Positions 1-64,000 of a stretch of DNA of 64,000 bases are shown piece by piece. Location: positions 2,147,501 through 2,211,500 of the forward strand of contig NZ_CP152017.1 of assembly GCF_038618305.1 (NCBI RefSeq), given 5' to 3'. The number at the start of each line of letters is the position of its first letter. The stretch's first letter is position 1. Source of the stretch: Sporosarcina sp. FSL K6-2383. Lineage in GTDB: Bacteria; Bacillota; Bacilli; Bacillales_A; Planococcaceae. Both the position numbers and the translations under genes were made by a program. The notes below the pieces were generated by a model, which worked only from the letters and a program-made list of their open reading frames with translations, was not told where the DNA came from and searched no databases.

Positions 1-967
1 GTGGCTCATTATGCAAGAAGTTAAAGACATTCATATCGCTTGTTTGAAGTCCGCCAATGGTTAGGCGGGGGACAAGTCGGATATGAACCCGTTCAGCGCC
101 ATTTTGCGAAACGGGAATAAAGAGTGCGAGATTGAAACTTGTGATACCGATTGTTTCAAAATAACGGAAGAAGCGTGTGATACTATCGGCAAGGTGTTGC
201 CAGTTGTTAGCGTTTAATTCCTCAAGAGAAGTCGCGTTGAATACCCCGATAAAATCGGTGTGACTTTTTGGTGCGAACGCATGTAACCAGTCAATCGTTC
301 CTGCAGTTCCGATGAAACGTTCACCGATTTTGCGCTCCTGTTCAACTAATGCAGCATAGAAATTTTGGTCTTGTGTATCATGAAATTGCCTGGCTGCTTT
401 TGATGTTGTTGCCTGATAATTCGTTGGTTGTTCGGATGCTAATACATGGATATGCGGATGCAAAATACTACCTCCTGATGGTGGTAAGTAGTTCCAGTTG
501 ATGGAGGTATATGTTGTTTTCGAATCTTGCGCAATGACTTTTTTCAAATAATCATGCGCGGCAGAAAATGAATTGGCAATCATCGAACCTGTAAATTCAT
601 TGAGCTTTATATAATGCTGATCACACATGCGAACGACGGCATTATGTTTACTGTATGGGAACAGGTTTGGAAAAACGACTGCTTCGCCTTGTGTGAATCG
701 TCCTCCTGTCACTAATGTTTCAGGAAATGTCGGTGTAAATGATTGGACATTTTCAGGGCAGAAAGGGCATTTACTGCCAGCAGTTTCTTTTGCAAGTTCT
801 GTATAATCTGTTGGGATGAACGGAGCGCCAGGGTCGAAAATAATACGTGAAGTTTCACCCGTAAGTGGATCTTGACGGATTTCTGTTTGACGATCAATGA
901 GCTTTTGGTCTTGCATGGGATCATGGAATGTGAAAAATTCTTTATGTGCAGTGAATTGGATTGTCAT
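1..967 (-). CDS. GalT-like nucleotidyltransferase, HIT fold (truncated by the window edge)
   Basis: An uninterrupted minus-strand frame runs from ATG at 967 to the window edge, giving about 322 residues; the C-terminus is missing. An AGGGGGA ribosome-binding site sits 6 bases upstream. The protein resembles galactose-1-phosphate uridylyltransferases and their uncharacterised relatives (DUF4931 type): a zinc-type CPFC pair (C67, C70), an FPNLFP segment near 99-104, and an HPHIH histidine motif at 170-174 that would carry the nucleotidyl intermediate. No galK or galE lies nearby, so a true Leloir-pathway role is doubtful. Family placement is by motif reading. The substrate is unknown; another sugar-1-phosphate or a nucleotide is possible. 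Confidence 0.75.
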   Translation of the reverse strand, partial: MTIQFTAHKEFFTFHDPMQDQKLIDRQTEIRQDPLTGETSRIIFDPGAPFIPTDYTELAKETAGSKCPFCPENVQSFTPTFPETLVTGGRFTQGEAVVFPNLFPYSKHNAVVRMCDQHYIKLNEFTGSMIANSFSAAHDYLKKVIAQDSKTTYTSINWNYLPPSGGSILHPHIHVLASEQPTNYQATTSKAARQFHDTQDQNFYAALVEQERKIGERFIGTAGTIDWLHAFAPKSHTDFIGVFNATSLEELNANNWQHLADSITRFFRYFETIGITSFNLALFIPVSQNGAERVHIRLVPRLTIGGLQTSDMNVFNFLHNEP

Positions 968-1100
968 TTTATTTCCCCCTGAAATAATCAATTATGCTAT
1001 ATCTATTCTAACTATAGCTAACGAAAAAGTCATTAAAGTTGTCGCAATTTTTAATATAGAGGGGGATGAAGCGGATTATTTTCTCATATTGATAATTTTT

Positions 1101-1160
1101 ATGGCGAATTTACGTATTTCACGCGATTTCCCCGGAAATACTCGTAATTTCCGAGGAATA
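1101..1160. repeat. Imperfect 20-bp repeats upstream of the 21-bp array
   Basis: Three consecutive 20-base blocks (1101-1120, 1121-1140, 1141-1160) share a core like CG-ATTTCC-CGGAATA. The last two are clearly related; the first is weak. They lie immediately before the longer 21-bp array in the same gene-free spacer. Function unknown. Confidence 0.4.
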
Positions 1161-1177
1161 AAGAGTGGAATAGAATG

Positions 1178-1383
1178 AATTGGACTAGATTCGTGAAACT
1201 GAGCTACGAAATCAGGAAACTGGTTTACCTTTAGCCAGAACTGGACTACCAATTCAGCGAACTGGACTACCTCGGCAAAACTGTCCTACCGATTTGAGAA
1301 ACTGAACTACCTTTATCCGAAACTGGACTACCAATTCCACAAACTGACCCACCGCCAAGCAAAACAGAGCACTTCAGGCCCCC
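1178..1383. repeat. Degenerate tandem repeat, about 21-bp period
   Basis: The core AACTGGACTACC recurs with substitutions at 1178, 1197, 1218, 1239, 1260, 1279, 1300, 1321 and 1342, with a worn tenth unit at about 1363. Steps are 19, 21, 21, 21, 19, 21, 21, 21 and 21 bases. The rest of each unit is variable. The array fills most of the 510-base spacer between the GalT-like gene and katA. No ribosome-binding site or convincing gene is present in this spacer. The period is two helical turns, as in some protein-binding arrays, but no function can be assigned. Confidence 0.75.
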
Positions 1384-1434
1384 TGGCTCAGAGGACTTCT
1401 ACAGTTATCAAACGATATCTTCTGACCATAATAA

Positions 1435-1460
1435 AGGAGTAGCCACATTTGGCTACTCCT
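1435..1460 (-). terminator. katA terminator
   Basis: A perfect 10-bp stem (AGGAGTAGCC / GGCTACTCCT) with a 6-base loop lies 17 bases after the katA stop and is followed on the minus strand by TTTATTAT. Confidence 0.8.
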
Positions 1461-1477
1461 CCCGTATACTAAAATAC

Positions 1478-2965
1478 TTATTTTGCTTCGAATGTTGCTG
1501 CAGCTTCTACTTCGCTCCAAGCGATACCAAGTGCATCTGCTACACCTTGTCCGTAAGCTGGGTCTGCTTTAAAGCAGTGGGTAATATGACGAAGTTGAAT
1601 ATGCTTGTCAACGCCTTGCATATTACGTCCAGTATTTTCGAACAACACTTGCTGTTGTTCTGGACTCATCAGATTGAACAATTTACCTGGTTGCTCGAAG
1701 TAATTGTCATCGTCTTCTCTGAAGTTCCATTGATCTGCTGAACCAAATAGATCAAGTGCTGGATCTTTGTAGCTTGGTTGTTCTTGCCACTCACCATAGC
1801 TGTTTGGCTCATAATGCATTCTACTGCCATGATTACCATCGACACGCATAGCACCATCACGGTGGAAGCTATGAACAGGGCATCTTGGCTGATTGACTGG
1901 AATTTGGTGATGGTTTACACCTAGACGGTAACGTTGCGCATCACCGTATGAGAATAAACGCCCTTGTAGCATTCGGTCTGGTGAGAAACTAATACCAGGT
2001 ACAACGTTTGCTGGTGTGAAAGCAGCTTGTTCTACTTCAGCAAAGTAGTTATCTGGATTACGGTTTAGTTCGAATTCGCCAACTTCAATAAGTGGGAAGT
2101 CTTCTTTATACCAAACTTTTGTTAGGTCAAATGGATTGTAAGGCATGTTGTTTGCTTGTTCTTCTGTCATCACTTGGATATACATTTTCCATTTCGGGAA
2201 GTTACCGTTTTCGATGTTGTCGTAAAGGTCACGCTGATGGCTCTCGCGGTCTTTCCCAACAACGACCTCAGCTTCCTGATCTGTTAGGTTTTCGATGCCT
2301 TGTTGTGAACGCATATGGAATTTTACCCAAACACGTTCATTTTGTTCATTGATCATACTGAATGTATGGCTTCCGAAACCGTGCATTGTACGATATGAAC
2401 TTGGAAGTCCGCGATCACTCATGACGATTGTTACTTGGTGAAGTGCTTCAGGTAGTGATGTCCAGAAGTCCCAGTTGTTATTTGCACTACGCATATTTGT
2501 ACGTGGGTCACGTTTAACTGCGTGGTTTAAGTCAGGGAATTGCATTGGATCTCTGAAGAAGAATACAGGTGTGTTGTTTCCAACAAGGTCCCAGTTCCCT
2601 TCTTCTGTATAGAAGCGTGCAGAGAATCCACGAATATCACGTTCTGCATCAGCACCACCGCGTTCGCCAGCAACAGTCGAAAAACGGAGGAACATATCTG
2701 TTTTCTTACCGACTTCAGAGAAGATTTTAGCTTTTGAATACTGTGAAATATCATGTGTGAGGGTAAATGTACCGTATGCTGCTGAACCTTTCGCGTGCAT
2801 ACGGCGCTCAGGAATTACTTCACGGTCGAAGTGAGCAAGCTTTTCTAGTAGCCAAACATCTTGTAATAGGATTGGACCTCTTGGGCCGGCAGTCATCGAG
2901 TTTTGGTTATCTACGACGGGTGCACCAGCTGCAGTTGTTAATTTTGGTTTTTGATTTTCAGTCAT
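1478..2965 (-). CDS. katA: Catalase (clade 3, small subunit, haem)
   Basis: Monofunctional haem catalase of 495 residues that converts hydrogen peroxide to water and oxygen in the cytoplasm. Catalytic His57 lies in the RRMHAKGS segment, Asn130 in WDLVGNNTP, and the proximal haem ligand Tyr340 in [12 protein letters not shown]. The length and the absence of a C-terminal flavodoxin-like domain fit the small-subunit KatA group of Bacillales. The start is preceded by AGGAGTG. It is transcribed alone and ends at its own hairpin. A PerR-like operator upstream suggests peroxide induction, as known for B. subtilis katA. Confidence 0.97.
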
Positions 2966-2997
2966 TTAACATCACTCCTCAGATTGTTTTAAATCTT

Positions 2998-3012
2998 ACA
3001 TGATAATGATAA
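2998..3012 (-). promoter_or_regulatory. PerR/Fur-like operator of katA
   Basis: On the minus strand the 15-mer TTATCATTATCATGT matches the PerR consensus TTATAATnATTATAA at 10 or 11 of 14 fixed positions. It overlaps the expected -10 region, with TTGGTA 17 bases further upstream as a possible -35, and lies about 33 bases before the katA start. Such placement would block transcription until PerR is oxidised. PerR itself is not in the window. Confidence 0.6.
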
Positions 3013-3284
3013 CAAATAAAGAATAGTTATACCAATAAAATAGACTTGTAACTGCAAAAATAAGTTTTCAAATGAGAACAATAACTACCTAAATGAGAGG
3101 AAGTTGTTATGAATAGTAAGTTTTAGCTCATACTACAATCCTACAAGCTGTACATATTTGTTTTAAATCTATGTTAAGGATAACATAATATCTATTCTTT
3201 TCGCAAAATTCTAAAATTGTTAACTTTGGATAAATTAGATGCTACACTATTATCATATTCAAGTTTTGAGAGGAGAGAGAAATT

Positions 3285-4769
3285 TTGTTGCAACAGAAAT
3301 TTATAAAAATATTTCTAGCATTCACACTCGTAATGGGGATGACCTTTACTTTTTTTACAGAGCATGCGGCGGCCAAGACAGCAATTGCTTATTCAGGTTT
3401 GCAAAGCTCTGTTGATGCCATTCTACTGGATAACAAGATGAAGGGAGTCTCGAGCAGTGTAGTGATTCGTAAAGCATCCACTGGAGAGATCATTTATCAA
3501 TCCAACGCAGATCAAGCCATTACGCCGGCATCGACGTTGAAAATATTGACAGCGGCAGCAGCACTTGAAACATTGGGTGAAAATTATCAGTTTAAAACTG
3601 AAGTATTGACGAATGGAAAAGTGGCAAAGGGGACATTGAAGGGCAATCTCTATGTTCGTGGGACAGGCGATCCGACGTTGTTGAAAAGTGATTTTGATCA
3701 TTTAGCTACCCAACTAGCTAAACGAGGTGTGAAAAGAGTTGCCGGTAATTTAGTAGGAGATGATACCTGGTTTGATACGGTTCGTCTGTCACCAAGTATT
3801 GACAAAATGGATGAGACCTATTATTATGCAGCGCAAATTTCTGCTTTAACGGTTTCTCCGAACACTGACTATGATGCAGGGACTGTTATTGTTGAGGCGA
3901 AGCCTACTACACGTGGGAAAGTGCCCAAAGTCACCTTGACACCAGCAACAGCTGTTGTACAAGTTGTCAATCGTGCTAAAACGGTTCCCAAAGGCTATAA
4001 AAATACGGTGAAGATTGAACGCCAGTACAAGACAAACAAAATTGTCATTACGGGCAATATGCCGATTGGCTCTACAGGTAAGAGAGAGTGGGTAACGGTG
4101 TCCAATCCAACCGCCTATGCACTCGATGTTTTCAAAAAATCATTAGCGGTGAAAGGAATAACATTTATTCCTTCATCTAAAACAATTCGTGGTAAAACAC
4201 CGGTGAACAGCCAAGTGCTAGTCGTTAAAAATTCAATGCCGCTGAAAAGTTTAATGCGACCATTTATGAAACTGAGCAATAATTCGCATGCGGAAGTGCT
4301 AGCAAAGGCGATGGGGAAAAAGCAATATGGAGAGGGGAGCTGGGGTGCTGGTCTACAGGTGATGCAGGATTATGCACAGTCTGTTGGTTTAGATACGAAC
4401 GAATGGATATTTGAAGACGCTTCAGGCATGTCACATGCTAATAAAATCACCTCTGCGCAATTGACAGAGTTACTCTATCAAGTACGTACAGCACCGTGGT
4501 ATAGCTCGTTCTCGCAGGCATTGCCAGTTGCAGGTTCGCCTGAACGCTTAATTGGTGGAACATTGAAAAGTCGTTTAACAGCAGCACCGGCAAAGGGAAA
4601 GGTGTTTGCAAAAACTGGGAACTTGAACAAAGTTAGTGCGCTGGCAGGCTATGCACAAAACTCGGATGGTGAATTACTAATTTTTAGTGTGTTGACACAA
4701 GACCAAACAGTTAGTACGGTACCCATTTTAGATCGAATTGCGACTGTCATTGCAAGCTCTAAAAAATGA
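3285..4769 (+). CDS. dacC: D-alanyl-D-alanine carboxypeptidase / endopeptidase, peptidase S13 (PBP4a type)
   Basis: Penicillin-binding protein of 494 residues that trims the terminal D-Ala of muropeptides or cleaves cross-links. A signal peptide (about 1-30, ending near HAAA) exports it. The three active-site motifs are present: SxxK at 83-86 (STLK), SxN at 331-333 (SNN) and KTG at 443-445. The long insert between SxxK and SxN is characteristic of the S13 family; B. subtilis DacC is nearly the same length. The start is TTG at 3285, chosen because AGGAG lies 9 bases upstream. The stop codon touches a structured repeat, and ilvA converges from the right. Confidence 0.9.
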   Translation: MLQQKFIKIFLAFTLVMGMTFTFFTEHAAAKTAIAYSGLQSSVDAILLDNKMKGVSSSVVIRKASTGEIIYQSNADQAITPASTLKILTAAAALETLGENYQFKTEVLTNGKVAKGTLKGNLYVRGTGDPTLLKSDFDHLATQLAKRGVKRVAGNLVGDDTWFDTVRLSPSIDKMDETYYYAAQISALTVSPNTDYDAGTVIVEAKPTTRGKVPKVTLTPATAVVQVVNRAKTVPKGYKNTVKIERQYKTNKIVITGNMPIGSTGKREWVTVSNPTAYALDVFKKSLAVKGITFIPSSKTIRGKTPVNSQVLVVKNSMPLKSLMRPFMKLSNNSHAEVLAKAMGKKQYGEGSWGAGLQVMQDYAQSVGLDTNEWIFEDASGMSHANKITSAQLTELLYQVRTAPWYSSFSQALPVAGSPERLIGGTLKSRLTAAPAKGKVFAKTGNLNKVSALAGYAQNSDGELLIFSVLTQDQTVSTVPILDRIATVIASSKK

Positions 4770-4854
4770 ATTACGCCTCTGCGTAATTGAGTCCAGATTT
4801 TTAATCGAGCTTGCTCGATTGACTCCTCTCAAAATCTGTGACATCCGCCGGAGG
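4769..4854. repeat. Structured 86-bp intergenic repeat, copy A
   Basis: It starts at the last base of the dacC stop. Stem 1 is AATTACGC/GCGTAATT (4769-4788). Stem 2 is AATCGAGC/GCTCGATT (4803-4820). Stem 3, CAGATTTT/AAAATCTG, encloses stem 2. The copy ends with GACATCCGCCGGAGG. A copy of exactly the same length lies at 62048-62133 with 75 of 86 identical bases, and most differences preserve pairing. Copy A is followed by one more long stem, 4858-4870 with 4884-4896. A repeated RNA or DNA element seems likely; function unknown. Confidence 0.8.
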
Positions 4855-4898
4855 CTTTATTTTCGTTCAGTAGGTCTTTTCTGCTGAATGAAAATAAA

Positions 4899-4946
4899 AT
4901 AACCCCGGTGATCAACGATTTTTATCACGTCGATTACCGGGGTTAT
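4899..4946 (-). terminator. ilvA terminator
   Basis: The stem ATAACCCCGGT / ACCGGGGTTAT directly abuts the ilvA stop and is followed on the minus strand by TTTTATTTT. It probably stops ilvA transcription and may weakly stop dacC readthrough. Confidence 0.8.
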
Positions 4947-6215
4947 TTAGATGAGTAGATCAAATAATGTGCTATCCTTGTTAACTTCTTTAAAGGAGAA
5001 GCCGCAGTCATTCATGCGTTGAACGAGACCGTGATAATCTTCTTTTCGTTTGATTTCAACGCCGACTAGTCCAGGACCGCTTTCCTTGTTATTTTTCTTC
5101 GTATATTCAAAAGTAGTTATATCGTCATCTGGTCCAAGGACTTCATCTAAAAATTGGCGTAAAGCTCCTGCGCGCTGCGGGAAGTTGACGATGAAGTAAT
5201 AGAGAAGACCTTCGTACAGTAATGATTTCTCCTTGATTTCTTGCATCCTACCAATATCATTGTTCCCTCCACTAATGACACAAACAACCGATTTCCCTTT
5301 AATTTCATCTTTGTAAAAATCGAGTGCTGCAATCGGTAAGGCTCCCGCTGGTTCAGCAATAATCGCATACTCATTGTACAAACTCAAAATTGCCGAACAA
5401 ACTTTACCCTCAGGAACAAGCACGATATCTTCCAAATATTTGCGGCAAATTTCATACGTTAATCGTCCTGCACATTGTACAGCAGCGCCATCTACAAATT
5501 TGTCGATTTTATCAAGAACAGTGACTTCTCCATTATTAAATGCGGCCTTCATACTGCCAGCACCTTCAGGCTCTACACCAATCATACGTGTATGAGGCGA
5601 AACATTTTTAATATAGGTGCTTAAACCCGCCATCAGACCTCCGCCGCCAATACTGGCGAATACAAAGTCGAGAGGTTCTTCGATATCATTCATCATTTCA
5701 ACTGCGACTGTTCCTTGTCCTGCGATAACATCATAGTCATCGAAAGGATGGATGAAGATCCGATCGTTTTCACTCGCGTATTTAGTAGCGTGAGCAGAAG
5801 TGTCATCGAATGTATCACCGACTAGAACAATTTCAACGACATTTTTACCGAACATTTTTACTTGGTTAATCTTTTGTTTAGGCGTTGTTTGAGGCATGAA
5901 GATTTTCGCATCAATACCTAATTGTGCACAGGCATAGGCGACACCTTGCGCATGATTGCCTGCGCTAGCACAGACAACACCTTTTTCACGTGCTTCCGTT
6001 TCAATGCTTTGAATTTTATAGTAAGCGCCACGCAGTTTGAAAGAACGCACATGCTGCAAGTCTTCTCGCTTGACGTATACATGGCAATCGTATTTTTCAG
6101 ATAGTCGTTCATTTTTCTGTAATGGTGTATGGGCAACGACATCCTTTAATAACTGGTTGGCGATAAGAATTTCTTCTACATGAAAGGTTTTAGGTTCTGT
6201 GTGAGTAAGATTCAT
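4947..6215 (-). CDS. ilvA: Threonine dehydratase (biosynthetic, PLP-dependent)
   Basis: Converts threonine to 2-oxobutanoate and ammonia, the first committed step of isoleucine synthesis. The PLP lysine is in RSFKLRGAY near residue 60, the phosphate-binding SIGGGGLMAG loop is near 188-197, and a C-terminal ACT-like regulatory domain begins around YFIVNFPQRAGALR. Full length and closely like B. subtilis IlvA. An in-frame ATG at 6236 would add 7 residues, but GGAGGT overlaps its first codons; the ATG at 6215 has that site about 13 bases upstream and is preferred. It stands alone, without other ilv genes, and no T-box leader is visible in the short upstream region. Confidence 0.93.
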   Translation of the reverse strand: MNLTHTEPKTFHVEEILIANQLLKDVVAHTPLQKNERLSEKYDCHVYVKREDLQHVRSFKLRGAYYKIQSIETEAREKGVVCASAGNHAQGVAYACAQLGIDAKIFMPQTTPKQKINQVKMFGKNVVEIVLVGDTFDDTSAHATKYASENDRIFIHPFDDYDVIAGQGTVAVEMMNDIEEPLDFVFASIGGGGLMAGLSTYIKNVSPHTRMIGVEPEGAGSMKAAFNNGEVTVLDKIDKFVDGAAVQCAGRLTYEICRKYLEDIVLVPEGKVCSAILSLYNEYAIIAEPAGALPIAALDFYKDEIKGKSVVCVISGGNNDIGRMQEIKEKSLLYEGLLYYFIVNFPQRAGALRQFLDEVLGPDDDITTFEYTKKNNKESGPGLVGVEIKRKEDYHGLVQRMNDCGFSFKEVNKDSTLFDLLI

Positions 6216-6322
6216 AGTTTTGTCAATAACCTCCATTAATCATTTGAACATTTTTAAATCATAACACAACATTCTAACAATTAACACTATAGTGTTTGAA
6301 ATAATCGGAAATAACGATTATA

Positions 6323-7222
6323 TTACGTTGTTAGAACTAGTGTGAGTGCTTGCACTTGAATCGAAATCATTAACGGAGTGGAGGTGATGATTTCTCCGTC
6401 TACAATGACAGCAACAGGTCGATCCGTATGTATGTAAAGTTCTTTTCCTTCTATGTAAGTTACACCTTTATGATTAACTGGTTGTCCACGCAAGAGAGCT
6501 GGGAAAAGTTGCAATAGAATTCTCATGCGCCCGACATCATGGAGCATCGTTAAGTTAAACTGCCCATCAGTTGGCTTTGCTTGAGGGCAAACGATTAATC
6601 CACCACCATAGGAGGATGTATTGCCACATGCAATTAACCAAGTAGTATTCAAAGGGTAGTACGTGTCGTCAATTGTCACCCGACTTGAAAAAGGCTGAAA
6701 GGATAGTAATTCTAATACGGTAGCAATAGTATAGGCGAAAGAGCCGATTCCGAACTTATTGAGAATAGGCTTGTACCAAGATTGATTGACACGCTGCCCA
6801 ATCATGGCATCGATACCAACGCCGGCGACTGTAATTCCTAAGCGTCCGTTAACGTTCAGTAAATCAATTGCTGTTGTTTGATGCGCTAGCAATTGCTCGA
6901 TAAATCGGGCAGGCTGCGTCGTTAGCCTAAACATGCGTGCTGTGTCATTGCCGGAGCCTGCTGGCAGGATTGCGAGGGGAATTGCCGTCTTCGCTATGCA
7001 TTGAACGACGGAGCCCACCGTTCCGTCTCCGCCAATAACCGCAATGGCTTTAAGTGTATTACGTTTCAATTGTAGTTCAATAAAGCTTTGTGCATCGGTT
7101 TCTGAGCTACTAATGAGTACACGGTAATCGATACCGCGTTGTCGTAAAATAGGTTCTGTTTCACTCCACAATCCCATAGCGTGACCTTTCCCTGCATTTG
7201 GATTGACAATAAATACATACAC
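6323..7222 (-). CDS. Diacylglycerol kinase-family lipid kinase (YegS/BmrU type)
   Basis: Soluble lipid kinase of 299 residues with an N-terminal diacylglycerol-kinase catalytic domain. The nucleotide-binding NPNAGKG segment is at 8-14, the signature GGDGT near 64-68, and PAGSGND near 87-93; the C-terminal half has the usual beta-sandwich with GVGIDA. The start is GTG with AGAGGTG upstream. Members phosphorylate diacylglycerol or related lipids, but the in vivo substrate here cannot be read from sequence. It resembles YtlR/BmrU more than the essential DgkB. It is transcribed in the same direction as ilvA, but the 100-base gap argues against tight coupling. Confidence 0.85.
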   Translation of the reverse strand: MYVFIVNPNAGKGHAMGLWSETEPILRQRGIDYRVLISSSETDAQSFIELQLKRNTLKAIAVIGGDGTVGSVVQCIAKTAIPLAILPAGSGNDTARMFRLTTQPARFIEQLLAHQTTAIDLLNVNGRLGITVAGVGIDAMIGQRVNQSWYKPILNKFGIGSFAYTIATVLELLSFQPFSSRVTIDDTYYPLNTTWLIACGNTSSYGGGLIVCPQAKPTDGQFNLTMLHDVGRMRILLQLFPALLRGQPVNHKGVTYIEGKELYIHTDRPVAVIVDGEIITSTPLMISIQVQALTLVLTT

Positions 7223-7537
7223 TCTATCACCTCTTTTCTTTTAACCCAGTTTAACATATATATTTGTTGTACAAAGATACTATCTTCAATCTAGCGAGAG
7301 TCGTCCCGAAACGTAGGGGGAAATTTAATAGGATTGTTTATTTTAATCTATTGTAGGGAATATGAGACACAAGATAAGCGCTAGAACAGATGATTATCAC
7401 GAGAATAGCAGTCGCTCTATGAGTGTTCATCAAAACTTCGAAACTTAGTGCTTTGTTTCTACTTTAATATATAGTATTATTGGAGTTTGGTGTAGGTAAT
7501 ATTTACCTAGCAGTAAGTTTAAGTAGGGGGAAAGAAA

Positions 7538-9238
7538 ATGAAGAATACATTGACGGTGCAACTTGGTGCAATTATTGTCGGAATTATGATTGCGATGTTA
7601 GCGATTACATCCATTGCAACTTATAAAACAGCTTATGATAAATTATATGATGCAGCAGGTATCGAAGCTTATGGTTGTGCGAACATTACTACTGGTTTGA
7701 TTAGCTCGGATGATGTGAAAAAAATGCTCGATGGCGACCTTCAAATAATGGATGAGGTTGGTAAGCAATTGAATTGGACGATTGAGCATAAAAACATCTT
7801 TGAAACACAATATATTCTTGATTTAAATGGTGAAATTTTAGCCCTCGATGATAACTTACGTGAAAAAGGACTTAAACCGGGGGATTCAGTTCCGTTAGAC
7901 GCAAAAGCTCTCGCTATGCTGTTGGAAGAGAAGCACTCGACGTACACAGAGCTATACGAATTTAAAGGACTGGAACGTTTATCAGGTTATGCGCCAATAT
8001 TTGAGAACCATGATCCGACTGGGGAAATTATAGCCATTAGTGTTATTGATTTTGACGGAGCGATTGTGGGAGAACGAACATGGGAAGTTGTGAGAAATGG
8101 TATTCTGATTAGCCTGATTCCAATGATTTTTGCGTCACTTGTTACACTATACCTAATCAGAAGGAAAACGAAACCGATATCGGATCTGATTACTCATGCA
8201 AAAAAGATTGCTGACGGCAACCTTGCGATTGAGGATACAGTAGTCAAGGGAAATGATGAAATTGCTGATCTTGGAAAGACATTGAATGTTATGACGACAA
8301 ATTTGCGCAATATGATTGGCACAGTGCAAACAACCGCCGTTCAATTGACACATAACTCTATTGAAACAGCTGCTTCGTTGAATGAAATGCAGCGTGCAGC
8401 TGAACAAGTTTCATATAACATGGGGGAAACAGCCTCCTCGATTTCTGATGGTACAACGAATGCAGAACATGCAGCAGCTATCTTGTCATCGTTAGCGGAC
8501 GATCTACAGGATTCCAAAATGAAAGCAGAACAAAGTGTAGAAAACTCTCATCGGACGATGCGGATTGCCGAAGAAGGACAGCAGCGTGCGAATGATATTA
8601 GTAGTGATATTGGAAAAATTCGCAAATCGTCTTTAGAAGTCGGTAATACCATTCAGAATCTGATTGAAGCTACAACGAAAATTCAAGCTATTACAGGAAC
8701 CATTGCGGGTATTGCATCGCAAACAAATTTACTTGCTTTGAATGCCTCCATTGAAGCGGCACGTGCTGGTGAGCATGGTAAAGGATTTGCCGTTGTTGCT
8801 GAGGAAGTACGAAAGCTTGCTGAACAATCCAATGAAGAAGTACTGGAAGTAGAAAAAATTGTGCAAGGGATTTCAGAAATTATCGGGCAAGTTGTCATTT
8901 CTACATCAGAGAGTACAAAGCTTGTTGAATCTGGAACAAAAACAGTACGTTTAACAGCGCAATCGTTGGGTCATATTTCAGATGCTGTAGCAGAAACGGT
9001 TGGCGAAATTGAGATGATTTCAAAATTGGCGACAGCTGAAGCAGAAAGTTCAGATCGTGTTGTGGCACTCATCAATCAGTTGGCACAATCGATTCATGTC
9101 ATTGATGACTCCACAAATAATATTTCAGCGGCTGTTGAAGAGACGACAGCATCGATTGAAGAAGTTGCTATACGCTCAAGTGAGACAAGTCAGATGGCGC
9201 AGGAACTTGAACAGTCAGTAGGTCAATTTAAATTATAA
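7538..9238 (+). CDS. Methyl-accepting chemotaxis protein
   Basis: Transmembrane chemoreceptor of 566 residues, the same length as B. subtilis YvaQ. TM1 is at about 8-28, an extracellular sensor at 29-187, TM2 at 188-208, HAMP to about 260, and a cytoplasmic signalling domain whose hairpin tip carries the conserved segment [16 protein letters not shown]. Glu/Gln-rich methylation helices flank the tip. The sensor ligand is unknown. The start has AGGGGGA upstream and an intrinsic terminator follows, so the gene is monocistronic. No chemotaxis or flagellar genes are nearby, typical of scattered receptor genes. Confidence 0.93.
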
Positions 9239-9242
9239 AAAA

Positions 9243-9290
9243 GAAATCCCCTTGCAAAAGCGAAAAAACGTTTGCTGGGGATTTCTTTTT
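9243..9290 (+). terminator. Terminator of the chemoreceptor gene
   Basis: The stem GAAATCCCC / GGGGATTTC with a T-run lies four bases after the stop. The interior can add a short GCAAA/TTTGC pairing. Confidence 0.9.
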
Positions 9291-9484
9291 ATTACGTTTG
9301 AAAGATTATTTTCAAATCATTAAAAACAACTGGGCGTTAATTCAATAAGGAGAAAACGACGCTCAATTCTTAATAATGCAGCTACTCTAATAGGAGCAAA
9401 AGAGTTACATCTTCTATCGGAATACATTATAATTTTCAGTGGACAATTATTTGTACCATACTATTTTTAAAAAGGAGAATACAC

Positions 9485-10348
9485 ATGACAAAAGTTAGTC
9501 ACCTTCGTCACATCACCATGTCTTTATCATTACTTTTAGCAATGCTTGTTCTAGCTGCTTGTGGATCAAGTACTGGGAACGATACGAACAAGGAAAAAGA
9601 AGCTTCCTCTGTTTGGGATAAAATCACCGAAAATGGTGAAATGGTTGTAGCAACATCAGGAACACTCTATCCAGCTTCTTATCATGATAGTGAGGCGAAC
9701 GAATTAACAGGTTACGAAGTTGAAATTATGAAAGAGATTGGTAAACGTTTAGAATTGGATGTTAAATTTGTAGAGATGGGCTTAGATGGTATGCTTACAT
9801 CTTTAAATAGTGGGCAAGTGGATCTTGCGGTAAATGATATTGAAATTACAGAAGAACGTCAAGAGAAATTCACATTTTCTGAGCCTTACAAGTATTCATA
9901 CGGGACAGCCATCGTCCGTAAATCGGATCATTCTGGTATCGAATCCTTAGAAGATTTAAAAGGAAAAAAAGCGGCTGGGGCTGCGACGTCTGTTTATATG
10001 CAAGTTGGACGTGACTATGGTGCGGAAGAGGTCATTTATGACAATGTGACAAATGATGTCTACTTGCGTGATGTTGACTTGGGTCGTACGGATGTCATTT
10101 TAAATGATTACTATTTACAAAAGCTCGCGCTTGCCGCATTCCCAGAATTTGAAATTATGATTCACCCAGCGATTAAATATCACCCAAATGTCCAAGCAAT
10201 TATTATGAAAAAAGATAATGAAGAATTATTGGAGCAAGTGAATAATGTGTTAGCTGATTTACATGCTGATGGAACCGTTTCTGAACTGTCGAAGCAATTT
10301 TTTGGTGGAGAAGATGTTTCGGTTGAACAAGATTTTGATTTTGAGTAA
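9485..10348 (+). CDS. Amino-acid ABC transporter substrate-binding lipoprotein
   Basis: Family 3 solute-binding protein (SBP_bac_3), 287 residues. The signal peptide ends in a lipobox (VLAAC, Cys26), so it is a lipid-anchored receptor on the outer face of the membrane. Family-3 features include the TGYEVEIMKEIGKRL segment and the EITEERQEKFTFSEPY segment; these proteins bind polar amino acids or cystine. Its permease follows after 20 bases. No ATP-binding subunit gene is adjacent, which is unusual. A 246-base leader upstream contains a small TGGGCGT/ACGCTCA stem, but no known riboswitch was recognised. Confidence 0.92.
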   Translation: MTKVSHLRHITMSLSLLLAMLVLAACGSSTGNDTNKEKEASSVWDKITENGEMVVATSGTLYPASYHDSEANELTGYEVEIMKEIGKRLELDVKFVEMGLDGMLTSLNSGQVDLAVNDIEITEERQEKFTFSEPYKYSYGTAIVRKSDHSGIESLEDLKGKKAAGAATSVYMQVGRDYGAEEVIYDNVTNDVYLRDVDLGRTDVILNDYYLQKLALAAFPEFEIMIHPAIKYHPNVQAIIMKKDNEELLEQVNNVLADLHADGTVSELSKQFFGGEDVSVEQDFDFE

Positions 10349-10368
10349 CTGGAAAGGCGGTTTGGAAG

Positions 10369-11049
10369 GTGGGAGCGATTGACTGGGGCAACATCTTCGA
10401 CTTACAACTGGCGATTACATCATTACCTTATATTTTACAGGGAATAGGCTACACCATTTTGATTTCGTTCGGGGGTATGTCAATTGGGCTTGTTATTGGG
10501 TTCATCCTTGCGCTTGGACGAAACTCGAAATGGCACATCATCAAATGGCCAGCGCGGTTATTCATTTCTTATATGCGTGGCACGCCGATGCTCGTATTTC
10601 TGTTTCTTCTTTACTTTGGTTTACCTAATATCGGCATTCAGTTTACTGCTGTAACGGCGGCATTAATCGGCTTTAGCTTACATTCATCCGCCTATATGGC
10701 TGAAATCAATCGGTCTGCGCTAAATTCAGTCGAAAAAGGTCAATGGGAGGCGGCTACGGCGCTTGGTATGTCATATTGGCAAACGATGTGGTCGATCATT
10801 TTGCCGCAAGCGACACGTATTGCAATTCCTCCTTTATCCAACGTGCTATTGGACCTGATTAAGGCATCGTCGTTAGCTGCGATGATTACTGTGCCTGAAC
10901 TGTTTCAACGGGCTAAAATTGTCGGTGGAAGAGAATTCGACTATTTGACGGTATATATTCTTGTTGGCTTTGTGTATTGGGGTATTAGTGTGCTTGTTGA
11001 AGTATGGCAAAGTAGGTTGGAAAGGCGCTTTAGTTTTAGTCAAAAGTGA
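10369..11049 (+). CDS. Amino-acid ABC transporter permease
   Basis: Polar-amino-acid permease (HisM/GlnP type) of 226 residues with about five membrane helices. The EAA loop that contacts the ATPase is present near EAATALGMSYWQTMWSIIL (about residues 127-145). The start is GTG at 10369 with GGAAAGGCGG some 8 bases upstream, and it follows the binding-protein gene closely, so the two are co-transcribed. The expected third gene, the ATPase, is missing; the next gene is proline dehydrogenase behind its own promoter. The subunit presumably works with an ATPase encoded elsewhere. Confidence 0.92.
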   Translation: MGAIDWGNIFDLQLAITSLPYILQGIGYTILISFGGMSIGLVIGFILALGRNSKWHIIKWPARLFISYMRGTPMLVFLFLLYFGLPNIGIQFTAVTAALIGFSLHSSAYMAEINRSALNSVEKGQWEAATALGMSYWQTMWSIILPQATRIAIPPLSNVLLDLIKASSLAAMITVPELFQRAKIVGGREFDYLTVYILVGFVYWGISVLVEVWQSRLERRFSFSQK

Positions 11050-11092
11050 TTAAATATAGGCAGATATCGCATGGCGAAATAGGTATGTTTTG

Positions 11093-11123
11093 TTGCAAAA
11101 GTTTAGCGAGGATATGTTATAAT
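11093..11123 (+). promoter_or_regulatory. Putative sigma-A promoter of the proline dehydrogenase gene
   Basis: TTGCAA (11093-11098) and TATAAT (11118-11123) are separated by 19 bases. The long spacer is offset by an extended -10 TG one base upstream of TATAAT. It lies 33 bases before the start codon. Confidence 0.55.
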
Positions 11124-11156
11124 TAAAATATAAAATCGTAATGAGGAGCTAATAAC

Positions 11157-12125
11157 ATGCTAAAAGATATCTTTATGGGTTTATCTCAAAATCAACTTTT
11201 GAATGGTGCTGCTAAAAAATATGGCCTAAAGCTAGGTGCACAAAATGTCGTAGCAGGAACAAACGTGGAAGAAACGATTCAAAGCATTAAAGAACTGAAC
11301 GCTCATGGGATTTCTTGTACGGTTGATAATCTTGGAGAATTCGTCTTTGAAAAGTCGGAGGCAACAGCTGCGAAAGAACAAATTCTAGCGGTTATTGAAG
11401 CGATTCGTGAAAATGGGGTTGACGCGCATATTTCGTTAAAACCTTCACAGCTCGGTTTAGATATTGACTATGATTTCTGCTTAGAAAACTTGCGGGAAAT
11501 CGTTAGCAAGGCAAACAGCTATGATATTTTTGTTAACTTCGATATGGAAGATCACGCACGTTTACAGCCTTCTTTCGATATTATGGAAGAACTTTCAAAG
11601 GACTATAATAATGTAGGGACAGTCATTCAAGCCTACTTCTTCCAGGCAGAAGAAGACCTTCATAAGTATAAAGATTTCCGCCTTCGCATTGTAAAAGGTG
11701 CCTATAAAGAGTCTGCGAATGTGGCGTATCAAGAAAAACAACAAATTGATGAAAACTATATTAAGTTGATTGAATGGCATTTATTGAATGGTAAATTTAC
11801 ATCAATTGCAACGCATGATCATAATGTCATCAACCATATTAAACTGTTCGTGAAGCAAAATAACATCCCGAATGAGAAGTTTGAATTCCAAATGTTATAT
11901 GGCTTTAGAAAAGATATGCAGCTTCAATTAGCAAAAGAAGGTTATAACTTCTGTACGTATGTACCTTTTGGACAAGACTGGTATGGCTATTTCATGCGTC
12001 GGCTTGCTGAAAGACCACAAAACTTGAACCTTGTTGTGAAACAAGTATTCAATAAAAAAACGAACACAATGATTGGACTAGCAGCAGGGGCATTCGCAAT
12101 TGGAAGATTGACGAAGAAAAAATAA
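11157..12125 (+). CDS. Proline dehydrogenase
   Basis: FAD enzyme of 322 residues that oxidises proline to pyrroline-5-carboxylate and passes electrons to the quinone pool. It is the monofunctional Gram-positive form (B. subtilis PutB/FadM type), without the P5C dehydrogenase half. Family motifs are the RLRIVKGAYKE segment (about 178-188) and the C-terminal YVPFGQDWYGYFMRRLAERP signature whose arginines hold proline. GAGGAG lies 8 bases before ATG. No P5C dehydrogenase gene is next to it. A strong bidirectional terminator follows. Confidence 0.95.
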   Translation: MLKDIFMGLSQNQLLNGAAKKYGLKLGAQNVVAGTNVEETIQSIKELNAHGISCTVDNLGEFVFEKSEATAAKEQILAVIEAIRENGVDAHISLKPSQLGLDIDYDFCLENLREIVSKANSYDIFVNFDMEDHARLQPSFDIMEELSKDYNNVGTVIQAYFFQAEEDLHKYKDFRLRIVKGAYKESANVAYQEKQQIDENYIKLIEWHLLNGKFTSIATHDHNVINHIKLFVKQNNIPNEKFEFQMLYGFRKDMQLQLAKEGYNFCTYVPFGQDWYGYFMRRLAERPQNLNLVVKQVFNKKTNTMIGLAAGAFAIGRLTKKK

Positions 12126-12135
12126 ACCGAAAATA

Positions 12136-12179
12136 AAAGTGTAAAGAATGAGGTATAATTCATTCTTTACACTTTTTTT
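12136..12179. terminator. Bidirectional terminator between proline dehydrogenase and nat
   Basis: A 15-bp perfect stem, AAAGTGTAAAGAATG / CATTCTTTACACTTT, with a T-run on each strand serves both convergent genes. Confidence 0.92.
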
Positions 12180-12180
12180 G

Positions 12181-12927
12181 TTATATATGAATTTTGAAGA
12201 TGGTTTGTAATATGTGTAATTTGTCTTCTGGTGAAAGTTCAGAAGTTGTCTGAACCCTATTTTCTACAGTAGTCATTGTATGGTCAGCTAATGTAATTCG
12301 TCCAATATCAGTTGCTATAGAGACGATATCATGATGCGTAAAAGTAGATTCTTTTGCGACTTGGTTGAAGATACAGCCTTCATGGAAGTCAACAAGGTTT
12401 TTCTTTGAGTCATGAAAACGATATAATGTTCGACTTCCTGCCTTGTTTTCTTGGATCAAATCAAAAGAGTTTTCAGTAGCCTGTTTCACCTTATACACCC
12501 CATTGATATCGGTTTGTTCACTTTCATCCAATGGAATAGGTGTGCGGGGCGTAGCGGCACCGAAACCAACATCGACAAGATAGGGCTGGTCGAGATGAGC
12601 AATGATAGTAGCGTGTGTGTCTGCCTTCGCCCATTGACCATTAGGTCTTAGTACGGTTGCTGCAACTAGATAAGTATCATACCCAAGCTCGGTTAATAAC
12701 ATATGGAACAGCCCATTTAATTCATAACAATAGCCTCCGCGATGTTCCCGAACAACTTTGTTGAAAATACTTTGTTCATTAAGATAGATAGGTACTTTTC
12801 GAATGACATCCAGGTTTTCAAATGGAACATGGTGTAAGTGCTGATGTTGTAACTTAGTTAATTGGGAGAGAGACACCTCTTTTGATGAAGGTGCATTGAA
12901 TCTCTCCAAATATTGTTGTATGTCCAA
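12181..12927 (-). CDS. nat: Arylamine N-acetyltransferase
   Basis: Transfers the acetyl group of acetyl-CoA to arylamines and hydrazines through a cysteine intermediate. The Cys-His-Asp triad is visible: Cys67 in RGGYCYELN, His105 in DTHATI and Asp119 in LVDVGFG. The 248-residue length is normal for the family. The start is taken as TTG at 12927 because AGAGGTG lies 6 bases upstream; a GTG at 12936 overlaps that site and would add three residues. The physiological substrate is unknown, as for most bacterial NATs. Confidence 0.93.
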   Translation of the reverse strand: MDIQQYLERFNAPSSKEVSLSQLTKLQHQHLHHVPFENLDVIRKVPIYLNEQSIFNKVVREHRGGYCYELNGLFHMLLTELGYDTYLVAATVLRPNGQWAKADTHATIIAHLDQPYLVDVGFGAATPRTPIPLDESEQTDINGVYKVKQATENSFDLIQENKAGSRTLYRFHDSKKNLVDFHEGCIFNQVAKESTFTHHDIVSIATDIGRITLADHTMTTVENRVQTTSELSPEDKLHILQTIFKIHI

Positions 12928-12974
12928 TAAAATCACCTCTCATTTTCAAGCATATCTATGTTATATTAAAGAAT

Positions 12975-13994
12975 TTAATTAGTTTGTATAACGATGACGA
13001 TGAAATAGGCAACCATTGCAATCAAGCCGATTGGAACTGCGAAGCGTGCCCATTCAATGCTTTTGACGTTAAGTTTACCAGCAGCAATAATATTTGGGAT
13101 ATTCCCTGGGATTAGCATCCCGCCACTAACGAGAAGTCCGAGTAAGATGGCCCGAATTGTTGAATTGTCCATCGTCGGGCTAATTTCAGCAGCTGTTAAC
13201 GTCGCATTATCTAGCACCGCAGAGATCATGTTAATCCAATATAGAACAAACGGGTGAAGGCTTAGTAAATATTTTTCAATGAATGGCTCGAAGCCGGCAC
13301 CGAGAAAAGTAAGTGCCATGACGAATAGGTATACTTTAAAGCCGCGGATAATAATTTCGAGATACGACTCCGTCCCTTGATATTCTGCCAATTGTTCAAT
13401 TTTCTTTTCTGGTTTGATCAACAATGCGGCTAGTACCCCGAATACAATCACTCCGACAATAATATCTGTACCTAAAAGTCTAAATAAATAGAAGAAATCC
13501 TGATTAAGTTTGCTTGTGGCAATTGTGGAAAGTGGTTCGCCAATCGGTGTCAAAACAGCGCCAAGACCAATGGAATAACACGTTAAAATAACTAAACGAA
13601 TTTCTGATTTTCGATCAAGATGTAAAACGCTGACAACTGCCACAAGAACAATTGCTGCAATGATTGCAGTAATTACACTTGAGACGAGCCCAAGAACAAT
13701 TACAATTAACGCCAAAAACAGACGCATTGGCATGGCCTTACTCATCCCAAGTATTCCTTTTTCAATGGGGTTTTGGAACCAACGGAATAATATTCCTGCG
13801 ATAATAACCGCTAATGTAATATGTAAGGGATCCTCCAACGCTTTGAAGATAAGGCCTTTGTCGAGCACTTGGCTTACAACGACAGCTGCAATTCCCATAA
13901 TAAACAGAAAAACCTCTAAATTACGTTCGACAATTTTAACTGTAAATGGTAGAAACAGTACGAGTATTAAAATAATCGTTAATCCGAGTATCAT
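12975..13994 (-). CDS. DUF1646 family membrane transporter (predicted cation transporter)
   Basis: Integral membrane protein of 339 residues with about nine or ten hydrophobic helices in two halves. The conserved stretches GLGAVLTPIGEPLSTI in the middle and MISAVLDNATLTAAEISP near the C-terminus are typical of DUF1646 and related ion-transporter superfamily members, which resemble NhaD/ArsB-type carriers. Substrate unproven; Na+/H+ exchange or organic-anion transport are guesses from fold similarity. AAAAGGGGC precedes ATG at 13994. It is monocistronic and not clearly linked to its neighbours. Confidence 0.82.
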   Translation of the reverse strand: MILGLTIILILVLFLPFTVKIVERNLEVFLFIMGIAAVVVSQVLDKGLIFKALEDPLHITLAVIIAGILFRWFQNPIEKGILGMSKAMPMRLFLALIVIVLGLVSSVITAIIAAIVLVAVVSVLHLDRKSEIRLVILTCYSIGLGAVLTPIGEPLSTIATSKLNQDFFYLFRLLGTDIIVGVIVFGVLAALLIKPEKKIEQLAEYQGTESYLEIIIRGFKVYLFVMALTFLGAGFEPFIEKYLLSLHPFVLYWINMISAVLDNATLTAAEISPTMDNSTIRAILLGLLVSGGMLIPGNIPNIIAAGKLNVKSIEWARFAVPIGLIAMVAYFIVIVIQTN

Positions 13995-14173
13995 AATTTA
14001 GCCCCTTTTCTTTATACTTTTATAGATGATAATATAACCATCGTACCATTTTAAAAGCGATAAAAAAACTATTGTTCGAAAAAACACTCAACTCGTTAAA
14101 TGGTATATCGAAATAATAATAATTCAGGACGCGGCGGAGGGCTGGGTAAAACTTATTCCGCGTTAATGTTCAT

Positions 14174-14216
14174 AAAAACAAGCAGTTCCGCGATGATGAC
14201 GGAACTGCTTGTTTTA
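14174..14216 (-). terminator. Terminator of the peptide transporter gene
   Basis: The perfect 13-bp stem AACAAGCAGTTCC / GGAACTGCTTGTT is followed on the minus strand by TTTTTATG and lies 14 bases after the stop. Confidence 0.88.
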
Positions 14217-14226
14217 TTTGATTCAC

Positions 14227-15720
14227 TTAATGAACACCTTTCATATAACGCTGAATGATAGGGGACAAGGCGAATATGATGATACTGAGTAGAATCGCGC
14301 TTCCGCCGATAATTCCGAAATACATCATTTCAGTTTCAGGTGAGTAAAATTTAACGAGCTGTGCATTCAATCCTTGTGCTGCCGCGTTCGATAGGAACCA
14401 GAGGCTCATCGTTTGTGCAGAGAATGCAGCTGGTGCTAGCTTCGTCGTTGCGGATAGTCCGACAGGTGATAAGCATAATTCACCCAAGACGACGATGAAG
14501 ATGCTTAAAATGAGCCACATTGGGTTAACAAGTGTATCTGTCCCACCAAAGTACGAAGGTACCAAGATGACGATGAACGATAGACCGGCAAATAGTAGAC
14601 CTAATGAGAATTTCTTTGGAATTGACGGCTGGCGATCGCCGAGCTTCATCCACAGCCAAGCAAAGACGGGTGCTAGTGTGATAATGAATAACGGGTTAAA
14701 TGATTGGAAAAAAGCTGGTGAAATTTGATAGCCGAAAATATTAAGATTCGTTCGTGTATCTGCATACAGTGCCAAAATGGTCGATCCTTGCTCTGCAATT
14801 GCCCAAAACATGACGGATGCCAAGAAAAGTGGGATAAATGCAATAATCCGGGACTGTTCTACTGCGGTTGTTTTCGGGCTTCTGTACATAACGATGAAAT
14901 AAATCGTTGGAATAAGGAAGCCGAGTATCCCGACAATAGCGATAAATGAATCGAATGTCAGCCAGCCTTTTGGAATCGCGATAGCAATTAGAATGGCGAG
15001 CGCAACAGTTGATATTCCAATAATCGAATAGATTTTTTTCTTTTCATCAGGTGCTAATGGGTTGCCGACTTGCGTACCTGCAAGACCGAGACTGTTTTTC
15101 TTGGTTACGACAAAGACAACCAATCCGATAAACATCCCAATTGCAGCGACACCAAAACCAAGGTGGAAGCTTGTTTTCATCAATTCACCAACAATTAGTG
15201 GAGAAATGAAAGCTCCTAAGTTGATACCCATATAGAAAATACTGAATCCAGAGTCGCGACGATTATCTGTTTCCGAATAAACATCACCTACCATACTGGA
15301 GACGTTCGGTTTTAATAAGCCTGTCCCGATAACGATAAGTACCATTGAGATGAAAAATAATGTAATGTTGCCGGGAATTGCAAGCGCGATATGCCCGAGC
15401 ATGATGAAAATACCACCATAGAATACCGCTTTCGATGTACCAAATATCCGGTCGGCTAACCAACCGCCAATAATTCCTGACATATAAACCAAGGAACCGT
15501 AGATAGACATAATGGACAATGCGACTGTTTTATCTAGCCCCAGTCCACCATTGGACACTTCGTAGTACATATAGAAAACGAGGATAGCCCTCATTCCATA
15601 ATACGAGAAGCGTTCCCAGAATTCCGTGAAGAATAATGTGAACAATCCTTTTGGGTGTCCGAAGAAACCTTTTTGCGGGACGCTCTCCACGATTTGTTTT
15701 TTTGTTAGCTGTGACATCAT
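14227..15720 (-). CDS. dtpT: Di-/tripeptide transporter, POT/PTR family
   Basis: Proton-coupled oligopeptide symporter of 497 residues with about 14 membrane helices. The POT signature is clear: FFTEFWERFSYYGMRAIL near residues 29-46 contains the ExxER-type proton and substrate site, and FYMGINLGAF follows in helix 5. The start is ATG at 15720, preceded by AGGAGGC three bases upstream; an ATG at 15765 in the same frame lacks a ribosome-binding site. Monocistronic, with its own terminator. A cre-like site inside its promoter suggests CcpA-dependent control. Confidence 0.92.
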   Translation of the reverse strand: MMSQLTKKQIVESVPQKGFFGHPKGLFTLFFTEFWERFSYYGMRAILVFYMYYEVSNGGLGLDKTVALSIMSIYGSLVYMSGIIGGWLADRIFGTSKAVFYGGIFIMLGHIALAIPGNITLFFISMVLIVIGTGLLKPNVSSMVGDVYSETDNRRDSGFSIFYMGINLGAFISPLIVGELMKTSFHLGFGVAAIGMFIGLVVFVVTKKNSLGLAGTQVGNPLAPDEKKKIYSIIGISTVALAILIAIAIPKGWLTFDSFIAIVGILGFLIPTIYFIVMYRSPKTTAVEQSRIIAFIPLFLASVMFWAIAEQGSTILALYADTRTNLNIFGYQISPAFFQSFNPLFIITLAPVFAWLWMKLGDRQPSIPKKFSLGLLFAGLSFIVILVPSYFGGTDTLVNPMWLILSIFIVVLGELCLSPVGLSATTKLAPAAFSAQTMSLWFLSNAAAQGLNAQLVKFYSPETEMMYFGIIGGSAILLSIIIFALSPIIQRYMKGVH

Positions 15721-15742
15721 GATGCCTCCTTCATATTTTACT

Positions 15743-15772
15743 ATAATACAATTAAACGTTTTCAATTGTCAA
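15743..15772 (-). promoter_or_regulatory. dtpT promoter with a cre-like site in the spacer
   Basis: On the minus strand TTGACA (15772-15767) and TATTAT (15748-15743) are 18 bases apart. The spacer contains TGAAAACGTTTAAT (15764-15751), which matches the cre consensus TGWAANCGNTNWCA at nearly all positions. A CcpA complex bound here would cover the core promoter. Confidence 0.65.
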
Positions 15773-15960
15773 AAATAATTAATGAAAACGTGATTATTTG
15801 TAATAACGTTGGTATTACAATGTTTCCTTATAATATAAATATTTAGATAATAAATAATAATTATTCGATAGATAATAATTAGTTATATAAGAAAAGTTTA
15901 ATAGAGCCTTGCACATGTCTTCAACTATTTATTCATAGAGTGAAGAAAGGGGGAGTATGA

Positions 15961-16197
15961 TTGGAAATATATGATGTTGTCCTAATCCCGCTAATTATCG
16001 GCATGGTGGAGTTGTTGAAGATGTATGGGATGAAGAAACGATTGTTGCCGCCTGTGGCATTAGTTTTTGGTATTGTTGGGGGCATTTTTTATGTTTATCC
16101 AGAAGATATAAAAGCTGGGATACTTGTCGGGGTGATGATGGGGCTATCTGCGAGTGGACTGTATTCTGGAGGGAAAGCTGTGGTTGAGAAGAAATAG
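15961..16197 (+). CDS. Small holin-like membrane protein
   Basis: A 78-residue protein with a short N-terminus, a hydrophobic segment at about 6-19, a basic linker (MKKR), two closely spaced hydrophobic segments at about 29-46 and 53-66, and a charged tail ending VVEKK. This arrangement resembles small phage-type holins that accompany amidases. The start is TTG with AAAGGGGGAG five bases upstream, which supports translation. No other phage gene surrounds it; the nearest amidase is 18 kb away. It may be a domesticated prophage remnant or a small stress protein. Function not assigned. Confidence 0.7.
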   Translation: MEIYDVVLIPLIIGMVELLKMYGMKKRLLPPVALVFGIVGGIFYVYPEDIKAGILVGVMMGLSASGLYSGGKAVVEKK

Positions 16198-16276
16198 TAC
16201 GTGTGCTCCGATGCCACAGTGCCACTCGTGCGACTCAGGCACTACTCAGTCAGTTATATGTGGTAGAAAAGTATGT

Positions 16277-16312
16277 AGCCTTCAATCGGAAAATCGGTTG
16301 AAGGCTTTTTTT
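16277..16312 (+). terminator. Terminator downstream of the holin-like gene
   Basis: The stem AGCCTTCAA / TTGAAGGCT is extended by CGG pairing in the loop region and followed by TTTTTTT. The 80 bases between the stop and this hairpin hold nothing recognised. Confidence 0.85.
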
Positions 16313-16395
16313 CATGATTTTATGTAGATGTCAATGTTCGTACCCGTTTATGTTTATACCTAGACACTCACATAAATAGCGAGGGATAATCGGCT

Positions 16396-17817
16396 TTAAT
16401 TTTTGAATTTTAAACTATATATCGCATTATGTAGTCTTGTCACACCTTCTTTTATTTCTTCATTTTTCAGGTGCCCATAACCCAAAATAATTCGATTATT
16501 ATATTTTCCTTTTTCAATAGTATGGTCTTCTACAGGGGATACTTTAACTCCAAACTGTTCAATCCAATCAAGTAATTCTTTTGTAAAGTGGGCTTCATTC
16601 AATTCAATAACTAGGTGTAAGCCTGTTGAATAACCGTAAATATTAACCTTATTTGAAAAAGTTGTTTCTAAACAATGAATGAGGAAGTCTCTTCGGTTTT
16701 TATAAATCTTCTTCATCTTCGTAATATGTCGTTCCAGATAGCCTTCATCAATAAAACGGGCAAGGATAAGCTGATTTAATGAAGGGGTATGTAGATCCGA
16801 AAACCACTTTAGCTTGCGACACTTTTCAATGAGGTGTAAAGGAAGAATTAAATATCCTATTCTAAGGGCTGGTGATAAGATTTTACTAAAAGAACCAATG
16901 TATAACACACGGTCAGACTCTAATCCTTGTAATGAACTTACAGGCGAACCTTCATATCGAAACTCGCTGTCATAATCATCCTCAACTAGATAACAATTTG
17001 TTTGTCTCGAGTAGTTAATCAATTGAATCCGTCGTTGAATGGGTAACGTTCCTCCTAACGGGAACTGGTGTGAAGGTGTAATAAAGATAAATTTTGGATT
17101 GTTGTTTAATGGAAGTAAAGATGTCTCCATTCCATATTCATCAACAGGCACGGGGAAAAGTGTAGCCCCTGAAGTTTTAAATATAGTTTGAATATCATTA
17201 GTGATTGGATCTTCCATTATCACTGTATCCTCAGGCGATAAAAGTAATTTAGAAACAAGTGTCAGAGCTTGAGTTGCACCAGAAGTAATCACAATTTGAT
17301 TTGGATGACAGTCAACACCTCTTGTTTTTAGCAAGTATTGTGATAAAATCTGCCTTAATTCCGGGCGTCCTTCTGGAATATCATATCCAAATGTAGAAGG
17401 TGATGTTTCATTCCATATCGTATAAGATAACTTTGCCCATGTCTTACGTGGAAATAAATCCAATGCTGGTATACCTGAACGAAAGTTGATGAGGTTATCA
17501 TCTTTTTTGTTATCTTCACACCAATCTAAAGGAGGAAATGAAAGAGCTTTTTCATGCTGTTCTAAAAAGGCCCCTCTAGCAACAAATGTCCCTGAACCCC
17601 TCCGTGAAACTAAAAAACCTTCGGCCAATAATTGATCATAAGCTTCTAAAATTACATTCCTGGAGACTTTTAACTCAGCAGATAGTTCACGTGTAGATGG
17701 TAGTTTTTCATCTGATTTTAGCTGCCCATTTAAAATTCGTTCTCGTATTTGCTGGTAGACTTGTCTAATTAAAGGTATATCTAATGACCGATCAATGGGT
17801 ATCCAAAGCATATTCAT
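16396..17817 (-). CDS. MocR-type transcriptional regulator (GntR helix-turn-helix plus aminotransferase domain)
   Basis: A 473-residue regulator with an N-terminal GntR-family winged helix (about 8-75, containing LPSTRELSAELKVSRNVILE) and a C-terminal fold-type I aminotransferase-like domain. That domain keeps the PLP lysine in GSFSKILSPALRIGY and VEDDYDSEFRY. MocR proteins usually sense an amino-acid or vitamin derivative through PLP and control a divergent gene. Here the neighbour is an EamA exporter, the arrangement of B. subtilis ycxD/ycxC. The start is ATG at 17817, with AAAGGGG upstream; an upstream in-frame ATG has no such site. Two direct repeats in the shared promoter region are candidate operators. 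Confidence 0.9.
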   Translation of the reverse strand: MNMLWIPIDRSLDIPLIRQVYQQIRERILNGQLKSDEKLPSTRELSAELKVSRNVILEAYDQLLAEGFLVSRRGSGTFVARGAFLEQHEKALSFPPLDWCEDNKKDDNLINFRSGIPALDLFPRKTWAKLSYTIWNETSPSTFGYDIPEGRPELRQILSQYLLKTRGVDCHPNQIVITSGATQALTLVSKLLLSPEDTVIMEDPITNDIQTIFKTSGATLFPVPVDEYGMETSLLPLNNNPKFIFITPSHQFPLGGTLPIQRRIQLINYSRQTNCYLVEDDYDSEFRYEGSPVSSLQGLESDRVLYIGSFSKILSPALRIGYLILPLHLIEKCRKLKWFSDLHTPSLNQLILARFIDEGYLERHITKMKKIYKNRRDFLIHCLETTFSNKVNIYGYSTGLHLVIELNEAHFTKELLDWIEQFGVKVSPVEDHTIEKGKYNNRIILGYGHLKNEEIKEGVTRLHNAIYSLKFKN

Positions 17818-17838
17818 AATTTCCCCTTTCATAAATAA

Positions 17839-17872
17839 AAGTGGTACCATCAAAAGTTGTATTAAGTGGTAC
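17839..17872. promoter_or_regulatory. Direct-repeat operator for the MocR regulator
   Basis: AAGTGGTAC occurs at 17839-17847 and again at 17864-17872, 25 bases start to start, in the 150-base divergent region. Paired direct repeats are a known feature of MocR/PdxR operators. A partial inverted TACCAT follows near 17889. Confidence 0.6.
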
Positions 17873-17926
17873 TGATATAAACCATTTTACCATGTTAAAG
17901 TTGATTAACTAGTAAAAAGGAGATGT

Positions 17927-17974
17927 ATGCTGATGATTAACCCATCTTTAACAGAGAGAAATAAATCCTATTGA
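17927..17974 (+). CDS. 15-codon leader ORF upstream of the EamA exporter
   Basis: ATG at 17927 is preceded by AAAAAGGAGATGT, the only strong ribosome-binding site in front of the exporter. The frame encodes MLMINPSLTERNKSY and its TGA overlaps the exporter TTG start (TTGA at 17971-17974). The exporter start has no good site of its own, so its translation is probably coupled to this leader. Alternatively the leader is a relic of a longer exporter N-terminus lost by frameshift; the exporter itself looks complete. Confidence 0.55.
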   Translation: MLMINPSLTERNKSY

Positions 17975-18870
17975 ACGAACAATTAATCCCAAGATTAAAA
18001 ATCATTTTGGCTATGATTATTGTGGGAAGTTCCGTTGTAGCAGGTAAACTGATCGTTCAAAGTTTTCCTGTGTTCTTAGCATCCGAACTAAGATTCCTTG
18101 TGGCAACCATTATTTTAGTTCCGATATTGATAAAATTCGAAGGGTTCCCTTCTATTACCAAGAGAGATTTATTGATCCTGTTTTTACAAGCATTATCTGG
18201 TGTATTTTTGTTTAATATTTTCATCTTATATGGACTTAAAATAACCACAGCTATTGAAAGTGGAATTATTACAAGTACGATTCCAGCAGTCACAGGGGTG
18301 CTTGCCTTCTTTTTTCTTAAAGAAAAACTGACTAAAAAAGTTATAATAGGAATTTTGCTGGCGGTGTTGGGGACATTAACAATCAATATTTTCGGATCTT
18401 TTTCAGTCGTTGAACGTGGAACATCCCCTTTATTTGGGAATATACTTATTTTCGGTGCTGTTATTAGTGAAGCTTTTTTTATTATATTTGGGAAGTTTAT
18501 AGCACAGCGAGTTAGTCCACTTGCTATTTCAACGATTGTCAGTATCTTTGGTGCTGTACTATTTTTACCCTTTGCCCTCTATGAGGGTAATCAATTTAAG
18601 TTTGAAGAAGTATCTATTGAAGAGTGGGGGCTAGTATTTTATTTTGGTATAGTTGTAACTGTCATTGCTTTTATTCTCATGTACCAAGGTCTTTCAAAAG
18701 TTCCTGCTAGTACAGCTGGCGTATTAACCGGCGTTTTACCAATAAGTAGTGTCATTCTGTCAGTGAATATCTTAGGTGAAGAAATAACCTATACCCATCT
18801 TGTGGGAATTGTTATCACCTTAATAGCTATTTATTTGATTGCAAAACCGGAGAAGAAATATGTAATCTGA
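17971..18870 (+). CDS. EamA/DMT family transporter
   Basis: Ten-helix drug/metabolite transporter of 299 residues built from two EamA repeats (about 9-140 and 155-292). Typical features are the first helix with IVGSSVVAGK, ELRFLVAT in helix 2, and the second-repeat LTGVLPISSVILS and LGEEITYTHLVG. Probably exports an amino acid or related metabolite. It lies divergent to the MocR regulator that likely controls it, the pairing seen for ycxC/ycxD. The start is TTG at 17971, the first usable codon after an in-frame stop, overlapping a 15-codon leader ORF. Confidence 0.88.
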   Translation: MNEQLIPRLKIILAMIIVGSSVVAGKLIVQSFPVFLASELRFLVATIILVPILIKFEGFPSITKRDLLILFLQALSGVFLFNIFILYGLKITTAIESGIITSTIPAVTGVLAFFFLKEKLTKKVIIGILLAVLGTLTINIFGSFSVVERGTSPLFGNILIFGAVISEAFFIIFGKFIAQRVSPLAISTIVSIFGAVLFLPFALYEGNQFKFEEVSIEEWGLVFYFGIVVTVIAFILMYQGLSKVPASTAGVLTGVLPISSVILSVNILGEEITYTHLVGIVITLIAIYLIAKPEKKYVI

Positions 18871-18878
18871 ACGGTTAG

Positions 18879-18980
18879 TCTTTTAAGTTCTTACCTAATA
18901 ATAAGGAGTTGATTGATCAAGCAATTGAAATTCATGATCGTTCAATGATGATTTTGCTATCGAAAGGCCTTAAAATATGA
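18879..18980 (+). pseudogene. Possible remnant of a Tn3-family transposase
   Basis: An open stretch of 33 codons reads FLPNNKELIDQAIEIHDR and then a methionine-rich hydrophobic end before a stop. From memory this resembles the end of the N-terminal DUF4158 region of Tn3-family transposases. No flanking transposon sequence or terminal repeat is seen, and it may be chance. The TTG at 18909 has AAGGAG upstream but encodes only 23 residues. Confidence 0.3.
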
Positions 18981-19046
18981 GAGAAGATTTAAGAATAAAG
19001 GTTTTGCTTTACTTATAATTGTTGTAACACGTTGGAGGAGGTATAT

Positions 19047-20192
19047 ATGTTGAAAATAGTACTAGCACCTGATTCATTCAAAGGGAGTTTGACAGCTATA
19101 CAAGCAGCGCGGGCGATGGCAGATGGTATTCGTGACGTTGATCCTGCAATTGAGATAGTAATGCTTCCGGCGGCTGATGGTGGGGAAGGAACGATGAACA
19201 GTTTGGTTGGTTCAACTGCCGGAAAGACTGTTACTGTTGTTGTTCAAGATCCGCTCGGTCGTAAAGTAAAGGCTAGTTATGGTGTCCTTGGGGATGGGGA
19301 GACATGTGTCATTGAAATTGCGGAAGCGTCTGGTTTGATGCTATTGACTGAAGAGGAGAGAAATCCGCTTATCACTTCTACGTTTGGTACAGGCCAACTA
19401 ATTATCCACGCATTAGATGCAGGTTTTCGAAAATTTATCATCGGGCTCGGCGGCAGTGCGACAAATGATGGCGGGGCTGGCCTGTTGCAAGCGTTAGGCA
19501 TGAAGTTGATGGATGCCAATGGCGCTGAATTACTACAAGGTGGCGGATCGCTGAATAGGCTAAGTTCAATGGATCAAACTCATTTCGATGAGCGGATTTC
19601 TGAAAGTACCTTTTTAATCGCCTGTGATGTAGAAAATCCGCTTGTTGGACCTGATGGTGCTTCAGCTATTTTTGGTCCGCAAAAGGGTGCTTCAGCTGAA
19701 ATGGTAGACGTGCTAGATCACAATTTGACGAAATTGGCATTGGTAGTAGAAGTGTTTACAGGTATTTCATTGCAAGGAAGAAAAGGTGCAGGTGCAGCTG
19801 GAGGAGCGGGGGGAGCTTTTCAAGCATTATTTCCAGGTGAGATGAGGCGCGGGATTGAAGTCGTGTTAGATGCGATTTCGTTTGCTGAACATGTAACGGA
19901 AGCAGATCTGGTTCTGACAGGCGAGGGGAAAACGGACAGTCAAACGTTATCGGGTAAAACACCCTTTGGCGTAGCACAAGTCGCGAATAGGGAAGAGAAG
20001 CCTATTATTCTCATTTCAGGTGCAATAGATGAAGAGAGTCGGGAGCTATTAGCGCCACTTTTTACCGAATTACATGCGGTTGCGGATGGAACAATATCGT
20101 CAAAAGAGTCGATTGACCATGCTAGTTATTATTTGCGCTTAAAAACAAAGAAAGTGATGGAGAACTATCTATCAAATCACAACTTAGAATAG
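19047..20192 (+). CDS. glxK: Glycerate kinase
   Basis: Phosphorylates D-glycerate with ATP (GlxK/GarK family, 381 residues), feeding it into glycolysis as 2- or 3-phosphoglycerate. The N-terminal APDSFKGSLTA motif, GADGGEG-like loop (AADGGEGT) and GLGGSATNDGGAG phosphate-binding segment near 130-142 are all present, as is the C-terminal TGEGKTDSQTLSGKTP. The start is ATG at 19047, placed 5 bases after GGAGGAGG; an upstream in-frame TTG overlaps that site. No glycerate or glyoxylate genes are adjacent. Confidence 0.94.
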   Translation: MLKIVLAPDSFKGSLTAIQAARAMADGIRDVDPAIEIVMLPAADGGEGTMNSLVGSTAGKTVTVVVQDPLGRKVKASYGVLGDGETCVIEIAEASGLMLLTEEERNPLITSTFGTGQLIIHALDAGFRKFIIGLGGSATNDGGAGLLQALGMKLMDANGAELLQGGGSLNRLSSMDQTHFDERISESTFLIACDVENPLVGPDGASAIFGPQKGASAEMVDVLDHNLTKLALVVEVFTGISLQGRKGAGAAGGAGGAFQALFPGEMRRGIEVVLDAISFAEHVTEADLVLTGEGKTDSQTLSGKTPFGVAQVANREEKPIILISGAIDEESRELLAPLFTELHAVADGTISSKESIDHASYYLRLKTKKVMENYLSNHNLE

Positions 20193-20252
20193 TAGAGGAC
20201 TATAAATTACACGACGTTTTACCGGAATATTTTAAAAATATATAAAAAAAGA

Positions 20253-20280
20253 TTGTGTAATTGGAGATTAAATGTATAAT
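20253..20280 (+). promoter_or_regulatory. Putative promoter of the maltodextrin operon
   Basis: TTGTGT (20253-20258) and TATAAT (20275-20280) are 16 bases apart. TG directly precedes the -10 hexamer. A LacI-type operator begins 14 bases downstream, a position suited to blocking initiation. Confidence 0.55.
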
Positions 20281-20294
20281 AGGTTCATAAGTTA

Positions 20295-20308
20295 TGCAAC
20301 CGGTTTCA
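20295..20308. promoter_or_regulatory. LacI-family operator 1 (maltodextrin operon)
   Basis: TGCAACCGGTTTCA has a central AACCGGTT palindrome of the LacI/GalR/MalR type and lies just downstream of the predicted -10 box. Confidence 0.55.
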
Positions 20309-20394
20309 TTGGAATGCGTTTTCGGTATTTTTGTTATTATGTGTAATGTACGAACGATGATGTGTATTCAAATGCTGCTCACAACGGAAACTAA

Positions 20395-20410
20395 TGCAAA
20401 CGGTTGTACA
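20395..20410. promoter_or_regulatory. LacI-family operator 2 (maltodextrin operon)
   Basis: TGCAAACGGTTGTACA is a near-palindrome around CG, 100 bases after operator 1 and 43 bases before malE. It is close to MalR-type operators (TGCAAACGTTTGCA). Confidence 0.6.
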
Positions 20411-20452
20411 ACTTTAGTAAAGGTATTGACATTCTAAGGAGGGGTAGAAGAA

Positions 20453-21769
20453 ATGAAAAAACAGTTAACATTTCTAGCTATGCTTGTACTAATCATTGGT
20501 TTACTCGCTGCATGCGGGCCAGATCGAGAGGTGCCCGAAGCCGAAAGTACTGATACGACAGACGCAGCTAAGGGGAACGAAGAACAAGGTGATGCGGAAA
20601 CTGAAGAGCCTGCAAAACCAGAAAAACTTGTTGTATGGGAAGATGTTGACAAATCGATTGGTTTAACACCAGCAATCGAATCTTTTGAAAAAGAATATGG
20701 CATTAAAGTTGAATTTAAAGAACTCAATATGGCTGATAAAATGCGTGATCAGCTACGTCTTGATGGACCATCTGGAACTGGAGCCGATGTCGTGACATTG
20801 CCTCATGATCAGATTGGTCAGGTCGTGACAGAGGGGTTAATTCAGGAAATTGATGTGGCTGATGATGTGCTTGCTAAGTTCACTGAGTCATCAGTAGGTT
20901 CACAGAGATATGACGGTAAGTTGTATGGATTGCCAAAAGCAACAGAAACACCTGTATTCATCTACAACAAAGCGTTAATGTCGGAAGCACCTGCAACAAT
21001 GGATGAGTTACACGCGTTTGCGACAGAATTTAACGATGGTAAACAGTTCGGCTTCCTAGCATTATGGGATAACTTTTACTTTGCTCACGGCGTAATTGGC
21101 GGTATGGGCGGTTATGTATTCAAGGATAATGACGGTGCACTTGACCGAAATGATATTGGTTTAAGCAACGAAGGTGCAGTTGCAGGTGCAGAATATATTC
21201 AATCATGGTATAGCGAAGGCTTGTTCCCTAAAGGAATCATTGGAGATACTGGCGGTTCGGCGAAAGATGGTCTTTTCAATGAAGGAAAAGTGGCTTCCGT
21301 TATGGATGGTCCTTGGGCTTTCCAAGGTATGACTGACGCTGGAATCGACATTGGAGTTGCGGCTATGCCAACGCTTCCGAATGGCGAACATATGAAGACA
21401 TTTATGGGCGTGAAGGGCTGGCATGTAACATCCTTTACAGAGCATGAATATTGGGCAACAAAACTAATCGAGTGGTTGACAAACGAGGAAAATGCAAAAA
21501 TTCGCTTTGAAACAACTCAAGAAATTCCACCTATCAAAACATTGATCGAAGATCCAATTATTGCTGAAAATGAAGGTGCTAAAGCAGTTGCACTTCAATC
21601 TCAGTATGCGGTACCAATGCCAAATATCCCAGAGATGGGCGAGGTTTGGGAACCGGTTGGCTCTGCTTTACAGGTAATTGCTACAGGGAAATCAGAACCA
21701 CAAGCTGCGATGGATGATGCAGTTAAAACAATCAGTACGAATATTGAAACAAATCACCCAAGTGAATAA
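20453..21769 (+). CDS. malE: Maltose/maltodextrin ABC transporter substrate-binding lipoprotein
   Basis: Family 1 solute-binding protein of 438 residues. A signal peptide ends in the lipobox LLAAC (Cys22); an acidic, Thr/Glu-rich linker to about residue 60 tethers the mature domain to the membrane. The mature part follows MalE/MdxE: VVWEDVDKSIGLTPAIESF at the start, GTGADVVTLPHDQIG, LPKATETPVFIYNK, and a VMDGPWAFQG segment. It is followed by two permease genes and an alpha-glucosidase, which fixes the substrate class as maltodextrin. AAGGAGGGG precedes ATG. LacI-type operators lie upstream. Confidence 0.95.
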   Translation: MKKQLTFLAMLVLIIGLLAACGPDREVPEAESTDTTDAAKGNEEQGDAETEEPAKPEKLVVWEDVDKSIGLTPAIESFEKEYGIKVEFKELNMADKMRDQLRLDGPSGTGADVVTLPHDQIGQVVTEGLIQEIDVADDVLAKFTESSVGSQRYDGKLYGLPKATETPVFIYNKALMSEAPATMDELHAFATEFNDGKQFGFLALWDNFYFAHGVIGGMGGYVFKDNDGALDRNDIGLSNEGAVAGAEYIQSWYSEGLFPKGIIGDTGGSAKDGLFNEGKVASVMDGPWAFQGMTDAGIDIGVAAMPTLPNGEHMKTFMGVKGWHVTSFTEHEYWATKLIEWLTNEENAKIRFETTQEIPPIKTLIEDPIIAENEGAKAVALQSQYAVPMPNIPEMGEVWEPVGSALQVIATGKSEPQAAMDDAVKTISTNIETNHPSE

Positions 21770-21809
21770 CAATAGCATAAGTGTGTTCAGTAGATGATAA
21801 TCATCAGAA

Positions 21810-21833
21810 GGAGGGAGTCAGTTCGATCCCTCC
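21810..21833 (+). other. Stem-loop between malE and malF
   Basis: GGAGGGA / TCCCTCC with a 10-base loop, and no T-run. Such hairpins often protect the upstream message and raise binding-protein levels over permease levels. The loop contains GTTCGATCCC, which mimics a tRNA T-loop but is not part of a tRNA. Confidence 0.6.
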
Positions 21834-21937
21834 CTACTAGACTAACTTATCCCGGAGCCAATAGAGCTAGACAATGATAGTAGGTGAAGGCATGTTTCCA
21901 TTTTGGAAGCATGGCTTTGCCTATCTATAGGTTTCAA

Positions 21938-21953
21938 GGCAAACGGTTGCACC
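21938..21953. promoter_or_regulatory. LacI-family operator 3, upstream of malF
   Basis: GGCAAACGGTTGCACC contains GCAAACGGTTGC, the same motif as operator 2, 50 bases before malF. It suggests an internal promoter or a roadblock within the operon. Confidence 0.55.
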
Positions 21954-22002
21954 AAGAATGGCATTGATTTTATTCATAGGAAAGAAGGAGGCAGTATATG
22001 CG

Positions 22003-23283
22003 ATGGATACCAAAGTTGTAACAAAACACAAACGAAACGCTAGTTTATTATCAATTATTCCAGGTTTCGGACAATTTTATAATAAGCAGTACATGAAAGG
22101 AATCATCCTTTTCGTTTTAGCAGCGGCATTTTTTAGTAGCTTTTCACAAACTTTGAACTGGGGTTTTTGGGGATTAATCACATTAGGAACGATTCCAAAG
22201 CTCGACCATTCTATTTTTTTACTCATTGATGGCATTATCGCGTTACTTGTAGCTACAATTGGCCTTGGTATTTATGCATTCAATTTGTATGATGCATATA
22301 CAAATGGAAAAAAGCGAGATGAAGGATTTACGTTAAATGGTGTAAGGGAGCAGTACCATAATCTATTGGATTCAGGTTTTCCGTATTTAATGATTTCACC
22401 TGGTTTTTTATTACTGATTTTTGTCGTTATTTTCCCAATCATTTTTGTTATTTTACTATCTTTTACGAACTATGATTTATATCATACACCGCCTGCTAAA
22501 CTAGTAGATTGGATAGGAATCCAGAACTATATTGATATTTTTGCATTGGATTTGTGGAGAACAACTTTTTTTGGTGTGCTTGGCTGGACAATTGTTTGGA
22601 CGTTTGGAGCAACTACATTGCAAGTTGCCATAGGAATCTTTTTAGCTGTTTTGGTTAACCAAAAGGATTTGAAAGGTAAGGCGGTTTTCCGTACAATCTT
22701 GATTCTTCCTTGGGCAGTACCGGCGTTTATATCCATTATGGTTTTTTCCGGCATGTTCAATGAATCCTTCGGTGTGATCAATACGGGTATATTAAATTTC
22801 CTTGGAATTGATGCTATACCTTGGATGACCGAAGAATTATGGACTCGTGTTGCCTTGATTATGATTCAATCATGGTTAGGTTTCCCATTCATTTTTGCGA
22901 TGACGACTGGAGTGCTTCAGTCAATTCCGAATGAATTATACGAGGCTTCAAACGTTGACGGGGCATCGATTTGGCAGAAGTTCCGCAATATTACTTTGCC
23001 GATGGTACTGTATGCGACTGCACCGATTCTTATTACGCAATATACGTTTAACTTCAATAACTTCAATGTCATCTTCCTCTTTAATGGTGGAGGACCTGCG
23101 TTACCAGGGCAAAACGCTGGAGGAACCGACATTTTAATATCATGGATTTACAAATTAACAATGACTTCTGGCCAATATGGTAAAGCAGCTGCGATTACCA
23201 TGCTGCTATCCCTAATCGTTATAGTAGTTGCATTATGGCAGTTCAAGAGGACCAATTCATTTAAAGAGGAGGATATGATGTAA
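22003..23283 (+). CDS. malF: Maltodextrin ABC transporter permease, MalF type
   Basis: Permease subunit of 426 residues. The N-terminal part (about 10-110) holds a KRNASLLSIIPGFGQFYNKQ segment and three helices; the core permease domain carries the EAA loop EASNVDGASIWQKFRNITLP near 310-330. The TNYDLYHTPPAKLVDWIG segment is typical of MalF/MdxF of Bacillales. The start is ATG at 22003, 11 bases after AAGGAGG; an in-frame ATG at 21958 lacks a site. The stop overlaps the malG start (TAATG). Confidence 0.94.
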   Translation: MDTKVVTKHKRNASLLSIIPGFGQFYNKQYMKGIILFVLAAAFFSSFSQTLNWGFWGLITLGTIPKLDHSIFLLIDGIIALLVATIGLGIYAFNLYDAYTNGKKRDEGFTLNGVREQYHNLLDSGFPYLMISPGFLLLIFVVIFPIIFVILLSFTNYDLYHTPPAKLVDWIGIQNYIDIFALDLWRTTFFGVLGWTIVWTFGATTLQVAIGIFLAVLVNQKDLKGKAVFRTILILPWAVPAFISIMVFSGMFNESFGVINTGILNFLGIDAIPWMTEELWTRVALIMIQSWLGFPFIFAMTTGVLQSIPNELYEASNVDGASIWQKFRNITLPMVLYATAPILITQYTFNFNNFNVIFLFNGGGPALPGQNAGGTDILISWIYKLTMTSGQYGKAAAITMLLSLIVIVVALWQFKRTNSFKEEDMM

Positions 23284-24125
23284 TGAGTAATAAGACTGAA
23301 AAAATACTTAGACTAACAGCTTCATATCTTATTCTACTTATTGCAGCAGTTGTCGTTATCTATCCACTGCTTTGGGTTATTGGTTCTTCTTTCAATCCAG
23401 GGCAAAGTCTTTCGGGTTCTTCTATGTTTCCCACAAATCCGACAACGAAGCATTATGTTGGCTTGTTTGATTTAGAGAAGTCAAATTATATTTTGTGGTA
23501 CATCAATTCCTTAAAAATCAGTACCATCACGATGGTGTTATCCGTCATCGCTGTTTCGTTAACAGGCTATGCATTTTCTCGCTATCGCTTTATTGGAAGA
23601 AAAAATGGATTGCTAACTTTTTTGGTGCTTCAGATGATTCCTAACTTCGCGGCATTGATAGCGATTTTCGTTTTAGCGCAAAGAACTGGTCTTATTGACA
23701 CTCATTTAGGGTTAATTCTCATTTATGTTGGTGGACAGATACCGATGAATACATGGCTAATGAAGGGCTATTTGGATACGATTCCAAAGGATTTGGATGA
23801 ATCCGCGAGAATGGATGGGGCCGGACATATGCGTATCTTTTTACAGATCATATTACCGCTTGCGAAACCTATTATTGCTGTTGTTGCACTTTTTTCATTC
23901 ATTGCTCCGTTTGGGGATTTTATCCTCGCTCGTATTATGTTGCGAACAGAAGAGAAATTCACGATGGGTGTAGGGTTATTCGAATTAGTAGCAAAACAAT
24001 TTGGCAATGAATTTACGACGTTTGCCGCGGGTTCGGTTTTAATCGCAATTCCAATTACACTTCTTTTCCTGGCATTCCAACGGTTCTTTGTCTCAGGATT
24101 GACCGCTGGAGGAACGAAGGGCTAA
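23283..24125 (+). CDS. malG: Maltodextrin ABC transporter permease, MalG type
   Basis: Second permease subunit, 280 residues with six helices and the EAA loop ESARMDGAGHMRIFLQIILP near 176-195. It pairs with MalF to form the channel. Its ATG overlaps the malF stop by one base, implying translational coupling. No MsmX/MalK-type ATPase is encoded in the operon; in Bacillales a shared multi-sugar ATPase (MsmX) usually energises such importers, so this absence is expected. Confidence 0.94.
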   Translation: MSNKTEKILRLTASYLILLIAAVVVIYPLLWVIGSSFNPGQSLSGSSMFPTNPTTKHYVGLFDLEKSNYILWYINSLKISTITMVLSVIAVSLTGYAFSRYRFIGRKNGLLTFLVLQMIPNFAALIAIFVLAQRTGLIDTHLGLILIYVGGQIPMNTWLMKGYLDTIPKDLDESARMDGAGHMRIFLQIILPLAKPIIAVVALFSFIAPFGDFILARIMLRTEEKFTMGVGLFELVAKQFGNEFTTFAAGSVLIAIPITLLFLAFQRFFVSGLTAGGTKG

Positions 24126-24183
24126 TTGGCATAATTACAAATCCGATGCGTGGAGGCAGGATTCAGAAGGAGCAATGATTGTT

Positions 24184-25860
24184 ATGAAAAAAACATGGTG
24201 GAAAGAAGCAGTTAGTTATCAAGTGTACCCAAGAAGTTTTCAAGATAGTAATGGGGACGGCGTTGGTGATTTGCGCGGCATTATTTCAAAACTGGATTAT
24301 TTGAAGGAATTAGGGATAGATGTTATTTGGATATGCCCATTTTACAAGTCTCCAAATGCGGATAATGGTTATGATATTAGCGATTATCAGGATATCTCGA
24401 GTGAGTTTGGGTCTATGCACGATTTTGATACTTTGTTGTCGGAAGTTCATGCACGTGGGATGAAGCTCATCTTAGATTTAGTCATCAATCATACGAGTGA
24501 TGAACATCCTTGGTTCATTGAATCACGATCGTCTATAGATAATCCTAAAAGGGATTGGTATATGTGGAAGAATGGCAAAGGGCAGGAAGAGCCGAATAAC
24601 TGGGAAAGTATTTTCTCGGGGAGTGCATGGGCACTTGATGCATTAACAGAACAGTATTATCTTCATTTATTTGCGACCAAGCAGCCGGACTTGAATTGGG
24701 AAAATCCTGAAGTGCGGGAAGAATTGTTTACGATGGTCAATTGGTGGCTGGATAAAGGGATTGACGGTTTCCGAGTCGATGCGATTAGTCATATTAAGAA
24801 GCGAGAAGCTTTGCCAGATATGCCGAATCTTACGGGTGAGCAATATGTAGCTGCCTTCGATATGCATACAAATCAGTCTGGAATTCAAGATTATTTGCAG
24901 GAGCTGAAAGAAAAAACTTTTTCAAAGTACGATATTATGACGGTTGGGGAAGCGAACGGTGTCGGCGTGGACGAGGCAGAAGAGTGGGTTGGTGAAGACG
25001 ACGGTCACTTTAATATGGTGTTCCAATTCGAGCATTTAGGATTATGGAATAAGGAAGTTAATGACTCTGTCGATGTCATTGCGCTGAAAAAAACATTATC
25101 TAAATGGCAAACAGGGTTACATGGGAAAGGTTGGAATGCACTTTTCTTAGAAAATCATGATCAACCGCGTAGCGTTTCGAGCTGGGGAGATGTTCAAACC
25201 TATTGGAGCGAAAGTGCGAAGATGTTGGGCGCCTGCTATTTTCTTATGCAAGGAACACCATTCATCTATCAGGGGCAGGAAATCGGTATGACAAACGTTC
25301 AATTTCCTTCCATTGAGGATTACGACGATGTAGGCATGAAGAACTTTTATGAAATAGAAATGGCCAAGGGACGTCAACATGAAGAAGTAATGGAGGCGAT
25401 TTGGAGTAATGGACGTGATAATTCAAGGACTCCTATGCAATGGAATAATACACTAAATAGTGGATTTACAACGGGGACGCCATGGATGAAAGTAAACCCA
25501 AATTACATGGAAATTAACGTCGCTGCACAAGTCCAAGACGAACAATCCATTTATCATTTCTATAAAAAAATGATTCAATTACGTAAAGAAAATCCTGTAT
25601 TTGTCTACGGAGACTATAGTGTGCAGCATGAGGATCATCCGGGCGTCTATGTATATACGCGTTCGATGTCAGGACAGTTTGCTGTCGTGCTTTGTAACTT
25701 CCGTGGTAATGAGGAGGAAATACACCAGCTCAATCTTCCAGATTGTGATGTTGAACTGGTGCTAAACAATTATGATGATGCTCCAAGTCAACTTACTGAG
25801 GATATCACGCTTCGACCGTATGAAGTGAGAGTCTATTTATCCGGAATGAACGGACTGTGA
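24184..25860 (+). CDS. malL: Alpha-glucosidase / oligo-1,6-glucosidase, GH13
   Basis: Cytoplasmic glycoside hydrolase of 558 residues that splits imported malto- or isomalto-oligosaccharides to glucose. GH13 landmarks: LDLVINHTS (region I), nucleophile Asp199 in GFRVDAISH, acid/base Glu256 in TVGEANGV, and Asp326 in LENHDQPR. Calcium-loop-like DSNGDGVGDL is at 21-30. No signal peptide. The start is ATG at 24184, 11 bases after AGGAG; an ATG at 24175 sits too close to it. Last gene of the maltodextrin operon, closed by a terminator. Preference for 1,4 or 1,6 bonds cannot be settled here. Confidence 0.94.
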   Translation: MKKTWWKEAVSYQVYPRSFQDSNGDGVGDLRGIISKLDYLKELGIDVIWICPFYKSPNADNGYDISDYQDISSEFGSMHDFDTLLSEVHARGMKLILDLVINHTSDEHPWFIESRSSIDNPKRDWYMWKNGKGQEEPNNWESIFSGSAWALDALTEQYYLHLFATKQPDLNWENPEVREELFTMVNWWLDKGIDGFRVDAISHIKKREALPDMPNLTGEQYVAAFDMHTNQSGIQDYLQELKEKTFSKYDIMTVGEANGVGVDEAEEWVGEDDGHFNMVFQFEHLGLWNKEVNDSVDVIALKKTLSKWQTGLHGKGWNALFLENHDQPRSVSSWGDVQTYWSESAKMLGACYFLMQGTPFIYQGQEIGMTNVQFPSIEDYDDVGMKNFYEIEMAKGRQHEEVMEAIWSNGRDNSRTPMQWNNTLNSGFTTGTPWMKVNPNYMEINVAAQVQDEQSIYHFYKKMIQLRKENPVFVYGDYSVQHEDHPGVYVYTRSMSGQFAVVLCNFRGNEEEIHQLNLPDCDVELVLNNYDDAPSQLTEDITLRPYEVRVYLSGMNGL

Positions 25861-25887
25861 GACTGCTAAATTAAGGGTTAGGAGAAT

Positions 25888-25936
25888 AAAAGCTTGCTTA
25901 CGCTACGGAGAAAACCTGGTGTAAGTAAGCTTTTTT
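25888..25936 (+). terminator. malL terminator (copy 1 of a duplicated hairpin)
   Basis: The stem AAAAGCTTGCTTAC / GTAAGTAAGCTTTT with a GGAGAAAACCTGG loop region is followed by a T-run. Closely similar to the terminator at 26515-26563. Confidence 0.9.
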
Positions 25937-26076
25937 CTTTTCGTGATAAAAAGTGGAAATATAATTATTAGTAGTTGATGTTGGACACCGGGCATTATTG
26001 TTTAATGAAACACATAGGATTTTGAGAGGTTATTATCGAAATAATGCAATAGTGCGAATCGAAAGGGGAAGGAATA

Positions 26077-26436
26077 ATGAAAACGAATCAAGTGGAATAC
26101 AAATCACCAAGCAAAGTAATCTTCGAGAAATTTGCTCGTCATAAGGATGTTTCACTCGTTTATGGTGAACCTATCGAACTGGCAAATAAAAAAGTGTTGC
26201 CCGTTGCTAAAGCTCTTTATGCTGTGGGTGGGGGTGGCGGTTACTCCGGAGAAAGTGAGAAATCTCAAGGGGAAGGCGGCGGTGGCTATATCGCCATTAA
26301 ACCGGTAGGTGTCTATGAAATAACATCTGAAAAAGTAATGTTTAAGCCTGTTATTGAATTTCGATGGGTTGCTCTTTTAGCGTCAGTCTGTACTTTCGGT
26401 GTTATTTGTTTGTTGAAAAATAGAAACTTGAAATGA
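26077..26436 (+). CDS. GerW/YtfJ-like protein with a C-terminal membrane anchor
   Basis: A 119-residue protein of the Spore_YtfJ (GerW) type. N-terminal residues 5-40 match the family start; a glycine-rich core reads VGGGGGYSG and then GEGGGGYIAIKPVGVYEI (near 50-85), as in YtfJ. Unlike classic YtfJ it ends with a single hydrophobic helix (about 95-113, WVALLASVCTFGVICLL), so it is probably membrane-anchored. GerW-family proteins act in spore germination or sporulation; a role here is inferred. GGGGAAGG precedes ATG. It is flanked by two nearly identical terminators, and a 23-codon ORF overlaps its stop. Confidence 0.75.
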   Translation: MKTNQVEYKSPSKVIFEKFARHKDVSLVYGEPIELANKKVLPVAKALYAVGGGGGYSGESEKSQGEGGGGYIAIKPVGVYEITSEKVMFKPVIEFRWVALLASVCTFGVICLLKNRNLK

Positions 26437-26504
26437 CTTTGAAAGTCCAAGTTCGTGGTGCTTATTGGGAAGCACAAGGTATGCAAGGACGTTTGGTGAA
26501 TTAA
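26433..26504 (+). CDS. 23-codon ORF overlapping the GerW-like gene (uncertain)
   Basis: ATG overlaps the preceding stop as ATGA, a classic coupling arrangement, and the frame runs 23 codons (begins MTLKVQVRGAYWEAQ) to a TAA 10 bases before the terminator. No separate ribosome-binding site. It may be a real coupled peptide, or a decayed end of a longer protein after a frameshift. Unrecognised. Confidence 0.3.
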   Translation: MTLKVQVRGAYWEAQGMQGRLVN

Positions 26505-26514
26505 TTTTGTGAAT

Positions 26515-26563
26515 AAAAGCTTGCCTAAGCGAAGGAGAAATCCTGGCATAAGCAAGCTTTTTT
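26515..26563. terminator. Terminator (copy 2 of a duplicated hairpin), shared by convergent genes
   Basis: The stem AAAAGCTTGC / GCAAGCTTTT is extended by CTAAGC / GCATAAG pairing, with a GGAGAAATCCTGG loop region and T-run. It ends 2 bases before the stop of the ABC permease gene on the other strand, so it probably serves both. Confidence 0.88.
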
Positions 26564-26565
26564 CA

Positions 26566-27420
26566 TCATCTATTTTTTCTTTTCATAACCAACAGTGACA
26601 GCATAAAAAACACAAGGGTCGTAGCACCAAGATAGAAAGCACTGAATAGCGTTGACGCTTTTTCACCATTTATCTTATAAAATACACCCATATTGATTAG
26701 GAAGTCCTTCTTTATTTCCGCAGGTGCATTAGCAAATGAATTCATCAAAGGCGTTTCCATGAGTACTTGCCGGAACAGTGCGGCCGAATGGGATACGGGA
26801 AATAACTTGACGATTGTTTGCAGGTATTCAGGTAAGCTCCCAATCGGAATATAAATTCCGGCTAAAAAGCCCAGTAGCGTCCCGACAACTGTACTTGCAG
26901 CAGCAAATGCATTGGAGGTTTTGAAAAAAGAAACTAACAAAAGAACCATTGATGCGCTTGCCAACACCGCTAAGATAATCACGACGATTGCAGCTATCAT
27001 ACTACCGAATGACAGCATTGCTTCTCCGGTCGCAACAAGAAATAGATTCGATGCAATCAGTGTACAAAGACACATGATGAAGCCCACAACTAACGCACTC
27101 ATAATATAACCACCAACTAATTTCGTCCGAGAAATCGGGGACGAATAAAAATCCATGTAGGTTTTATTTGCTCGATCATCGACTAGAATTCCGAAAGAAC
27201 CAAGCGTCGTTGTCATTGAAGTTATGGCAAGCATCCCGGCGATGAACCACGACATGAGCAATGCTCTTTTGGCTGGAAAGTCAGGCAGTTGTTTTGCGGT
27301 CATGTCACCTAAAAATAATACATATAGAGCGACGAGAATAATGACCGCAAGCAATGAGAAAAAGACCGTAGCTTTATCGCGAAAGTATAATAAAATATTT
27401 CGCTTAGCGAATGCCAACAT
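26566..27420 (-). CDS. ABC-2 type exporter permease
   Basis: Membrane subunit of 284 residues with six hydrophobic helices (first at about 18-36) and the ABC2_membrane fold. It starts with MLAFAKRNILLYFRDK, a typical amphipathic entry helix, and has a large loop between helices 5 and 6 with NSFANAPAEIKKDF. It overlaps the end of the ATPase gene by 17 bases. Together they form a drug- or lipid-type exporter under the LytTR regulator two genes upstream. The substrate is unknown. Confidence 0.9.
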   Translation of the reverse strand: MLAFAKRNILLYFRDKATVFFSLLAVIILVALYVLFLGDMTAKQLPDFPAKRALLMSWFIAGMLAITSMTTTLGSFGILVDDRANKTYMDFYSSPISRTKLVGGYIMSALVVGFIMCLCTLIASNLFLVATGEAMLSFGSMIAAIVVIILAVLASASMVLLLVSFFKTSNAFAAASTVVGTLLGFLAGIYIPIGSLPEYLQTIVKLFPVSHSAALFRQVLMETPLMNSFANAPAEIKKDFLINMGVFYKINGEKASTLFSAFYLGATTLVFFMLSLLVMKRKNR

Positions 27421-28333
27421 CGTGATTCACATCCTTTCCATTAATGGCGATAAAGACATCATCCAAGCTAGATTTCTTTACTTCAAATGAAGAGATGAAA
27501 GGTGTGAATTTCGCTAAAATCGGTATTGCGTCCGTTGTATGGCTTAGCGGGAGATGCAAAAGTGATCTTTCTTCGGTGAAATCTAGTCCATCTAGTGTAA
27601 GTAGGCTACGCAGTTCATCTGCTTTCTCTGTAGAAATTGTCAGCAGATGTGTAGAATAGTCATTTTTCAGCTGCTCAGGTGTTCCTTTTGCCACTATGCT
27701 ACCTTCTTTCATGACAACTACATAATCTGAGTTCGCTGCTTCTTCAATATAGTGTGTTGTTAAAAAAACAGTCATGCTTGTTTTCTTTTGTAGTTGTTGT
27801 ATGGTTTCCCAGATGTTTTTTCTACTTTCTGGATCGAGTCCTGTTGTTGGTTCATCCAATATTAATATTTGGGGCTTATGAATGAGAGCGCGCGCAATGT
27901 CCACTCGTCGTTTTTGTCCGCCAGATAATTTTCCGTATGGACGGTCTATTAAGGGGGTTACGTCTACGATTTCCATGACATTTTGAATCGCAGCGTTACG
28001 TTCTTGCTTCGTCATTCCGTAAAAGGATCCACGAATCGCTAAATTCTCTTTGACGGTCAATAAGGGATCGAGCAAGCTGTCCTGAAATACGACGCCGATT
28101 TCTTGGCGAATGGCTTGGTCGTGTTTGCCCACAGTATAACCACTGATAGTGACATGCCCCTCGTCTTGCTGGAGGAGTGTCAAGAGGATAGAAATAGTCG
28201 TCGATTTACCAGCACCATTTGTTCCTAAAAATGAAAAGAGGGATCCTTTCTCTACATAGAAACTGATGTCGTTGACAGCTCTTACTTTTCCGTATGACTT
28301 AGATAATCCATTTACCTCAATAATGTTAGCCAA
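27404..28333 (-). CDS. ABC exporter ATP-binding protein
   Basis: ATPase of 309 residues in the DrrA/CcmA-like group. Walker A is GTNGAGKST (about 37-45), the signature LSGGQKRR is near 135-142, Walker B LILDEPTTGLDP follows at about 154-165, and the H-loop TTHYIEEA is near 189-196. The C-terminal 80 residues are the usual extension. TTG at 28333 is the start: AGGAGGGG lies six bases upstream, and longer in-frame readings have none. Partner of the ABC-2 permease that follows. Confidence 0.92.
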   Translation of the reverse strand: MANIIEVNGLSKSYGKVRAVNDISFYVEKGSLFSFLGTNGAGKSTTISILLTLLQQDEGHVTISGYTVGKHDQAIRQEIGVVFQDSLLDPLLTVKENLAIRGSFYGMTKQERNAAIQNVMEIVDVTPLIDRPYGKLSGGQKRRVDIARALIHKPQILILDEPTTGLDPESRKNIWETIQQLQKKTSMTVFLTTHYIEEAANSDYVVVMKEGSIVAKGTPEQLKNDYSTHLLTISTEKADELRSLLTLDGLDFTEERSLLHLPLSHTTDAIPILAKFTPFISSFEVKKSSLDDVFIAINGKDVNHDVGIR

Positions 28334-28745
28334 TAGATGCCCCTCCTTTTTTACGTGCGATGGCAGCATTAATTTGTATAGCACTTTTTTGATTCCCCAT
28401 AAATATAACAATGATGACAATGAAATAAGTTAAGACCCCAGTCGCTACAACGAACGTTGTCACATGCCAAGTGAATGGAAAAATGTTAAACAGTGCACCG
28501 GCAACAAGCAGAACAATGATGACATCAAGTAATTCGATGAATCGTAAAAGAAGTGAATTCTGAATGGGTAACCGATGTGTAAAAAAGATTAGACCGTTGA
28601 TGCTAATTGAAATAAACAGCATATGAATAATCAGTGCCTCATTCATAGTGGGGAAAATAGTTAACAAACTAAAAAGAAGATAAAATAGACAACTGAATGT
28701 GAATGAAATACAGCTTGTAGAAATGTAATGTTTTAATAAGTTCAT
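28326..28745 (-). CDS. DUF3021 family membrane protein
   Basis: A 139-residue protein with four predicted helices (about 10-30, 37-55, 70-88, 96-116) and a short basic C-terminus. DUF3021 proteins almost always sit beside a LytTR DNA-binding protein, as here (12-base gap), and are thought to act as membrane partners or inhibitors of it. AAGGAGGAAA precedes ATG. It overlaps the start of the ATPase gene by 8 bases, so the four genes form one operon. Confidence 0.85.
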   Translation of the reverse strand: MNLLKHYISTSCISFTFSCLFYLLFSLLTIFPTMNEALIIHMLFISISINGLIFFTHRLPIQNSLLLRFIELLDVIIVLLVAGALFNIFPFTWHVTTFVVATGVLTYFIVIIVIFMGNQKSAIQINAAIARKKGGASIG

Positions 28746-28757
28746 AGGGTTTCCTCC

Positions 28758-29204
28758 TTATGATAAAAATTTTTCTTTAAAATCTTTTACATAATGTCTA
28801 TTGACGATTACTTTTTCTTTATTTGTCAAAGACGCTTCAAACTTGCCATTAAGCAATGCACGAACACTATCAATATGTGCTGTATTGACAATCAGGTTCT
28901 TACCGATACGAATAAAGTGTGTCTTGCTTAATTTTTGCTCAATCTTATACAGTTTCAAATCACATTCATACACTTCTTTTTCTGTGTAAATAAAAGTTTG
29001 ATTATCAACTGTTTCGATATAATACAAGTCATCTACAAGGAGCGAGTACGTCCTGTTCTCCCTTGTACCCGTTAATGTAATACTTGTTTGGCGAATTTGT
29101 TTAATGAGTCGTGCTAGCTGATTGTCAATATGCGAACAATTAATCGTGATTTCAACCTCTTCGTAGCTCTTGGATTCATTAATTATCAAACGAATGATAC
29201 TCAC
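28758..29204 (-). CDS. LytTR-type DNA-binding regulator (no receiver domain)
   Basis: A 148-residue protein whose C-terminal two thirds (about 48-147) is a LytTR domain: VDDLYYIETVDNQTFIYT, FIRIGKNLIVNTAHIDSV and VNRHYVKDFKEKFL are family segments. There is no phosphoacceptor receiver domain, so control must come from another input, probably the DUF3021 membrane protein that follows. The start is tentative: GTG at 29204 lies very close to AAAGGAT. An inverted repeat 68-97 bases upstream may be its own operator. Confidence 0.87.
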   Translation of the reverse strand: MSIIRLIINESKSYEEVEITINCSHIDNQLARLIKQIRQTSITLTGTRENRTYSLLVDDLYYIETVDNQTFIYTEKEVYECDLKLYKIEQKLSKTHFIRIGKNLIVNTAHIDSVRALLNGKFEASLTNKEKVIVNRHYVKDFKEKFLS

Positions 29205-29271
29205 ATCCTTTAGTTGGAATCTTATGGATAGAATCGTACCATTTGGCGCAAGTCAGAACAATGCATCTCAC

Positions 29272-29301
29272 GTAACTTGCATTTTTCATACTGTAAGTTA
29301 C
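29272..29301. promoter_or_regulatory. Inverted-repeat operator upstream of the LytTR operon
   Basis: GTAACTT (29272-29278) and AAGTTAC (29295-29301) form a perfect 7-bp inverted repeat, with half-sites 23 bases apart, about two helical turns. It lies between the LytTR gene and the divergent yfmR gene. A third, weaker GCAAGT half-site is at about 29248. Autoregulation by LytTR is inferred. Confidence 0.5.
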
Positions 29302-29384
29302 AAGGAATAGGACATACCCTTTTAAAAATAGAGTAAAATCGGCTATGATAGAATAATGTTGTTATTAGAAATGGAAGTGTTGTT

Positions 29385-31277
29385 ATGAGTCAATTGATTA
29401 TTGAAAACCTCACGAAGACCGTTGGGGAGAAAACATTGTTTAAAGATATAGCGTTTACAGTTGTAAGCGGAGAAAAAGTTGGTTTGCTTGGTATTAATGG
29501 AACAGGTAAGTCAACGTTACTGTCTATCCTTGCGGGTGTGGAAGAGGCTGATTCGATTTCAACGGACCATCCGAACAGATACCGTATTGTTTATTTACCA
29601 CAAGAGCCCGAATTCGATCCACAATTGACGGTGATGGAAACGGTGTTTATGAGTGATGCGCCGATTATCAAGGTCAATTTGGAGTACGAGCACGCATTGC
29701 AAGCTTTGTCAGCAGATCCTGAATCGACATATAATCAAGACCAATATTCAAAATTCCAAAACCAAATGGATGATCTATCTGGTTGGGATATTAACTCTAA
29801 AGCACGGACGATTTTATCGAAGTTAGGTATTGAAACATTCGATAAGAAGGTTGGCGAGTTGTCGGGCGGACAGAAAAAACGTGTCGCATTGGCAAAAGTT
29901 CTCATTGAGCCTGCAGATCTATTGCTACTCGATGAGCCAACGAACCATCTCGATGTCGATTCAATCATGTGGCTGTCCGAGTACTTAAAAAACGAACAAG
30001 GCGCTGTCATTTTTGTCACGCATGACCGTTACTTCTTGGATGAATTATCAACTAATATTTATGAATTGGCAGACAAAACGTTATACGCTCACACAGGTAA
30101 CTACGGAAATTATCTTGAAGCAAAAGCGATTCGTGCAGAAATGGCGGCATCATCAGACGATAAGCTCCGCAATCAGTACCGCTCTGAATTGAAATGGATT
30201 CGTCGTGGTGCGAAAGCAAGGTCGACGAAGCAAAAAGCACGGATTGGTCGCTTCGACGAATTAGCAGAGAAAGTTAAAAAAGAGGACAGCGTTGGAGAAA
30301 TGGATGTGGCACTGAAATCCACGCGTTTAGGTAAAAAGGTGATTGAAGCGATTGGGATTTCAAAAACATTTGATGGACGAACAATCATTGATAACTTTTC
30401 AAGTATTCTACAATCAGGTGACCGTATAGCCGTTGTCGGACCGAATGGAGCAGGGAAAACGACATTATTGAATATGCTTTCCGGGAAAAGTGAACCAGAT
30501 AGTGGCGTCATTGATGTTGGAACAACGGTGAAAATTGCTCACTTCCAACAACATGCGCCGTTAATGGATGAAAAGAAACGGATTATCGAATATATTCAAG
30601 ATACGTCAAATGATATTGAAGATGCGGATGGAGTGCGCATTTCAGCTTCGCAAATGCTAGAAAGGTTTTTATTCCCAACGAGAGCGCATGGTACGCCAAT
30701 TGGTAAATTATCGGGTGGAGAGCGCAAACGCCTTTATCTCTTGAAATTGCTCATGGAACAACCGAACGTCCTGATACTGGATGAGCCGACCAATGACCTC
30801 GATTTGGAGACGCTATCTGTTTTGGAAACATTCATCGATACATTCCCTGGGGTTGTCATTACCATTTCGCATGACCGGTTTTTCCTAGACCGTACTTCAA
30901 CCAAACTCTGGGTGTTGGATGGATTGGGCAACGTCGATACATGGTTCGGCATCTATACCGATTTCCTAGAAACCTATGTGGCTCCAGAGGTCGTGAAGTC
31001 GAAACCAGTCGTAGAAATTGCACCAGCTGAACCTACGCCAGTATCGCAGCAGGTAAAGAAGAAAATGACCTACGCAGAGAAAAAGGAATGGGAAACCATT
31101 GAAGTGGATATTGAGAAAGTTGAAACGGATATTGAAAAAAACGAGGCAGAAATGGCTGCTGTTGGTTCTGATTACGATAAACTAAGTGTGTTAACGGCAT
31201 CGCTTGATGAATTAAATGCAAAATACGAAACATTAGTGGAACGTTGGACTTATTTACAAGAACTAGCTGAATCTTAA
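29385..31277 (+). CDS. yfmR: ABC-F family ribosome-associated ATPase (YfmR/Uup type)
   Basis: Soluble protein of 630 residues with two ABC domains and no membrane segment. The first has Walker A GINGTGKST (about 36-44) and LSGGQKKRVALAK. The linker has the arginine-rich RSELKWIRRGAKARSTKQKAR segment of Uup/YfmR that reaches the ribosomal P/E sites. The second has GPNGAGKTT and LSGGERKRLYLLK. A C-terminal coiled coil (about 555-628) completes the Uup-like form. YfmR helps ribosomes through difficult sequences, including overlap with EF-P function in B. subtilis. ypgR follows after 16 bases, so the two are probably co-transcribed. Confidence 0.93.
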   Translation: MSQLIIENLTKTVGEKTLFKDIAFTVVSGEKVGLLGINGTGKSTLLSILAGVEEADSISTDHPNRYRIVYLPQEPEFDPQLTVMETVFMSDAPIIKVNLEYEHALQALSADPESTYNQDQYSKFQNQMDDLSGWDINSKARTILSKLGIETFDKKVGELSGGQKKRVALAKVLIEPADLLLLDEPTNHLDVDSIMWLSEYLKNEQGAVIFVTHDRYFLDELSTNIYELADKTLYAHTGNYGNYLEAKAIRAEMAASSDDKLRNQYRSELKWIRRGAKARSTKQKARIGRFDELAEKVKKEDSVGEMDVALKSTRLGKKVIEAIGISKTFDGRTIIDNFSSILQSGDRIAVVGPNGAGKTTLLNMLSGKSEPDSGVIDVGTTVKIAHFQQHAPLMDEKKRIIEYIQDTSNDIEDADGVRISASQMLERFLFPTRAHGTPIGKLSGGERKRLYLLKLLMEQPNVLILDEPTNDLDLETLSVLETFIDTFPGVVITISHDRFFLDRTSTKLWVLDGLGNVDTWFGIYTDFLETYVAPEVVKSKPVVEIAPAEPTPVSQQVKKKMTYAEKKEWETIEVDIEKVETDIEKNEAEMAAVGSDYDKLSVLTASLDELNAKYETLVERWTYLQELAES

Positions 31278-31293
31278 TAAGGAGGCAATACGA

Positions 31294-32427
31294 GTGAATA
31301 TTGTAACGATTGAACCAACACCAAGTCCAAACTCTATGAAAATTGTGCTCGATACGGAGTTGCCAAAAGGCACTGGGCTTAATTTTAAAAAAGAGGATGC
31401 TGCGACAGCGCCACATCCAGTTGCAGCGCTCTTGAACATTACAGGAATTAAAGGGATTTACCATGTCATGAACTTTATGGCCGTTGAACGAATTGGCAAT
31501 GTTGCTTGGGAATCCATTCTTGCGGATGTACAAGCTGTTTTTAATGAAGAACAAGGCGCGGAAACGGAAGCTGAAGCGGAAATTGACGATAGCTACGGTG
31601 AAGTGTACGTCCATGTGCAAACGTATAAAGACGTTCCTCTCCAAGTGAAAGTATTCGATAGCGCTTCTGAGGAACGTTTCGGGCTGAGCGAACGCTTTGT
31701 CAAAGCGATGGAAGCTGTGCATAGCACAGAAGTTGAAAACTATATTTTACTGCGTAAATGGGCTGATTATGGTATTCGTTACGGGGAAAAAGCTGAAATT
31801 GGTGAGACAGTTATTCAAGAGATTGAGGCTGCCTACCCAGAGGAACGCCTACAGGAAATTATTCGTTTGTCTACTGAAGGACAAACGGTAACTGGACAGC
31901 GTGGCAAAAAAGTATCGCTTGAGGAATTTGCGGTGGATGAATGGGAAACAAGATTCCAATTGCTCGACCAAATGCCAGATCCAGATATGTCTGATGCACC
32001 ACTTCTTGGCGAGGCACTGGAAGATGATAAGATGTCAATTAGACGCCTTGCAACAGTTTACTTGGGGATGATTGAAGACGAAGCAGTAATCCCTTATGTC
32101 GAACGAGCGCTAAAAGACAAGAGCTGGGCAGTGCGTCGAACAGCGGGAGATTGCATGAGTGATTTAGGCTTTGAAGGTTTTGAAAATGCGGCAATCGAAG
32201 CATTGAACGATAAAAATAAATTAGTCCGTTGGCGGGCGGCGATGTTCCTTTATGAAACGGGGACTGAGACGGCATTACCCGCTTTGAAAGATGCTGAAAA
32301 TGATACTGAATTTGAAGTGAAGCTTCAAATACGTATGGCGATTGCGCGCATTGCAGAAGGCGAAGACGCCAAAGGGTCTGTTTGGAAGCAAATGACGGAA
32401 GCACGCATGGTCTCGCCGAACGAATAA
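31294..32427 (+). CDS. ypgR: NifU-N / HEAT-repeat protein, conserved virulence factor C family
   Basis: A 377-residue protein, the same length as B. subtilis YpgR and related to staphylococcal CvfC. The N-terminal 85 residues (EPTPSPNSMKIVLD, HPVAALLNITGIKGIYHVMNF) are a Nfu/NifU-N scaffold-like domain without its own cysteine motif. The C-terminal third (about 220-365) is made of HEAT-like repeats, with RRLATVYLG, WAVRRTAGDCMSDLG and VRWRAAMFLYETG. The biochemical role is unknown; CvfC affects virulence gene expression in Staphylococcus aureus. The start is GTG with AAGGAGG upstream, 16 bases after yfmR. Confidence 0.88.
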   Translation: MNIVTIEPTPSPNSMKIVLDTELPKGTGLNFKKEDAATAPHPVAALLNITGIKGIYHVMNFMAVERIGNVAWESILADVQAVFNEEQGAETEAEAEIDDSYGEVYVHVQTYKDVPLQVKVFDSASEERFGLSERFVKAMEAVHSTEVENYILLRKWADYGIRYGEKAEIGETVIQEIEAAYPEERLQEIIRLSTEGQTVTGQRGKKVSLEEFAVDEWETRFQLLDQMPDPDMSDAPLLGEALEDDKMSIRRLATVYLGMIEDEAVIPYVERALKDKSWAVRRTAGDCMSDLGFEGFENAAIEALNDKNKLVRWRAAMFLYETGTETALPALKDAENDTEFEVKLQIRMAIARIAEGEDAKGSVWKQMTEARMVSPNE

Positions 32428-32447
32428 AAATAATGATGATACAAATG

Positions 32448-32490
32448 AGGCCGATTCGCAACGGACACAACGTTGTGAATCGGTCTTCTT
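32448..32490 (+). terminator. Terminator after ypgR
   Basis: The long stem GGCCGATTCGCAACG / CGTTGTGAATCGGTC (two wobbles) is followed by TTCTTTC. The T-run is imperfect. Confidence 0.7.
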
Positions 32491-32590
32491 TCATAATTGA
32501 ACATTCAGGTGATAGAGTAGGAGACTTATACTCCGAAATCGTGGTCATTCACGAATTGATTTTTAGCAGTAGAAAGGTTGTTTTTAGTTG

Positions 32591-33790
32591 ATGAAACCAG
32601 TAACAGGGTCAAAAAGAATTCGTTTTGCGGTATTACTTGGAATGCTAGCGGCGATGGGACCATTATCGATTGATATGTATTTGCCTTCATTCCCTACAAT
32701 TGTAGGTGCTTTTGATACAACTGCATCCTTAGTGCAGGTTAGCTTAACCGCCTGTTTGTTAGGAATTGGATTAGGCCAGCTCGTACTTGGACCAATGAGC
32801 GATGTTCACGGGCGGAAGAAGCCATTACTGATTGGACTTGCGGTTTATTTCGTTGCTTCTTTTTTATGTGTAATTGCGCCGTCCATTGAATTTTTTATCG
32901 TCGCACGATTTATGCAGGGGTTTGCAGCATCAGCAGGAATCGTCATTTCGAGGGCGGTTGTTCGGGATGTTTATAGTGGAAGGGAACTGACGAAGTTTTT
33001 CGCTTTGCTTATGTTGATTAATAACTTAGCACCTATTCTCGCCCCGATTTTTGGTGGTGGAATTCTTGCTTTTGCAGAATGGACGGGTATATTTGCTGTA
33101 CTGAGTGCAATCGGTTTTTTACTATTTGTCGTTGTATTGTGGAGAATGGACGAAACAAATCCCGAGCAAATGCGTGCACCTAGCAGCATATCCAAGATGT
33201 TGAAAAATTTTCTGTCTTTACTTAAAAATAAACAATTCATGGGCTTTGCGCTGGCACAAGGTTTTATCATGGCTGGTATATTTGCTTATGTTGCTGGGAC
33301 ACCGTTTGTCTACCAAAATATTTACGGCGTTTCGCCGCAGACCTTTAGTTTACTGTTTGGGATGAATGGACTTGGACTGATATTGGGAACGCAAATGGTG
33401 GGACGATTAACGGGTGTATTATCTGAAAAGAAATTTTTAGAAATTGGTTTGTTGATGTCTATTACTTCAGGCACATTGCTACTACTTGCGGTGTTGTTGA
33501 ATGGGCCGTTCCTTACGATTGTAGTACCAATTTTCTTTTTCGTGGCTTCAATCGGCGTTATTTCAACTTCTTCCTTTTCATTGGCGATGGAGTCACAGGG
33601 ACATATTGCGGGGAGTGCTTCTGCATTGCTCGGTTTACTACCTTTCATTCTCGGTTCGATTACAGCGCCGCTTGTAGGAATAGCAGGTGAAGAGACGGCG
33701 ATCCCGATGGGGGTTATCATTTTCACGGCAAGTTTAATCGCAGTTCTTGCCTATATCGGACTAGCGAGAAAAACTTTGAAAGAAATCTAA
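32591..33790 (+). CDS. Bcr/CflA-family multidrug efflux MFS transporter
   Basis: Twelve-helix major facilitator of 399 residues. The subfamily signatures are MGPLSIDMYLPSFP near the start, GLGQLVLGPMSDVHGRKKPL (motif A, about 60-79) and RFMQGFAASAGIVISRAVVRDVY (about 104-126). Members export drugs such as bicyclomycin, chloramphenicol or sulfonamides, and some export cysteine; the substrate here is unknown. The start is ATG at 32591 with AAAGG upstream (a TTG directly before it is also possible). Monocistronic between two terminators. Confidence 0.92.
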   Translation: MKPVTGSKRIRFAVLLGMLAAMGPLSIDMYLPSFPTIVGAFDTTASLVQVSLTACLLGIGLGQLVLGPMSDVHGRKKPLLIGLAVYFVASFLCVIAPSIEFFIVARFMQGFAASAGIVISRAVVRDVYSGRELTKFFALLMLINNLAPILAPIFGGGILAFAEWTGIFAVLSAIGFLLFVVVLWRMDETNPEQMRAPSSISKMLKNFLSLLKNKQFMGFALAQGFIMAGIFAYVAGTPFVYQNIYGVSPQTFSLLFGMNGLGLILGTQMVGRLTGVLSEKKFLEIGLLMSITSGTLLLLAVLLNGPFLTIVVPIFFFVASIGVISTSSFSLAMESQGHIAGSASALLGLLPFILGSITAPLVGIAGEETAIPMGVIIFTASLIAVLAYIGLARKTLKEI

Positions 33791-33793
33791 TAG

Positions 33794-33827
33794 ACAGCCG
33801 CTTACTCAATGGAGTAGGCGGCTGTTT
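33794..33827 (+). terminator. Terminator of the MFS gene
   Basis: The stem ACAGCCGC-TACTC / GAGTA-GCGGCTGT with loop AAT(G) is followed by TTTTC, 4 bases after the stop. Confidence 0.88.
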
Positions 33828-33879
33828 TCATTCTTTCGCAGCTAACCGAATAAGATAAAGCAAAAGGATGTGAGCAGAG

Positions 33880-34323
33880 TTGCGAGAAGTCATCATTGCT
33901 TTAGTTAGTTCTTCCATCACAATTGTCATAACAAGCTTTTTTAATTACCATTTTCGATTAAGACAAGAGATACGCAATGAATCTGTTAAATATACGACAG
34001 AAATTTTGAAAAAAGTTTATACTCCAATTTTGAAAATACTTGTTTCCGCAACCGTGCCTGGAGATGGATATGATGGTATTACAAAAGAAATGCTTTTTGA
34101 GATTGAGTCGATTATGAAAAGAAATTACGAGCTAGTAGATCCTCATCTTCATTCAATTATGTGGTCTTTGAAAACAGAAGTTAGACGGGAGCATTATGAG
34201 GAGAGTTTAAGGTTGTTTGACAAAAATAAGAACTTATTGACACATGTCGAGCATCACTTCAATTTTTATCGGAAACGGATAGGATTACCCTTTGATAAAA
34301 CAAAGTTAACCAGAACCGTTTAG
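33880..34323 (+). CDS. Uncharacterised protein with an N-terminal membrane helix
   Basis: A 147-residue protein I do not recognise. Residues 4-22 (VIIALVSSSITIVITSFF) form one hydrophobic helix, followed by a charged, mostly alpha-helical cytoplasmic-type domain with HFRLRQEIRNE and LKTEVRREHYEESLRLFDKN. Histidines cluster in HVEHHFNFY near the C-terminus. The start is TTG at 33880; the upstream GGATGTGAG is a modest ribosome-binding site. It lies in the block inserted between ypgR and brxA. No function proposed. Confidence 0.6.
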   Translation: MREVIIALVSSSITIVITSFFNYHFRLRQEIRNESVKYTTEILKKVYTPILKILVSATVPGDGYDGITKEMLFEIESIMKRNYELVDPHLHSIMWSLKTEVRREHYEESLRLFDKNKNLLTHVEHHFNFYRKRIGLPFDKTKLTRTV

Positions 34324-34455
34324 CTGAAACGTAATTGATTCCTGTCATAATCGGACAAGTGCCGCCATTCAAAAATTTAGCGTGAATAATATAAAGAGAA
34401 AAAGTATATACGCCAGTACTTTTTTGAAAGCTAATAAAGGGAGGGGGGAAATAAG

Positions 34456-35265
34456 ATGGTTAAAATCGTAATCGATGCAGGACATGGCTTTCATACACCT
34501 GGGAAGCGTTCACCCGATGACGAAAGGGAGTGGTCATTTAACAATAAGGTAGCCCAATATGCGATAGCTAAATTACAAACCTATGAGAATGTGGACATTT
34601 TACGTGTCGATGATCCAACAGGAAAGACAGATGTTCCGCTGGCAACAAGGACAAAGCAGGCGAATGAATGGCAGGCAGATGTCTACGCTTCCATTCACCA
34701 TAATGCATTGAACGGTCAATGGGGTCAGCATAGCGGTATTGAGACGTATACGATGGACAACCCAACGGCCAATCCAAAATCGCTTGAAATCGCAGGAGCT
34801 ATCCATCCGCGTGTTGTCATGGCGATGGGTATTAGCAATCGTGGTATGAAAAGAGCGAATTTCCACGTGCTACGTGAGTCTGCCATGCCTGCGTTCTTAA
34901 CAGAAGGTGGCTTTATGGATTCGACAATCGACATTTCTAAATTACGCGACGATAACTACTTACAGGCGCAGGGGGAAGCGATTGCGGAAGGACTAGCAGT
35001 CTATTTTAAGTTGCAACTAAAATCTGTACAAGAACAACAAGTCGCAGAACAGTATAAACAAAGTGGAAATCACCTCTATCAACCATCTATGCAGATTATT
35101 ATTAACTCAACTCTTGATGTGTTAATTAGACTAGAAAATAAGCAAGAAGGCGCGCTGTCTCCAATTTGGCGTGAAAAGCTATCCGAAGGAACGTTGACAG
35201 ACTCAGATGCAATCGGAATTTTGTTTGTAGCACTTGATCGTGGATTGCTTGGAGAAGTAAAGTGA
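34456..35265 (+). CDS. N-acetylmuramoyl-L-alanine amidase, Amidase_3
   Basis: Zinc amidase that cuts the bond between N-acetylmuramic acid and the stem peptide; 269 residues. Zinc ligands are His10 (DAGHG), Glu25 (DEREW) and His81 or His82 (SIHHNA); the catalytic Glu150 is in TEGGFMDS. The catalytic domain spans about 1-185 and an unrecognised C-terminal part of 85 residues may bind wall. There is no signal peptide, as in phage endolysins and the mother-cell lysis enzyme CwlC, so release needs a holin or lysis. GGGAGGGGGG precedes ATG. Confidence 0.9.
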   Translation: MVKIVIDAGHGFHTPGKRSPDDEREWSFNNKVAQYAIAKLQTYENVDILRVDDPTGKTDVPLATRTKQANEWQADVYASIHHNALNGQWGQHSGIETYTMDNPTANPKSLEIAGAIHPRVVMAMGISNRGMKRANFHVLRESAMPAFLTEGGFMDSTIDISKLRDDNYLQAQGEAIAEGLAVYFKLQLKSVQEQQVAEQYKQSGNHLYQPSMQIIINSTLDVLIRLENKQEGALSPIWREKLSEGTLTDSDAIGILFVALDRGLLGEVK

Positions 35266-35421
35266 GGCTTTGACGAAAAAAGGCAGGTGGCTCAGATGAG
35301 TGCCTGCCGTTTTCTTGCAGGAAAGCTACAATCGGTGAAAATCTTCCACAGACATTGTAGAATGAATACGTACAGAAGAAATTATTATTTATCTTTTAAT
35401 GAATTGAAGGGGGATTTATAC

Positions 35422-35859
35422 ATGAATGCATACGATGAGTACATGAAAGGCATCGTAAAACCGATGCGTGAAGAGCTTGCGAGCAACGGTTTTACTGAAT
35501 TGACAACGGCTGAGGACGTTGAAGGAACGATGACAGCACTTGAAGGAACGGCACTTGTCGTTATTAATTCAGTTTGTGGCTGTGCGGCAGGTCTTGCGAG
35601 GCCCGCAGTAAGAGAGGCGATTGTAGAAGCAGAGTACAAGCCTGATCATTTATTAACTGTTTTTGCGGGGCAAGATAAAGAAGCGACCGAAAGAATGCGC
35701 GCGTATTTCCCAGAGGTGCCACCAAGCTCGCCTTCTATCGCATTGTGGAAAGACGGAGCGCTTGCGTACTTTATCCCACGGGAACAGATTGAGAACTTTG
35801 AGATGGAACAAATTAAAGGCCATCTTACAGAAGTAATTGGACAAGTTTGTCAAAAGTGA
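35422..35859 (+). CDS. brxA: Bacilliredoxin (BrxA/BrxB family)
   Basis: A 145-residue thioredoxin-like protein that removes bacillithiol from S-bacillithiolated proteins. The atypical active site CGC is at 52-54 (VCGCAAGLARP), exactly as in YphP/BrxA and YqiW/BrxB. Its position near ypgR and ypiP-ypjP-thyA-dfrA matches yphP (BrxA) of B. subtilis. The start is ATG at 35422 with AAGGGGG upstream; the frame is open 135 bases further but without another good start. The methyltransferase gene overlaps its end. Confidence 0.92.
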   Translation: MNAYDEYMKGIVKPMREELASNGFTELTTAEDVEGTMTALEGTALVVINSVCGCAAGLARPAVREAIVEAEYKPDHLLTVFAGQDKEATERMRAYFPEVPPSSPSIALWKDGALAYFIPREQIENFEMEQIKGHLTEVIGQVCQK

Positions 35860-36635
35860 CTGTCATTATTACAACAGGCGGACGATTTGATGAACAGTCC
35901 GAACAACTTGCGGCACAAGCAGCATCTATTCTAGGATATCCCGTTGTCGAACGGAAGAAGCGGTCAGTTATTCGATTGCAGCAGGACTATGAGTCAGATG
36001 TCATCGTTGCGGGCAAGGATCGCTTCGAATTGTATCGGTTGGGTATGGACGAGCCCTTTTTCTTTCATCCAAATTCAGCTGGTTTTCGATTAAAACGTTT
36101 ACTGAAAGGTGAGTCGGACCCTTTAGTTGAAGTGTCGCAATTGAAACATGGTGATTCTTTTCTCGATTGTACATTGGGGTTAGCTTCGGATAGTATAATT
36201 GCTTCCTCCATTACAGGGGATAATGGTAAGGTTACGGGTGTTGAGGCAGACCCAGCCGTCGCATTTATAACAGGGCGTGGTTTGCGAACATTTTTAACGG
36301 ATTCGACACAACTAGTACAAGCGATGGGGCGAATTGACGTCATCCATTCAGAGGCAGTGAAGTTCTTGCGCGAGCAAGCCGATGCTTCTTGGGATATTGT
36401 CTATATCGATCCCATGTTCCATGCGCCGATTACGGAGTCGTCTAATTTCACTGCGCTGCGGCAAGTTGGTGTCCATAGCCTACTTACACAAGAGTGGATG
36501 GAGCAAGCACAGCGTGTTTGTCGACGGCGAGTTGTTGTTAAAGATCGGTTTGATTCGCCAGTGTTTGAGCAATTTAAACTAGAACAGAAAATTAGACCAA
36601 ATACTAAATTTCATTTTGGTTTTATTGAAAAATAA
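35847..36635 (+). CDS. ypiP: Class I SAM-dependent methyltransferase (RsmJ-like, YpiP)
   Basis: A 262-residue protein with a Rossmann methyltransferase fold: FLDCTLGLASDSIIAS (SAM-binding motif I, about 106-121), VTGVEADPAVAF (motif II) and WDIVYIDPMFHAP (motif IV with a DPxF-type catalytic segment). This resembles RsmJ, the 16S rRNA m2G1516 methyltransferase; whether it modifies rRNA here is inferred. The start is TTG at 35847, overlapping brxA by 13 bases; GTG at 35856, which overlaps the brxA stop, is an equal alternative. Either way it is translationally coupled to brxA. Confidence 0.87.
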   Translation: MSKVTVIITTGGRFDEQSEQLAAQAASILGYPVVERKKRSVIRLQQDYESDVIVAGKDRFELYRLGMDEPFFFHPNSAGFRLKRLLKGESDPLVEVSQLKHGDSFLDCTLGLASDSIIASSITGDNGKVTGVEADPAVAFITGRGLRTFLTDSTQLVQAMGRIDVIHSEAVKFLREQADASWDIVYIDPMFHAPITESSNFTALRQVGVHSLLTQEWMEQAQRVCRRRVVVKDRFDSPVFEQFKLEQKIRPNTKFHFGFIEK

Positions 36636-36677
36636 AAACGCCGTCACATCCTCCAAATCGGGGATGACGGCGTTTTT
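36634..36677. terminator. Bidirectional terminator between ypiP and the 25-codon gene
   Basis: The perfect 13-bp stem AAAAACGCCGTCA / TGACGGCGTTTTT has T-runs on both strands and lies 6 bases before the stop of the small minus-strand gene. Confidence 0.9.
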
Positions 36678-36682
36678 GATTA

Positions 36683-36760
36683 TTAGTGAGTAAAGCTTAA
36701 AGAACTCAAATATAAAATTAATGCGAGCATTCCGATACCAATTAGCAAAGTTATATCCAT
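36683..36760 (-). CDS. 25-residue single-helix membrane peptide
   Basis: ATG at 36760 follows AAAGGAGGG, a near-perfect ribosome-binding site 8 bases upstream. The 25 codons begin MDITLLIGIGMLALILYLSS, a single hydrophobic helix with a short polar tail, and stop at TAA just before a bidirectional terminator. Strong signals on both ends make a real gene likely. It is divergent from ypjP. Small one-helix peptides of this kind often modulate larger membrane proteins, but no partner can be named. Too short for most gene finders. Confidence 0.65.
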   Translation of the reverse strand: MDITLLIGIGMLALILYLSSLSFTH

Positions 36761-36907
36761 CAGTGATACCCTCCTTTAAAAAAACGTACATTTATCTTCA
36801 GTTTTATTGTACAATGAAAGTAACAAAGAAGAAACCTTTTCAATATCATTTCGTCTAATAGATAGTCTACTAGTTTTAAAAATATACACAATTGCGGGTG
36901 ATTGTTG

Positions 36908-37507
36908 ATGAAAAAATGGTTACAGAAAACACTTATTGTCGCGGTTGCATTTTTAACACTTGGCGCAATTTCACCAAACCACCAATTTTGGACAAGCTTA
37001 CAGGATAAAGACCAAACAAAACACGCAGAGCAACCACCGAAAAATGCTGATTATTCAATCGATATAGCAGATGCATTTGTCTATGAACGATCGGAAGAAC
37101 CGGTTGTATCAGCAGAAGAATCTCTCATTGCCACCGCAAAAGAATTAGCATATGTAAAATTCGGATCGAAAATCGGTCCGGTCATTGCTGATGAATTTGA
37201 TGAAATTATTTTCCCGAAAATCGAAGAAGCCATTAACATGACGTTTGCAAGTTCTGGAGACATACATAAGCGTCGATTGGCGATTACTGAAAAACCGGCA
37301 GGCGATTACGCCGAGAAAATTTTCAATATTTACGATTTAGAAAATGCTCAAGATGTCATTCGTTTTCATGTACGAACTGAAAATCGTCCACAAGATGGTT
37401 ATTTCTATAATTTCCATTACCATATTGCCGATGATGGATTTGTAGCTCATCATTCAATCGGAGACATCCAATGGTCAAAAAACACTCCTCCTAAGTGGTT
37501 ATCATAA
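36908..37507 (+). CDS. ypjP: YpjP-like exported protein
   Basis: A 199-residue protein of the YpjP family, uncharacterised in all members. An N-terminal helix (MKKWLQKTLIVAVAFLTLGA) is a signal peptide or membrane anchor. The conserved C-terminal half reads FNIYDLENAQDVIRFHVRTENRPQDG, FYNFHYHIADDGF, HHSIGDI and WSKNTPPKW. Position before thyA-dfrA matches B. subtilis. Start ATG at 36908 with GGGTGA about 8 bases upstream; two TTG codons just before it are alternatives. The terminator stem begins inside its last codons. Confidence 0.87.
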   Translation: MKKWLQKTLIVAVAFLTLGAISPNHQFWTSLQDKDQTKHAEQPPKNADYSIDIADAFVYERSEEPVVSAEESLIATAKELAYVKFGSKIGPVIADEFDEIIFPKIEEAINMTFASSGDIHKRRLAITEKPAGDYAEKIFNIYDLENAQDVIRFHVRTENRPQDGYFYNFHYHIADDGFVAHHSIGDIQWSKNTPPKWLS

Positions 37508-37530
37508 CTAACCACTTAGGAGGTTTTTTT
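37487..37530 (+). terminator. ypjP terminator overlapping the stop codon
   Basis: The perfect 15-bp stem CCTCCTAAGTGGTTA / TAACCACTTAGGAGG is followed by TTTTTTT. Its 5' arm codes the last residues (PPKWL) and the stop lies in the loop. Confidence 0.93.
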
Positions 37531-37588
37531 ATTATCTTCATATGATTTTCTTTGCTATACTAAACACATGTATTAGGAGGGAAGTTTT

Positions 37589-38530
37589 ATGAAACAATAT
37601 ATTGAGCTATGTAAACATGTTCTTGAAACCGGCACAAAAAAAGAAGACCGCACAGGAACTGGAACCGTAAGTGTGTTTGGTTATCAAATGCGCTTCGATT
37701 TGAATGAAGGTTTCCCTTTGATGACAACTAAAAAGACGGCATTTCGCTTAATTTCTTCAGAATTAATATGGTTTTTGAAGGGCGATACGAATGTTAAAGC
37801 ACTAATTGAAGACCGTAATCCAATTTGGGATGAATGGGCGTTTGAGCAGTGGGTGAACAGTGCTGAATATACGGGTCCTGATATGACGGATTTCGGACAT
37901 CGTGCTGCAAAGGACGAACAATTTGCGGAAATTTACAAACTTGAAATGGATGCATTTAAAAAACGTGTTGTAGAAGACGATGATTTCGCAAACAAATACG
38001 CTGATCTTGGGCCAGTTTATGGTAAACAATGGCGTTCTTGGACGACTGGGGACGGCGCAATTGATCAGATTTCGAATTTGATTGAAGGTATTAAAAACAA
38101 TCCTGATTCAAGGCGTCATATTGTCACGGCTTGGAATCCATCAGAAGTAGAGGATATGGCACTACCACCCTGCCATGCGCTTTTCCAATTTTATGTAGCG
38201 GATGGTAAACTATCTTGCCAGCTGTACCAGCGTAGCGCAGATATTTTCTTAGGAGTACCGTTCAATATTGCCTCCTACGCGCTGCTCGTTCATTTGATCG
38301 CTCACGAATGTGGTCTTGGCGTTGGGGAGTTTATTCATACGCTTGGCGACGCACATATTTACACCAACCATATCGATCAGGTCAATGAACAGTTATTACG
38401 TGAGCCGAAAAAATTGCCAACATTGAAGTTGAATATTGGAGATAAATCCATTTTGGAATTAGAAACAACCGATATCGAACTAGAAAATTACGAATTTCAT
38501 CCTAAAATTACAGCACCGAAAGCTATCTAA
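37589..38530 (+). CDS. thyA: Thymidylate synthase
   Basis: Converts dUMP to dTMP with methylene-tetrahydrofolate as carbon donor and reductant. 313 residues: the catalytic cysteine is C195 in [21 protein letters not shown] precedes it, and the nucleotide-binding [17 protein letters not shown] follows. The insert at about 85-137 makes it the long form, as in the Lactobacillus casei enzyme, rather than the 264-residue E. coli form. AGGAGGGAAG precedes ATG. dfrA follows after 16 bases and regenerates its folate product. Confidence 0.97.
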
Positions 38531-38546
38531 AAAGGAGCAGGATATT

Positions 38547-39035
38547 ATGATTTCATTACTTGTCGCACATGACCCTGACCGAGTCATTGGTTTAAACAAC
38601 GAACTACCTTGGCATATTCCCGAAGATCTTGCTTATTTCAAAAAGATGTCGATGGGTAAGGCGATGGTCATGGGACGCAAGACATTCGATTCGATTGGGA
38701 GACCATTACCTGGCAGACTTAGTATTATTGTGACGCGTAACGCTACGTACACGGCGCAAGACGCTGTTGTTGTCCATGACATAGAGGAAGCCATTGCGAA
38801 AGGTCAAGCGTTTTCGGGCGAAGTAATGATTATCGGTGGAGCAGAAATTTTCCAAACAACAATGGGCATCGCGGATCGACTATACATTACTGCAATTCAG
38901 AAAAAGTTTGAAGGAGATACTTTTTTCCCACAGTACGGAGCTGAATGGAAACTTATTTCAACATCAGAAGATCACATCACGACAGATGGAATACCGTATT
39001 CATTCCTCGTGTACGAAAGGAATTCTTTGAACTAA
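38547..39035 (+). CDS. dfrA: Dihydrofolate reductase
   Basis: NADPH-dependent reductase of 162 residues that restores tetrahydrofolate after thymidylate synthesis; the trimethoprim target. Family features: VIGLNNELPWHIPEDLAYFK (about 13-32, with the active-site Asp/Glu region), MGRKTFDSIGRPLPGR (43-58) and MIIGGAEIFQ (93-102). AAAAGGAGC precedes ATG. Co-transcribed with thyA, and the acyltransferase start follows its stop by one base. Confidence 0.97.
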   Translation: MISLLVAHDPDRVIGLNNELPWHIPEDLAYFKKMSMGKAMVMGRKTFDSIGRPLPGRLSIIVTRNATYTAQDAVVVHDIEEAIAKGQAFSGEVMIIGGAEIFQTTMGIADRLYITAIQKKFEGDTFFPQYGAEWKLISTSEDHITTDGIPYSFLVYERNSLN

Positions 39036-39036
39036 C

Positions 39037-39768
39037 ATGTTAAAAACAATCCGAACGTTTTCGTATCTTTTTGGCTACTTGCCATTTACGATTCGAAGAC
39101 TGATGAAAGTGAAGAAATTAAGTCGCGAATTAGATCCTGAAGTGAGGGATTTATACGTCGACGAGGTCCCTCGAATATGGGCAACAGGCATTATGAAAAG
39201 AACCGGGAGTACTATTTCAGTTACAGGGACGGAACATTTGCCAGCAGGACCAGTGCTATTGATTAGTAATCATGAAGGGAATTTTGATATTCCTGTTTTG
39301 ATAAGTGCGATTCCAAAACCTTTTGGCTTTATTTCCAAGGTGGAAGTGAAGAAGCTACCGATTATTAATGATTGGATGGACGAGATGAATTGTGTCTTTA
39401 TCGACCGATCTGATAGAAGAAGTGCGATGAATGTACTCGAGGACTCCGTAGGTAAGCTACGTCAAGGCCATACGATTATCATTTTTCCAGAGGGCACGCG
39501 CAGTAAAGGTGCGGGGATTCAAGAGTTTAAGTCAGGCTTTGCAAAGATTGCACAAGATGCTACAGTGCCGATTGTTCCAATTGCATTGCTCGGAACTTCA
39601 GCAATTATGGAGAAAAATAACAATAAAATTCAACCTGCACGTATACAGGTGAATATTTTGCCACCGATTGATGCTGAAACAGTTCAGTTGATGACAAGAA
39701 AGCAACTCGTCGATCATGCAGAAACGAAAATTAGACAGTCAATTGAATTGATGCAACTAGTGCCTTAA
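39037..39768 (+). CDS. ypkP: 1-acyl-sn-glycerol-3-phosphate acyltransferase (PlsC family, YpkP)
   Basis: A 243-residue membrane-associated acyltransferase of phospholipid synthesis. Block I is NHEGNFD (H77/D82 region, the NHx4D charge relay), block II VFIDRSDRRSAM, block III FPEGTRSKG (about 148-156) and block IV IVPIALLGTSAIM. It makes phosphatidic acid from lysophosphatidic acid or a close variant. Starts one base after dfrA, with AAGGAATTC as a modest site, so it is the third gene of a thyA-dfrA-ypkP operon, an order shared with B. subtilis. Confidence 0.92.
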   Translation: MLKTIRTFSYLFGYLPFTIRRLMKVKKLSRELDPEVRDLYVDEVPRIWATGIMKRTGSTISVTGTEHLPAGPVLLISNHEGNFDIPVLISAIPKPFGFISKVEVKKLPIINDWMDEMNCVFIDRSDRRSAMNVLEDSVGKLRQGHTIIIFPEGTRSKGAGIQEFKSGFAKIAQDATVPIVPIALLGTSAIMEKNNNKIQPARIQVNILPPIDAETVQLMTRKQLVDHAETKIRQSIELMQLVP

Positions 39769-39771
39769 TAT

Positions 39772-39801
39772 AAAAAACGTCCTCAAGTATACAAGAGGAC
39801 G
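39772..39801 (-). terminator. yplQ terminator
   Basis: The stem CGTCCTC / GAGGACG has a 10-base loop overlapping the yplQ stop region, followed on the minus strand by TTTTTTAT. Confidence 0.75.
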
Positions 39802-40418
39802 CAGAAATACATGGAAGCACTACCCGCTATCACAAATAGATGCCAAATTGCATGGTTGTACGGAATTTTTCGCCAAGCATAAAAGATGGAGCCGACTGTG
39901 TATAGTAGGCCGCCTGCTACTAGCAGTGAAAAGCCTACAATCGTTAGCTGAACGAATAACGGTTTTATCGCAATCAAAATGAGCCAGCCCATTACAATGT
40001 AAAAGATGAGTGAAACAAACTCAAATCGATGAATGAAAAATACTTTGAACAAAATACCAGCAATCGCTAAACCCCATATGATACCGAATAATGTCCATCC
40101 GAGTGCACCTTTAATGGTGACAAGGAGAAACGGTGTATAGGTCCCCGCAATGAGGATATAAATGGCGGAGTGGTCAAGTATGGAAAAGATGCGCTTAAAT
40201 TTGACAGGCATACTATGGAGCAGTGTACTCATAAGAAATAAGAGTAGCATAGATACACCAAAGACAGTATAGCTGACAATGTGCACCGCCGTCCCGTGCT
40301 GAACACCAACAATGATCAAGAACACAAGTGCAGGTATACTGAGCATAAAGCCAAAACCGTGAGTAATTGCGTTCCACAATTCTTCCCGGAAATTTTTAAA
40401 ATCATATGCAGTGGTCAA
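39783..40418 (-). CDS. yplQ: Hemolysin III / PAQR family membrane protein (YplQ)
   Basis: Seven-helix membrane protein of 211 residues. PAQR landmarks: EELWNAITHGFGF (about 11-23) with the conserved His, TLLHSMP (about 64-70), IFSILDHSAIYILIAGTYTPF with the conserved Asp-His, and NHAIWHLFVIAGS at the end. These His and Asp residues bind zinc in the adiponectin-receptor fold; bacterial members are linked to membrane-lipid homeostasis, while true haemolysis is doubtful. The start is TTG at 40418, seven bases after AAAGGAGGTT. Confidence 0.92.
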   Translation of the reverse strand: MTTAYDFKNFREELWNAITHGFGFMLSIPALVFLIIVGVQHGTAVHIVSYTVFGVSMLLLFLMSTLLHSMPVKFKRIFSILDHSAIYILIAGTYTPFLLVTIKGALGWTLFGIIWGLAIAGILFKVFFIHRFEFVSLIFYIVMGWLILIAIKPLFVQLTIVGFSLLVAGGLLYTVGSIFYAWRKIPYNHAIWHLFVIAGSASMYFCVLLYT

Positions 40419-40489
40419 AAAATAACCTCCTTTATTTTACTATACTAAAATAAATTAAAGATTGCTACTATTAGAGGGGAGCTCGTGTT

Positions 40490-41329
40490 ATGAAAAAAGT
40501 TTATATTGTGACAGATTCAACCGCAGAATTGGAAAAAAGGGATATAGAACAATATGGGATTCATATTGTCCCATTAACGATACTTATTAATGGTGAAACG
40601 TATATCGATGGGATTGATATTCAACCAGATAAATTTGCTGAAATGATGAGGGATACAGTAGAGTTGCCTAAAAGTTCACAGCCTGCAACAGGTGCTTTTA
40701 AAGAGTTGTATGACCGATTAGGTGAGGACGGTAGTGAAATCATCTCCATTCATATGACGGGTGGTATGAGCGGCACAGTAAAGTCTGCACAAGTAGCTGC
40801 CGATATGACCCAGTCAAAAGTGACGGTTATTGATTCGATGTATATTACACATGCCTTAACATTTCAAGTGTTGGAAGCGGCAAAAATGGCCGGGCAAGGA
40901 AAACCAGTTGCAGAAATCGTCGAACGCTTGACTAGTATACGAAAAAAGACAACCCTTTTTGTTGTTGTTGATGTGCTAGACAACCTTGTCAAAGGTGGAC
41001 GAATCGGTAAAGGAAAAGCAATGATTGGCTCGTTACTCAATATTAAACCGATTGCTACGCTACAAGATGGTGTTTATACACCTGTTGCCAAAGCGCGTAG
41101 CCATAAACAAGTGGTTGCCCATTTGTTTAAAGTTTTCAGAGAAGAGACGACTGGTAAAATTGTGCGCGGCGTCGGCATTGCACATGTTAATGGCTTGGCG
41201 ATGGCAGAGCCCCTGAAAAAATTGATTGAAGAATCGGGTGTCAAAGACGTTAAACTGACATTTGCTACACCTGTCATTAGCACACATACTGGTGAAGGCG
41301 CAATTGGTTTTATGTACTACACGGAGTGA
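40490..41329 (+). CDS. DegV family fatty-acid-binding protein (FakB type)
   Basis: A 279-residue DegV-fold protein that binds a fatty acid and presents it to the kinase FakA. Conserved segments: IVTDSTAEL at the N-terminus, PKSSQPATGAF (about 62-72) with the Ser-Thr fatty-acid contact, HMTGGMSGT (about 89-97), VLDNLVKGGRIGKGKAMIGSLLNIKPI, and a final THTGEGAIGF. AGAGGGGAG precedes ATG. It lies divergent to yplQ. FakA is not in the window. Confidence 0.93.
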   Translation: MKKVYIVTDSTAELEKRDIEQYGIHIVPLTILINGETYIDGIDIQPDKFAEMMRDTVELPKSSQPATGAFKELYDRLGEDGSEIISIHMTGGMSGTVKSAQVAADMTQSKVTVIDSMYITHALTFQVLEAAKMAGQGKPVAEIVERLTSIRKKTTLFVVVDVLDNLVKGGRIGKGKAMIGSLLNIKPIATLQDGVYTPVAKARSHKQVVAHLFKVFREETTGKIVRGVGIAHVNGLAMAEPLKKLIEESGVKDVKLTFATPVISTHTGEGAIGFMYYTE

Positions 41330-41369
41330 AATAATTGAATCTTTATAAGAGAAAAGGGGAACAATACTG

Positions 41370-42185
41370 ATGAGAAGAGTGTTCATAATCATGATAGCCT
41401 TCTCGGTGTTTTTGTTAGGTTGCCAACAAAACATCGTATCAGTACCAGATACCTTGTCAAAACGGCAAAACATTGCATTTACAGCATGGGACATTCCAGG
41501 CTATTTCATCCCAAAACGAATTCATGTCGTTGGGTTGGGTGATTCGTTAACGCAAGGTGTTGGGGACGAACGGAAAAAGGAAGGCTATTTTGGCCGAGTG
41601 ACAAGTGAAATGATTGAGTGGCGTGGCGTAAAAGAAATCGATGTCGCCAATTTGGCCAAGCGCGGTCGAAGAAGTGACCAGCTAATTAAACAGCTTGAGG
41701 AGCCAGACATACAATCAGCTGTCAAAAGAGCTGACATGATTTATTTAACGATTGGCGGCAATGATATGATGAAAGTAGTTAAATCCAATCTTTTCAATCT
41801 GCAGATAGAGCCTTTTTATATAGAGCTCGGCAAGTTTGAAAATAGATTGGATGAAGTATTTTCCATCATTCGGGCTTTAAATAATGATGTCATCATTGTC
41901 GTGGCAGGTCTTTACAACCCAACGACACTTGTAACGGATGAAGCAAATGAATTTGTAACAATTATAGACGATTGGAACGAAGCGATTGAAGTTCGTTCAA
42001 CGCTAGACAGTAAATCCTGTTTCGTGCCTGTTATTGATTTATTTGATTCTAACGAAAACATGGTGTACCACACCGATTTCTTTCATCCGAATGCAAAAGG
42101 CTATGATAGAATGGCGGCACGTTATGTTGAACAATTGAAAAAATGTGGTTTGCTAGAACTATCTGATGGGGAAATGGATATGTAG
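41370..42185 (+). CDS. ypmR: SGNH/GDSL-family lipoprotein (YpmR)
   Basis: Probable surface esterase or lipase of 271 residues. A short signal peptide ends in a lipobox (FLLGC, Cys18). SGNH blocks: GLGDSLTQGVG (block I, nucleophile Ser), AKRGRRS (block II region), LTIGGNDMM (block III, Asn) and HTDFFHPNAKGYDRMA (block V, Asp-His). Matches YpmR of B. subtilis in type and neighbourhood. The natural substrate is unknown. Followed 12 bases later by ypmS. Confidence 0.9.
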   Translation: MRRVFIIMIAFSVFLLGCQQNIVSVPDTLSKRQNIAFTAWDIPGYFIPKRIHVVGLGDSLTQGVGDERKKEGYFGRVTSEMIEWRGVKEIDVANLAKRGRRSDQLIKQLEEPDIQSAVKRADMIYLTIGGNDMMKVVKSNLFNLQIEPFYIELGKFENRLDEVFSIIRALNNDVIIVVAGLYNPTTLVTDEANEFVTIIDDWNEAIEVRSTLDSKSCFVPVIDLFDSNENMVYHTDFFHPNAKGYDRMAARYVEQLKKCGLLELSDGEMDM

Positions 42186-42197
42186 GAGCTGAGAAAG

Positions 42198-42773
42198 ATG
42201 AATAAATGGAAAGTAGGCTTTTTTTTACTAGCGGGTCTTGTCGCAGCAGGTATTTCTGCTGTTATTGTACTCGTTAGCAGCTCTAATGAATCCGTACCTT
42301 TTCCAGAAATGAATGCCTTGAACATGACCGACAATGTCTTAACTGTAAACGCAACGAAAGAGAACTTAGAGGGTATCGCTAATACATATATTCGTAAAGC
42401 GATGAAAGGTGAGCCGATTCCGGTAACGATGAAAGTGGATGACGAGGTACTGTTATTCTCGGAAATGACAATGTTCTCGTTAACATTCCCAGTCATTATG
42501 CACTTTGATCCGTTTGTACATGATGATGGTAATTTAATATTGAAGCTTTCGAAGATGGAGATTGGCAAGTTAAACATACTACCTTCTGCCATTTTAAAAG
42601 TATTAAAGGATTCCGTAAAGCTCCCCACTTGGATGAGTGTTCGCCCGAAGGAAGAAGAAATATTTATCAATTTGTCGGAAATCCCTGTTTCAGGTAATTT
42701 ACAAGTGAGGGCAAAAACATTTAACTTGGCAGAAGATGAGATTATTTTAGAAATTATTATTCCGAATGAATGA
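42198..42773 (+). CDS. ypmS: YpmS family membrane-anchored protein
   Basis: A 191-residue protein of the YpmS (DUF2140) family, uncharacterised. One N-terminal helix (about 7-28, VGFFLLAGLVAAGISAVIVLV) anchors an extracellular beta-rich domain. Conserved pieces are NATKENLEGIANTYI, FPVIMHFDPFVHDDGNLILKL and LPTWMSVRPKEEEIFINLSE. The gene is translated just after ypmR, an order shared with B. subtilis, and the two probably act together at the cell surface. Confidence 0.9.
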   Translation: MNKWKVGFFLLAGLVAAGISAVIVLVSSSNESVPFPEMNALNMTDNVLTVNATKENLEGIANTYIRKAMKGEPIPVTMKVDDEVLLFSEMTMFSLTFPVIMHFDPFVHDDGNLILKLSKMEIGKLNILPSAILKVLKDSVKLPTWMSVRPKEEEIFINLSEIPVSGNLQVRAKTFNLAEDEIILEIIIPNE

Positions 42774-42785
42774 GGAGGACTATGA

Positions 42786-43316
42786 ATGACACAGTCAGTC
42801 GCAACATTTGCAGGTGGTTGTTTTTGGTGCATGGTGAAACCATTTCACCGTTATGAAGGCGTTGTGTCTGTTGTTTCAGGCTACACAGGTGGAGATATTG
42901 CTAATCCATCCTACGAGCTCGTTTGTACAAACACAACTGGACATCGAGAAGCGGTTCAAATTACATTTGACGATACAATTATTTCGTATCGTGAGCTTTT
43001 AGATATATTTTGGCGACAAATAGATCCAACTGATAGTGGAGGACAGTTTTTCGACCGTGGAGAGTCATATCAAACGGCAATTTATTATCATACAACCGAA
43101 CAATTGGAGCTGGCGGAGCAATCCAAGTCTGCACTAGAGGTTGAGAATAAATTCGCTAAATCGATTGCGACAGATATCCTTCCAGCTAAGCCATTTTATG
43201 CGGCGGAAGAAGGACATCAAGATTATTACATGAAAAATCCTACTCACTACAACCGTTATGCAACTGGTTCAGGCCGAGAACAATTCAAAATTGACAATTG
43301 GGGTGAAGAAGCATGA
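42786..43316 (+). CDS. msrA: Peptide methionine sulfoxide reductase A
   Basis: Reduces the S-epimer of methionine sulfoxide in proteins; 176 residues. The catalytic cysteine is Cys12 in [11 protein letters not shown], with Cys15 next to it. The [19 protein letters not shown] and [18 protein letters not shown] ([10 protein letters not shown]) segments are conserved. TTTHY-region aromatic residues close the active site. GAGGAC precedes ATG. It overlaps msrB by 4 bases (ATGA). Confidence 0.96.
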
Positions 43317-43738
43317 AAGAACAGTTGAAAAAGACATTAACGGATATGCAGTATTATGTGACGCAGGAAAGCGGAACAGAACCACCTTTTCGTAATGAAT
43401 TCGATAGTCATTACGAAGAAGGCATTTATGTAGATATTGTATCAGGCAAGCCATTATTTAGCTCGAAGGATAAATATGATGCAGGATGTGGGTGGCCAAG
43501 CTTTACGAAACCAATCGATGCGCCAGAAGTCATTGAACATGTGGATAGTAGTCATGGTATGCGCCGGATAGAGGTGCGCAGTAAAACAGCAGATTCACAT
43601 CTTGGTCATGTATTTCCAGATGGACCGGGCGAAGATGGACTGCGCTATTGTATAAATTCGGCTGCGCTGCGCTTTGTCGCTGTTGACCGTTTTGAAGCAG
43701 AAGGGTACGAAGCCTATACGCAACAATTTCAAGACTAA
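43313..43738 (+). CDS. msrB: Peptide methionine sulfoxide reductase B
   Basis: Reduces the R-epimer of methionine sulfoxide; 141 residues. Motifs are [16 protein letters not shown] (resolving Cys near 60), [11 protein letters not shown] and [11 protein letters not shown] with the catalytic Cys near 115. The two CxxC zinc pairs of E. coli MsrB are absent, as in the B. subtilis enzyme. ATGA overlap with msrA makes the pair translationally coupled. Confidence 0.96.
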
Positions 43739-43757
43739 AAGTAGGGGGAATGAGTAG

Positions 43758-43985
43758 ATGAATCGATCTTTTTACCGTTTTGTTCTTTCATTCCGCGGTG
43801 GGGTAAAAGGAGATTTAAATGCTCTCTTTGCGGAAAGTATGTTCAATGATTTAAGCTTTCCAAGGGAAGAAAAGTCCTTTGACACATTATCACGCTATAT
43901 CGAAGAAAAGGCGGATTCGCAAATGCCATCCGCCATTTTCGATGAATTATATAGATTGTATGAAGAACGTTTTCCTCAACAATAA
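43758..43985 (+). CDS. YozE family SAM-like small protein
   Basis: A 75-residue protein of the YozE/UPF0346 family: SFYRFVLSFRGG, NDLSFPREEKSFDTLSRYIEEKAD and IFDELYRLYEERF follow the family pattern and fold as a helical SAM-like domain in the known YozE structure. Cellular function unknown. AGGGGGAATG precedes ATG, 19 bases after msrB, so it is probably co-transcribed. Confidence 0.85.
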   Translation: MNRSFYRFVLSFRGGVKGDLNALFAESMFNDLSFPREEKSFDTLSRYIEEKADSQMPSAIFDELYRLYEERFPQQ

Positions 43986-44094
43986 TGAATGATATCATGT
44001 ACATATGATAGAAGAAAAGGTGCCATCTTCTTTGCATAATGGCTTATTTGACGGTATGATGAGAAAAGAAAATTTGAAAGCGAGGTTTTATAAA

Positions 44095-44799
44095 ATGAGT
44101 ATACATATTAACGCAAAAAAAGGTGAAATTGCAGATACTATTTTACTACCAGGAGATCCACTTCGTGCAAAATACATTGCTGAAACATTTCTAGAGGATG
44201 TCACACAATACAATGATGTTCGGAATATGTTCGGTTATACAGGCACGTACAAAGGCAAACGTATTTCCGTGCAAGGAACTGGAATGGGTGTACCTTCTAT
44301 TTCAATCTATGTAACCGAGTTAATGCAAGAATATGACGTTCAAAAACTGATTCGCGTCGGAACTTGCGGTGCTATCCAGAAGGATGTACACGTGCGTGAT
44401 GTAATTCTTGCGCAAAGTGCATCTACGGATTCTAAAATGAATGATATTATCTTTAATGGCGTCAGCTATGCGCCAACTGCTGATTTTGATCTATTATTGA
44501 AAGCGCATCAAGCAGGTCTTGAAAAAGGCTTGGAGCTAAAAGTAGGGAACGTCTTTACAGAAGATGTTTTTTATAATGAACATGCACAACACGAAAAATG
44601 GGCGCAGTATGGTGTCTTGGCGGTGGAAATGGAAGCTGCGGCATTATACACGCTTGCAGCGAAATTTGGTCGTCAAGCACTTGCGATTCTAACAGTGAGC
44701 GACCATATCCTCACAGGGGAAGCGACATCATCAGAAGAACGACAAACGACATTTAACGATATGATTATCGTAGCGTTAGAGGCAGCAATTCAAGACTGA
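44095..44799 (+). CDS. deoD: Purine nucleoside phosphorylase (hexameric type)
   Basis: Cleaves purine (deoxy)nucleosides with phosphate to base and (deoxy)ribose-1-phosphate; 234 residues, the DeoD hexamer class. Landmarks are [16 protein letters not shown] at the start with the phosphate-binding Gly-Asp, [22 protein letters not shown] and [12 protein letters not shown], with catalytic Asp in [13 protein letters not shown] at 44095, with GCGAGG 9 bases upstream, is chosen; the frame is open upstream to 44005. Its placement next to ctpA matches B. subtilis. Confidence 0.96.
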
Positions 44800-44806
44800 T
44801 TGTAAG

Positions 44807-44838
44807 AAAGGGCCGCCCGCACTAGAGCGGTCCTTTTC
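44807..44838 (+). terminator. deoD terminator
   Basis: The stem AAAGGGCCGC / GCGGTCCTTTT lies 8 bases after the stop, followed by CTG; the U-tract is the 3' arm itself. Confidence 0.75.
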
Positions 44839-44849
44839 TGAACTAACTC

Positions 44850-44887
44850 TTATCAGGGAGGAATGCAGTTCAATTCTTCCCTGATAA
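44850..44887 (+). other. Long hairpin in the ctpA leader
   Basis: TTATCAGGGAGGAAT pairs with ATTCTTCCCTGATAA (one wobble) around an 8-base loop. No T-run follows, so it is not a standard terminator. It hides a GGGAGG sequence and may influence ctpA expression or mRNA stability. Confidence 0.55.
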
Positions 44888-44950
44888 TACCTCTGGACGC
44901 AATTATGCTGAAGCGTCATTGATTAAGAAGTATGGAAAGTGGGAAATAGG

Positions 44951-46468
44951 ATGGATGACAAAGAGAAAACTGATCTTGAACTAGAACACAGTGATGAACA
45001 ACATTCACCGCAGCAGCCACCTGCCAAACGAACGATTAATTTAAAACCATTTTCCTTCGTCATGCTCGTATTTGGCCTTGTACTAGCGACGGCAGCTATC
45101 ACGTTTTTTGTGCTAACGACAGGTGATGAAAAAGTGGTCGAAGTTGTTAATCCACAAAAGCCAAAAGTTGTAGACCGCAAAGAATTTCAAAAGCTTTACG
45201 ATACGTATGATGAAATGAAGGAAAATTACTATGCTGATATAGATGAAACAGCTATTATTGACGGGGCGATCAATGGAATGATTGATGCACTTGGCGATCC
45301 TTATTCTGACTATTTGAATGAAAAAGAAGCCCGTCAATTGCATGAAAGCATTTCATCAAGCTTCGAAGGTATTGGTGCCGAAATTCAGGAGAAAAACGGG
45401 TATATCAACGTCGTGTCTCCTATTAAAAATTCGCCGGCAGAACATGCAGGTATTTTGCCAAATGATCTCATCATTGCTGTAGATGGTGAAAGTATTCAAG
45501 GCTTATCATCATCTGAAGCGGTACTACTCATTCGAGGGGAAAAAGGGACAACTGTAACCTTAACGATTAGACGCGGAGAAGCAGTTGAACCTGTCGATGT
45601 GAAAATTGTTCGTGATGTCATACCTATAGAAACAGTTTATACCGAAATGTTAGAAGATGGTATTGCGCATATTCATATTACGAGCTTTTCAGAAGGCACT
45701 TACGCCGAGTTGCTTGTTGCACTCGACGATATGGAAGCACAAGGGATGAAAGGCTTAGTTGTCGATGTACGTCAAAATCCGGGCGGCATATTAGATGCTG
45801 CAATAGAAATCTCTGATTTATTCGTAGAAAATGGCAAGAATTTATTCCAATACGAGAAAAAAGGGTCTAAACCAATCATCTATACTGCGATGGGTGATCG
45901 AAAAGTTACGGTTCCCGTGACGCTTGTCATTGATGAAGGAAGTGCTTCGGCTTCTGAAATATTAGCAGGGGCATTAAAGGAATCTGCGGATGTACCTCTA
46001 GTTGGTGTGACAACATTCGGTAAAGGAACCGTTCAATCACCGAAAAATCTTACAGATGGCTCCAACTTAAAACTAACGACGGCGAAATGGCTAACAGCAA
46101 ACGGGAATTGGATACACAAAAAAGGAATTGAACCTACGATTAGTGTACCGTATCCAACATATGCCATGCTGCCATTCCTCGATCCGGCGGCAGAAATGAA
46201 GGAAGGCATGAACAACGCTCAAACTAAAGCAGCGGAAGAAATGCTAGAAGCAGTTGGTTATGAACCAGGCGAAGTCGATGGGCAGTTTGATGAACAAACA
46301 ACAGAGGCTGTTGAAAAATTGCAAGAAGATCTCAAGTTAGAAGTAAATGGTGTTTTAGCTGGAGAAACAACAATAGGTTTGATGAATAAACTACGGACAA
46401 AAATTAAAGTAGATGATCCACAGCTACTGAAAGCAAAAGAAGTATTGCTTGAAAAATTAGGACAATAA
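44951..46468 (+). CDS. ctpA: Carboxy-terminal processing serine protease, S41 family
   Basis: A 505-residue membrane-anchored protease. The N-terminal 30 residues are cytoplasmic and acidic; one helix at about 34-56 leads to the extracellular part. A PDZ domain (about 105-190, with IGAEIQEKNGYINVVSPI) is followed by the S41 domain with Ser in DEGSASASEILAGAL and Lys in TTFGKGTVQSP, the Ser-Lys dyad; a peptidoglycan-binding domain closes it (about 425-490, AVGYEPGEVDGQFDEQTTEAV). Likely start ATG at 44951; GTG at 44939 is possible. Next to deoD as in B. subtilis ctpA. Confidence 0.94.
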   Translation: MDDKEKTDLELEHSDEQHSPQQPPAKRTINLKPFSFVMLVFGLVLATAAITFFVLTTGDEKVVEVVNPQKPKVVDRKEFQKLYDTYDEMKENYYADIDETAIIDGAINGMIDALGDPYSDYLNEKEARQLHESISSSFEGIGAEIQEKNGYINVVSPIKNSPAEHAGILPNDLIIAVDGESIQGLSSSEAVLLIRGEKGTTVTLTIRRGEAVEPVDVKIVRDVIPIETVYTEMLEDGIAHIHITSFSEGTYAELLVALDDMEAQGMKGLVVDVRQNPGGILDAAIEISDLFVENGKNLFQYEKKGSKPIIYTAMGDRKVTVPVTLVIDEGSASASEILAGALKESADVPLVGVTTFGKGTVQSPKNLTDGSNLKLTTAKWLTANGNWIHKKGIEPTISVPYPTYAMLPFLDPAAEMKEGMNNAQTKAAEEMLEAVGYEPGEVDGQFDEQTTEAVEKLQEDLKLEVNGVLAGETTIGLMNKLRTKIKVDDPQLLKAKEVLLEKLGQ

Positions 46469-46470
46469 TT

Positions 46471-46506
46471 AAAAAGCGTCCAGCCTTAAAAGGATGGACG
46501 CTTTTT
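46471..46506 (+). terminator. ctpA terminator
   Basis: The perfect 12-bp stem AAAAAGCGTCCA / TGGACGCTTTTT with a 12-base loop lies 2 bases after the stop. Confidence 0.93.
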
Positions 46507-46527
46507 ATAATGAATAGAGGGATTTTA

Positions 46528-47451
46528 ATGGTTGATGTGTACTTATTTAGTGGCTTTCTCGGCAGTGGCAAAACGTCGCTATTACTCCATACAATTGGAC
46601 AACTAAAAGAACAAGGCAAGAAGCCAGCAGTACTAATGAATGAATTCGGGGCTTTGCCATTTGACTCAGATTCGGTCGCTGGGGAAGGTGATATCCCTCT
46701 TAAAGAACTATTAGAAGGTTGTATTTGTTGTACAGGCTCAGAAAAGACAGAGGCGCAGCTCCAAGGGCTACTCGAAGAAAATGAAGATATTGATGTTATT
46801 TTAATCGAAACGACGGGTGCAGCTCATCCTGTAGAGGCACTAGATGCGATCTATTCACCATTATTTGCCGATCGACTGACGATTAAAGGAATTGTCACCG
46901 TCGCAGATTCTAAGCGCTGGCTAGAACGCGACAAGCTATCTCCACAAATACGAGCGCTATTTATGGAACAAATTCGTCATGCACATCTACTTGTTGCGAA
47001 TAAAGCAGATCTTCTGACAGACGAAGAAATGGCGACAGTCACATTTGAATTGTCTAACTTCAATACTTCTGCTCCTATTGTTCAAACGACAGGTGGGAAA
47101 ATTGCCTTTTCATTTATCGAAAAAACATTGCAAGGTCCTCACCAAACTAACAATCAGCCTATTATTTCTGGGAAAGGCCTTCCGCTTATGTCAAAACTCG
47201 TTACTTTTTCGGAAAGTGTTGATCAATTAGACTTTGAAAATTGGATTAGAACTTTGCCAGATACGGTGTACCGAATGAAGGGCTATGTCCCAGTTAAGGG
47301 AGTTAAAAATCCTTATTTATTCCAATATGCTTATGGTATGGTGAATTGGTTACCTGAATACGTCAAGATGGAGCCACGTCTTGTCATCATTGGGGAAGGA
47401 ATTGACAACGTATCATATGAGGTCGTCAACCCCAATTTGGATGAAATATAA
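46528..47451 (+). CDS. CobW/P47K family GTP-binding metallochaperone
   Basis: A G3E GTPase of 307 residues. Walker A GFLGSGKTSLL is at 9-19, the metal-binding CICC (EGCICCTGSEK) near 67-70 forms the CxCC site, IETTGAAHP is the Walker B/switch region, and NKADLL gives guanine specificity. The C-terminal CobW_C domain follows from about 225. Members supply Zn, Co or other metals to enzymes; the metal here is unknown and no Zur box was found upstream. The start is ATG at 46528 with GAGGG upstream; an upstream in-frame ATG lies at the edge of the ctpA terminator. Confidence 0.9.
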   Translation: MVDVYLFSGFLGSGKTSLLLHTIGQLKEQGKKPAVLMNEFGALPFDSDSVAGEGDIPLKELLEGCICCTGSEKTEAQLQGLLEENEDIDVILIETTGAAHPVEALDAIYSPLFADRLTIKGIVTVADSKRWLERDKLSPQIRALFMEQIRHAHLLVANKADLLTDEEMATVTFELSNFNTSAPIVQTTGGKIAFSFIEKTLQGPHQTNNQPIISGKGLPLMSKLVTFSESVDQLDFENWIRTLPDTVYRMKGYVPVKGVKNPYLFQYAYGMVNWLPEYVKMEPRLVIIGEGIDNVSYEVVNPNLDEI

Positions 47452-47597
47452 AGAGAGTTGACCAAAAGTATCCAAATCTTAGTTGAATAGACTCTTTGAC
47501 AAAGCAATTCATTACAGAACTGGGCTAATTGGAAAGAACATCCGTAATTCTGAATCTCACAGACGGTATGATAGTTTGCGAAGGGAGGAGTAATGAG

Positions 47598-48350
47598 ATG
47601 AAAAAAACGATTGCAGTACTCATGCTCGGTTCGGCGCTCTTACTGCCGAACAACAATAGTGTAGAAGCTTCATATTCAGCAAATAAGGTACAGGTGACAA
47701 GTTCACCATTCCAATGTTATGTATGGAAGGGGCAACTCTACGATACGAAAACAAATAAGAAGATGATCGATAGCTATCGCAACCATTGGAAAAAGTTTTC
47801 AGACAAACAGACGAAGGGTACTGTACCAGCTCCAAGTAAGCCAGTAGAGTCGCCGGCTCCAGTTAAGCCAGTTGAAAAACCAGCGCAGACTAAGCCGACA
47901 CCTGCACCAACACCGGAAAAACCTAGTGAGGTAACACCGGAGAAACCAGTTGAAACACCACAAGATGCATCTATTTCAGCCATTGAAAAAGCGGTTCTAG
48001 ACTTAACAAATGCAGAAAGACAAAAAGCGGGTCTTAAACCACTACAAACTGACAAAAACTTGATGAATTCTGCACGTCAGAAATCAGCAGATATGGCTTC
48101 AAAAAATTACTTTTCACATACAAGCCCAACATACGGATCTCCATTTGATCAAATGAAGGCTAATGGTGTCACGTACAAAGCAGCAGCTGAAAATATCGCA
48201 ATGGGTCAACGTACAGCTGAGGAAGTTGTCAAAGGCTGGATGGAGTCTCCAGGACATAGACAAAATATTTTAACGCCTGGATATACACACATCGGTATTG
48301 GTTATGATAAAAACGGTAACTACTGGACACAACAATTCATTCAAAAATAA
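47598..48350 (+). CDS. Secreted CAP-domain protein (YkwD type)
   Basis: A 250-residue exported protein. The signal peptide (about 1-24) ends at VEA-S. A short N-terminal domain with NKVQVTSSPFQCYVWKGQLYDTKTNK resembles small wall-linked modules; a proline/lysine-rich spacer (about 77-130, repeated PVE-P units) follows; the CAP (SCP/PR-1) domain is at about 132-248 with NAERQKAGLKPL, KNYFSHTSPTYGSPF, ENIAMGQRTAEEVVKGWM and SPGHRQNIL. Similar proteins are known in spore coats and walls. ATG at 47598 follows AGGGAGGAG. A strong terminator follows. Confidence 0.92.
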   Translation: MKKTIAVLMLGSALLLPNNNSVEASYSANKVQVTSSPFQCYVWKGQLYDTKTNKKMIDSYRNHWKKFSDKQTKGTVPAPSKPVESPAPVKPVEKPAQTKPTPAPTPEKPSEVTPEKPVETPQDASISAIEKAVLDLTNAERQKAGLKPLQTDKNLMNSARQKSADMASKNYFSHTSPTYGSPFDQMKANGVTYKAAAENIAMGQRTAEEVVKGWMESPGHRQNILTPGYTHIGIGYDKNGNYWTQQFIQK

Positions 48351-48360
48351 ATATAATTTA

Positions 48361-48412
48361 GGAGTCATCCTTTGTCCCGGAATCGTTCCGGGACAGAGGA
48401 TGGCTCTTTTTT
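48361..48412 (+). terminator. Terminator of the CAP-domain gene
   Basis: A two-part stem, GAGTCATCC / GGATGGCTC and GTCCCGGAA / TTCCGGGAC, ends in TTTTTT. Confidence 0.92.
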
Positions 48413-48485
48413 GATGGCTAACCTCTTTATAGAGAACGTTTAAAACATTTTTGCGTAGCGCATACTTTCTCAAGAGGTGAATGTT

Positions 48486-49922
48486 TTGGATGAAGTAAAA
48501 TCGAATGATAGCTTGATTTTATATATACAAAATTTATTTCATAATTCCGCAGATTTGATTGTAAGGAAGATTTCTTGGAAAGATGAAGTTGCGACTATCT
48601 GTTTTTTCAATACATTGACGGAAAGCAGCGATGTGAACAGACAAATTGAAATTCTTCGTCATCGCTCCATTGCCGATCTTCCAAATTGGGAGGGAACAGC
48701 AGCCTCAAGTGTAGTAGCCTTTTCAGCCTCAAAATTGATTGAGAGCGTTACAAACGGATTTGTTGCAGTTTATTTTCCATCAACGAATCTGCTAATGATT
48801 ATTACAATTCCCTCTTTTGAAGTACGTTCAACGTCTGAACCGAGCAATGAACTTGTCATTCGTGGTTCTCATGAAGGCTTCGTGGAAGACACCTCCAAAA
48901 ATATTTCTCTCATTCGAAAACATCTATTCATACCGAATTTAGTTGTGAAAGATGTGCGGCTCGGGAAAGACACAAATACGAAAGTTACGTATCTCTATAT
49001 TGATTCAATCGCCGAAAAAGATGTTGTAGGGGATGTTAAAACACGCATTGAAAATATCGATACACCTAAAATATACAGTATCGGACAAATCGAAGATTAT
49101 TTGGAGGATTCAGTTTGGTCTCCTTTCCCGCAGTTTCTGAATACGGAAAGGCCGGATCGTGTTGTTGCGAATTTACTGGAAGGAAAAATCGTTATTTTCA
49201 CCGACCAGTCTCCTTCAGCACTCATTGCACCAGTTACATTTTTTTCTTTTTTCGAGTCGCCGGATGATTTTAATGGGCGCGTCTTGGTCGGTACTTTCTT
49301 TCGTATTCTTAGGATGTCTAGTTTCCTGGTGGCCGTTTTCCTGCCTGCATTTTATATTGCTGTGGTCGGTTTTCATTCGGAAATTTTGCCGTTTGATATA
49401 GCTAGAAAAGTAAAAATAGCTGTTGAATTTATCCCGTACCGTCCAATTATTGAGGCACTGATTGTGGAAATATTCATAGAAATCATCCGGGAAGCGACAA
49501 TCCGGTTACCGGCACCGATTGGTCCTACAATCGGGATAGTCGGGGGCTTAGTAATCGGGGATGCGATTGTCAATGCGGGTCTTGTGTCGAATTTGATGGT
49601 TGTCGTCGTAGCGATGACTGCAATTTCAAGTTTTGTCGTGCCGAGTGTCGAAATGAACACGACCATACGGATTATCCGATTTCCGTTCATGCTTGCAGCC
49701 ACTTTTTTTGGTTTTTTTGGCATTGCCATTGGGACACTCATCTTATTTATTCATATGATGAATCGGTCTTCGCTGAATCAACCCTATTTGTCACCGGTCG
49801 TACCCTTTGACCCATCGAGATTCAAAAATGTTTTCTTTAGGATCCCCTATTATAAAAATCATAAACAACAACAAACATTTACACATGGTGGTAGCAAGCA
49901 GAAGAAGGTGGAGAAAACTTGA
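48486..49922 (+). CDS. Spore germination receptor A subunit (GerA family)
   Basis: A 478-residue subunit of a Ger germinant receptor in the spore inner membrane. A hydrophilic N-terminal domain (about 1-230) precedes four to five helices; family motifs are LIESVTNGFVAVYF, FPQFLNTERPDRVVANLLEGKI, VGTFFRILRMSSF and the REATIRLPAPIGPTIGIVGGLVIGDA signature. The start is TTG at 48486, five bases after GAGGTGA; GTG at 48477 overlaps that site. Its stop overlaps the B subunit start (TTGA). The germinant is unknown. Confidence 0.95.
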   Translation: MDEVKSNDSLILYIQNLFHNSADLIVRKISWKDEVATICFFNTLTESSDVNRQIEILRHRSIADLPNWEGTAASSVVAFSASKLIESVTNGFVAVYFPSTNLLMIITIPSFEVRSTSEPSNELVIRGSHEGFVEDTSKNISLIRKHLFIPNLVVKDVRLGKDTNTKVTYLYIDSIAEKDVVGDVKTRIENIDTPKIYSIGQIEDYLEDSVWSPFPQFLNTERPDRVVANLLEGKIVIFTDQSPSALIAPVTFFSFFESPDDFNGRVLVGTFFRILRMSSFLVAVFLPAFYIAVVGFHSEILPFDIARKVKIAVEFIPYRPIIEALIVEIFIEIIREATIRLPAPIGPTIGIVGGLVIGDAIVNAGLVSNLMVVVVAMTAISSFVVPSVEMNTTIRIIRFPFMLAATFFGFFGIAIGTLILFIHMMNRSSLNQPYLSPVVPFDPSRFKNVFFRIPYYKNHKQQQTFTHGGSKQKKVEKT

Positions 49923-50938
49923 ACTTCAATTTATCAAGAAATCAGTTTTTCCTCCTTCTTTTTATTATCCAGACAGGGTCGTCATTCTTCTCCTTCCCAG
50001 CCCCATTTATAAATGCATCTGGTAGGGATGCATGGCTTATCTTTCTCGTTGCGGGTGCTTTTCATTACATGATGTTGCTCTTCTATGAACAAAATTACAG
50101 ACACTTTACGATTGGTCCATTTGTTGGATGGTTGTACAAAGGATACTGGCTTTTTGTGACCGTCGTTTATCTTGCATATGTTGATTATACATTAGCGGTA
50201 TGGGGGTTCCCAGAAACACCACAAATCATTGTCATCACAATACTCGTAAGTGTATCTCTGTATGCAAATTTGAGCAGGGCGGAAACAGTCATCAATTTGT
50301 CAGTTATGCTGATTCCACTCATCATTCTATTTTTAATTTTCCTACAGTTTGCTTGGAAAGATCTGGTGTGGACAAATCTTTTTCCGGTGGGGGAATCAAA
50401 GGGTGGGGAATGGGCTAAAGGGCTTCTCAAAGCACAGATTGCTTTCATAGGCATTGAATTGTATTTGTTTTTCAGAAAGCATGTTGACATAAAACAGAAA
50501 ATAAAAGGCTTTCCGTTATTTGTCTACCAACTGGTGTGGCTGATCTTCTTTTTTTTCTCTATCATATTAATGCTCTTATATTTCACACTTCCCGGATTAG
50601 AAAGAATCCCTGAACCGCTTTTATTTCTATTGAAAGCCCAAGAAGTGACTTTTGCTGAGCGTCTCGACTTGTTTTTTCTATACATTTGGACGGTTTGGAC
50701 CATTGTTACCGTGACCATATTCTCCTTTGCTGCAATGTATGTTCACCGGCTTCATACAAACGAGCATCACAAAAGGGATACAATCATTTGGCACGTACTA
50801 CTCGTGTTATTACCATTGCTCTTTTTATCCAAAGAAGCTATCGAAAAACTAAATGATATTATCATTTATGTGTATCTTGTTTTTGGCATACTCATTCCGT
50901 TCATCGTCATCAATACGAATCGGAGGAAATCAAAATGA
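49919..50938 (+). CDS. Spore germination receptor B subunit (GerAB/ArcD/ProY family)
   Basis: Ten-helix amino-acid-permease-like subunit of 339 residues, the germinant-binding part in characterised receptors. It begins LSRNQFFLLLFIIQTGSSFF, as family members do, and continues with a GRDAWLIFLVAGAFHYMM helix. The start is TTG overlapping the A-subunit stop, with AAGGTGG about 7 bases upstream. The C subunit ATG overlaps its stop (ATGA), so the A-B-C genes are translated as a unit. Confidence 0.94.
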   Translation: MNFNLSRNQFFLLLFIIQTGSSFFSFPAPFINASGRDAWLIFLVAGAFHYMMLLFYEQNYRHFTIGPFVGWLYKGYWLFVTVVYLAYVDYTLAVWGFPETPQIIVITILVSVSLYANLSRAETVINLSVMLIPLIILFLIFLQFAWKDLVWTNLFPVGESKGGEWAKGLLKAQIAFIGIELYLFFRKHVDIKQKIKGFPLFVYQLVWLIFFFFSIILMLLYFTLPGLERIPEPLLFLLKAQEVTFAERLDLFFLYIWTVWTIVTVTIFSFAAMYVHRLHTNEHHKRDTIIWHVLLVLLPLLFLSKEAIEKLNDIIIYVYLVFGILIPFIVINTNRRKSK

Positions 50939-52017
50939 AGAAAATCACACTGATTTCCATCGCCTGTTCTTTTTTACTGGCAGGATGTTGGGATGAACGG
51001 CTATACAAGGATATTACCATCGTTCCGATCATCGGGTATGAGGGGGAACCTGGAAAATGGACAGGATACTTTACACATGCTGTCGTCGCCGCCCCAGATA
51101 GCATCGGTTTTACGACTGTTGAAGGAAGTGGTGTTTCCGTAGAGGAAGCCCGGCTCGATGCAAATCGGAAGACGAGTGAAGCACTCGATCCTTCACAAGT
51201 GCTAATCGTACTTCTCACTACAGAAGCTGTTAAGACGAATCTCACGGAGACCTTCGATGTAGCCTACAGAATGCCAAGTACCCGGTTGAGCAGTCGATTC
51301 GTGGTGGTGGAAGGGGAAATGGCTCCTTATATGGAGAAGACAGAAAATATGGGCAAAGAGCTCCCCGATTACTATGATGAAAATTTGAAAACTGCTGTAT
51401 ATTCCTCCGTTATTCCGGACGGTGATATCCAGTTAGCTACACGATTACTATTGGACGAAGCGATTGACCTTCAGTTGCCTTACATGAAAATGTCCGAAAC
51501 GACAGGGACACCTGAAGTCGCAGGAGTCGCTTTGTTCAGTGACAAAGTTTTTTCAGGTCACACATTGGACGCGAAGGAGTCGATGACCGTTCAAATTCTT
51601 AAGAAGAGACCTGGAAAGTATGCGATGTTCACATATGAGTGGAAAAAAGATAGTAAAATATATCCGGTTACTGTGACACTAGTCACATACGACAAGAAAT
51701 GGGACATACAGGACAGTAAGATTAATGCGACATATAAAATGAAATTCAGTGTCAATGAATTTGCCTATAATCATCTGGATAAAGAGAAAACAAGGAAGGA
51801 AGTAGAAAAATTCCTTTCGGAAGAGCTGTCAAAGGATTTCAACGAAGTGATTAAAAAATTACAAGAAGCGAAAAGTGACCCTGTCGGCTTTGGCAGAACT
51901 GTCCGCGCCTTCCATCCTCGACTATGGAAAAAGGGAAAATGGCAAGATACGTTTTCTGAGCTCGATATCCATGTAAGGGTCGAGGCGAAAATCACAAGAA
52001 CTGGTATATTGAATTGA
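50935..52017 (+). CDS. Spore germination receptor C subunit (GerAC family lipoprotein)
   Basis: A 360-residue lipoprotein with lipobox LLAGC (Cys18) followed by WDERLYKDI, the usual GerAC start. The remaining sequence forms the three extracellular domains of Ger(x)C, including a SRFVVVEGEMAPYMEK segment and a final WQDTFSELDIHVRVEAKI. In B. subtilis the C subunit is lipidated by Lgt and needed for receptor function. Ends the operon at a terminator. Probably transcribed in the forespore; a clear sigma-G promoter was not identified. Confidence 0.95.
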   Translation: MKKITLISIACSFLLAGCWDERLYKDITIVPIIGYEGEPGKWTGYFTHAVVAAPDSIGFTTVEGSGVSVEEARLDANRKTSEALDPSQVLIVLLTTEAVKTNLTETFDVAYRMPSTRLSSRFVVVEGEMAPYMEKTENMGKELPDYYDENLKTAVYSSVIPDGDIQLATRLLLDEAIDLQLPYMKMSETTGTPEVAGVALFSDKVFSGHTLDAKESMTVQILKKRPGKYAMFTYEWKKDSKIYPVTVTLVTYDKKWDIQDSKINATYKMKFSVNEFAYNHLDKEKTRKEVEKFLSEELSKDFNEVIKKLQEAKSDPVGFGRTVRAFHPRLWKKGKWQDTFSELDIHVRVEAKITRTGILN

Positions 52018-52024
52018 ACAGCAC

Positions 52025-52070
52025 AAAACCCGCGATGCATATGTAGCTTCACTTCGCGGGTTTTATTTTT
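52025..52070. terminator. Bidirectional terminator between the ger operon and the MATE gene
   Basis: The stem AAAACCCGCGA / TTCGCGGGTTTT with a 17-base loop is followed by TATTTTT on the plus strand, and the minus strand carries a TTTTGTGC tail. Confidence 0.82.
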
Positions 52071-53415
52071 AATTGAATTTCTTTTTTTGAATGTAGATAA
52101 GTCGAATTGTTAGTGTAATCGCTCCGACAGTTAGACCAGCAATAAGACCAACCCAGTATCCATAGGGCCCTAAATCAGTGTGCGTCGCCATCAAATAACC
52201 AATCGGCAAACCGAGTACCCAATATGATATGATCGCCATAACGAACGTCATATTGACATCTTTATAGCCGCGTAATGCTCCTTGAACTGGAGCTTGTATC
52301 GCATCCGAAAATTGGAACAACGCAGCGAAGATAAAGAACTGTATTGCCAATGCAATGATTTTCGCATCTGTCGTATAAAGGGAAGCAATCGGTTCTCTGA
52401 ATATTAACAGAATCCCAATCGATAGGAAGCTGAATGCAATGGCCAACCCGACGCCGAGAAAGCTATATTGCTTAGCATCGCGCATTTGCCCGGCGCCGAC
52501 AGCTTGTCCAACGAGAATGGTTGCACCCATCGAAATACTAAGTGGAATCATATACAACAGCGATGTGAAATTCAGTGCAATCTGATGCGCAGATATGACT
52601 GCTGTTGAATAATTACTCATCATTAATGTGACAGCAGAAAAAATACTCGTTTCAACAAAAATTGAAATGCCGATTGGTACGCCGATGAACAGGATTTCTT
52701 TCCATCTTGAAAAAGAAATCCTTTCCCACCCCTTAAATAGTGTAAATTCTTTAAATGGTTTGCGTATCCAGGCGACTGAACAGGCGATAAAGAATACGAA
52801 CCAATAGGTGATCCCTGATGCATAGCCAGCCCCCGCACCTCCGAGCTCTGGAAAACCAAAACTACCATAAATGAGCAGATAGTTAAGGACGATGTTAATG
52901 GGTGCGGATAGCAGGATGATAAACATCGACACCCGCGTTGCACCGAATCCATCGAAAAACGAACGCAATACAGTATAAGCAAATAGTGGAAAAAGACCGA
53001 TGCTCATTCCTTTCAAATAATTTGCCGCCACAATGCGAACCGGTTCTTCGAGTGGCATTACTTCTAGTACAGGTGTAACGGCGAATACAATGATGGCATA
53101 GACAATCGCTGCAAGTGCGACTGCAACATAAAGACCTTGTTGTACAGAAGGTCGAACCTCATCACGCTGGCGTGCCCCTATATGTTGGGCGATAATTGGT
53201 GTGAGCCCCATTAAAATCCCAGCAAGCCCTGTATAGACAGGAACCCAGAAAGACGATCCAATGGTAACGCCAGCAAGATGGTATGTATCGTAACGACCTG
53301 TCATTAAAATATCGAAAAACGTCATCATATATAGAGCAACTTGGGTAATTAGTATCGGCATGACAATTGTCGCAAGTTTAAACGGTTTTTTTCGAAGAGT
53401 AAGTGTGTTTTCCAA
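52069..53415 (-). CDS. MATE family efflux transporter
   Basis: Twelve-helix NorM/DinF-like exporter of 448 residues driven by Na+ or H+. Family segments are MPILITQVALYMMTFFDILMTGRY near the start, GLTPIIAQHIGARQRDEV in the first repeat and GATILVGQAVGAGQMRDAK at the corresponding place in the second repeat, with SDAIQAPVQGALRGYKDV near the end. The start is taken as TTG at 53415, eight bases after AAAGGA; ATG at 53424 overlaps that site. The exported compound is unknown. Confidence 0.93.
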   Translation of the reverse strand: MENTLTLRKKPFKLATIVMPILITQVALYMMTFFDILMTGRYDTYHLAGVTIGSSFWVPVYTGLAGILMGLTPIIAQHIGARQRDEVRPSVQQGLYVAVALAAIVYAIIVFAVTPVLEVMPLEEPVRIVAANYLKGMSIGLFPLFAYTVLRSFFDGFGATRVSMFIILLSAPINIVLNYLLIYGSFGFPELGGAGAGYASGITYWFVFFIACSVAWIRKPFKEFTLFKGWERISFSRWKEILFIGVPIGISIFVETSIFSAVTLMMSNYSTAVISAHQIALNFTSLLYMIPLSISMGATILVGQAVGAGQMRDAKQYSFLGVGLAIAFSFLSIGILLIFREPIASLYTTDAKIIALAIQFFIFAALFQFSDAIQAPVQGALRGYKDVNMTFVMAIISYWVLGLPIGYLMATHTDLGPYGYWVGLIAGLTVGAITLTIRLIYIQKKKFN

Positions 53416-53525
53416 ATAAATCATCCTTTTCTACAGATAGCTATCATTGTATCATGATTCATTTGCTATAATAGCAAAGAAGTATCTTATTCAATTATTT
53501 ATTAATGTAAATGAGGTGAAAGGTC

Positions 53526-54602
53526 ATGAAAAGACCGGTAGTTTTATTAACAGGGGGCGGCACGGCAGGGCATGTATCCGTGAATCAAGCGCTTATTCCT
53601 GTATTCGAAGAAAAAGGATATGAAATTCATTACATAGGTTCGCATACTGGAATCGAAAAGGAATTGATTGGCAATGGACATCCCGAGGTTATCTATCATG
53701 CTATTCAAAGTGGGAAAGTAAGGCGTTATTTCTCTATGAAAAACTTTTCGGACCCGTTTCGCGTAGGTGCAGGCATTATGCAAGCATTAGCAATTATTCG
53801 AAAAGTAAAGCCGGAAATTATTTTTTCAAAAGGCGGATTCGTTTCAGTACCAGTAGTTCTTGCTGCCAAACTAGCAAAAGTTCCAGTTGTTGTCCATGAA
53901 TCGGACTTGACGCCTGGTCTTGCCAATAAACTGGCGCTACCATTTTCCAATCAAATCTTCACAGTTTTTGAACAAACATTAGACTATGTGCCAGCAGAAA
54001 AATCGACTTGTACTGGAGCAATTATTAGACCGGAATTATTTGAGGGGATACGGGAAGACGGATTGCAGCTCGCTCGTTTATCCGGAAATAAACCAGTTCT
54101 CCTGATTATGGGAGGGAGCCAAGGTTCGGCAGTTATTAATGAGGCCATTCGGAAAGATTTAGTAGCAATCTTACAGCAGTTTGATGTTATTCATCTTTGT
54201 GGAAAAGATAATGTGGATGACAAGTTAGAAAGTATGGCGGGTTACACACAATTTGAATACGTGACAGATGGATTACCGGATCTTTTAGCCGCATCCGACT
54301 TTGCCGTATCAAGAGCAGGATCGAATGCTATCTTTGAATTGTTGGCTTTGCGGAAGCCGATGCTGCTTATTCCACTATCAGCTGTGAAAAGTAGAGGCGA
54401 TCAAATTTTGAATGCCACTCATTTTCAAAAGCTTGGCTATGCGCATGTACTCCAAGAAGAGGAAATTACCAATCGGACTTTATCGACAAAATTCTCGGTT
54501 TTACTAGAGACTGAACAACAATTAATTGAAAAAATGAAGAAGTCTTTGCTACCAAAAACACCCGAAGAGATGGTGGAAATGATTTTGTTGTATCGAAATT
54601 AG
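53526..54602 (+). CDS. murG: UDP-GlcNAc: lipid I N-acetylglucosaminyltransferase
   Basis: Adds GlcNAc to lipid I on the inner membrane face to make lipid II for peptidoglycan. 358 residues in two Rossmann domains: GGGTAGHVSVNQAL (G loop 1) at 10-23, GGFVSVPVVLAAKL (loop 2), MGGSQGSAVINEAI (loop 3, about 195-208) and VSRAGSNAIFELLALRKPMLLIPL for UDP-GlcNAc binding. GAGGTGAAAGG precedes ATG. Here murG lies outside a division/cell-wall cluster, beside odhAB; a second murG copy may exist in the genome. Confidence 0.93.
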   Translation: MKRPVVLLTGGGTAGHVSVNQALIPVFEEKGYEIHYIGSHTGIEKELIGNGHPEVIYHAIQSGKVRRYFSMKNFSDPFRVGAGIMQALAIIRKVKPEIIFSKGGFVSVPVVLAAKLAKVPVVVHESDLTPGLANKLALPFSNQIFTVFEQTLDYVPAEKSTCTGAIIRPELFEGIREDGLQLARLSGNKPVLLIMGGSQGSAVINEAIRKDLVAILQQFDVIHLCGKDNVDDKLESMAGYTQFEYVTDGLPDLLAASDFAVSRAGSNAIFELLALRKPMLLIPLSAVKSRGDQILNATHFQKLGYAHVLQEEEITNRTLSTKFSVLLETEQQLIEKMKKSLLPKTPEEMVEMILLYRN

Positions 54603-54800
54603 TTGAACAGACAAATCTCTATAAAGTCACAAAAATTAATAGGTTGCAAGTAATTTAAAACAGGTGTAATGTAGTCCCGGGCACAAAAGTTTCACAATTG
54701 ACGCTAAACCCTTTCAGTTAAAGAGTTTGCGTGGTAATATTAATAAGGATAAAAAATAAAATCACAATATGCCAGTAGGCAAATGTGGAGGTCATTTTAC

Positions 54801-57611
54801 ATGTCGAACAATGTTGACTACCATCGTTCCCCGTATGCAGTATTTTCGGGTCCAAACCTTGGGTATGTAATGGAAATGTATGAAGTGTTCAAAGTATCAC
54901 CTGAGTCTGTGGACGCTGAACTTGCGGACATGTTCCGACGTTTCGGTGCGCCTATCATTGACGAGGGGAAACAAACTGAAGCCATCGGAGCGGTTGCACC
55001 AGCTGATTTCAGTAAAGTACTATCTGCCTATAAATTGCAGGATGCAATTCGTACATATGGGCATCTCGCGGCAGATATTTATCCGCTTAACGATCGTCCA
55101 AAGGATTCGACACGAATTGAAGCTTCTTATTATGGATTGACGGATAATGACTTGCGGGCAATGCCAGCATCTCTATTCTTTATTACAACTCCGCCAAATG
55201 TAGCACACGGCCTTGATGCCGTTAACTATTTGAAATCATTGTACACCGGAAAAATTGCTTATGAGTTTGATCATGTCATTGATGAAGAAGAAAGAAATTG
55301 GATTCAAGCGAAGATTGAGAGTGGCAATGTATCTACTCAACTATCTGTAGACGACAAAAAAGCTTTGCTCGAAAGATTGACAAAAATTGAAGGCTTCGAG
55401 AAATTCATTCACCGTACATTCGTTGGTGCAAAACGCTTCTCTATCGAAGGATTAGATACTCTCGTTGTCTTCCTAGATGAACTTGTTCGTCGTTCTGAAG
55501 AAGAGAAGATGACAAAAGTATTAATTGGAATGGCTCACCGTGGCCGTTTGAATGTACTCACACATATTTTAAATAAGCCATATGAAATGATGTTCGCACA
55601 ATTTGCAGGTGTTCCAGATGCTCCATTCATGCCAACGGACGGTTCACTTGAAGTGACGCGTGGTTGGTTTGGAGATGTGAAATACCATATGGGTGCACTT
55701 TACAATGGGGAAACAGGTATGCAACGTTATCTTGCCTATAACCCATCCCACTTGGAAGTTGTCAATCCAATTATTACGGGTCAAACGAGAGCCGCGCAGG
55801 AAAATACAGCTCAAACGGGGATTCCAAAGCAAAATACGGAAACTGCTTATGCCGTACTCATTCATGGAGATGCAGCATTCCCAGGACAAGGAATAGTTCC
55901 TGAAACATTTAACTATAGCCGTGTACGCGGATTTAAAACAGGTGGATCCATTCATGTCATTGCCAACAATATGATTGGCTTTACGACAGAATATTATGAT
56001 TCAAGGTCTACATACTATTCTTCAGACGCAGCAAAGGGCTATGAAGTACCGATTTTACACGTCAATGCAGACAGTCCGGAATCAGTCATTGCAACAGCGG
56101 CATTTGCATTTGAATACCGTCAAAAGTTTGGCAAAGATATATTAATAGACCTTCTCGGCTATCGCCGTTATGGGCATAATGAAATGGATGAGCCACTCGT
56201 TACTAATCCTGTCACGTACCATTCTGTTCATGAGCATCCAACGGTTCGTTCTTTATACGGAGCAGAGCTTGTAGAGGCTAACGTACTAACAGAAGAAGAT
56301 GTGATAGCACTAGATGCTAAAGTAATCGCAACGATGCAAACAGCATATGACAAAGTGAAAGAGCCGTCTGCTCAAACAGAAGCGTTGTCAAATGCGACAC
56401 CAGAAGAAGTGCTGGCCGGTTATCCAAGAGATTTAGAAACTGGTGCAGACGAATCTAGGCTTCGTCGTATTAACGAAGAGCTTTTGGCATATCCAGAAGG
56501 CTTCAATGTGTTCGGTAAATTGACACGCATCTTAAAACGCCGTGAAGACCCGTTCAATGGCAAAGGGAAAATTGATTGGGCACATGCCGAAACACTGGCT
56601 TTTGGTGCTATTCTCCAAGATGGAAACCCGATTCGTATGACTGGTCAGGATGTCCAACGTGGAACATTTGCCCATCGCCATCTTGTTCTTCATGATGAAA
56701 AAACTGGTGAAGAGCTTGTTCCTTTGCATCATATTAGCGGTGCTAATGCATCGTTTGTCGCTTACAATAGTCCATTAACAGAAGCTGCAATTGTTGGTTA
56801 TGAATTTGGTTATAACTTAGAGGATCCAAAAACATTGTCGGTTTGGGAGGCACAATTCGGTGATTTTGCCAACATGGCACAAGTGATGTTCGACCAATTC
56901 GTTTCGTCTAGTTATTCGAAATGGGGTCAACAGTCTGGACTCGTATTGCTATTGCCGCATGCATCAGAAGGGCAAGGTCCTGAGCACTCAAGTGCAAGAC
57001 TCGAACGCTTCTTACAGCTTTGTGCGGAAAATAACTGGACTGTTGCAAACCTTTCAAGTGCTGCGAACTATTACCATATTCTTCGCAGACAAGCTAAAAT
57101 GCTTGGCGAAAAATCTATGCGTCCACTCGTTATTGTGTCGCCTAAATCTTTACTCCGCCATCCACTTGTTGGTGCGGATGTGAGCGATTTAACTGCTGGC
57201 CATTTCCAAACTGTTCTTGAACAGCCTGGAACAGGCAAGAAGGCGACGAAGGTTGAGAAGATTTTATTCGCAAGTGGGAAAGTAGCGATTGATCTTGCTG
57301 AACGTATTAAGGATGGAAAAGGCTTTGATCACTTGCATATCGTTCGTGTGGAACAGCTTTACCCGTTCCCATCCGATAAAATTGCGGACATCATTTCCCG
57401 TTATCCGAATGCAAAAGAATTAGTTTGGGTACAAGAAGAGCCGAAAAATATGGGATCTTGGAAATTTGCATTTTCTTATATTAAGGACCTTGCTGGCGAT
57501 AAAGATATTTCTTACGTCGGGCGCGTTCATCGTGCTAGTCCATCAGAAGGTGACGGAGAATCTTATAAAATTGAACAAGCACGTATTCTTGATGAAGCAT
57601 TGAAAAAGTAA
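54801..57611 (+). CDS. odhA: 2-oxoglutarate dehydrogenase E1 component
   Basis: Thiamine-diphosphate decarboxylase of the TCA cycle, 936 residues. Active-site segments: MAHRGRLNVLTHI, YNPSHLEVVNPI, GDAAFPGQGIVPETFN (ThDP/Mg site), YRRYGHNEMDEP and the C-terminal LVWVQEEPKNMGSWKF. Start ATG at 54801 with TGGAGGT upstream; ATG at 54783 in the same frame has no site. The gene encoding E2 follows after 71 bases; E3 is not in the window and is probably shared with another complex. No E. coli-type sdh-suc cluster. Confidence 0.96.
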   Translation: MSNNVDYHRSPYAVFSGPNLGYVMEMYEVFKVSPESVDAELADMFRRFGAPIIDEGKQTEAIGAVAPADFSKVLSAYKLQDAIRTYGHLAADIYPLNDRPKDSTRIEASYYGLTDNDLRAMPASLFFITTPPNVAHGLDAVNYLKSLYTGKIAYEFDHVIDEEERNWIQAKIESGNVSTQLSVDDKKALLERLTKIEGFEKFIHRTFVGAKRFSIEGLDTLVVFLDELVRRSEEEKMTKVLIGMAHRGRLNVLTHILNKPYEMMFAQFAGVPDAPFMPTDGSLEVTRGWFGDVKYHMGALYNGETGMQRYLAYNPSHLEVVNPIITGQTRAAQENTAQTGIPKQNTETAYAVLIHGDAAFPGQGIVPETFNYSRVRGFKTGGSIHVIANNMIGFTTEYYDSRSTYYSSDAAKGYEVPILHVNADSPESVIATAAFAFEYRQKFGKDILIDLLGYRRYGHNEMDEPLVTNPVTYHSVHEHPTVRSLYGAELVEANVLTEEDVIALDAKVIATMQTAYDKVKEPSAQTEALSNATPEEVLAGYPRDLETGADESRLRRINEELLAYPEGFNVFGKLTRILKRREDPFNGKGKIDWAHAETLAFGAILQDGNPIRMTGQDVQRGTFAHRHLVLHDEKTGEELVPLHHISGANASFVAYNSPLTEAAIVGYEFGYNLEDPKTLSVWEAQFGDFANMAQVMFDQFVSSSYSKWGQQSGLVLLLPHASEGQGPEHSSARLERFLQLCAENNWTVANLSSAANYYHILRRQAKMLGEKSMRPLVIVSPKSLLRHPLVGADVSDLTAGHFQTVLEQPGTGKKATKVEKILFASGKVAIDLAERIKDGKGFDHLHIVRVEQLYPFPSDKIADIISRYPNAKELVWVQEEPKNMGSWKFAFSYIKDLAGDKDISYVGRVHRASPSEGDGESYKIEQARILDEALKK

Positions 57612-57682
57612 TTATATGAAATAGATAATTAGAAAAAAACAGCTTTACGCCTTTTTAAGGTAGATTAGAGGAGGAATTTATT

Positions 57683-58903
57683 GTGGCAGAGATAATAGTA
57701 CCAGAACTGGCAGAATCGATTACAGAAGGAAGCATTGCACAATGGTTGAAAAAACCAGGTGACACTGTTGAAAAAGGTGAATTCATCGTTGAACTTGAAA
57801 CAGACAAAGTAAACGTTGAAGTGATTTCAGAAGAGGCCGGTGTCGTTCAAGAACTTCTTGCAGCAGAAGGCGATACAGTTCAAGTTGGTCAAGTTATCGC
57901 AATTGTTGGCGCAGGATCTGGCGCACCAGCAGCAACACCTGTAGCAACACCTGTTGAAGCGCCAGTAACACCAGCAGCACCAGTTGCAGCTGTGGCAGTT
58001 GAAGAAGATGCAACTGCATCTGACCGCACAATCGCAAGCCCGGCAGCTCGTAAAATGGCACGCGAAAAAGGAATCGACCTTGCAGCTGTTTCACCAGTAG
58101 ATCCAATGGGACGGGTTCGTGTACAGGATGTAGAAGCACACGGTACTGCTCCAAAAGCACAGCCTGTGGCAGCTCCAGCACCGTCTGTTGCAACTCAAGA
58201 CGATGGTCGTGTTACACGCGAAAAAATGACTCGCCGTCGCCAAACAATTGCTAAACGTCTATTGGAAGTTAAACAATCGACAGCAATGCTAACAACGTTT
58301 AACGAAATCGACATGACAAATGTGATGGCACTTCGTTCACGTAAGAAGGACCAATTCTTCGAACAAAACGATGTTCGTCTTGGATTTATGTCATTCTTTA
58401 CAAAAGCAGTTGTTGCAGCACTTAAGAAATATCCATACGTCAACGCGGAAATCGATGGCGACGAAATCATTTTGAAAAACTTCTTTGACATCGGTGTAGC
58501 AATCTCAACAGATGGCGGACTTGTCGTGCCAAACGTGGTAGACGCAGACCGTAAAAACTTCGCTGAAATCGAAGGAACAATTGTCGAACTTGCGAAAAAA
58601 GCACGCGATAACAAATTGACAATGGCAGACATGACAGGCGGTTCATTCACAATTACAAACGGTGGTGTATTCGGTTCATTGATGTCAACGCCAATTATGA
58701 ATGGTGCGCAAGTCGGAATCCTTGGCATGCACACAATCCAAAGACGTCCAGTAGCAATCGGAGATAATATCGAAATCCGTCCAATGATGTATGTGGCACT
58801 TTCTTATGACCACCGCGTCATCGATGGGAAAGATTCTGTTGGCTTCTTAAAAATGGTTAAAGAATTAATCGAAAATCCTGAAGATCTTCTTCTTGGTTCT
58901 TAA
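57683..58903 (+). CDS. odhB: Dihydrolipoamide succinyltransferase (E2 of 2-oxoglutarate dehydrogenase)
   Basis: Core of the odh complex, 406 residues. Lipoyl domain 1-77 with Lys42 in ETDKVNVEV; an Ala/Pro/Val-rich linker; E1/E3-binding domain at about 114-150 ([15 protein letters not shown]); and the acyltransferase domain with [15 protein letters not shown], where His and Asp are catalytic. The start is GTG with AGAGGAGGAA upstream. Downstream of odhA by 71 bases and ended by a terminator. The linker is shorter than in many E2 proteins but intact. Confidence 0.97.
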
Positions 58904-58935
58904 TAACTTTTAGGCATATAGTAGGCCTTAATCTA

Positions 58936-58967
58936 ATCGGCCCGCTTTCGTTGCGGGTCGTTTTTTT
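58936..58967 (+). terminator. odhAB terminator
   Basis: The stem GGCCCGC / GCGGGTC with a 7-base loop and TTTTTTT follows the odhB stop by 35 bases. Confidence 0.9.
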
Positions 58968-59000
58968 CTTATTTATTTTAACTGAAAGGCGTGATGAACA

Positions 59001-59198
59001 ATGACATTCAAAGATTGGACAACTGCTCCGGCAATTCGAACAGTCGTCTGCAAACATGCAGATGCTGCAAAATATGTCGTGAATAATGTATTAACTCCAG
59101 GTAAAGAATACGAAGTGAAAAACGAAACAGAAGAATTTATTTTCGTTTTGGATAACACAGGCAAAGTCGGCGGCTATTACAAAACTTATTTTGAATAA
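59001..59198 (+). CDS. DUF6501-like small protein
   Basis: A 65-residue soluble protein. The conserved part reads CKHADAAKYVVNNVLTPGKEY, NETEEFIFVLDNTGKVGGYY and a terminal KTYFE, a pattern I recall from short Bacillus proteins (DUF6501) encoded beside odhB. Likely a small beta-barrel-like fold. Function unknown. ATG follows AACTGAAAGGCG, and a terminator lies 3 bases after the stop, so it is its own unit. Confidence 0.75.
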   Translation: MTFKDWTTAPAIRTVVCKHADAAKYVVNNVLTPGKEYEVKNETEEFIFVLDNTGKVGGYYKTYFE

Positions 59199-59201
59199 AC
59201 C

Positions 59202-59233
59202 GAAAAGCCCGATACAACTGTATCGGGCTTTTC
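59202..59233 (+). terminator. Terminator after the DUF6501-like gene
   Basis: The perfect 15-bp stem GAAAAGCCCGATACA / TGTATCGGGCTTTTC has a two-base loop; the 3' arm supplies the T-rich end. Confidence 0.85.
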
Positions 59234-59253
59234 ATAAGGAGGAAATTTTTTAG

Positions 59254-60117
59254 ATGAATGCATTAATAGAAAAAGAACATGCACGTCGATCAGAGGAAAA
59301 TCATGAGTCAGCTGCGCAGCTGTTAATCCAACAAGGTGGCTATGTCTCGCCTGACGCTCATCTGTGGGAGGATGTACTTGTTGCACTTTCCTTGAAAAAA
59401 CCTGTGTTATTAAAAGGACCTTCAGGTTCTGGAAAGACAAAACTAGCACAAACCATCTCGCATTATTTTCAGCAACCGATGCAAAGCGTCAACTGTTCTG
59501 TCGATCTCGATGCCGAATCATTGCTTGGTTTCAAAACAATCATTAGCAAAGACGGGGAGACTGTTATCGAATTCGTTGAAGGTCCTGTTGTCCAAGCAAT
59601 GAAAAAAGGGCATATTTTATATATTGATGAAATTAATATGGCAAGACCAGAAACATTGCCGATTCTTCACAGCGTGCTTGACCATCGCCGGATGTTAACG
59701 AATCCATTTACAGGTGAAGTCATTTACGCACATGAAAACTTTACTGTTATCTCAGCGATTAATGAAGGATATGTGGGAACATCCCCAATGAATGAAGCAT
59801 TGAAAAACCGTTTTGTGTCGTTCACAGTTCCTTATTTGACAGGAGAACAATTGAAAACGGTCATGATAGATACTTATCCAACCGCCCCACAACAACTTGT
59901 TGAGACATTTTTTCAGATTGGCAATGATTTAAAAAAACAAGTGATGAACGGGTTGTTATCTGATGAAGCCGCATCTGTTCGAAGTCTACTTGATGCAATG
60001 GGGCTCGCCGAACATATCCCTGTGAAACGTGCAGTTCTGTATGCCATTGCGGAAAAGCTAGATGATAAAATTGAACGAAGGCTGGTTATGGAATTAGTGG
60101 ATACTTGGGTGAAATGA
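59254..60117 (+). CDS. yojN: MoxR-family AAA+ ATPase (YojN)
   Basis: A 287-residue AAA+ ATPase of the NorQ/CbbQ type. Walker A GPSGSGKTKL is at about 51-60, Walker B ILYIDEINMARPE at 126-138, and sensor 1 TVISAINEGYVG at 166-177. It presumably remodels a target together with the VWA protein YojO, encoded 10 bases later, as NorQ-NorD and CbbQ-CbbO do. AAGGAGGAAA precedes ATG at 59254. The target complex is unknown. Location after odhAB is shared with B. subtilis. Confidence 0.93.
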   Translation: MNALIEKEHARRSEENHESAAQLLIQQGGYVSPDAHLWEDVLVALSLKKPVLLKGPSGSGKTKLAQTISHYFQQPMQSVNCSVDLDAESLLGFKTIISKDGETVIEFVEGPVVQAMKKGHILYIDEINMARPETLPILHSVLDHRRMLTNPFTGEVIYAHENFTVISAINEGYVGTSPMNEALKNRFVSFTVPYLTGEQLKTVMIDTYPTAPQQLVETFFQIGNDLKKQVMNGLLSDEAASVRSLLDAMGLAEHIPVKRAVLYAIAEKLDDKIERRLVMELVDTWVK

Positions 60118-60127
60118 GGCGATTGCG

Positions 60128-62029
60128 ATGGTGAAGATGAATCGAACCATTCAATTTAATGATGAAACGGTTGATGCCAAGACGCTTTTACTGTACGAGC
60201 GATTGGGAAGAGCGCTTGCAGATGCACCCTTTCTTGAGTTAACTGAACGGAAATTACTTGAATTTCGTCCGCAGGAAGGCATTATTTCGATGAGTGTTTT
60301 TTGGCGCCATCGAACGGAAGAAGTGATTCATGCAGGCAGGCTTTCTGATATTTATTTATTGACAGTGGGGTATTGGAAACGGTTCGATGTTCGCACTTGG
60401 CTTACATTTTCAGATCAATATTGCTCGCACCCACTCAGGAAATTTGCGATGGAGCTTTTATTGTTGCTGGAGGAATTTCGACTCATTGATGCGATTACGA
60501 AAGAGAGACCAGGAACAGCAACTTCATTTGATATTAGAAGGGAAGCCTATGTGAGTTTCCATCATAATATGCTGTCTTCAAATTTACAAAAAAGCTTTTT
60601 TGCTGACGCGATGATGAATCAGTTATTTGTTTCGCTTCACGAAGGAATGTTTGCCAATACATCTATTGACTGGGGAGTCATTGATATTGGGCTTATCCAA
60701 TCTGTTTTACAGCATACTTACGATGTGAAAAATACGCAAGAAAATACGTTTATTGCCAGCAGGATTGTTGGGATTATCGAAAGATCCATCGACAAAGACC
60801 TTATCCATCAGTATTACTCGGCAGGGGATTCCATTACCGAAGAAAATACAGTATTTCATTATCATAAAGGAATGGCTGATGCTGAAAAAGGGGAAGAAGG
60901 TCCAAAAGAAACAATTGAAGAAGTATTTCGCTCATGGCATCGGGAAAATGAAAGTGAATCAGGTGTCCATCTTGAATACGAACTTGAGCATGGTCGTTCG
61001 GGTAAGAGTGATGCAAACGATGCAACACCTGGCAATGAAGATGCCGACATAGAAGAAACAGGCTCAGGTGATTCGGAAGGCAATGACAACGAGCGATGGA
61101 CAGATGAGGAAAGTGATAAAACTGACAAGCGGGAGAATAAGCTAAAGGCAGGTAAGATGTTTGGTAAAGAGCATCTTAACGTAGTCTATGAAGAGTTGCG
61201 CATAGAAGTAGATAATGAGCATGAAAACCGTCATAAACTGCTGATTTGGCGAGAAGAACAGAAACCGTATGTTCGTTCGTTTGTGGAGGAAATGAAGAAA
61301 CGAATCGATTTGAAAGAGGATTCTAAACGGGAGCGGCTTATGAAAGGACGTCTCTCGACGAAATTGACAACGATGGTGGTGGATGAACGTCCTAAACCCT
61401 TTTATCGAAAAAATGCTCCTTCTATCAACTTAGATGCAGTGTTTGGACTACTCGTCGATGGCTCTGCATCCATGCTCGATAAATTGGATGAAACGAAGCA
61501 GGCTGTATTGTTATTCCATGATGTACTTCGCCAACTCAGCGTGAGTCATGAAATTTCATCATACTACGAGGATGCCTACCATGCCTCAAAAGAAATCCAG
61601 CCCAATGTCTTCGGCCTCATGCATACATTTGCAGATCGTGACAAAGATAATGGCATGTCCATCTTATCCTTCGATGCGAATGAAGATAATCGTGATGGCT
61701 TTGCTATTCGCTGGATGGCTGACCAGTTAGACACCAGACAGGAAAAGCATAAATTTTTACTCGTTTTCTCAGACGGAGAACCTTCCGCTTTTGGCTATGA
61801 TCGAAATGGAATTCTTGATACAGCAGAAGCTGTGATGGAAACGGAGAAAAAAGGTATTTCTGTTATTCATTTGTTTTTATCGACAGAAGAACCAACAGGG
61901 GATCAGAAAGCCTTATTTGCCATGATGTTTGGCAATAAAACAGCATCATCTAATTCAGTAGAAGGCTTTGCTGATCAGACACTACGTATACTGAGAAAGT
62001 TACTGGCAATCGTCATTCGAAACACGTAA
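60128..62029 (+). CDS. yojO: VWA-domain NorD/CbbO-like protein (YojO)
   Basis: A 633-residue partner of YojN. The N-terminal helical part (about 1-270) resembles NorD; a strongly acidic linker at about 275-340 (repeated Glu/Asp/Gly, EDADIEETGSGDSEGNDNE) follows; the VWA domain (about 435-625) has the metal site DGSAS in GLLVDGSASMLDK, plus VFSDGEPSAFGYD. NorD/CbbO members act as substrate adaptors for a MoxR ATPase. GAGGCG precedes ATG. It is co-transcribed with yojN and ends just before a large structured gap. Confidence 0.92.
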   Translation: MVKMNRTIQFNDETVDAKTLLLYERLGRALADAPFLELTERKLLEFRPQEGIISMSVFWRHRTEEVIHAGRLSDIYLLTVGYWKRFDVRTWLTFSDQYCSHPLRKFAMELLLLLEEFRLIDAITKERPGTATSFDIRREAYVSFHHNMLSSNLQKSFFADAMMNQLFVSLHEGMFANTSIDWGVIDIGLIQSVLQHTYDVKNTQENTFIASRIVGIIERSIDKDLIHQYYSAGDSITEENTVFHYHKGMADAEKGEEGPKETIEEVFRSWHRENESESGVHLEYELEHGRSGKSDANDATPGNEDADIEETGSGDSEGNDNERWTDEESDKTDKRENKLKAGKMFGKEHLNVVYEELRIEVDNEHENRHKLLIWREEQKPYVRSFVEEMKKRIDLKEDSKRERLMKGRLSTKLTTMVVDERPKPFYRKNAPSINLDAVFGLLVDGSASMLDKLDETKQAVLLFHDVLRQLSVSHEISSYYEDAYHASKEIQPNVFGLMHTFADRDKDNGMSILSFDANEDNRDGFAIRWMADQLDTRQEKHKFLLVFSDGEPSAFGYDRNGILDTAEAVMETEKKGISVIHLFLSTEEPTGDQKALFAMMFGNKTASSNSVEGFADQTLRILRKLLAIVIRNT

Positions 62030-62047
62030 TGATGTGCTAAACAAATC

Positions 62048-62133
62048 AATCACGCCTCGGCGTGATTGCGTCCGGATTTTGAATTGAGCTTGCTCAATTC
62101 ACTCCTTTCAAAATCCGTGACATCCGCCGGAGG
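62048..62133. repeat. Structured 86-bp intergenic repeat, copy B
   Basis: Same length and stem order as the copy at 4769-4854. Stem 1 is AATCACGC/GCGTGATT, stem 2 AATTGAGC/GCTCAATT and stem 3 CGGATTTT/AAAATCCG. The 3' end GACATCCGCCGGAGG is identical. It starts 18 bases after the yojO stop, and the converging gene is telA, so it too sits between convergent genes. Confidence 0.8.
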
Positions 62134-62135
62134 AT

Positions 62136-62327
62136 TTGGGCCAACAGGATGTTGGTCACTCAGACGTTGCCGCAGGATGCGGAGAACATAGTCTGAGTTC
62201 CCCTATTCAGCCGTGGTTTGGCCCCCCCACCGAATTACAAATCTAGTTCGCATTCATCTCGCCACTTATAGAAGTGGGAGACTTCTGTAACTGACGCTTC
62301 GCTTTCAGTACAACTGCATTTACTGAA
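62136..62327. other. Multi-hairpin block attached to repeat copy B
   Basis: Several stems are visible: TTGGGCC (62136-62142) with GGCCC near 62220; CCAACA-GGA-TGTTGG (62141-62155); ACTCAGAC/GTCTGAGT (62158-62165 with 62191-62198) enclosing GCCGCA-GGA-TGCGG; CCACTT-ATAG-AAGTGG (62262-62277); and TTCAGTA/TACTGAA (62304-62310 with 62321-62327). The last resembles the stem that follows copy A, so about 170 bases look inserted. No ORF. It may be an RNA element or a mobile-element remnant. Confidence 0.6.
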
Positions 62328-62334
62328 TGAAGTT

Positions 62335-62377
62335 AAAAATCCAAAACCGCCTTATGAAGGGCGGTTTTGGATTTTTT
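62335..62377. terminator. Bidirectional terminator at the end of telA
   Basis: AAAAATCCAAAACCGCC pairs with GGCGGTTTTGGATTTTT around a 7-base loop that holds the telA stop. T-runs lie on both strands. Confidence 0.9.
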
Positions 62378-63536
62378 CATGAACGCCAAGAAGGCGCTGC
62401 TTCAGTTCTTCTTCCATTCGTGCAATTTCAATTTCAGCTGATTTCCGTTTGGCACGACCATCTGCTTGAATTAGAAGTGTTTCTTCAATTGTTTGAATTA
62501 AGTTTTCTTGTGTCTGCTTGAGTGTATCAATTTCGATAATTCCACGCTCATTTTCTTTGGCAGTTTCAATCGAATTGATTTTAAGCATTTCTGAGTTTTT
62601 TAGTAGTAAATCATTCGTCGTTCGGGTGACCAGTTTCTGTGACTCGACAGCCTTCATCTGGCGATTTAGAGTCAGTGCAATCGCAATTTGGTTTTTCCAA
62701 AGTGGAATGGATGTCATAATGGATGACTGGATTTTCTCTGCAAGCGTCTGATTCGTCTGTTGAATCATTCGTATTTGCGGTGCACTTTGGATAGTAATTT
62801 GACGAGATAACTGTAAATCGTATAACCGTTTTTCCAAACGATCTAGAAATTGTGCCATGTCATTGACTTCTTGGAAAGCCATTTGATCGTTTGACAACTC
62901 TGCTTTCCTACGCATATCAGGAATAATGTTGTGGGCGATTTCGTCACGCTTTAACTCTGCCGCAGCTATATAGACATTCAGTGCTTGGAAATAGGTTTTA
63001 TTTTGTTCATACAAATTATCAAGCATATGAACATCTTCAATAAGTCCGCGTTTTGAATGCTCTAGCTGGATGCCAATCCGATCAATCTGAGTGCTTAATT
63101 TTTGATATTTACTCATCATTTCTTGAACGGAGCGTGTAGCCTTATTGAACAAACGGCTGAGACCTGACTTCTTTTTCTGTGATAAATCATCAGGGTCAAT
63201 TTCAGAAAGTCGATTCATCAAATCCTTTAGCACATCACCGACGGGACCGATATCCTTACTCTGCACATGATCGAGCATCTTATGAGAAAACTTGGATAGC
63301 TCACCTTGTGCACTGGCACCGTATGTAAGAATAGCCTCGTAGTTCCCGACAGGAATTTGGGCAGCAAGCTGTTGAGCTTTTTCTCTTTCTTCGATAGAGA
63401 GCCGGTCGATAAGCTTTGGACTGACACTTGTCTCATTATTTTTTGTTTGCATCTCTTCTGGAAGAAGGGGTTCTTGAAAATCAAATGGATTATCAAGTAG
63501 GTCATCCATTGTTTTCACTTCATTATTTTCGGTCAT
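62352..63536 (-). CDS. yaaN: TelA/YaaN family toxic-anion-resistance-like protein
   Basis: A 394-residue, mostly alpha-helical protein of the TelA/YceH/YaaN family. The central region (about 90-370) has long charged coiled-coil helices, with a hydrophobic patch ETPSIMTSIPLWKNQIAIALTLNRQ-like at IMTSIPLWKNQIAIALTL. TelA members are tied to tellurite, antibiotic or nisin tolerance, though the mechanism is unknown. It overlaps the upstream gene (xpaC) by 14 bases, the same xpaC-yaaN pairing as B. subtilis. AAAGGAG precedes ATG. Its stop lies in a terminator loop. Confidence 0.9.
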   Translation of the reverse strand: MTENNEVKTMDDLLDNPFDFQEPLLPEEMQTKNNETSVSPKLIDRLSIEEREKAQQLAAQIPVGNYEAILTYGASAQGELSKFSHKMLDHVQSKDIGPVGDVLKDLMNRLSEIDPDDLSQKKKSGLSRLFNKATRSVQEMMSKYQKLSTQIDRIGIQLEHSKRGLIEDVHMLDNLYEQNKTYFQALNVYIAAAELKRDEIAHNIIPDMRRKAELSNDQMAFQEVNDMAQFLDRLEKRLYDLQLSRQITIQSAPQIRMIQQTNQTLAEKIQSSIMTSIPLWKNQIAIALTLNRQMKAVESQKLVTRTTNDLLLKNSEMLKINSIETAKENERGIIEIDTLKQTQENLIQTIEETLLIQADGRAKRKSAEIEIARMEEELKQRLLGVHEKIQNRPS

Positions 63537-64000
63537 TAGTGGAATCTCCTTTCATTTCGAGAAGTGGCTTGTCTTGATTCATTGTGATATCCACAAAATC
63601 AATTTCCATTTGAAGCTGTTGAAGATCGGGTGCAAGGGCACTTCGTAAATCTTGCTCTAACTGCTTGTTAACATCACTAAGTGTTTCACGTGTGTTTTGT
63701 AAGGCGATTCGAAGTTCTTTGTCTTTTAACGGCTGGTTCACAAGTAAAGCATATTTCGAAGTCAATTCGACTGCGGAATCAAGATGGGCATAGAAAAACT
63801 TTTCAACATGATAAAATTTCTTTGGATTCATTTTAACAATGCCAAGAATTCTTCTAGCAAGACCATTCATTTCATATACTTGTTTAAAGGCCTGAACAGA
63901 TCGTACTTGTCCGTAGAGACCGTTTAATCGTTTAACTTTTCTTTTCGCATCAGTAAGTTGCCCTTTTATATGACTGTATTCGGAGCGGGACATCCCCAAT
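63523..64000 (-). CDS. xpaC: XpaC-like protein (truncated by the window edge)
   Basis: At least 158 residues are visible; the frame is open to the right edge, so the N-terminus is missing (B. subtilis XpaC has about 204 residues). The visible part is helical and charged, with SEYSHIKGQLTDAKRKVKRL, VKMNPKKFYHVEKFFYAHLDSAVELT and LEQDLRSALAPDLQQLQMEIDF. XpaC was named for hydrolysis of 5-bromo-4-chloroindolyl phosphate in B. subtilis; its real role is unclear. Operon partner of the TelA-like gene, which it overlaps by 14 bases. Confidence 0.82.
   Translation of the reverse strand, partial: LGMSRSEYSHIKGQLTDAKRKVKRLNGLYGQVRSVQAFKQVYEMNGLARRILGIVKMNPKKFYHVEKFFYAHLDSAVELTSKYALLVNQPLKDKELRIALQNTRETLSDVNKQLEQDLRSALAPDLQQLQMEIDFVDITMNQDKPLLEMKGDSTNDRK

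What the first reader, a model, noticed from the sequence alone, without database searches (positions are those of the whole stretch)
4769..4854. An 86-bp intergenic repeat with covarying stems, present twice in convergent gaps
Copies at 4769-4854 and 62048-62133 have exactly equal length and 75 of 86 identical bases. Eight of eleven differences fall at four paired positions: stem 1 T-A to C-G, stem 2 C-G to T-A, stem 3 A-T to G-C, and one T-G wobble to G-C next to stem 2. So selection, or very recent copying with repair of pairing, preserves the fold. CTCC in the loop could also pair with GGAG at the 3' end as a pseudoknot. Both copies lie between the ends of two convergent genes, as expected of a dispersed palindromic element or a shared 3' RNA structure. 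I do not recognise it as a named Rfam family.
Basis: partly seen in the sequence, partly recalled or inferred. Interest (0 to 1): 0.78.

Follow-up and report, generated by a model that had tools for sequence, protein, structure and literature searches.

The report
Mobile nested hairpin repeat in Planococcaceae
The two matching 86-base stretches are parts of a larger jumping DNA element, built of interchangeable hairpin modules, that recurs well over a hundred times in this bacterial chromosome and in many relatives; its orientation tends to follow DNA replication, and the enzyme that moves it is unknown.

Summary
A model built from 40 copies gives 141 matches in the 3.67 Mb chromosome, 124 at E<=0.001. 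The core tail occurs in 115 of 261 genomes of the family, up to 130 times in one. Covariation between copies is strong. The 86 bp are part of a modular unit: hairpins A and B, a GC-rich core and palindrome C, often with other hairpins nested inside, including the Rfam 'sRNA' Bacillaceae-1. Of 53 hits aligned to a congener, 14 (13 loci) have no A-B-core base there, and at least nine sites differ by a nested module, so this is mobile DNA. One empty site shows insertion without target duplication; three others allow none or a short one. Orientation opposes the replication fork in 102 of 141. At shared sites stem A and the outer B stem change without compensation, so the covariation seems to come from the source elements, not from selection at each site. 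No transposase gene with matching ends was found. Best reading: a non-autonomous palindromic element moving through single-stranded lagging-strand template, enzyme unidentified.

The parts
4766..4898 (+). Copy 1, whole unit (modules A, B, core, C), at the stop codon of ORF 3285-4769
   Evidence: Congener G014 has an unoccupied site here; G057 has a deleted remnant. The 3' limit (4894 to 4898) is uncertain because the end of palindrome C merges with the target
4769..4788 (+). Copy 1 hairpin A
   Evidence: Alignment A1 and pair counts
4791..4842 (+). Copy 1 hairpin B (outer stem GTCCAGATTTT/AAAATCTGTGAC with one bulged base; inner stem AATCGAGC/GCTCGATT)
4843..4854 (+). Copy 1 core ATCCGCCGGAGG
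4855..4898 (+). Copy 1 palindrome C (left arm about 4856-4870, right arm about 4884-4898)
   Evidence: Arm search, 14 of 16 positions complementary (row 75); coordinates read off
62045..62337 (+). Copy 2, whole unit with a Bacillaceae-1 module between core and C; end approximate
   Evidence: Read off; no empty site was tested for this copy, and the automatic arm search found no C partner for it (row 76)
62048..62133 (+). Copy 2, A-B-core as reported
62141..62207 (-). Bacillaceae-1 (RF01690) module in copy 2, on the opposite strand
   Evidence: cmscan 69.3 bits, gathering 35

Best explanation
The 86-bp repeat is the A-B-core part of a non-autonomous, modular, palindromic mobile element (about 130 bp when simple, up to about 350 bp with nested hairpins) spread through the Planococcaceae. 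SHOWN: dispersal, copy-number variation, sites unoccupied in relatives, nested modules present in one genome and absent in the other at the same site, orientation that goes with replication direction. INFERRED: copies move as single-stranded DNA that folds into the conserved hairpins, taken from and put into the lagging-strand template. The enzyme is unknown; a Y1 HUH transposase (IS200/IS605 or RAYT type) is the favoured, unproven candidate. My estimates: mobile modular repeat 0.93; replication-coupled single-strand route 0.45; Y1-type enzyme 0.3.
For: 141 matches in the own chromosome (150 of 2566 first-look candidates scored), 124 at E<=0.001, 135 after merging neighbours. In the genus 40 of 61 genomes, own included, have the tail, 0 to 137 copies; in the family 115 of 261 genomes and 11 of 19 genera. 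Of 53 hits aligned to congener G057, 14 (13 loci) have no A-B-core base there, and at least nine differ by a nested module. Site 3377558: flanks exactly contiguous in G057, no duplication; 1277530, 1299376 and copy 1 against G014 are compatible with none. Orientation opposes the fork in 102 of 141 (40 of 58 and 62 of 83, Fisher p 4e-7), 89 of 124 strong matches, 98 of 135 merged, and in 48 of 66 matches on positive-skew contigs of G057, partly the same sites. In tandem settings it follows the fork rather than the genes: 60 of 75 lie against genes that run with the fork, 6 of 7 lie along with genes that run against it (Fisher p 0.0009). Covariation. Passages on IS200/IS605: subterminal hairpins, guide tetranucleotide, no target duplication, lagging-strand template preference (PMC6006769, PMC7290912).
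Against: No Y1 locus examined carries the element's ends: of 29 congener loci (those returned for the best matches of a longer list) two had a core-like match with 2 or 3 mismatches more than 1 kb away; of 15 further loci one had such a match. Seven of 14 genomes that I picked for many copies have no Y1 match, and the own gene is broken. Convergent settings show no bias (9 against the fork, 13 with it). Direct repeats between the flanks exceed all 300 shuffles at four of 66 length-and-offset tests (for example 3-mers 10 against 4.3, 4-mers 9 against 3.2), which leaves room for short target duplications. Most element-free sites are not clean: of 21 printed, five had no extra base at the joint, two of these with C-like remnants. 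Target pairing is poor at 1299376. PMC7290912 itself reports no strand preference for the IS605 copies of its genome.
Confidence: 0.45

Rival explanations
1. A classical MITE moved in trans by a DDE transposase of some insertion sequence, with a short target duplication; hairpins are a by-product and the orientation bias comes from selection against one orientation in transcribed regions.
For: Size, copy number, mostly intergenic sites (3 of 141 inside an ORF) and empty sites fit. Three of the four clean sites allow a duplication of 2 to 4 bases or an A-run, and direct repeats between the flanks exceed all shuffles at four of 66 tests.
Against: One unambiguous site without duplication (3377558); no long terminal inverted repeats seen; orientation follows the fork even beside genes that run against it (6 of 7). 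DDE transposases were not searched for.
Confidence: 0.3
2. A functional structured RNA (UTR element or sRNA) kept by selection at many loci, as Rfam treats Bacillaceae-1.
For: Covariation between copies, G-T excess over A-C in hairpin A on one strand, many copies a few bases from a predicted start or stop codon.
Against: 21 of 61 congeners have no copy of the tail; orthologous sites without the element; uncompensated changes in A and outer B at shared sites. The kinds of neighbouring genes were not compared.
Confidence: 0.12
3. A structured RNA spread by reverse transcription (a SINE-like retroelement served by a group II intron or other RT).
Against: The own genome and G057, both with more than 100 copies, have no RT match, and 14 of 21 element-free genomes do. 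The RT could have been lost.
Confidence: 0.07

Closest known systems
IS200/IS605 end-only elements (PATEs)
   Same: Hairpins near both ends, at least one insertion without target duplication, T-rich short target, orientation as expected for the lagging-strand template, no coding sequence seen
   Different: No transposase gene with the same ends found; extra nested hairpins; far more copies than the single PATE of PMC7290912; Y1 match missing in 7 of 14 copy-rich genomes
REP sequences with RAYTs; CGTC-tagged REPs (PMC3733652)
   Same: Palindromes between genes at high copy number; a CGTC motif stands between A and B in the consensus; CGTC REPs too lack a known transposase
   Different: Modular unit of 130 to 350 bp, not a 20-40 bp palindrome; whether the CGTC here is more than coincidence was not tested; no Y1 gene flanked by it in the loci examined
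BOX elements of pneumococcus (PMC3049150)
   Same: Modular, stem-loop-forming, high copy number, variable middle modules, between genes
   Different: BOX is reported with terminal inverted repeats and target duplications and 60.8% on the leading strand; here one clear site lacks a duplication and 72% oppose the fork; no sequence comparison was made
Bacillaceae-1 RNA (RF01690; PMC2864571)
   Same: A module inside or beside many units meets the family's gathering score
   Different: The source paper's table lists it as an RNA, not cis-regulatory; here it behaves as an inserted module, on the strand opposite to its host unit in all 26 motifs found within A-B-core

Membership tests
IS200/IS605 PATE | Insertion without target duplication | tested here: inconclusive
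   Exact at one site (3377558), compatible at three others that also allow a short duplication; flank repeats above shuffles at some offsets
IS200/IS605 PATE | Fixed tetra- or pentanucleotide target flanking the left end | tested here: inconclusive
   TTAA, ATAAA and TAAA at three clean sites, ACAAC at one
IS200/IS605 PATE | Ends shared with a tnpA-bearing element | tested here: not met
   Own TnpB and Y1 loci, 29 congener Y1 loci and 15 more; not every Y1 locus of the genus was fetched
IS200/IS605 PATE | Preference for the lagging-strand template | tested here: met
   102 of 141 overall; no bias in convergent gaps
REP/RAYT | 20-40 bp palindrome with GTAG tag beside a RAYT gene | tested here: not met
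   Unit length and sequence; Y1 loci examined lack the element's ends
MITE | 15-30 bp terminal inverted repeats | tested here: not met
   Ends read ATCAATTACGCC... and ...GCTGAATCAAGTTAA; only a short imperfect likeness by eye
MITE | Target duplication | tested here: inconclusive
   Absent at one site, possible at three
BOX | boxA/boxB/boxC sequence relationship | not tested
   Architecture compared from passages only
Rfam Bacillaceae-1 | Covariance-model score above gathering | tested here: met
   For the adjoining module only, 69.3 bits; the 86-bp repeat itself gives no match

The most novel reading that the evidence does not exclude
A family of hairpin modules that nest in each other's loops (the Rfam 'sRNA' Bacillaceae-1 among them) moves through Planococcaceae as folded single-stranded DNA at the replication fork, choosing targets partly by pairing with the variable arm of palindrome C, with an enzyme that is neither of the two kinds looked for here (Y1 transposase, reverse transcriptase).
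Probability: 0.2. Interest if true: 0.78.

Novelty: new variant of a known kind. Interest (0 to 1): 0.5.

Why it matters
It accounts for a large repeat family between the genes of many Planococcaceae. It suggests that Bacillaceae-1, filed as an sRNA, is in these genomes a mobile nested module. It also warns that strong covariation among paralogous copies need not mean selection at each site. If the single-strand route holds, the element is a natural record of replication-fork direction, and its missing enzyme a concrete target.

Tried and rejected
Known RNA family for the 86 bp: none. Plasmid or phage cargo: no match in either collection. The own TnpB and broken Y1 loci as source: only three weak matches, E 0.02 to 0.06. 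A version with a gene between the arms of C: of 162 cores in G057, the window and the named loci, 113 had a partner arm within 400 bases, 47 none, 2 a weak distant arm, not followed up. RT as driver: absent in two copy-rich genomes. DDE transposases were not searched. Searches for a printed description; in the listings I saw none of this repeat (open-licence papers only; two papers held a 12-base string of it, on unrelated subjects by their titles).

Rows dropped before counts: alignment A1 holds 39 of 54 distinct fragments, those whose hairpin A passed a threshold, plus copy 1. The ortholog test used 20 of 53 sites, with at least 50% coverage and 80% identity, so it cannot show how conserved the element is; gapped pairs (A 1, B 4, C 29) were set aside. 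Context counts leave out 8 of 141 (3 inside ORFs, 5 unresolved; genes were predicted by a simple ORF rule). Some of the 53 alignments, such as 65 and 66, are poor. Seventeen of the 141 matches have E above 0.001, and a few neighbours are pieces of one unit.

Full report
OBSERVATION. The two copies are as described: equal length, 75 of 86 identical, four compensated pairs. Copy 2 folds better than all 200 shuffles on both strands; copy 1 does so on the + strand, while 4 of 200 shuffles match its - strand.

COPIES. The window lies in a contig of 3,667,500 bases. BLAST gave 44 rows, 40 long matches and four short ones on the opposite strand (40 of 163 candidates scored). The 16-base tail with up to two mismatches occurs 77 times forward and 63 reverse, against 0 and 1 for the reversed control. 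A covariance model from 40 copies gives 141 matches at E up to 1 (150 of 2566 candidates scored, so possibly a lower bound), 124 at E up to 0.001, 135 after merging neighbours. In the genus 40 of 61 genomes, own included, have the tail with up to one mismatch, 0 to 137 times; of 40 genomes from elsewhere in the class one has a single match. In the family 115 of 261 genomes and 11 of 19 genera have the 17-base tail. Named hits include Sporosarcina, Lysinibacillus, Psychrobacillus, Metasolibacillus, Solibacillus, Rummeliibacillus, Siminovitchia and two Bacillus records (partial list).

ANATOMY. A typical unit reads: hairpin A, hairpin B with an inner hairpin, the core ATCCGCCGGAGG, then palindrome C, whose arms differ between copies yet match each other (90 copies with a recognisable A had at least 13 of 16 arm positions complementary). 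Thirty-five of 141 matches have an A-B-core span of 115 nt or more. A motif scan of the own stretches found 67 Bacillaceae-1-like motifs: 26 within A-B-core, 21 within 350 bases after it, 20 elsewhere; all 26 inner ones and 19 of the 21 others run opposite to the host unit. A second nested module (N2) gave 21 motifs, 16 in or just after a unit. Bacillaceae-1 itself occurs in 55 of 68 congeners; the own genome has 61 matches with only 63 of 497 candidates scored, so a lower bound. The control set gave a match in Bacillus subtilis.

MOBILITY. Against G057 (flanks about 91% identical at the 20 sites) 53 hits could be aligned. Fourteen of them (13 loci) have no A-B-core base in G057; at one of these (1438323) an arm of C remains. 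At least nine show a nested module in one genome only (hit numbers 23, 55, 63, 64, 68, 87, 88, 90, 130). Copy 1 is unoccupied in G014 and a deleted remnant in G057. Of 21 sites printed for their joints, five had no extra base between the flanks, two of these with C-like remnants. Of the three clean ones, 3377558 is exact without any duplication; at 1277530 the flanks share ACAT, so none to four bases could be duplicated; at 1299376 one base differs and TAA is shared. Copy 1 lies in an A-run, and G014 has one extra base. At the other element-free sites 4 to 60 or more bases of unlike DNA stand in G057, so loss of target on insertion and later decay cannot be told apart. Across 90 copies direct repeats between the flanks exceed all 300 shuffles at four of 66 length-and-offset tests, uncorrected.

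COVARIATION. Over 40 copies 98.2% of cells pair and 12 of 32 pairs vary on both sides, the pseudoknot's four pairs being among the 32. Four of five measures exceed all 500 shuffles; further pair types are reached by 2 of 500. Sliding the partners by 1 to 3 columns drops pairing to 29-43%. The alternative fold, core with the loop of A, pairs in 93.1% of cells for that helix with one pair varying on both sides. At 20 shared sites A has 15 single and 0 double changes in 179 pairs, outer B 6 and 0 in 124, C 20 and 6 in 195. So A and outer B are not seen to be repaired in place, while C may be, by selection or by template switching in a palindrome (inference). In hairpin A, G-T outnumbers A-C 30 to 6 in copies against the fork and 14 to 2 in the others, which a replication-strand mutation bias would not give.

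ORIENTATION. GC skew of the fetched loci changes sign near 0.48 and 2.25 Mb. In tandem gene settings the element faces against genes that run with the fork (60 of 75) but along with genes that run against it (6 of 7). Divergent gaps: 21 against the fork, 8 with it. Convergent gaps: 9 and 13, which does not fit. Restricted to E up to 0.001 the figures are 89 of 124; 53 of 67; 6 of 6; 17 and 7; 7 and 12. In another genus, G147: of the 15 exact matches listed 8 are minus up to 1.14 Mb, one plus at 1.2 Mb and 6 plus beyond 3.2 Mb, with skew negative from 3.2 Mb; G155 shows 8 of 9 minus below 1.3 Mb and 6 of 6 plus beyond 3.39 Mb, but its skew is noisy. I chose these two; the lists of G138 and G142 show no such simple split, and their skew was not examined.

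ENZYME. Y1 domains occur in 51 of 68 congeners. Of the 29 congener loci and 15 further loci examined none bears the element's ends; three have a core-like match more than 1 kb off. Seven of 14 copy-rich genomes have no Y1 match. The own genome and G057 have no RT match; 13 of 15 copy-rich and 14 of 21 element-free genomes do. The mover is therefore unknown; repeated loss of its gene after a burst is possible.

KNOWN SYSTEMS. Seen as passages: IS200/IS605 mechanism (PMC6006769, PMC7290912), BOX (PMC3049150), Bacillaceae-1 (PMC2864571, table entry; PMC9029176); as abstract and passages: REP super-families (PMC3733652). The element works most like a single-strand palindromic element and looks most like a BOX-type modular repeat. 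It fails the REP/RAYT test, the inverted-repeat test for MITEs and, in the loci examined, the shared-ends test for IS200/IS605; the target-duplication test is open.

Noticed in passing
window 4766-4769: In copy 1 the element's start (ATGAATT instead of the usual ATCAATT) supplies the stop codon TGA of ORF 3285-4769; with the usual base the frame would run on into the element. At the empty site G014 has a TAA in the corresponding place.
   Followed up: partly
L110, L121, L124, L127, L130 and others (NZ_JADHDX01...): Contigs named Arthrobacter beigongshangensis REN13 have 39-45% GC in the fetched stretches, and five G057 contig lengths equal lengths of that record (816682, 389817, 128995, 92394, 61089), so the record appears to be a misnamed member of the window's genus.
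   Followed up: partly
window 62141-62207: Rfam Bacillaceae-1 in this genus looks like a mobile nested module rather than an independent sRNA gene.
   Followed up: partly
own genome, copies such as 3025985, 38508, 2693790: Several reversed copies sit a few bases upstream of a likely ribosome-binding site and start codon, so they would form part of the 5' UTR of the next gene (seen by eye).
   Followed up: partly
L061: The only PF07282 (TnpB-like) match of the own genome; its surroundings show no likeness to the element beyond one weak 22-base match.
   Followed up: partly
genus genomes: Many congeners carry a Y1-domain ORF of about 190-260 aa, like RAYTs in length (recalled); what these act on was not examined.
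   Followed up: no
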